Shown here: positions 1 to 21,391 of the stretch, one piece after another
Numbering within the stretch: position 1 is the first letter of the stretch
Layout: each line of letters begins with the position of its first letter
Source of the DNA: a virus
Reading direction: 5' to 3' (one strand)
Length of the DNA: 21,391 nt
Virus record (IMG/VR): IMGVR_UViG_3300027734_000349
Coordinates: 1-21,391 of that record
Translations under genes and position numbers: made by a program
Notes under the pieces: model-generated
Database searches by the model: none
What the model was told of the DNA's origin: nothing
The model's input: the letters and a program-made list of their open reading frames with translations, nothing else

Positions 1-2
1 AC

Positions 3-38
3 GAGGAATTGCTGGCTTTTGTGATTGCTGTGCTATAA
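3..38 (+). CDS. Possible 3' end of an upstream gene (partial)
   Basis: Frame 3 is open from the left edge and ends in TAA at 36-38, giving a hydrophobic tail, EELLAFVIAVL. A second frame (from base 2) is also open until TAA at 74-76, so the true frame of any upstream gene cannot be decided from this window. No function can be given. Confidence 0.3.
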   Translation, partial: EELLAFVIAVL

Positions 39-39
39 C
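9..39 (+). promoter_or_regulatory. Promoter-like extended -10 for the ejection-protein genes
   Basis: TGCTATAAC at 31-39 matches the extended -10 consensus TGnTATAAT at all but one defined base. A weak -35 candidate, TTGCTG (9-14), lies 19 bp upstream. Transcription would start near base 46, leaving a roughly 40-base leader before the ATG at 87. The wider string TGTGCTATAACT resembles TGTGCTACACT at 9512-9522 in the central promoter. This is inferred from sequence alone. Confidence 0.4.
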
Positions 40-55
40 TGTTTTAATTCCAGTC

Positions 56-70
56 AACGCTAATAGCGTT
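56..70 (+). promoter_or_regulatory. Perfect 15-bp palindrome (operator-like)
   Basis: AACGCTAATAGCGTT has 7-bp arms around a single central base, just downstream of the promoter-like -10 and upstream of the ribosome binding site AAGGGG (about 76-81). The one-base centre fits a protein-binding dyad better than an RNA hairpin. No T-tract follows, so it is not a terminator. Confidence 0.4.
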
Positions 71-86
71 ACATAAGGGGAAATGT

Positions 87-1391
87 ATGAGTTTTTGGGA
101 CGATGTAGCTAAATACGCAAATACAGATGCGTCAAGTTTCAAGGCGCCTTCTTGGGTTGCAAATGCAAGGCAAACACTTGGCACAGACGTAGAGCCGGTC
201 TACCCAATGAAAATGGTGCATGGTGGTAATCAAGAGCCAGATACAACCAAAGCGCCTGTCGGCTACCGTTATGACAATGGAAACAGCCAGTACCAGTACC
301 TTGACTTAAATGGTCAACCGTCTGATCTAGTTAATCGTGGGAATCTTGGAGAAGCAATTAAAACAGCGGCTCCAATTGCGTTGGCAATGGCAGGCGCTAA
401 CTATTTGCCTGGTTTATTTGGCGGCGCTGAAACTGCTGGGGCTGGCGCTGCCGGTGCTGGAGCAGGCACTGGAGCTGGGTTAACAACGGCCGGAACTACC
501 GCCGCTGGAATGGGTGGAACAGGGTTAACCGCTGCGTTAGGTACTGGGGCTGAAGCTGGTGGAGCTTTAACCGCTGCTGGTACTACTGCCGCTGGAATGG
601 GCGGGGGTACGGGCTTAACTACAACGCTAGGCGCAAATACTTTGGGCGCCGCTGGAACGGCAGCCGCAGGAGCTACGCCTTGGTATCAAACACCGGCAGC
701 TATACAATCAGCCGCTGGTTTGGTCGGCGGCTTGACACAAGCAGCGTCGCAACGTCAAGCAGCAGCAGCGCAGTCTGACGCAGCGCAGCGTGCGCTTGAT
801 CTGCAAAAAAGCATTTACGAACAGCAATCAGCGTTAAACCAGCCTTTTTACCAAGCTGGCGTTACAGGCCAAAACCGTTTAATGGATTTGCTTGGGCTTG
901 GTTCTAATACTACTGGCGCTGACTTTGGCAAATACGCCAAGGATTTCAGTATGTCTGATTTCCAAGCTGACCCAGGCTACGCTTTTCGATTGGCTGAAGG
1001 ACAAAAAGCGTTGGATCGTCAGGCAGCGGCCCGAGGCGGTTTAATTTCTGGCAGCGCACTTAAAGCAGCCGCACGTTATGGCCAAGACATGGGCTCGCAA
1101 GAATACCAAAGCGCCTTCAACCGCTATCAAACAAACCGCGCTAACCAGTTGCAACCATTGGGTAGTTTGCAGAACGTAGGCCAATCAGCAGCCAACCAGC
1201 AATCGGGGGCGCTGGGCAATTACGGCGTTAATGCTGGCAATTTGCTGACCCAGCAAGGGACAGCATACGCGGCGGGTGATATAGGAGTAGGCAAGACCAT
1301 AAACAATATGATTGGGGCGGGCGTAAGTGCGTACCAAGATAACGCGCTAATTGACCAGTTGCGTAGGCTCAATCCATCAATTTACGGGTAA
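87..1391 (+). CDS. Probable DNA-ejection / internal virion protein, Gly-Ala rich
   Basis: 434-residue protein, probably a virion protein released into the host envelope during DNA ejection. Residues 92-226 are dominated by Gly and Ala with hydrophobic stretches, a style typical of podoviral ejection proteins that enter membranes. This part contains an internal duplication: residues 132-152 and 161-182 share AGTTAAGMGG followed by GLT. The C-terminal half is helical and Gln/Ala-rich, with the segment FQADPGYAFRLAEGQKALDR (292-311) and then a GGLISGSALKAAARYGQ stretch, which recurs in phage proteins often annotated as DNA transfer protein. The start ATG follows an AAGGGG ribosome binding site. 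It is the first of three consecutive genes whose order and position recall P22 genes 7, 20 and 16. That link is by analogy; I cannot show homology. Low-GC wobble use differs from the genes after 4404. Confidence 0.65.
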   Translation: MSFWDDVAKYANTDASSFKAPSWVANARQTLGTDVEPVYPMKMVHGGNQEPDTTKAPVGYRYDNGNSQYQYLDLNGQPSDLVNRGNLGEAIKTAAPIALAMAGANYLPGLFGGAETAGAGAAGAGAGTGAGLTTAGTTAAGMGGTGLTAALGTGAEAGGALTAAGTTAAGMGGGTGLTTTLGANTLGAAGTAAAGATPWYQTPAAIQSAAGLVGGLTQAASQRQAAAAQSDAAQRALDLQKSIYEQQSALNQPFYQAGVTGQNRLMDLLGLGSNTTGADFGKYAKDFSMSDFQADPGYAFRLAEGQKALDRQAAARGGLISGSALKAAARYGQDMGSQEYQSAFNRYQTNRANQLQPLGSLQNVGQSAANQQSGALGNYGVNAGNLLTQQGTAYAAGDIGVGKTINNMIGAGVSAYQDNALIDQLRRLNPSIYG

Positions 1392-1396
1392 TAAAT

Positions 1397-2779
1397 ATGG
1401 CTGATATTAATTCTCTAATTGCCGAGGGCGCGCAATTTAATATGCCGAATCAGTTGGGTCAGTTTGCCAAGATGCAGCAGATTCAGCAGGGTATGCAGCA
1501 GCAGCAACTTAACGCTCAGCAAATGCAAACCGGCGCTTTACAGCAAAAGGCTGCTGAATTTCAATTGCAAAAGCTGCAAGAAGATCACGCCAATATGGTT
1601 GGACTACAGCAGAAGCTGTCGCAACAAGGTTTAACGCCGCGCCAGTTCTTTGAGGCTTTGCAAAGCTCTAAAGACCCGCAGCGTCAACAAGCCGGTATTG
1701 AAGGCTTGATGAAGCTGGGTGAGACAGAGAAGTACGATGCGTATTTAAAGAGCAAGCAAACAATCCCCGCAGGCCGACCACCAATGCAAATGGGCGGTGC
1801 GTTAGGTACGGGAACATTTGGCTTAGATCAGACGCCTGGCACCATTGCACCGGTTATGAGACAAGCTAATGCTTTGGCACCGCAAGCTGCCCCTGCAGCC
1901 GCAGACCCTGTGGCGGCTATTGACGCAAGAATTGCAGAAATTCAAAACTTTGCAGACCCTAGAGCGCAAGCTGAAGTGGCAAGATTGCAGAAGCAACGCG
2001 ATGAGTTAGTTAAACCTCACGTTGTTGGAGATTTTCTTGTAAGTGGTGCAGGTAATGAAATATTTAAAGCGCCCAAGAAAAGCAGCCTTTTAACGCAAGA
2101 AGAATTAGCGCAACAAATGCAACTCGCGGCGGCTAAACGCCCGCCAGGGACAATAGTCAATCTTTCTAACGTGCAAGAAAAAGCAGAAAAAGGTGAGCGC
2201 GGTAAGCTATTAGTTAACCAATACGATGACATATCAAAAACTGCAAAACTTGCGGCAAAAACTTTACCTTCTATTGAAGCTAATTTGAACATTCTTAACA
2301 AGGGATTTGACACAGGTTTTGGCACGGAAACGATCGGCGCAGCAGCTAAAGTGTTAGGTGCGCTTGGTGTAAAAGACGCAGAAAAATTTGCTACGGATTC
2401 GCAAGTGTTTCTTTCCAACGCTACTCAAGCAGTGCTGCAAAAACAATTAGAGCAAAAAGGCCCGCAAACAGAATCTGATGCGCAGCGTATTAACCAAATA
2501 GGCGCTGAATTGGGCAAAACTAAAGACGCTAATCAATTTGTATTGTCTATTGCTAAGGCGCAGCTTAAACGTGATGTTGAACAACGCAATTTCTACGACA
2601 ACTGGTGGAAAAAGAACGATACTTACGATGGCGCTGAAAATGCTTGGTACGCAAGCGAGGGGGGTCGTTCGTTGTTTGACCGCCCAGAACTTAAGCAATA
2701 CGCTGCTGGAATTACGCCAAAAGAAATTCCTAAAAATAGAACCGAAGGGTTAGACAAAATTTTTGGCAAAAGGCGGTAA
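1397..2779 (+). CDS. Probable internal virion / ejection protein, Gln-rich coiled coil
   Basis: 460-residue protein starting 5 bases after the preceding stop. Residues about 20-75 are Gln-rich and predicted coiled coil, with QGMQQQQLNAQQMQ at 31-44. A low-complexity Ala/Pro linker follows, with PQAAPAAADPVAAIDARIAE, and a second helical segment near 180-205. The C-terminal half has an ordered look, with a GPQTESDAQRINQIGAELGK segment and an aromatic NFYDNWW patch. There is no signal peptide or clear transmembrane helix. A soluble coiled-coil protein between two Gly/Ala-rich proteins fits the middle member of an ejection set, and its length is close to P22 gp20 (about 470 residues). The role is inferred from context and composition; another minor virion or scaffold-like role is possible. 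Confidence 0.6.
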   Translation: MADINSLIAEGAQFNMPNQLGQFAKMQQIQQGMQQQQLNAQQMQTGALQQKAAEFQLQKLQEDHANMVGLQQKLSQQGLTPRQFFEALQSSKDPQRQQAGIEGLMKLGETEKYDAYLKSKQTIPAGRPPMQMGGALGTGTFGLDQTPGTIAPVMRQANALAPQAAPAAADPVAAIDARIAEIQNFADPRAQAEVARLQKQRDELVKPHVVGDFLVSGAGNEIFKAPKKSSLLTQEELAQQMQLAAAKRPPGTIVNLSNVQEKAEKGERGKLLVNQYDDISKTAKLAAKTLPSIEANLNILNKGFDTGFGTETIGAAAKVLGALGVKDAEKFATDSQVFLSNATQAVLQKQLEQKGPQTESDAQRINQIGAELGKTKDANQFVLSIAKAQLKRDVEQRNFYDNWWKKNDTYDGAENAWYASEGGRSLFDRPELKQYAAGITPKEIPKNRTEGLDKIFGKRR

Positions 2780-2781
2780 CT

Positions 2782-4404
2782 ATGGCTGACCAATTTCGCG
2801 ACCAAATCAATACCGCCCGCCGCGCAGGGTACAGCGATGATGAACTTATTGGCTATTTAAAAGGTAAAGACTCGCGCGTTACAGAAGCACTAAACCAAGG
2901 ATACCGGCCAAACGAAATTCTTGAATACCTTGCGCCAGTTTTATCCACTGGCGAAGAAGCCGTCCGCAAAATTGGCGTGGGAATTCGCGGTGCCAGCGAA
3001 GCGCTTGCGCCTGTCGCAGCGGGCGCAGGCACAGGATTTTTAATCGGCGGCCCAGTTGGCGCTGGCGTAGGTGCTTTAGCGGGCGGGTTAGCGGCCCCTA
3101 CTAGCGATTTACTTACCGCAGGATATAACAAATTATTTGGTGGTAATTTACGCACGCCTTCGCAAGCCATATCAGAGATGCTTCCTGGCCCTCGGGCAGA
3201 GACACCCGTTGAGCGAGTTGTTCAAGGTAGCACTGGCGCGTTAGGCGGCACATTTGGGTCTGTTGGCGGGGGGCGCGCAATTATTGACGCGGCAAAAACA
3301 ACCGCAGGGATGCCATCGTCAATTGCTCAAGGTACTTTAGCAATAGGCCAAGAGGCGGCGCGCCGCCCAGTGGGCCAGCTAATGACCGCGCCCGTAGCCG
3401 CCGCAGCCGGGCAGACCGTAACTGAAGCAACTGGGAACCCGTTGGCGGGTCTTGCGGCTGGCGTAGCTACAGGGTCGGCAGCCGGTGTACGCCCAACTAA
3501 ACGCGGCGCGGTGCCAACAGCAGAAGAATTGTTAGCCCAATCTAAAGCCAATTATGATATTTTGGATAAGTCAGGTTTTCAGCTTGACAACACGCTATTT
3601 AAACAGCACATGGCGTCGCTCCCCGCCAAACTTCGGTCTGAAGTTGGCTATGTCGAATCTGTAAATCCAAAAGTGGCGGGCGCGTTTAAAGAACTTTTGT
3701 CAGACGCGCCTAAAGATGTTGCTGAAATTACGGCGTTGCGAAAAATTATTGGTGGTGCGGCTGGAAGCGCAGATAGGTCTGAACGCATGGCGGCCATGAA
3801 ACTGCTTGATGAGTTTGACAATTACATATTGAACGCGCCGCCAAGCGCCATTGTTAGCGGGGACAAAAGCGCGATGGACGCATGGAAAGCCGCACGCGCC
3901 GATTACGCCAAAGTTAAAAAGTCAGAGTTAATTGAAGACATTGTTAATCGCGCCGAGGTTTCGCAGTCAGGCAAAGAACCATCAATAGCGCAAGGTTTGT
4001 CAGCGCTAGCAAAAAATGATAAAAAAATGCGATTTTTTACGGCTGACGAACAAGAAGCTATCCGCGAAGCTGCTAAAGGTGGAAACTTGCAATCGTTGCT
4101 ACGCACTGTCGGTAAGTTTTCTCCCATGACTCCGGCGGCGGCTATTTTTACGGCAGTCAATCCATATGGAGCCTATACGGCTGCTGCGGGTATGGCGGCA
4201 AAAGAACTTTCCACAGCGCGCCGGATGCAACAGGTAAACGCACTTTCTAGCCAAATGCGCCTTGGGCGGACACCAGAAGTTCTTGAAGGTGTGGGAGCTA
4301 ACGTGCCTACTTTTGCATCGCGTAGTATTGTGAACAATTTAAGCTCCCCATCACCTCAAGACACTACAGGCAACGCGTTGTTTAATTTTTTAAGTGGACA
4401 ATAA
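2782..4404 (+). CDS. Probable DNA-ejection protein with Gly/Ala membrane-active segment
   Basis: 540-residue protein beginning 2 bases after the previous stop, behind an AAGGCGG ribosome binding site. The N-terminus (1-52) resembles two short helical repeats, with GYSDDELIGYL and then GYRPNEILEYL. Residues about 77-105 form a Gly/Ala-rich hydrophobic stretch (APVAAGAGTGFLIGGPVGAG) that could insert into membranes, and more Gly/Ala-rich segments follow to about 240. The C-terminal half is helical and charged, ending in a Ser/Pro-rich tail. The pattern of short N-terminal repeats, Gly/Ala segment and long helical body is seen in large podoviral ejection proteins (P22 gp16-like by position). The function is inferred. 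Its stop overlaps the next start as TAATG. Confidence 0.6.
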   Translation: MADQFRDQINTARRAGYSDDELIGYLKGKDSRVTEALNQGYRPNEILEYLAPVLSTGEEAVRKIGVGIRGASEALAPVAAGAGTGFLIGGPVGAGVGALAGGLAAPTSDLLTAGYNKLFGGNLRTPSQAISEMLPGPRAETPVERVVQGSTGALGGTFGSVGGGRAIIDAAKTTAGMPSSIAQGTLAIGQEAARRPVGQLMTAPVAAAAGQTVTEATGNPLAGLAAGVATGSAAGVRPTKRGAVPTAEELLAQSKANYDILDKSGFQLDNTLFKQHMASLPAKLRSEVGYVESVNPKVAGAFKELLSDAPKDVAEITALRKIIGGAAGSADRSERMAAMKLLDEFDNYILNAPPSAIVSGDKSAMDAWKAARADYAKVKKSELIEDIVNRAEVSQSGKEPSIAQGLSALAKNDKKMRFFTADEQEAIREAAKGGNLQSLLRTVGKFSPMTPAAAIFTAVNPYGAYTAAAGMAAKELSTARRMQQVNALSSQMRLGRTPEVLEGVGANVPTFASRSIVNNLSSPSPQDTTGNALFNFLSGQ

Positions 4405-4622
4405 TGGATCAGCAGACTATCAACATCATCATCGGCGCGTGCTTGACCGTGGCCGGTTGGTTTGCCCGCGAACTGTGGACAGCCGTGCAGGAGTTGAAAA
4501 ACGAATTGGGCAAATTGCCGTTGACGTACGTCACCCGCGTGGACTACAAAGACGATATGCGCGAGGTCAAGGAAATGCTGGGTAAGATTTTTGACCGGCT
4601 GGAAAACAAAGCTGACAAATGA
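4404..4622 (+). CDS. Small membrane-anchored coiled-coil protein of the lysis cassette
   Basis: 72-residue protein whose ATG overlaps the preceding stop (TAATG). A single transmembrane helix spans about residues 6-22 (INIIIGACLTVAGWF), followed by an amphipathic helical region with heptad-like Leu/Val spacing to the C-terminus (EVKEMLGKIFDRLENKADK). This single helix plus coiled coil resembles small phage proteins encoded beside holins (XhlA-like architecture). The family is not identified. As the first gene of the block that includes holin and endolysin, it may assist membrane lesion formation, but that is inference. GC content and wobble usage rise sharply from this gene onward. Confidence 0.6.
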   Translation: MDQQTINIIIGACLTVAGWFARELWTAVQELKNELGKLPLTYVTRVDYKDDMREVKEMLGKIFDRLENKADK

Positions 4623-4625
4623 TTA

Positions 4626-4937
4626 ATGCGCAGCGTCATACTCTTTTTGGCGCTGAGTACGGTATCAGCCGCCCAGGACAGGCTAATCTTGAACGCGGAG
4701 CCTCCCCCGATCAAGAAGCCGCCCAAGCCCGTGCGGATATGCGCGGTGCAGGAGTTGTACGTCATCGGATGGTCGGTACACGACCCAGCAGAACGCCACA
4801 AGGCCATGCTGGCGTGGCTGGATAAGACATCATGCAGTTCGGACGACTACGTGAATATTTGGAACGCTTTGCCCGAATGGGCTGGCACATCAGACAGCCC
4901 CGCCCTGCGGGCCAAAATCATGGAGAAAGCAAAATGA
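4626..4937 (+). CDS. Secreted protein of the lysis cassette, unknown function
   Basis: 103-residue protein with a short signal peptide (residues 1-16, MRSVILFLALSTVSAA, probable cleavage near A15-A16). After the signal comes a Pro/Lys-rich stretch, PPPIKKPPKP (26-35), then a compact region with CAVQELYVIGWSVHDP and a C-terminal EWAG motif. The mature protein keeps two cysteines (C39, C70) that could form a disulfide in the periplasm. There is no lipobox, so it is not an Rz1-type lipoprotein. It starts 3 bases after the upstream stop and overlaps the next gene by ATGA. Its place between two membrane proteins suggests a role in lysis or envelope interaction. Not recognised further. Confidence 0.6.
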   Translation: MRSVILFLALSTVSAAQDRLILNAEPPPIKKPPKPVRICAVQELYVIGWSVHDPAERHKAMLAWLDKTSCSSDDYVNIWNALPEWAGTSDSPALRAKIMEKAK

Positions 4938-5188
4938 ACGACAACATTAAAGCGCGGCTGACATTTGCAGTGACCTTGATGGTTAGCGCAACCTTGTGTA
5001 TCTCGGTGCTGGGTATGGTGGGTGCTTTTTTGATCGGACTGTGGTCAAAGGAAGTGGACAACAGCGAAATATTCAAGCTGCTAAGCCCCGCATTCCAGAC
5101 CATTATCGGCGGCTTTATCGGCCTGCTGGCTGGCGTAAAGCTGTCCCACGATGAGGACGCTGTTCCTCCCTGCAAGAAAAAGGATTGA
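4934..5188 (+). CDS. Two-helix membrane protein (holin candidate)
   Basis: 84-residue protein starting at an ATG that overlaps the upstream stop (ATGA) and has GGAG 8 bases before it. The frame is open further upstream to 4832, but that extension lies inside the preceding gene and lacks this ribosome binding site. Two hydrophobic segments, about residues 10-36 and 51-70, are separated by an acidic loop (SKEVDNSE), and the tail is charged and ends in CKKKD. Size, two helices and charged tail fit a class II holin or a membrane partner of one, but no specific family is recognised. The next gene is a better holin candidate, so this one could be an antiholin or accessory factor. Confidence 0.55.
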   Translation: MNDNIKARLTFAVTLMVSATLCISVLGMVGAFLIGLWSKEVDNSEIFKLLSPAFQTIIGGFIGLLAGVKLSHDEDAVPPCKKKD

Positions 5189-5189
5189 T

Positions 5190-5684
5190 ATGTTTGAACT
5201 ACTAGGCGGCGGTGTCATTGGCTCTTTGCTTGGCGGCGTGTTCCGGCTTGCGCCGGAGGTGCTGAAGTGGATGGACAAGAAGAACGAGCGTACCCATGAG
5301 TTGGCCATGTTCCAGCAGCAGTGCCAGTTAGAGACGCTGCGCGGTCAACAGAAACTGGCCGAGATTGGCGCCCAACGCGAGGCTGCGGTGGACGCTGGCG
5401 TGATGGACGCATTCAACAGCGCCATTGAGCAACAAACAGAGATGGTTAAGGCTGCCGGGGGCTGGGTGGCCAGTCTGTCGGCCAGCGTGCGCCCTGTGGT
5501 GACGTACTGGATTCTGCTTCTTTGGTCGTTTGTTCACATCTGGTTTGCATGGAACGCTTGGGCAATGGGCGCACACCCTGACGCCGTGTTCAAACTGATG
5601 ATGTCTGGAGACTTTGCCGCGCTGGTCAGCGGCACCCTTAACTACTGGTTCCTTGACCGCACCTTGGCCAAGCGCGGGATATGA
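5190..5684 (+). CDS. 3-TM holin-like protein (GTA_holin_3TM type)
   Basis: 164-residue protein matching the layout of the 'holin of 3 TMs for gene-transfer release' family. It has an N-terminal hydrophobic segment (4-20), a Gln/Glu-rich helical region (30-85) and two C-terminal transmembrane helices (about 104-126 and 141-155). It carries the family-like RPVVTYW (101-107) and YWFLDRTLAKRG (152-163) signatures. The ATG at 5190 has AAGGA 5-6 bases upstream and follows the previous stop; the same frame is open back to 5151 but has no good ribosome binding site there. It would permeabilise the inner membrane so the endolysin can reach peptidoglycan. Its stop overlaps the lysozyme start (ATGA), so the two are probably translated together. 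Confidence 0.75.
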   Translation: MFELLGGGVIGSLLGGVFRLAPEVLKWMDKKNERTHELAMFQQQCQLETLRGQQKLAEIGAQREAAVDAGVMDAFNSAIEQQTEMVKAAGGWVASLSASVRPVVTYWILLLWSFVHIWFAWNAWAMGAHPDAVFKLMMSGDFAALVSGTLNYWFLDRTLAKRGI

Positions 5685-6127
5685 AGCTGGAGATCGCCGC
5701 CGCGCTGTGCAAACAGTTCGAGGGCTTTTCGTCCAAGCCTTACCTATGCCCAGCCGGTATCCCAACGACAGGCTTTGGCTCGACCTATTACTCTGATGGG
5801 CGTAAAGTCACGCTGCAAGACCCGCCCATTTCTACCCAAGAAGCAGAAGCGCTGCTGCTGCACGAGTTGCACCACACCTTTTTACCTGGCGTACTGCGCC
5901 ACTGCCCCATCCTGCTGACGGATGAGCGCAAGTGCAACGCCATTGTGGACTTCACCTACAACTTAGGAATTGGCCGTCTCCAGACCAGCACGCTCAAACG
6001 CAAGATCAACGCGCAGGACTGGGACGGTGCCAAGGAACAATTAAAACTATGGAATAAGGGCAACGGGCGTGTGCTGCCTGGTCTGGTCAAACGTCGGACC
6101 GCCGAATGCGCCTTATTTCCTTCATAG
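5681..6127 (+). CDS. Endolysin, GH24 lysozyme (T4/P21 type)
   Basis: 148-residue lysozyme that hydrolyses the beta-1,4 bond between N-acetylmuramic acid and N-acetylglucosamine. The catalytic pattern E-x8-(D/C)-x5-T is visible as E14, C23 and T29 in EGFSSKPYLCPAGIPTTGFG. The Cys variant of the second position is found in P21-like and other phage lysozymes. The family signature continues with the conserved region around residues 80-100 (ERKCNAIVDFTYNLGIG) and GLVKRRTAECALF at the end. Length is typical. There is no signal peptide or SAR helix, so release should depend on the holin encoded just upstream. The start overlaps the holin-like stop. The last 41 bases overlap a small gene on the opposite strand. 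Confidence 0.92.
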   Translation: MKLEIAAALCKQFEGFSSKPYLCPAGIPTTGFGSTYYSDGRKVTLQDPPISTQEAEALLLHELHHTFLPGVLRHCPILLTDERKCNAIVDFTYNLGIGRLQTSTLKRKINAQDWDGAKEQLKLWNKGNGRVLPGLVKRRTAECALFPS

Positions 6128-6254
6128 CGTCCCTCAAGTCGCCACGCAACTGTTCGAGGGCGTCTTGCTGAGCTTGCAAGCGCAAGTAGGCTTCGGTAGC
6201 AAACTTGGCCAAGTTCTCGTTTGTCCAGGCTGCAAAGTTTGGTAGGTCGTTCAT
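6087..6254 (-). CDS. Small helical protein, unknown function
   Basis: 55-residue protein, MNDLPNFAAWTNENLAKFAT onward, with a charged C-terminal helix rich in Leu, Gln and Arg that ends in a basic IRRIRRSDV tail. The start ATG overlaps the upstream stop (ATGA), continuing the coupled chain of this cluster. Only weak ribosome binding sequence precedes it, consistent with translational coupling. It is the last gene of the leftward operon and overlaps the 3' end of the lysozyme gene on the opposite strand by 41 bases. No function is recognised. Confidence 0.65.
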   Translation of the reverse strand: MNDLPNFAAWTNENLAKFATEAYLRLQAQQDALEQLRGDLRDAMKEIRRIRRSDV

Positions 6255-6487
6255 GGCATTGGGCAGTTTTCAGGTGGGACAACAACGCACCAGATGGCGC
6301 TCCATTTACCTGGGCCACGGCCTTCCTTGGCAATCCAGCGGTCGATGTAGGCGTCGGGCATCTTCTGCAAACTGCGCCCGGCGTTGGTGTAGTTCATGTT
6401 GAGGTAGTTGGATATGTCCAACAGCGTCAAGCCGTCGGCGTACTTGTGCAACAACATTCGTATGCGGTGTTGGGGTGGTGTGTTCAC
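6251..6487 (-). CDS. Small putative helix-turn-helix protein
   Basis: 78-residue protein. Residues about 8-45 (RMLLHKYADGLTLLDISNYL, then NMNYTNAGRSLQKMPD) look like a winged-helix or helix-turn-helix unit: a helix, a turn, a second helix with small polar residues, then a MPDAYIDRW segment. The C-terminus, KWSAIWCVVVPPENCP, is a compact tail seen in small phage proteins. I chose the GTG at 6487 because AAAGGAG stands 8 bases upstream and the codon overlaps the previous stop as GTGA; another GTG at 6517 lacks these. It could be a DNA-binding regulator, perhaps of the same early operon. The fold call is by eye. Confidence 0.65.
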   Translation of the reverse strand: MNTPPQHRIRMLLHKYADGLTLLDISNYLNMNYTNAGRSLQKMPDAYIDRWIAKEGRGPGKWSAIWCVVVPPENCPMP

Positions 6488-6696
6488 GTGTTTTTCTCCT
6501 TTCGTGCGGCGTCCCACGCCTTATGTTCTTCCCACCACCTATGCAACTCAGGGTCTTTTGCGTGGAACCCAAGCTGCTCCAATACACCAAGCGTTAGACA
6601 CAACCAGTTTGTAAGTTGGTCAACTCGCCCCTGCATATCGGCCTGCACTTCTTGGCGAACATAGTCGGGACTGTTTCTGTGGTCATAGCATGGCAT
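6484..6696 (-). CDS. Small protein, unknown function
   Basis: 70-residue protein starting at an ATG with a very strong ribosome binding site, GGAGGAG, 7 bases upstream. The frame extends further upstream, but that part overlaps the neighbouring gene and has no such site. The sequence has a helical core (DYVRQEVQADMQGRVDQL, then a Leu-rich segment LCLTLGVLEQLG) and a Trp-rich acidic/basic end, HRWWEEHKAWDAARKEK. There is no transmembrane helix or signal peptide. It overlaps the genes on both sides by short coupling overlaps. The product is not recognised. Confidence 0.65.
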   Translation of the reverse strand: MPCYDHRNSPDYVRQEVQADMQGRVDQLTNWLCLTLGVLEQLGFHAKDPELHRWWEEHKAWDAARKEKNT

Positions 6697-6859
6697 TGTT
6701 CTTCTCCTCCAACATCTTGACGTAGGCACAAAGGTTTTGAAAGACATGTGGCTCTAGCGCCACCACTTTGTTTTCGTGGTGATTGACGGCAAGCCATATC
6801 TGATAGCCGTCAAAGTTGGCGTACACGCCATCACCTAAATAAGTATTGTGTTCATCCAT
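6683..6859 (-). CDS. Small conserved-looking phage protein (YLGDGVYA type)
   Basis: 58-residue protein too short for many ORF cut-offs. It carries the pattern YLGDGVYANFDGYQIWLAVN, then a short polar loop and VVALEPHVFQNLCAYVKMLE, which I recognise as a recurrent small protein in early regions of phages of Gram-negative bacteria. Its biochemical role is unknown. The ATG lies inside the end of the upstream gene and is preceded by GAAGGGG at a suitable distance; the 3' end overlaps the next start by 14 bases. Confidence 0.75.
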   Translation of the reverse strand: MDEHNTYLGDGVYANFDGYQIWLAVNHHENKVVALEPHVFQNLCAYVKMLEEKNNAML

Positions 6860-7040
6860 TGTTCTTCCCCTTCAATTTAGCTAAGCACCATGCCACGCCT
6901 TGGTCAAAGGTGTCAGGCATATCTTCAATCTCTTTCCAATCCTCATCCGTCAGCCCCACCCAAGGGCGCTGATATACCTGCGTATCGTCATCTTCCAACT
7001 TGTCCCGCGCTGCTGCTTTCTTTGATTTGTAGCCCGTCAT
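6852..7040 (-). CDS. Small acidic phage protein, unknown function
   Basis: 62-residue protein. It starts with a basic stretch, TGYKSKKAAARDKL, then acidic EDDDTQ, then QRPWVGLTDEDWKEIEDMPD and a helical FDQGVAWCLAKLKGK end. The AAARDKL and RPWVGLTDE elements recur in small phage early proteins. The frame is open up to 7091, but the ATG at 7040 overlaps the upstream stop as ATGA, so it is the better start. Function unknown; no membrane segment. Confidence 0.7.
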   Translation of the reverse strand: MTGYKSKKAAARDKLEDDDTQVYQRPWVGLTDEDWKEIEDMPDTFDQGVAWCLAKLKGKNNG

Positions 7041-7204
7041 TTGAACACCGTTGCTACAAGCATGGACGCACCCACGACAAAGATCACCCACACGATCAAT
7101 CCTTTGATTTGCTTCACAAACTGCGCGTAATCGCTAGGCTCGGGCTCGTCGTACTCCCAGTCCTTTTGCTTGCGCTCCATGTATGCTTTGTCTGCTTCGT
7201 TCAT
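7037..7204 (-). CDS. Small single-pass membrane protein
   Basis: 55-residue protein with a charged N-terminal half (MNEADKAYMERKQKDWEYDE) and a C-terminal transmembrane helix, residues about 36-53 (GLIVWVIFVVGASMLVATV), ending in FK. This is a tail-anchored layout with the N-terminus probably cytoplasmic. AAGGAG precedes the ATG with a 9-base gap, and the ATG overlaps the upstream stop (ATGA). The frame is open upstream to 7261, but that lies inside the neighbouring gene. It may act at the inner membrane, for example in superinfection exclusion, but nothing in the sequence proves this. Confidence 0.65.
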   Translation of the reverse strand: MNEADKAYMERKQKDWEYDEPEPSDYAQFVKQIKGLIVWVIFVVGASMLVATVFK

Positions 7205-7428
7205 TTGCTGCGCTCCTTGAGCATTGCGTCTGCCATCTTGTATGAGGCTGCGGCAACCCAATTCCAGCCAGAACCGTGGATATCGTCTTCGTAATCAACT
7301 CCAGTAGCAAGCAGCCCCTGCATAGCCAATTCAGCAAAGTGGTCGCGCAGCGTCATGTCCTTTGCGTAGCCGCCTGTCTTGACCATCCAGTCGGTGTAGT
7401 CTTGTGCTATCTCTACGTTGTCTTTCAT
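7201..7428 (-). CDS. Small protein, unknown function
   Basis: 75-residue soluble-looking protein, MKDNVEIAQDYTDWMVKTGG onward, with a helical middle (DHFAELAMQGLLATGVDYED) and an Ala-rich C-terminal helix ending MLKERSK. The ATG has AAGGAG about 8 bases upstream and overlaps the previous stop by ATGA. It is one link of the coupled chain of small early genes. I do not recognise the family. Confidence 0.65.
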   Translation of the reverse strand: MKDNVEIAQDYTDWMVKTGGYAKDMTLRDHFAELAMQGLLATGVDYEDDIHGSGWNWVAAASYKMADAMLKERSK

Positions 7429-7619
7429 TGCTTGTACTCCTTCATGCGTTCGTTAAGACGTTCAATGCGAGCTAGGCTGAGTTTGAGGCAAGCCTCTGCG
7501 TACTCGGTGGCGTTCTCTGACTCAAGCCTTTCGAGATGCGCTTGGGCCAAAGAATGCGTAATGACTTCCAAGGGGGTCAAGTCACGCCAGTAGTCTCTAA
7601 AAAATTTTAAGAATTTCAT
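7425..7619 (-). CDS. Small conserved-looking phage protein (YWRDLTPLEV type)
   Basis: 64-residue protein beginning MKFLKFFRDYWRDLTPLEV and continuing as one or two amphipathic helices with heptad-like Leu/Ala spacing (LAQAHLERLESENATEYAEA, then KLSLARIERLNERM). The YWRDLTPLEV start followed by a coiled-coil region recurs in small phage early proteins; function unknown. The ATG overlaps the upstream stop (ATGA), with GGAAG some 12 bases upstream. Confidence 0.7.
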   Translation of the reverse strand: MKFLKFFRDYWRDLTPLEVITHSLAQAHLERLESENATEYAEACLKLSLARIERLNERMKEYKQ

Positions 7620-7807
7620 GGTAATTTAGCTTCCTTTAGTATTTCCATTCTCTCCCGCGCAACGCGCAGGGTGTTGTACCGCTGGTGCAAACGCTCCAGC
7701 ACTGATACTCTTTGAAACGTCTTGCGTTCGTTGTTTAGTAGGCCCAGCACTTCTTCTTCAGACAGCGTGGGCAGACGGTCATTTAGACCTCGCCAAGTGT
7801 TTTTCAA
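7616..7807 (-). CDS. Small helical phage protein, TTG start
   Basis: 63-residue protein with a DRLPTLSEEEVLGLLNNE segment and then RVSVLERLHQRYNTLRVARE, two helices typical of a small phage early protein I have seen in this setting; function unknown. No ATG is available near the N-terminus. The TTG at 7807 has GGAG 7 bases upstream, so a TTG start is likely. Its 5' part overlaps the preceding 50-residue gene by 29 bases, and its stop overlaps the next ATG. Confidence 0.65.
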   Translation of the reverse strand: MKNTWRGLNDRLPTLSEEEVLGLLNNERKTFQRVSVLERLHQRYNTLRVARERMEILKEAKLP

Positions 7808-7931
7808 TTCGTGTCTCCAGTTTAGCTATCAGGTTGACGCAGCGGTCATACGCTCGGTAGGCGATGGTCAGTTGGCGTGACCGTAGTTTGAGTTCGGCCT
7901 TGGCCGCTTTAAGTTGTGCTTTTAGTAGCAT
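7779..7931 (-). CDS. Small basic coiled-coil protein
   Basis: 50-residue, lysine- and arginine-rich helical protein (MLLKAQLKAAKAELKLRSRQ, continuing to ETRIEKHLARSK). The regular Leu/Ile spacing suggests a coiled coil. The ATG lies inside the last codons of the helicase gene and follows GGAGG at 5 bases, so it is probably translated by coupling to the helicase. It overlaps the next gene by 29 bases. Possible nucleic-acid or helicase partner, by position and charge only. Confidence 0.6.
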   Translation of the reverse strand: MLLKAQLKAAKAELKLRSRQLTIAYRAYDRCVNLIAKLETRIEKHLARSK

Positions 7932-9232
7932 AGTTCCTCCATTGCAATATCAGAAATAGCGCGCTTGTTGTGTAGCGCCGCCCAGATGCGTTCGTCCACG
8001 GTCTTGTTGGTCAGCATGACGTAGCACCACACGTCGTGGCGCTGACCGCTGCGGTGCAGCCGCCCTACGGTCTGCTCATACAGTTCGAGCGACCAAGGCA
8101 AGGACAGAAAGACAATCCGGCAGCCGCCATGCTGCAAGTTGAGCCCGTGGCCAGCCGACTTGGGATGCACCAGCAGTAGTTCGATGGTGCCAGCGTTCCA
8201 TCGTTCAATAGCACGGTCGTCGTCCAGCGTCTGGGCGTGCGGGTAGCGCCGCTTGAGTTCGGCCAGTTCCTCTTGGTAGTTGTAGACAATAAGTGTGTTG
8301 GCACGTTGGTTCTCCTCCAGCAACTCGTGCAGCCGGTCAAACTTGGCCGTGTCGTACCACACTGGCGTCTGCACCGTGATCCACTTGCTGGGCACGTCTG
8401 AGGGCGTCTGTACGGTGTCGTACACAAACCCGCTGGCAAGCTGCTGCAACTTGCCGGTGACCACGGCAGCGTTGACGGCGGTGATGTCCTCCAGCTTAAA
8501 ATCTTTTTTCATGGTGTCGTAAGGCTTGCGATTGTTTAAGTCGCAGCGCACCTCCACTGTGTGCAGCGGGGGCAGCTTGTCGCTGTACTCGCCCGCGTCC
8601 AAGACAAACGTCGCGGGCTTGATGACCGCCATGACTTTTTCCAGGCTGCCTTTGCGCGGCGACCACTCACCAAAGTCGGGGTTGATTAGCACGAAATACT
8701 GTTGCATGAACGCCCCCTTAGAGCGCCCCAGCAGCGCCTGGTCAACGATCTTGCACTGGCCAAACACATCCTCCAAGCCGTTGCTGGTGAACGAGCCGGT
8801 CAGCCCCCAGCGGATGCCAATGGGCGTCAGGAATTTGAGCAGGTCTTTGAACCGCTTGCCGCTGGGGTTCTTCAAGCGCGTCAGTTCGTCGAACACCACC
8901 GCGTCAAAGCGCCCTTGCGGCAAGTTCTCGTAGTTGGTCACCACCACCTGGGCGTCAGACGCAAAGGCAACGGCCCGCTGCTTGGCCGTGCCCACGGCAG
9001 CGGCCAGCGTGATGTTGGGCGCCCACTTGGGCTGCTCGGTCGGCCAGACGCTGGCGGCCACGCGCTTGGGCGCCAGCACGAGGAAGCGCTTGGCGTGGCC
9101 AGCCAGCAGCATATCCTGCATGGCTGTCAACGTGATGGCCGTCTTGCCCGCGCCGACGGGGGCAAGAATCATCGCCCTGTCGCGCTCGAACAGGAAGTCA
9201 GCCGCCTGTTCTTGGTATGGCCGCAAATTCAT
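7922..9232 (-). CDS. SNF2-like superfamily 2 DNA helicase/translocase
   Basis: 436-residue protein with a complete set of SF2 motifs: Walker A APVGAGKT (24-31), motif Ia around VLAPKRVAASVW (52-63), a Walker B variant FDELTRLKN (114-122; DELT in place of DEAH), motif III GLTGS (143-147), motif V SAGHGLNLQ (359-367) and motif VI QTVGRLHRSGQ (387-397). The GLNLQ and GRxHRxGQ forms are typical of SNF2-type enzymes. It would use ATP to move along double-stranded DNA. It is much shorter than cellular SNF2 proteins and has no extra domains. It overlaps the upstream VRR-NUC gene by 35 bases; this helicase-nuclease pairing is common in phages and suggests joint action in replication or recombination. 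Confidence 0.9.
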   Translation of the reverse strand: MNLRPYQEQAADFLFERDRAMILAPVGAGKTAITLTAMQDMLLAGHAKRFLVLAPKRVAASVWPTEQPKWAPNITLAAAVGTAKQRAVAFASDAQVVVTNYENLPQGRFDAVVFDELTRLKNPSGKRFKDLLKFLTPIGIRWGLTGSFTSNGLEDVFGQCKIVDQALLGRSKGAFMQQYFVLINPDFGEWSPRKGSLEKVMAVIKPATFVLDAGEYSDKLPPLHTVEVRCDLNNRKPYDTMKKDFKLEDITAVNAAVVTGKLQQLASGFVYDTVQTPSDVPSKWITVQTPVWYDTAKFDRLHELLEENQRANTLIVYNYQEELAELKRRYPHAQTLDDDRAIERWNAGTIELLLVHPKSAGHGLNLQHGGCRIVFLSLPWSLELYEQTVGRLHRSGQRHDVWCYVMLTNKTVDERIWAALHNKRAISDIAMEELCY

Positions 9233-9482
9233 CTATCTGTTCCTTATTCCACAAACACAAATACTTCTGATTCAGCCGGATCATATCCAAAGCAAATTGC
9301 TTTTGAAGTTCTGATAGCCTGCCTTTATCGGTCTTTAATTCCACGAACCAAGTGCTGCCGTCAGGAAAGCACGCTATCCTGTCGGCTACGCCTTTGCGCC
9401 CTGGCGAGGTGAACTTCCACGACCGCCCGCCTACACGGGCTACCGTCCAGACGAAATAATTTTCGATGTCTTTTTCTTTCAT
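9198..9482 (-). CDS. VRR-NUC domain nuclease
   Basis: 94-residue stand-alone nuclease of the VRR-NUC (PD-(D/E)XK-like) family. Visible elements are the N-terminal acidic helix (KEKDIENYFVWTV), SPGRKGVADRI with D34, the catalytic FVELKT with E48 and K50, and GRLSELQ with Q60. Length is typical of the minimal phage form, which can cleave branched or flapped DNA. The start ATG has no Shine-Dalgarno sequence upstream, and the predicted -10 of its promoter ends only 7 bases before the ATG, so it may be translated from a leaderless message. It is the first gene of the leftward operon and overlaps the helicase gene. Confidence 0.88.
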   Translation of the reverse strand: MKEKDIENYFVWTVARVGGRSWKFTSPGRKGVADRIACFPDGSTWFVELKTDKGRLSELQKQFALDMIRLNQKYLCLWNKEQIDEFAAIPRTGG

Positions 9483-9489
9483 GTCAAGA

Positions 9490-9522
9490 AGTTTAGCACA
9501 CTTTTATTTTCTGTGCTACACT
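9490..9522. promoter_or_regulatory. Divergent promoter pair on a 33-bp inverted repeat
   Basis: AGTTTAGCACA (9490-9500) and TGTGCTACACT (9512-9522) are inverted repeats with 10 of 11 bases matching around an 11-bp AT-rich spacer. On the + strand TAGCAC (9494-9499), a 17-bp gap and TACACT (9517-9522) with an upstream TG form a promoter for 9552 onward. On the - strand TAGCAC (9518-9513), a 17-bp gap and TAAACT (9495-9490) form one for the nuclease/helicase operon. The -35 of each overlaps the -10 of the other. The dyad may also be an operator. Confidence 0.6.
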
Positions 9523-9551
9523 GAACGCCTCATCAACTAAAGGAGAGTTCA

Positions 9552-9740
9552 GTGGACGAAGACGAATATAAAATTATCGACGACCTTGTGACGGCCAATC
9601 TTTGGGTTACCACAACCAAAGATGCAATTAAATGGGCTAAAGCAGATCACCGAGATGCAATTAAAAAAGCTGCTCTTGCTAAAGCCGCCTATGAAGATTT
9701 ACTAAAAAAACGTATAGAGGTTCTTAATGCAGCACAGTAA
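9552..9740 (+). CDS. Small charged helical protein, unknown function
   Basis: 62-residue protein that opens with an acidic segment (MDEDEYKIIDDLVTANLWVT) and continues as a Lys/Ala/Asp-rich helix ending KKRIEVLNAAQ. The GTG start at 9552 is supported by AAAGGAG about 6-7 bases upstream and by the promoter 30 bases before it. It overlaps the next gene by 14 bases. It is the first gene of the rightward replication operon. No family is recognised. Confidence 0.65.
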   Translation: MDEDEYKIIDDLVTANLWVTTTKDAIKWAKADHRDAIKKAALAKAAYEDLLKKRIEVLNAAQ

Positions 9741-10854
9741 CATCGTCGGCGGCTCGACCGCCAAGCGCGTAATCAACTGCCCTGGCTCGGTGGCCTTGGT
9801 GGCCAAGATGCCGCCCAAGCCCTCCAGCAAATTCGCAGACGAGGGCACGCTGCTGCACAACGTCATCGCTGAGATCATCATGTCGGACAACCCGCCCGAG
9901 CATTACCTTGGCCACAAGTACGAAGCGCAGGTGCTGACCCAAGAATTGATCGACTACAAACTCAAGCCAGCACTGGCCGCGCTTGATGAGATCGACCCCA
10001 ACAAGGAGATGGAAATTGAAGCTGAAACAAGCGTTAACTTTGGTAACCTGCTTCCTGGCGTATTTGGCTCGACTGACCTTATTGGTCGCATGGGCAATCG
10101 CGCTGTTGTTCTCGATTGGAAGTTTGGCGACGGTGTTGCTGTGGATGTCGAGGAGAACCCGCAACTGATGTTCTACGCTGCGGCTGCTATGCGCACCCCC
10201 GCGTCTGCATGGGCCTTTGAGGGCGCCACCGAGATTGAGATGGTGATCGTGCAGCCGCCCGCCGTGAAGCGCTGGGTGACTACGCCTAAACGCATTGCGG
10301 AGTTTGAGTTGCAGTTGGTGCAGGCCGTCAAGGCGTCTGAGAAACCCGACGCGGCTTTGCGCTCTGGCGAACACTGCCGCTGGTGCGCAGCCAAGCCGGT
10401 GTGCCCACAGATGACTGGCGCAGTTGACCGCGCATTGAAGACAATCATCGACAACCTCGACCCACCGACCATTGCCACCTACCTCAAGAATGCTGATATG
10501 CTGGAGCAGTGGATCACTGACCTGCGCGCCTTGGCGCTCCAATTGCTGGAGTCTGGCGCCAAACTACCTGACTACAAACTGGTCGCCAAGCGAGCGATCC
10601 GTTCATGGACTAGCGAGGACAAGGCCAAGGTCGCCTTGTTTGCGTTTGGTCTCACCGAATCTGAAGTGTTGGAGACGTCCGTGATCTCTCCGGCCAAGGC
10701 TGAGAAGGCGCTCAAAAAGCGCAAGCAAGCCCTGCCGGACGATCTGGTCGTCGCCATCAGTTCAGGTAACACCTTGGCCAGCGTGGATGATCCACGCCCC
10801 GAGGTGATGCTCTTGGGTAAGCAATTAACCGCTGCCCTTTCTAAACTCAACTAA
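9727..10854 (+). CDS. DUF2800 family, Cas4/RecB-like nuclease with likely Fe-S cluster
   Basis: 375-residue protein of the DUF2800 type, related to RecB/Cas4 PD-(D/E)XK exonucleases. Candidate catalytic residues follow the family order: H44 in EGTLLHNVIAE, D117 in GVFGSTDLIG, D130 and K132 in VLDWKFGDG, and Q146 in NPQLMFYA. Four cysteines are placed as in Cas4 and AddB iron-sulfur nucleases: C18 near the N-terminus and C217-x2-C220-x5-C226 (EHCRWCAAKPVCPQ). The C-terminal third is helical and Lys-rich. It would degrade or process DNA ends, probably linked to replication or recombination, as it sits directly upstream of the candidate ssDNA-binding protein and polymerase. GAGG lies 6 bases before the start, within the preceding gene. 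Confidence 0.82.
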   Translation: MQHSNIVGGSTAKRVINCPGSVALVAKMPPKPSSKFADEGTLLHNVIAEIIMSDNPPEHYLGHKYEAQVLTQELIDYKLKPALAALDEIDPNKEMEIEAETSVNFGNLLPGVFGSTDLIGRMGNRAVVLDWKFGDGVAVDVEENPQLMFYAAAAMRTPASAWAFEGATEIEMVIVQPPAVKRWVTTPKRIAEFELQLVQAVKASEKPDAALRSGEHCRWCAAKPVCPQMTGAVDRALKTIIDNLDPPTIATYLKNADMLEQWITDLRALALQLLESGAKLPDYKLVAKRAIRSWTSEDKAKVALFAFGLTESEVLETSVISPAKAEKALKKRKQALPDDLVVAISSGNTLASVDDPRPEVMLLGKQLTAALSKLN

Positions 10855-10862
10855 GGACTATC

Positions 10863-11498
10863 ATGTCAAATATAGTGGCGTTCTCCCAAGCGGGCTTGCC
10901 CGCAGTTTCCACCCTCGCAACTTCCCTGCGTGCAATTCAATCCGATGTCGGCGGCAGCGGTACGGTCATCCTGAAAATGGACAAGACCGGCCACTGGGTG
11001 TTTGGTGCAGACCAAACCGAAGTCGAAGACGACAGCACTTGGGCGGTCAATCCCTTCTCGTTTGTCCACGGCTTTATCGCTTGGGGCGACGGCGAGGTGT
11101 TGGGCGAGAAGATGGTGCCCGTGTCCCAACCCCTGCCGGAGTTGGACGGGGCGCCCCCAGCCGCCAAGAAGGGTTGGGAAACACAGGTAGGCATGAGCCT
11201 GAAATGCTTGACCGGCGAAGACAAGGGCATGGAAGCGCGCTTTACGACCACTTCGGTGGGCGGGAAGAAAGCGGTACAAGCCTTGGCCGTTGCCTTGGCA
11301 GATCAGGTCGAGAAAGACCAAAGCAAGCCCGTGCCAGTGGTGTCCCTCAAGAAGGAACACTATCAGCACAAATCGTATGGCCGGATTTTCACGCCGGTCT
11401 TTGAGGTAGTGCAGTGGCTTTCGTTGGACGGCGATGCCGAGCCGAAAAAGGTTGAAGAAGCCCCCGCAGCGGGTCGTCGTCGTCGCAGTGCGGCCTGA
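10863..11498 (+). CDS. Candidate ssDNA-binding protein of the replication operon
   Basis: 211-residue protein with no catalytic motif. It has a beta-rich pattern (TVILKMDKTGHWVFG, then NPFSFVHGFIAWGDGEVLGE, and later GMEARFTTTSVGGKKAVQAL) and a C-terminal tail that is first acidic, then basic (GRRRRSAA). In phages with DUF2800 and a family A polymerase, the intervening gene often encodes an SSB-like or DUF2815-type protein; the position here is the same, although the sequence does not clearly match that family. The tail is unlike the purely acidic tail of E. coli SSB or T7 gp2.5. The ATG follows AAGGA; its stop overlaps the polymerase start (TGATG). Function is inferred from position. Confidence 0.5.
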   Translation: MSNIVAFSQAGLPAVSTLATSLRAIQSDVGGSGTVILKMDKTGHWVFGADQTEVEDDSTWAVNPFSFVHGFIAWGDGEVLGEKMVPVSQPLPELDGAPPAAKKGWETQVGMSLKCLTGEDKGMEARFTTTSVGGKKAVQALAVALADQVEKDQSKPVPVVSLKKEHYQHKSYGRIFTPVFEVVQWLSLDGDAEPKKVEEAPAAGRRRRSAA

Positions 11499-13399
11499 TG
11501 ACTCTCTGGGTTGACTTTGAGACCCGTAGCGCCTGCGACCTGAAGGTCGCGGGCGTTTACAACTACGCTCAGCACCCGGCTACCGAAGTGCTGTGTATGT
11601 CGTATGCTTTTGACGACGATGAGGTTGAGACATGGCTGCCTGGCCAGCCGTTCCCCGAGCAGGTCGCTACGCACAAAGATGACATCTACGCCCACAACGC
11701 CGCGTTTGAGCGCTTAATTTTTTGGTACGTCTTGCAGATCGACTTTGATCTGGAGCAGTTCGTCTGCACCGCAGCGCAGGCCCGCGCCAACTGTGCGCCT
11801 GGTTCGCTGGAGGACGTTGGCCGCTTTGCTGGCGCGTCCATGAAGAAAGACCACCGGGGCGCCCAACTGATCCGCAAGATGTCGATCCCGCCCTACGAGG
11901 AGTCGCCCGAGTTGACCGCCGAGATGGTGGCCTACTGCGAGCAGGACGTGCGCGCCATGCGGGCGATCAGCGAGGCTATGCGGCCCTTGTCTATCCAAGA
12001 GTTGCAGGACTACCATGTCAACGAGCGCATCAACGACCGAGGCGTGCTGGTGGATGTGGCCCTGTGCCAAGCCGCCGTCAAGTACGCCAGCGCTGAGTTG
12101 GCTGAAATTCAAGAGATCGTCGCCGAGGTGACCGGCGGCGCCATCGCTAGCGTGCGCTCCCCCAAGATGCGCGAGTGGGTGTTGGAGCGCGTTGGCCCCG
12201 AGGCCAAGAAGCTGATGGAGAAGGACGGCAAGTATTCCATTGACAAAACCGTCAGGGCAAACCTGCTGCTGATGGACAACCCTGATGAGGTTCCCCATGA
12301 CGTTCAAGAAGTCATCCAATGCGCCGACGACCTATGGGCGTCCTCGGTTGCGAAGTTCAGCCGCCTTGCGGGTCTGGCAGATGAAGAAGATCGACGAGTT
12401 CGCGGCGCTTTTGTGTTTGCGGGGGGTTCCGCCACAGGCCGTGCATCAAGTTATGGCGCTCAAGTCCACAACTTCACCCGAAAATGTGCTCAATCTCCTG
12501 AAGATGTGCGCTTGGCGATGGTACGCGGCCACGCAATCGTCCCCAGGTACGGAAAGCGCGTCACCGACGTCCTCAAAGGGATGCTCCGTCCTGCACTGAT
12601 ACCAGCCAAGGGTAAATACTTAGTCGTGGCCGATTGGTCGGCGATTGAGGCTAGGGTAAACCCTTGGTTGTCCGGCAGGGGCGACGAGAAGCTGGCCTTG
12701 TTTGCGTCCGGCGAGGACGTGTACAAAGTCAACGCTGCTGCGACGTTTGGTGTGTCTGTAGCGCGTGTCACCAAAGACCAGCGCCAGATCGGCAAGGTGC
12801 AGGAGTTGGCCTGCGGCTTCGCGGGCGGCGTGGGCGCCTTCGCTGCGATGGGCCGCGCCTACGGCATCCTGCTGCCGGAGTCGGACGCCCGCCGGATGGT
12901 AGACGCATGGCGTAGGGCAAACCCTTGGTCGGTGCCCTACTGGCAAGACCTAGAATCTGCCTACACCCGAGCGATGCGTAACAAGGGCAAAGAGTTCAGC
13001 GCCGGTCGGGTGACCTATATGTTTGACGGCCTGCACCTGTGGTACATCCTGCCATCGGGTCGCGTCCTTTGCTATCCCTACGCACGACTGGAAACCGAAG
13101 GTGTGACCTACGCCAAAGCCGCTTGGAAACCCGCCGCTGACGCCAAGGAGTGGCCACGCGCCCGCCTGTGGAAGGGGCTGGCCTGCGAGAACATCACCCA
13201 GGCCGTGGCCAATGACCTGCTGCGCCATTCGCTGCGCCAGCTTGACGACGTGGTGCTGCACGTCCACGACGAGATCGTGATCGAAACCAGTACGCCCAAC
13301 CCCGACGCCTTGCGCTCGGTCATGTGTACCCCGCCCGACTGGGCCAAGGGTTTACCCCTAGATGCCGAAGTATCAATCATGGAAAGGTATGGAAAATGA
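11498..13399 (+). CDS. Family A DNA polymerase with 3'-5' exonuclease
   Basis: 633-residue replicative polymerase. The N-terminal proofreading exonuclease shows Exo I as DFETR (D6, E8), Exo II around HNAAFE (66-71) and Exo III as Y146-x3-D150. The polymerase domain has motif A VVADWSAIEAR (376-386, D379), motif B beginning R429-x3-K433 in RQIGKVQELACGFAGG, and motif C LHVHDEIVIE (587-596, D591). There is no 5'-3' exonuclease domain, as is usual in phages. The length fits compact phage PolA enzymes. It overlaps both neighbours by a few bases (TGATG and ATGA), so polymerase, upstream candidate SSB and downstream primase-helicase should be made together. Exo II has Glu where Asp is more common in this family, which does not rule out activity. 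Confidence 0.93.
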   Translation: MTLWVDFETRSACDLKVAGVYNYAQHPATEVLCMSYAFDDDEVETWLPGQPFPEQVATHKDDIYAHNAAFERLIFWYVLQIDFDLEQFVCTAAQARANCAPGSLEDVGRFAGASMKKDHRGAQLIRKMSIPPYEESPELTAEMVAYCEQDVRAMRAISEAMRPLSIQELQDYHVNERINDRGVLVDVALCQAAVKYASAELAEIQEIVAEVTGGAIASVRSPKMREWVLERVGPEAKKLMEKDGKYSIDKTVRANLLLMDNPDEVPHDVQEVIQCADDLWASSVAKFSRLAGLADEEDRRVRGAFVFAGGSATGRASSYGAQVHNFTRKCAQSPEDVRLAMVRGHAIVPRYGKRVTDVLKGMLRPALIPAKGKYLVVADWSAIEARVNPWLSGRGDEKLALFASGEDVYKVNAAATFGVSVARVTKDQRQIGKVQELACGFAGGVGAFAAMGRAYGILLPESDARRMVDAWRRANPWSVPYWQDLESAYTRAMRNKGKEFSAGRVTYMFDGLHLWYILPSGRVLCYPYARLETEGVTYAKAAWKPAADAKEWPRARLWKGLACENITQAVANDLLRHSLRQLDDVVLHVHDEIVIETSTPNPDALRSVMCTPPDWAKGLPLDAEVSIMERYGK

Positions 13400-15678
13400 G
13401 TTTTTTAAAATATCTCGAAGACGTGGCGCCCGAGGGCGAGGTCATTTTGTTCGTGCGCCAAAAGCCCATACTGGCCGATGGCGAGTTGCAATACCATGCC
13501 GATGGCGCCATCAAATGCACTTGGCCCGCCTACCTGCCCAAGAGATGGAAGCCCGACCAGGCGTGGTACGCCAATACCGGCTGCTTCATTATCGACCGAT
13601 TCGACCAAGGCCGCGCCTCTGCCCGCGCTGACAACTGCGAGCGAGTCGCCTTTTTGGTGCTGGACGACGTGGGCACCAAGGCCAAAGAGCCACCGATCGC
13701 CCCGACGTGGATCATGGAGACCAGCCCCAATAACTACCAGTACGGCTACACTTTCGCGCTGGACGACCAACCGATGAAGGCCGACTTCAGCGCCGCCATC
13801 GTGGCCATCGCCGAGGCCGGCTACACCGACGGCGGGGCCATCAACCCCGTGCGCAACTTCCGACTGCCCGGCTCGGTCAACCTCAAACCAGGCCGCGAGG
13901 ACTTTGCTTCCCGCCTTGTTCAGTTCCATCCCGAGCGCGAGTTCTCCCTGCCTCAGATATGCAAGGCGCTGGGCGTGACGCCCAACCCTGCCGACACCGC
14001 CACAGTGCGCCCCATACGCCTCACAGACGACGGCGGCGACGATGTGCTGGCGTGGGCTGCTGCGCGTGGCGACCTGCTGGAGAAGGGCAATTCAAGCGGC
14101 TGGTGGGGCGTGGTCTGCCCCAATCATGGTGAGCATTCAGACGGCAACCCGATGGGCCGATACAACCCCGTGAGCCGCGCCTACTGCTGCCTGCACGAGC
14201 ATTGCTCCGAGTTGGACAGCGTGGCCTACCTTGCGTGGGTTGAGGAGCAGGGCGGGCCAAAGCGCGCCCACGGCCTGCGCGACGAGTTGCTGGCCGCCGT
14301 GATGGAAAACACCCTTGGCAAGCTAACCCCGACAGTTGAGTACCCCGACGAGGCCGCTGCGGTCATTGCCGAGGTGGAGCGGCGCGAGTTGGGCCGTGTG
14401 GAGATGAGCGGCTGGTTTGAGCGGTTTGCGTATATCCAAGACGACGACTCCTATTTTGATATGCAAGACCGACGCGAACTGATGCGCAAGACCTTCAACG
14501 CCATGTTCAGGCATATCAGTTGCGTGTCCCGCCACGGCAAACACCCCAAGATCGAGGCGTCTTTTGCTTTTGACGAACACCGCCAGGACAAGGGCGCCAG
14601 GGCGCTGGTCGGCATCACTTACGCGGCGGGCGAGACTGTGCTTGTGTCGCGTGAGGGGTTGGTGTACGGCAACCGCTGGCGCGATGCCCGCCCGGCGCCC
14701 GTGGCCGGTGACGCGACGCCGTGGCTGCGCCATGTCGAGCGCATGGTGCCGATTGACTTCGAGCGCGAACACCTGCTAAACGTCTTGGCCCATAAAGTGC
14801 AGTTCCCCAGCCACAAGATCAACCATGCCGTCTTAATGGGCGGCAACCACGGCTCGGGCAAAGACACCCTCTTTGCGCCGTTCTTTTGGGCCATAGGCGG
14901 CAAGGCTAAACTCAATTGTTCGCTGGTCAAGAATGAAGACCTGACCAGTCAGTGGGGCTATGCGCTTGAATGCGAGGTGATGGAAATTCAAGAACTGCGC
15001 CAGTCAGAGGCCAAAGACCGCCGCGCCTTGGAGAACATCCTAAAGCCCATCATCGCCGCGCCCCCGGAGTTGCTGACAGTCAATCGCAAGGGCCTGCACC
15101 CCTACCAGGCGCTGAACCGCGTGTTCGTGGTCGCGTTCTCCAATGAGCGCGTGGCGATTAGTTTGCCCTCAGAGGATCGCCGCTGGTTTGTCTTATGGTC
15201 AGATGCGACCAAGATGCCCGAAGCAGACGCGCTGCGGATGTGGAACTGGTACACGATGCGTAGCGGGTTCGAGGCGGTCGCGCATTACCTGCACACCAGA
15301 GACGTTTCGGCCTTCAACCCTAACGCTACGCCCCCATTCACAGAGGCCAAAGCGATCATGGTCGAACATGGGATGAGCGGAGCAGAGAGCTTCCTAGTTA
15401 ACCTGATCCGCTCCAGGTCGCGGGCGTTCAGCGCTGGCGTGGTCGGCGCGCCCTTCTACGCGCTGTGCGATGAATTGCAGTTATACGCCCCCCAAGGCGT
15501 GCGCATTGTGCCTGCCGCGCTGCTGCACGCGCTCAAAGAGGCCGGATGGCATGATATGGGCCGCCTAGCGTCCCGCGAGTACCAGACCAAAAAGCATATA
15601 TTCTGCGCGCCTGAACTGGCGCATAGCACCCGCTCAGAACTGCGCAGGGCCATAGAAAAAGCCCCCGAAGGGGCTTAA
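13396..15678 (+). CDS. Primase-helicase: primase-like N-terminus, zinc motif, DUF5906/VapE-type ATPase
   Basis: 760-residue multidomain protein. Residues about 85-165 look like an archaeo-eukaryotic-type primase-polymerase: LVLDDVGTK (88-95) supplies acidic metal ligands and RNFRLPGSVNLK (153-164) is a typical later motif. A likely zinc site follows, CPNHGEHS (241-248) plus CCLHEHC (264-270). The C-terminal half is a D5/VapE-like superfamily 3 helicase: Walker A GGNHGSGKDT (482-491), Walker B-like VMEIQEL (528-534), a SNER sensor (582-585) and DRRW with candidate arginine fingers (594-597). The ATG at 13396 overlaps the polymerase stop (ATGA); the same frame is open back to 13324 inside the polymerase gene, which is not a likely start. 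It should prime and unwind DNA for the polymerase. Its last codons form the stem of a leftward terminator. Confidence 0.88.
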   Translation: MSFLKYLEDVAPEGEVILFVRQKPILADGELQYHADGAIKCTWPAYLPKRWKPDQAWYANTGCFIIDRFDQGRASARADNCERVAFLVLDDVGTKAKEPPIAPTWIMETSPNNYQYGYTFALDDQPMKADFSAAIVAIAEAGYTDGGAINPVRNFRLPGSVNLKPGREDFASRLVQFHPEREFSLPQICKALGVTPNPADTATVRPIRLTDDGGDDVLAWAAARGDLLEKGNSSGWWGVVCPNHGEHSDGNPMGRYNPVSRAYCCLHEHCSELDSVAYLAWVEEQGGPKRAHGLRDELLAAVMENTLGKLTPTVEYPDEAAAVIAEVERRELGRVEMSGWFERFAYIQDDDSYFDMQDRRELMRKTFNAMFRHISCVSRHGKHPKIEASFAFDEHRQDKGARALVGITYAAGETVLVSREGLVYGNRWRDARPAPVAGDATPWLRHVERMVPIDFEREHLLNVLAHKVQFPSHKINHAVLMGGNHGSGKDTLFAPFFWAIGGKAKLNCSLVKNEDLTSQWGYALECEVMEIQELRQSEAKDRRALENILKPIIAAPPELLTVNRKGLHPYQALNRVFVVAFSNERVAISLPSEDRRWFVLWSDATKMPEADALRMWNWYTMRSGFEAVAHYLHTRDVSAFNPNATPPFTEAKAIMVEHGMSGAESFLVNLIRSRSRAFSAGVVGAPFYALCDELQLYAPQGVRIVPAALLHALKEAGWHDMGRLASREYQTKKHIFCAPELAHSTRSELRRAIEKAPEGA
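15656..15678 (-). terminator. Intrinsic terminator for leftward transcription
   Basis: Read on the - strand, AAGCCCC-TTCG-GGGGCTT forms a 7-bp stem with a stable UUCG loop followed directly by a run of T (15660-15656). This is a strong rho-independent terminator. On the + strand the same hairpin is followed only by AATC, so termination of rightward transcripts would be weak. It lies inside the 3' end of the primase-helicase gene. Confidence 0.8.
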
Positions 15679-15737
15679 TCAAGGTCTAGCAGGATCGCAA
15701 GAATAGCGGCGACCAGCGCCGCTAGGACTATCAGCAC
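15675..15737 (-). CDS. Possible 20-residue membrane peptide
   Basis: A GTG at 15737 opens a 20-residue frame, M-LIVLAALVAAILAILLDLD, which is almost entirely a transmembrane helix with an acidic end. The GTG overlaps the stop of the previous gene by a few bases, which would allow coupled reinitiation, but no Shine-Dalgarno sequence is seen. In the same frame, codons upstream of the GTG read ARRRKARAR, a positive flank typical of a membrane helix, yet there is no start codon there. It could therefore be a frameshift extension of the upstream protein or chance. Its stop falls at the terminator stem. Confidence 0.3.
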   Translation of the reverse strand: MLIVLAALVAAILAILLDLD

Positions 15738-15886
15738 TCTAGCGCGCGCCTTGCGGCGGCGCGCGTCTCCTCATTGTCGTCGTCCAACAAGGCGCGCAGT
15801 ACGTCCGATAAATGGTCAATGCGCGCCGCGTAGTAGCGCGTGGCGGTTGCCAAGGCGTCTAACGCCAGTTTCTCATCGTCGCTCAT
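15731..15886 (-). CDS. Small acidic helical protein, unknown function
   Basis: 51-residue protein (MSDDEKLALDALATATRYYA, then RIDHLSDVLRALLDDDNEE and an Ala/Arg-rich end). It is probably one helical hairpin with an acidic middle. The ATG overlaps the upstream stop as ATGA. It is below common ORF length limits but is a natural link in this coupled chain. No family is recognised. Confidence 0.55.
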   Translation of the reverse strand: MSDDEKLALDALATATRYYAARIDHLSDVLRALLDDDNEETRAAARRALEC

Positions 15887-16167
15887 GCTAGCGCTCCGAT
15901 AGTTAAGAGTTCGTCAGGAAAGTTTTCAGGCACCCCCTCGCTTAGCACCATTTTGAGCGCGTCCTCCCAAGTCAACGCATGGTCTTTTTCCCAATCAACG
16001 GAATTACCATTGTCGTTGGTCAGTCTTAAAACGTAATACGCCGTTCGTTTCTCAGCGTTAAACGTCAGCACCATTAAAACGTCCGTAGCTTGCGCGTCCG
16101 GCATTGTGTATAGCACTCGCTCAAAATCGTAATATTGATCGTATGCGTGGTAATGTGCCCATTTCAT
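15883..16167 (-). CDS. Small acidic protein, unknown function
   Basis: 94-residue protein with an aromatic-rich start (MKWAHYHAYDQYYDFERVLY), a central beta-like pattern (VLMVLTFNAEKRTAYYVLRL) and an acidic helical C-terminus (WEDALKMVLSEGVPENFPDE). It could be a small mixed alpha/beta domain. Start and stop both overlap neighbours as ATGA. It has no catalytic or membrane signature. Its acidic character and its place in a leftward block of small phage genes are compatible with an inhibitor of a host function, but that is speculation. Confidence 0.65.
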   Translation of the reverse strand: MKWAHYHAYDQYYDFERVLYTMPDAQATDVLMVLTFNAEKRTAYYVLRLTNDNGNSVDWEKDHALTWEDALKMVLSEGVPENFPDELLTIGALA

Positions 16168-16469
16168 GCTAACGCCTCCTCAATTGCTTCTGGTTGGGTG
16201 TAGTCCAATTCCGGCGCCGCGCGGTCGGCGTGCGCAAAATCAAAGTCAGCCAAGTGCAAGCGCTGATTTAACGCGGCATATTGATCCAAATAGTCTTTGG
16301 TACTCATGCCGGAGTGAAACGCCGGATAGTCGCGCCGTGTCGCGCTATGCTTATTGTCCAATGGGCGCTTAATCTTTGGAATTTTGCCGGAGTCGATGAT
16401 CTTGCGATACTTGGCGGCGTTGTCTTCCTGAACTGTCAGCGTAGTAGTGTTAAATTTCATTGTAAGCAT
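16164..16469 (-). CDS. Small protein, unknown function
   Basis: 101-residue protein starting at an ATG (MLTMKFNTTTLTVQEDNAAK) that overlaps the stop of a 29-residue peptide gene (TAATG) and has GGAG 6 bases upstream; a TTG at 16481 is a poorer choice. The N-terminal part is followed by a basic segment, GKIPKIKRPLDNKHSATRRD, then HSGMSTKDYLDQYAALNQRL and an acidic tail with DYTQPEAIEEALA. The uneven charge (basic middle, acidic end) is unusual, but the family is not recognised. The middle may bind nucleic acid. Confidence 0.6.
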   Translation of the reverse strand: MLTMKFNTTTLTVQEDNAAKYRKIIDSGKIPKIKRPLDNKHSATRRDYPAFHSGMSTKDYLDQYAALNQRLHLADFDFAHADRAAPELDYTQPEAIEEALA

Positions 16470-16558
16470 TACATTCTCCAAAAGTAGATGATAAAGGCCG
16501 CGAACATCATCGCGGCGAGGGCGGCGGCTTGCGCCAGTTCAATAAGTAGTTGTTTCAT
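16469..16558 (-). CDS. 29-residue membrane peptide
   Basis: Tiny gene reading MKQLLIELAQAAALAAMMFA followed by AFIIYFWRM. One hydrophobic helix covers nearly the whole peptide, with a short charged N-terminus. Its ATG overlaps the upstream stop as TAATG and its own stop overlaps the next ATG in the same way, so it is embedded in a chain of coupled genes; this arrangement supports it as a real gene despite its length. Function unknown; a membrane-acting regulator or toxin-like peptide is possible. Confidence 0.5.
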   Translation of the reverse strand: MKQLLIELAQAAALAAMMFAAFIIYFWRM

Positions 16559-16704
16559 TAGTTAGCTTCCCAAATGCCAAAGCCCTTAGGCATACGACCA
16601 AAACCCTGCGCTTTACGAAATTGGGCTATAGCGTCACGTTTGTTATTTCCATAGGCGGACATGGCGTAAATCCATCCCGGCACTTGAATATAGTAATGTT
16701 TCAT
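16558..16704 (-). CDS. Small basic protein, unknown function
   Basis: 48-residue protein, MKHYYIQVPGWIYAMSAYGN, then NKRDAIAQFRKAQGFGRMPK and GFGIWEAN. The first half is aromatic and beta-like, the second a basic helix, giving a small single domain of the beta-beta-alpha kind (DAIAQFRKAQGF suggests a helix). Its stop overlaps the next start as TAATG, and it begins 11 bases after the preceding gene. No family is assigned. Confidence 0.55.
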   Translation of the reverse strand: MKHYYIQVPGWIYAMSAYGNNKRDAIAQFRKAQGFGRMPKGFGIWEAN

Positions 16705-16715
16705 GGTGTAGGCTT

Positions 16716-17054
16716 TCAAAATTGAGCGTAAACAATGGTGCCGCGCGGCGTGACGCCCGCGACTGAGGTGTTTTGAAATAAGTAGTTAAGCACAATTTCT
16801 GTGCACTTTTCAGCGTAATCGTCGTCCTCTGGGTCAACGTCGCTGACGTCAATACCATAGAGGCGCGCTATCTCGCCCGCGTCGTCCTCACTGTATTCGC
16901 AACATAGCGCGATTACATCAAGGTCGTAATCAGGGTCTGCGTCTTCCAAGTAGTCAAACAGTAGGCCCAACGCCTCGTAACTGAACTGGTCAGCGCGCCC
17001 GCATTGGCGGAACTCATCGCGGAATTGGCTGGCGTTTTCGATTGTAAGTTTCAT
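16716..17054 (-). CDS. Strongly acidic small protein (possible DNA mimic)
   Basis: 112-residue protein with about 26 Asp/Glu against about 7 Lys/Arg, concentrated between residues 27 and 86 (FDYLEDADPDYDLDVIAL, then CCEYSEDDAGEIARLYGI and VDPEDDDYAEK). I have seen the segment with FSYEALGLLFDYLED and DVIALCCEYSE in small phage and prophage proteins of unknown role. Spread of surface acid at this density is a hallmark of DNA-mimic inhibitors such as Ocr or ArdA, but the sequence does not match those families. It ends in a short beta-like GTIVYAQF tail. Start and upstream stop overlap (ATGA). Function is unproven. Confidence 0.7.
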   Translation of the reverse strand: MKLTIENASQFRDEFRQCGRADQFSYEALGLLFDYLEDADPDYDLDVIALCCEYSEDDAGEIARLYGIDVSDVDPEDDDYAEKCTEIVLNYLFQNTSVAGVTPRGTIVYAQF

Positions 17055-17428
17055 GCTTGCGCTCCTTCAAAAATGGCGTTGAGGTTTGCTTGAGAATCAG
17101 CGAGGAGTGCGGCGAGGTTTCGCTTAGCCTCTTGGATGGCGTTGTAAACCATATCCTCATAGTAGGCGTCCGCTAAAAAATCGGCGCGGTTTTCGTATAG
17201 GCAACAACCCAAAAAGTCAGTGCCTAGCAAAATGCCCTGCTGATACGCCTCGACCCGTACCGCAAACCACTCATAGGTTCCATTGTCAATCTTGCGGCGG
17301 ATTTCGCCAATGTCTTCAACGCTGGCGTCAAACATATCTTGAGGCGGCGTATCCTCCCAAGTAGTGCTGCACACAATATGGAAACCTTGCGTGTCCTGAG
17401 TGTGGATGATGTCGTAATGTCTAGTCAT
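17051..17428 (-). CDS. Small protein, first gene of leftward operon
   Basis: 125-residue protein. The ATG at 17428 has GGAG 7 bases upstream; the frame is open to 17656, but that part runs through the promoter and repeat DNA and has no better start. Visible segments are TYEWFAVRVEAYQQGILLGT, GCCLYENRADFLADAYYEDM and a C-terminal Ala/Leu-rich helix ending IFEGAQA. The WFAVRVEA...LGTDFLGCCLYE pattern recurs in small phage and prophage proteins of unknown role. It is mildly acidic. Transcription probably starts about 38 bases upstream (promoter at 17473-17500). Confidence 0.7.
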   Translation of the reverse strand: MTRHYDIIHTQDTQGFHIVCSTTWEDTPPQDMFDASVEDIGEIRRKIDNGTYEWFAVRVEAYQQGILLGTDFLGCCLYENRADFLADAYYEDMVYNAIQEAKRNLAALLADSQANLNAIFEGAQA

Positions 17429-17447
17429 GGTGGTACTCCAGTTTATT

Positions 17448-17500
17448 GCATGGCGATGTTGCCATGCGTGGTAGTGTAAGGGATTTTCTTGCATTTTCAA
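17448..17500 (-). promoter_or_regulatory. Promoter and start-site palindrome for the leftward operon
   Basis: On the - strand TTGAAA (17500-17495), a 16-bp gap and TACACT (17478-17473) form a promoter; TACACT is also the -10 used in the central promoter. The start site would be near 17466, at the outer edge of a perfect inverted repeat, GCATGGC (17448-17454) and GCCATGC (17461-17467), 20 bp in all. The repeat could be an operator or a hairpin at the 5' end of the message. A perfect TTGACA (17509-17504) stands just upstream but has no matching -10. Confidence 0.5.
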
Positions 17501-17662
17501 TGGTGTCAATTTATAGAATTGTATGCATTGGATATTTTGTGGGTAGTGGTTGGCGGTTTGGTTGGTAGCAAGTTGGCTATGGTGGTTTTGATGCGCATCA
17601 TTGGGGAAATGGGGCTTATTGGCTATATTGGCTGTTTGATTTGAATAAACAATCACAAATAG

Positions 17663-17685
17663 TATATTTCATAATGTGAAATGTA
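17663..17685. promoter_or_regulatory. Operator-like dyad
   Basis: ATTTCA (17666-17671) and TGAAAT (17677-17682) form a perfect inverted repeat around TAATG; with one mismatch the arms extend to 9 bp (17663-17671 and 17677-17685). On the + strand it overlaps a TATATT (17663-17668) lying 16 bp after TTGAAT (17641-17646), a weak promoter. It fits the size and form of a phage repressor site, but no repressor gene is present in this window. Confidence 0.4.
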
Positions 17686-17841
17686 TGCTGAGTAGCGTAG
17701 CGATTTAAATTGGCTGTCTAAACCGCCAACATAGCCTACATCGCCGCCAGCCCCATGATCCACGCAAAACGCTGCGCGCCACGCTGGCGCATGGTGTTGG
17801 CCATGTTGGCTATTTGGTTTGCATGGCCAACACTGCCAACA

Positions 17842-17865
17842 CCTGCCAGCCTTGACCTGCCAGCC
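17842..17865. repeat. 11-bp direct repeat
   Basis: ACCTGCCAGCC occurs at 17842-17852 and again at 17855-17865, separated by two bases. It adjoins the large TTGGC/GCCAA inverted repeat and adds to the repeat character of this non-coding region. Confidence 0.6.
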
Positions 17866-18006
17866 CCAAGCCCGTAACCCAATGGTGTTGGCACTGCCAA
17901 CATAGCCAACACCTACCGCCCAGGTAATCCATTGCCATTTTGCTTAGGATTTTGGCTGAGGGGGGAGGGGGTAGGGCCGAGCGGAAGGGCCAGCGTTGAC
18001 GGAGGG

Positions 18007-18035
18007 ATCACAAACAAAATTTTTTTTGGTATAAA
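18007..18035 (+). promoter_or_regulatory. Promoter for terminase and portal genes
   Basis: ATCACA (18007-18012) is followed after 17 bp by TATAAA (18030-18035), with TGG directly before it, making an extended -10. A run of eight T precedes the TGG. Transcription would start near 18042, giving a 28-base leader with AAGGAG (18059-18064) placed 5 bases before the TerS ATG. All elements are read from sequence. Confidence 0.6.
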
Positions 18036-18069
18036 CTCACAGGACACGCCACCAGGCGAAGGAGAACAG

Positions 18070-18480
18070 ATGTTCAAATCACTGCCGCTTACAGTTCGCC
18101 ATGTCAAGGCCACTGAATCGCGCCTGCAAGCAATTTACGACGCCGGTAAGCTGGGGCTCAAGGGCGACACACTGGCGCTTGCTTCTGGGATGCGACCTGA
18201 TGAGTACCACCATTTGTGCCAATTTGACCCACTGGCCAAAATGGCCGCAGACAAGGGCAAAGCAGACGGCGAACGCGAGATGGCCCAGATACTGCGCAAG
18301 GCAGCGCTAGAAGGCGACGCCAAGGCGGCGCTTGAAGTCCTCAAGCACCAACACGGCTGGGTGGCCAAGCAGTCCATCTCGGTGGACATCGACCAGCGCA
18401 TTTCTATCACCCAGGCGCTTCAAGAAGCCGAGTTGCGCGTAATTGAGGTTGTCGATGCAGTCCACCAGATACAGCGCTGA
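18070..18480 (+). CDS. Terminase small subunit (TerS)
   Basis: 136-residue protein directly upstream of the large terminase, the usual place for TerS. The N-terminal part (about 10-55) is helical with an HTH-like stretch (AIYDAGKLGLKGDTLALASG, then MRPDEYHHLCQ) that could bind packaging-site DNA. The C-terminal half, with KADGEREMAQILRKAALEGD and ALEVLKHQHGW, is typical of phage TerS oligomerisation and TerL-binding regions. The start at 18070 is chosen for AAGGAG 5 bases upstream; the same frame is open back to 17932, but that part runs through the promoter. It would form a ring that recognises phage DNA and stimulates the packaging ATPase. Confidence 0.8.
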   Translation: MFKSLPLTVRHVKATESRLQAIYDAGKLGLKGDTLALASGMRPDEYHHLCQFDPLAKMAADKGKADGEREMAQILRKAALEGDAKAALEVLKHQHGWVAKQSISVDIDQRISITQALQEAELRVIEVVDAVHQIQR

Positions 18481-19978
18481 AGACGAACAGGAACTGATGG
18501 CGCGTCTGTGGACGCCGCGCATCAAGGACAGCCCACTGAATTTTGTGATGCTGGTGTTCCCGTGGGGCGTCAAGGGCACGCCGCTGGAACACTTTAAGGG
18601 ACCGCGCAAGTGGCAGCGCGAGGTGCTGCAAGACCTCGCCGACCACATCCAAGAAAACAAGGGGCTGCTGGACTTCAACGTGCTGCAAGAGGCGATCTCG
18701 TCGGGGCGCGGTATTGGTAAGTCGGCCTTGGTCAGTTGGGTCACGATCTGGATGCTGTCCACCCGCATCGGGTCATCGACCATCATCTCGGCCAACTCGG
18801 AAAGCCAGCTAAGATCAATTACCTGGGCCGAGATCACCAAGTGGCTGGCGATGTCGCTCAACTCGCACTGGTTCGAGGTCAGCGCCACTAGGCTGATGCC
18901 CGCTAAATGGCTGACTGAACTGGTCGAGCGTGATCTCAAGAAGGGCACGCGCTACTGGGGCGTCGAGGGTCGGCTGTGGTCGGAAGAGAACCCAGACGCC
19001 TACGCCGGGGTGCATAACTACGACGGGGTGCTGGTGATCTTCGACGAGGCGTCGGGCATCGCCGACGCGATCTGGGCGGTAACCAGCGGGTTCTTCACGG
19101 AAAACACGCCCAACAGGTTCTGGCTGGCGTTCTCCAATCCGCGCCGCAACACGGGGTACTTCTACGAGGCGTTTAACTCCAAGCGGGAGTTCTGGAAAAC
19201 CAAGGTGGTGGACGCCCGCACGGTCGAGGGCACCGACAAGCAGGTCTACGAGCGGATCATCCAGGAGTACGGCAGCGACAGCAGTCAGGCGCACGTTGAG
19301 GTCTACGGTATGTTCCCCAGCGCCGGGGACGACCAGTTCATTCCAGCGGACGTGGTGGACGAGGCCATGAAGCGGGAGCGGTACAAAGACCTGTCGGCGC
19401 CCATCATCATCGGGGTCGATCCGGCGCGCTACGGCGCCGACGCCACGGTCATCGCCGTGCGCCAAGGGCGGGACATCGTGCATATAGCGCGGCATCGGGG
19501 CGACGACACTATGACGGTAGTCGGGCACGTCATTGAGGCCATAGAGGAGTACAAGCCGACGCTGGTGGTGATCGACGAGGGCGGCTTGGGCGCTGGGATC
19601 GTGGACAGGCTCAAGGAGCAGCGGTACAAAATCAAGGGTATAAACTTTGGAAACAAGGCGAAAAACCCGATAATGTACGGAAATATGCGCGCCCAGATGT
19701 GGGGTGAGATGCGGGAGTGGCTGAAATCTGCTAGTATTCCGACCGACAGGTTCTTGAAGACGGACTTGATTTCGCCTAAGATGAAGCCTGATTCACGTGG
19801 AACAATTTTCTTGGAGAGCAAGAAAGATATGAAAGCGCGGGGGCTTGCATCACCAGACGCAGCGGACGCAATTTGCGTGACGTTTGCTTTTCCCGTGGCC
19901 CACCGCGAGTATACTGAGCCGACACGCCGCGTCAACTCCCAAGGCAGCGCGGTACATAATTCATGGATGGGGTCTTAA
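18455..19978 (+). CDS. Terminase large subunit (TerL)
   Basis: 507-residue packaging motor. The ATPase domain has Walker A GRGIGKS (84-90) and Walker B VLVIFDE (192-198), with the coupling motif probably near AFSNP (225-229). The C-terminal RNase H-like nuclease shows acidic residues D322 in GVDPARYGAD, D374 in LVVIDEGGLG, and D471 in SPDAADAI, as expected for headful or cos cutting. I chose the ATG at 18455, which has GAGG 6 bases upstream; a TTG at 18443 is less likely. It overlaps TerS by 26 bases. It would bind the portal, translocate DNA with ATP and cut the concatemer. Confidence 0.95.
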   Translation: MQSTRYSAEDEQELMARLWTPRIKDSPLNFVMLVFPWGVKGTPLEHFKGPRKWQREVLQDLADHIQENKGLLDFNVLQEAISSGRGIGKSALVSWVTIWMLSTRIGSSTIISANSESQLRSITWAEITKWLAMSLNSHWFEVSATRLMPAKWLTELVERDLKKGTRYWGVEGRLWSEENPDAYAGVHNYDGVLVIFDEASGIADAIWAVTSGFFTENTPNRFWLAFSNPRRNTGYFYEAFNSKREFWKTKVVDARTVEGTDKQVYERIIQEYGSDSSQAHVEVYGMFPSAGDDQFIPADVVDEAMKRERYKDLSAPIIIGVDPARYGADATVIAVRQGRDIVHIARHRGDDTMTVVGHVIEAIEEYKPTLVVIDEGGLGAGIVDRLKEQRYKIKGINFGNKAKNPIMYGNMRAQMWGEMREWLKSASIPTDRFLKTDLISPKMKPDSRGTIFLESKKDMKARGLASPDAADAICVTFAFPVAHREYTEPTRRVNSQGSAVHNSWMGS

Positions 19979-19980
19979 CT

Positions 19981-20124
19981 ATGCCACTTGTTAAATCAAC
20001 ATCACCCAAAGCCTTTCGTGAAAACGTGAAGGCTGAAGTCAAAGCCGGTAAGCCGGTCAAACAGGCCGTCGCCATAGCGTACGCGGTCAAGCGCAGCGCC
20101 CCAGCCCCAACTAAAAAGAAATGA
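19981..20124 (+). CDS. Small basic protein between terminase and portal
   Basis: 47-residue lysine-rich protein (MPLVKSTSPKAFRENVKAEV, then KAGKPVKQAVAIAYAVKRSA and a KKK tail). It starts 2 bases after the TerL stop and ends 1 base before the portal start. The pattern of an N-terminal PLVKS, a conserved KAFRENV-like helix and a Q-A-x-A-I-A-Y-x-V helix is very common in small phage and prophage proteins found beside portal genes. Its function is unknown; it has the look of a small DNA- or protein-binding factor. It is below common ORF length limits. Confidence 0.75.
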   Translation: MPLVKSTSPKAFRENVKAEVKAGKPVKQAVAIAYAVKRSAPAPTKKK

Positions 20125-20125
20125 C

Positions 20126-21391
20126 ATGGCTGATTACACAGGCATAGCAGCCGCCGGAGCGGTAGCCAACGGGGGCGGTCAAAAGGACAGCACCTCCAAC
20201 ATCTTGGCCACCGCCCGCAGTCGACTGGATATGGCGATCTCGGCATTGTCCGAAAGCCGTGAAGATGAGATTGATGACCTGCGGTTTTACGCCGGTAGCC
20301 CAGATAACCAGTGGCAATGGCCTGCTGATGTGCTGGCCACTCGCGGGGCGGTGCAGGGTCAAACGATCAACGCCCGCCCATGCCTGACTATCAACAAACT
20401 GCCGCAGCACGTCCGGCAAGTGACCAATGACCAACGTCAAAACAGGCCAACTGGCAAAGTTATTCCAGCCGATGACCACGCCGACATCGACGTCGCCGAA
20501 GTATTTAACGGCATGGTCAGGCATATTGAGTACATCTCGGACGCAGATGTTGCTTACGACACCGCCTGCGAAAACCAAGTCTCTTACGGCGAAGGCTACA
20601 TCCGCCTCCTGACCGAGTATTGCAACGACAATACTTTTGACCAAGACATCAAAATTGGCCGGATTCGCAACAGTTTTTCGGTCTACATGGACCCAACTAT
20701 CCAAGACCCGTGCGGATCGGACGCCAAGTGGTGTTTTATCACCGAGGACATCACCAAAGACGATTATGTGCGGATGTACCCCGATTCGGCCCCCATTACA
20801 ACGCTGCAATCTTTGGGTGTAGGCGACCAAAACCTGTCACAGTGGCTCAATGAGGACACGATCCGCATCGCCGACTACTATTACGTCGATTACGACAAGG
20901 GCACGCTCAATTTGTACCCTGGAAACGCTACGGCGTTTGAGGGCACACCCGAAGACAAGCAATTACGGGCCATTTACGGCAAGCCAAAAAAGTCGCGCCA
21001 GTCTGACCGGCCGCGAATCAAGTATTGCAAGATCAACGGGTACGAAATCCTTGAGGAACGCGAGTGGGCGGGCAAGTGGATACCCGTAATTCGCATTGTT
21101 GGCAACGAATTTGAGGTTGACGGTCGCTTGTATGTCTCTGGCCTAGTGCGTAACGCCAAGGATGCCCAGCGGATGTACAACTATTGGGTGTCTCAAGAGG
21201 CAGAAATGCTGGCTTTGGCGCCCAAAGCACCGTTTATTGGCTACGGCGGCCAGTTTGAGGGCTACGAAAACCAGTGGAAAACAGCCAATACGACCAACTG
21301 GCCGTATTTGGAGGTAAACCCTGATGTAACCGATGGCCAGGGTTCCATCTTGCCGTTGCCCCAGCGTGCGCAGCCGCCGATGGCGTCCAGC
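20126..21391 (+). CDS. P22-type portal protein (partial, runs off right edge)
   Basis: The first 422 codons of the portal gene; the frame is open to the last base of the window, so no stop is seen. The early segment DLRFYAGSPDNQWQWPADVL, then RPCLTINKLPQHVRQVTNDQ and QNRP, is the characteristic beginning of P22-like portals; later parts include ENQVSYGEGYIRLLTEY, SFSVYMDPTIQDPCGSDAKW and RNAKDAQRMYNYWVSQEAE. Portals of this type are usually 650-750 residues, so about 60 percent is present. Twelve copies would form the ring through which DNA enters and leaves the head and to which the terminase docks. The ATG lies 1 base after the preceding stop (TGACATGG). Confidence 0.93.
   Translation, partial: MADYTGIAAAGAVANGGGQKDSTSNILATARSRLDMAISALSESREDEIDDLRFYAGSPDNQWQWPADVLATRGAVQGQTINARPCLTINKLPQHVRQVTNDQRQNRPTGKVIPADDHADIDVAEVFNGMVRHIEYISDADVAYDTACENQVSYGEGYIRLLTEYCNDNTFDQDIKIGRIRNSFSVYMDPTIQDPCGSDAKWCFITEDITKDDYVRMYPDSAPITTLQSLGVGDQNLSQWLNEDTIRIADYYYVDYDKGTLNLYPGNATAFEGTPEDKQLRAIYGKPKKSRQSDRPRIKYCKINGYEILEEREWAGKWIPVIRIVGNEFEVDGRLYVSGLVRNAKDAQRMYNYWVSQEAEMLALAPKAPFIGYGGQFEGYENQWKTANTTNWPYLEVNPDVTDGQGSILPLPQRAQPPMASS

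Follow-up and report, generated by a model that had tools for sequence, protein, structure and literature searches.

A cluster of short repeats upstream of the terminase genes of a lake phage very probably serves as an iteron-type replication origin that the phage's own primase-helicase would recognise through its wing. Comparison of sequences from hundreds of related phages indicates that the repeat word and the tip of the primase have changed together repeatedly, and the small terminase (TerS) shows no such covariation.

The window and its genes

The window analysed is the entire IMG/VR record, a linear fragment of 21,391 bases. It carries genes for DNA polymerase A, a PD-(D/E)XK nuclease (DUF2800 family), an SNF2-like helicase, a VirE/DUF5906-type primase and the large terminase. 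The primase-helicase, the putative initiator that would read the array, is a protein of 760 aa encoded on the plus strand at 13396-15678 (phrog_1156 DNA primase, 4e-19; PF19263, 40.8 bits, over the cut-off). The gene in the terS position (18070-18480, plus strand, 136 aa) has no family match, and is followed by the large terminase gene (18455-19978, plus strand; phrog_2 and phrog_5902; the listed ORF starts at TTG 18443). The small minus-strand genes adjoining the array gave no DNA-binding family in family searches.

The nearest named terminases belong to metagenomic podoviruses of 37-39 kb with P22-like head genes. No cultured close relative was found, the best named primase match being metagenomic at 49%. 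Primase relatives in bacterial assemblies are in metagenome bins only, the closest in a Rhodoferax bin (86%). The host is likely to be a freshwater betaproteobacterium, with the proviso that bins can contain stray phage contigs.

The repeat array

The array occupies 17548-17959, on both strands, within the non-coding DNA that separates a leftward gene (start 17428) from the terS-position gene (start 18070). An earlier note on this DNA had listed 14 copies of TTGGC/GCCAA within 17550-17956, four pairs of copies spaced 9 bp apart (17619/17628, 17797/17806, 17826/17835 and 17896/17905) and two large inverted repeats. All of these were located, the inverted repeats being 17786-17810/17896-17920 (25 nt, 84%) and 17793-17813/17823-17843 (21 nt, 86%). 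The array is better described as about 15 copies of a degenerate 10-nt unit, ATAGCCAACA and its variants, on either strand and in head-to-tail pairs 9 bp apart. There are five such tandem pairs, the fifth (17722/17731) with one mismatch.

From left to right, a minus-strand tandem pair (17617-17635) is followed by an AT-rich stretch at 17640-17700, a candidate unwinding element within the large gap that separates the left half of the array from the right half (83% AT in 17640-17669), and then by a plus-strand pair ACCGCCAACATAGCCTACA of opposite orientation (17722-17740), both pairs with units 9 bp apart. In the core palindrome (17795-17841), a minus-strand pair (17795-17813) faces a plus-strand pair (17823-17841), with 19 bp separating the inner unit starts; this is the most frequent head-to-head geometry among relatives. 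A third inverted cluster (17886-17911) consists of a minus-strand unit (17886-17895) and a plus-strand tandem pair (17893-17911).

The array is real: none of 2000 dinucleotide shuffles of the region reached 14 copies of TTGGC/GCCAA (mean 3.8, maximum 11), and eight of the 12 copies of the 7-mer TGTTGGC/GCCAACA in the window are in the array region (shuffle mean 0.3, maximum 3). Over the whole window, however, the pentamer count alone is weak evidence, because with free choice of 5-mer and place the densest 405 bp of a shuffled window contains 9-16 copies, and CGCGC reaches 19 copies in the real window. This cluster, denser than that of TTGGC, spans about 400 bp (15446-15850), from the last part of the primase gene into the sequence that follows.

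The earlier note had held that no known element explains the array. This stands in so far as no named family matched in the libraries searched, but not for the general type, since an iteron array fits: the repeats are short, of fixed spacing and clustered in a non-coding region, with an AT-rich element adjacent. The GC skew, which the note had proposed as a check, shows no clear switch at the array. There is also no exact match to the DnaA box TTWTNCACA in the window; a self-sufficient initiator would need no DnaA box.

The array in relatives

Viral contigs were scanned with the DNA pattern TGTTGGCNATGTTGGCTA, blind to genes. Most of the 75 matches are relatives of the phage, with terL 66-99% identical to that of the window and the array 400-1500 bp upstream of terL. 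The position upstream of terS, which the earlier note had expected relatives to share if the array was meaningful, is thus common to the window phage and its relatives. Elsewhere in this terminase clade, relatives carry other words at that place, with the same geometry of 9-bp tandem and inverted pairs. The alternative words are GCCGACA, GTCCACA, GCCCACA, GCCTACA, GACTACA, GACCCAA, GCACACA and ACTAACA, and GACYCAC at 10-bp spacing. In 104 non-identical upstream regions, self-match at lag 9 exceeds that at all other lags, irrespective of word. One group, with the wing GLLKSRA, uses lag 10 (L117, L123, L128, L131, L133, L135, L146 and L258), so that the repeat period itself varies with the wing. 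Each near-complete genome has a single array locus. Among 214 loci of relatives, 86% have a largest inter-site gap whose AT content exceeds that of random stretches. Judged from these sequences, it is the comparative evidence, rather than the TTGGC counts, that makes the array extraordinary.

Two other kinds of repeat were seen nearby in relatives. A cluster of CACTAAC/GTTAGTG with irregular spacing of 23-33 bp is found in 62 of 232 distinct loci (for example L093, L108, L088 and L005), mostly between the 9-bp array and terS and with several wing classes, and is absent from the window; it is possibly a site for TerS or a repressor. Short GC-rich tandem repeats (GCAGGCC/GCCTGCC, in 8-bp steps) lie beside the array upstream of terS in L068, L067, L056 and L074, and run into the terS frame in some relatives.

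Covariation of the repeat word with the primase wing

Primases from different clades served as queries in four additional scans, which yielded 379 primases together with the DNA downstream of them. The word at each locus was called by a motif finder ignorant of the protein, and then compared with the wing peptide. The wing GRLASR..QTKKH goes with ATAGCCAACA, the unit of the window, GRLSSREFQ with GCCGACA, GRLKSR..D[TS]KKH with ATTGTCCACA, GRLKSREFDTRKH with ATTGCCCACA, GRLKSSLHD with ATTGTCCATA, GRVASGDFQSKKH with ATGACCCAAA, GLLKSRAHTTKKH with ATGACYCACA at 10-bp spacing, GLIHSRDFNSKKH with ATGGCACACA, GRLTSRE.P with ATTGACTACA and GRLMSREFS with ATGACTAACA. Word calling is noisy, with called words differing in 81 of 736 identical-wing pairs, and some calls are wrong or mixed (the GLIHSR and GRVASR groups). 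Because the motif finder is seeded with a lag of 9 or 10 and its register template is biased towards A at X8 and X10, these two positions and the period are not counted among its findings. The dominance of lag 9, the location of the array in relatives and counts of fixed words are independent of it.

With fixed-word counts, the relation of wing class to word is nearly diagonal. GCCAACA occurs 8.8 times per locus with GRLASR-type wings versus 0.4 with KSR-type wings, GTCCACA 7.1 times with KSR-type and 0.1 with GRLASR-type wings, and GACCCAA 10.8 times with the GRVASGD wing and at most 0.2 elsewhere. The last part of the primase differs between word groups, whereas TerS hardly differs.

By mutual information, the top columns among the 760 of the primase are Q730 for X5, A725 for X6 and X7, and R727 for X9, where R pairs with C, G with A and S with T. 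Raw mutual information was distrusted because shared ancestry inflates the score, and clade-restricted shuffles and tree-based counting were added. When label shuffles are confined to clades, the same columns still lead. On a tree of primase residues 1-700 there are 45 word changes, and the five best of 629 variable columns (725, 730, 724, 723 and 727; p 1.4e-10 to 4.4e-6) are all within 723-730 at the wing. A change in 724-730 falls on 32 of the 45 word-change branches, where about 12 are expected (45 x 88/334). Among primase pairs that are 80-95% identical elsewhere, the columns that best separate unlike-word from like-word pairs are 725, 730, 728, 724, 727 and 721. Nearest neighbours predict the word at 0.70 by the wing but at 0.24 by TerS; with relatives of more than 75% identity excluded, the values are 0.52 for the wing, 0.15 for the rest of the primase and 0.18 for TerS. 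The covariation recurs in clades whose primases share only about 60-70% identity. A phage replication initiator was among the readers that the earlier note had suggested, and this residue-to-base covariation argues strongly for the primase-helicase in that role.

Recent concerted switches

In four pairs of relatives (L436/L434, L381/L376, L313/L022 and L194/L189), primase residues 1-715 are 97-99% identical and wing and word have switched in concert. L436 and L434 are 98.7% identical in this part, with wings KSREYDA and NTREHAT; L436 has eight copies of GTCCACA, while L434 has three of GCCTACA and none of GTCCACA. In L313 and L022, with 97% identical primases, ten copies of GTCCACA stand against 11 of GCCAACA. 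In the switched pairs, terL and most of the primase are conserved, but the DNA from the end of the primase to terL is mosaic. Switching by exchange of a segment from wing to array is therefore possible, as is switching by point change.

Predicted structure of the primase C-terminal domain and a model for the putative origin

The last 100 residues of the primase are predicted with high confidence by AlphaFold2 to form a winged helix (pLDDT 92.8, pTM 0.82), with the order H-E-H-H-E-wing-E-H. The modelled domain spans residues 657-756 (15364-15663, plus strand), and its wing loop residues 725-732 (ASREYQTK; 15568-15591, plus strand). The covarying residues, 723-730, map to the end of strand 2 and the wing loop of the model, whereas residues of the usual recognition helix (PAALLHALKEAGW) are nearly invariant. 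Foldseek found no significant structural match (best E 0.2); the non-significant matches include the winged-helix proteins PadR, HSF1 and RFX5 (8zjr, E 0.38). Likewise, no winged-helix homologue was named at significant E in Pfam or PDB, and the domain is assigned as a winged helix by the topology of the model only. From the primase/DUF5906 matches and this prediction, the protein may combine a primase and a winged helix in one chain.

In the proposed mechanism, the C-terminal winged-helix domain of the primase-helicase would bind the 9-bp-spaced units, and the tip of the beta-wing, residues 723-730, would read the variable bases. The facing unit pairs would load helicase-primase assemblies to the left and right of the AT-rich stretch; the loaded assemblies would open this stretch, and then unwind and prime. 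The array, its conserved place and geometry, and its covariation with the wing and not with TerS are observed, whereas physical binding, firing of the origin and this order of loading are inferred.

Alternative readings of the array

The array might instead be an operator without origin function, where the divergent promoters are controlled by the winged helix of the primase or by a linked regulator. The genes on its two sides are indeed transcribed divergently, and the primase wing could bind an operator just as it would an origin. There are also two weak sigma-70-like matches within the AT-rich gap, although promoter matches (three found versus 1.3 expected) are close to the shuffle expectation. 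A primase-helicase would, however, be an unusual regulator, and inverted iterons on both sides of an AT-rich element are a typical feature of origins. An exclusively regulatory array is therefore improbable; a regulatory side role is possible.

The earlier note had also considered a cos/pac packaging site bound by TerS. Its position next to the terS-position gene, in relatives as in the window, is compatible with this, and a pac site would be needed if a P22-like head is filled by headful packaging. Specificity at such a site should follow TerS, but TerS is 100% identical in L323 and L258, and in L282 and L285, which have different words and even different repeat periods. The recently switched pairs likewise keep the terL flank and differ in the array. 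With the low predictive value of TerS given above, these cases contradict the packaging reading as regards word specificity; it is very unlikely, and TerS was rejected as the reader of the array.

That the array is a selfish or slippage-generated repeat of a hairpin family, homogenised by recombination and with no dedicated reader, is scarcely credible: 17790-17846 would form a stable single-strand hairpin (fold z = -3.95) and some relatives have local tandem expansions (for example L068, L067 and L085), but copies are confined to one place per genome, and in several clades they covary, at the level of single residues, with a protein domain some 2 kb or more distant.

A phage-encoded DnaA domain IV was tested as a reader because some words equal TTGTCCACA and the annotation of the relative MW202483 includes a DnaA helix-turn-helix. 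It was ruled out, as PF08299 is absent from 49 of 50 records tested, the window among them. MW202483 (L160), a distant relative, encodes a small Bac_DnaA_C protein (7083-7379, 64 bits) that is absent from the other records tested.

Comparison with known initiators

The replication origin proposed here would work like those of the P4 alpha, SaPI Rep, SCC Cch2 and PLE RepA initiators, a likeness claimed for function and not for homology. According to PMC4234260 (citing Ziegelin and Lanka 1995 and Yeo et al. 2002), P4 alpha joins primase, helicase and a winged-helix domain that binds origin repeats in one polypeptide, as may also be the case for the window protein. However, the P4 primase is of the bacterial (Toprim) type, whereas the window protein weakly resembles RepB/VirE-type primases, and a changing wing-based code is not described for P4 alpha in the text consulted. 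The P4 origin-binding domain gave no significant sequence or fold match to the window domain in searches of PDB sequences and folds. SaPI Rep and SCC Cch2 are initiator helicases that recognise short iterons downstream of their own gene, SaPI Rep via its C-terminal domain (PMC7581432). In the window, by contrast, the primase would be fused to the helicase, and the array is found next to terS, a few kb downstream, with 9-bp tandem pairs in palindromes.

In PLE RepA of Vibrio cholerae satellites, the DNA-binding domain and the origin likewise covary and have undergone swaps; the pressure proposed for this is a phage nuclease directed at the origin. The PLE case involves an N-terminal RepA_N domain, a few satellites and three iterons of about 30 bp, while the present one involves a predicted C-terminal winged helix, hundreds of phage contigs and residue-by-base resolution. 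In RFX1 and TcpK, the wing and not the recognition helix contacts bases (PMC6137059, PMC4333399), and the TcpK boxes in the pCW3 oriT are tandem nine-nucleotide repeats; these are transcription and conjugation proteins rather than initiators, and no homology to the window domain is claimed. Bacterial DnaA boxes are also 9-mers ending in CACA, and the TTGTCCACA of some relatives is near a DnaA box, but an array word that changes with the primase wing is inexplicable by host DnaA. What appears to be new here is the 9-bp palindromic architecture, the wing-based specificity and a natural residue-to-base code for the putative binding.

Implications

Studies of how initiators recognise their origins usually deal with a single replicon. 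Several hundred natural pairs of wing and word, among them primases that are 97-99% identical outside the wing but have different words, would let a recognition code be read and tested residue by residue, and would permit a direct test of why phages change their origin specificity (satellites, nucleases or co-infection). A putative function is assigned to the C-terminal domain of a VirE/DUF5906-type phage primase, and origins may be located in uncultured phages by sequence alone. It is reasonably probable that this large group of uncultured freshwater podoviruses keeps replacing its own origin specificity, with a handful of wing residues and all iterons changing in concert among some ten or more origin "languages", perhaps in escape from origin parasites, origin-directed nucleases or cross-talk in co-infection, and that the variants make up a readable wing-to-base code.
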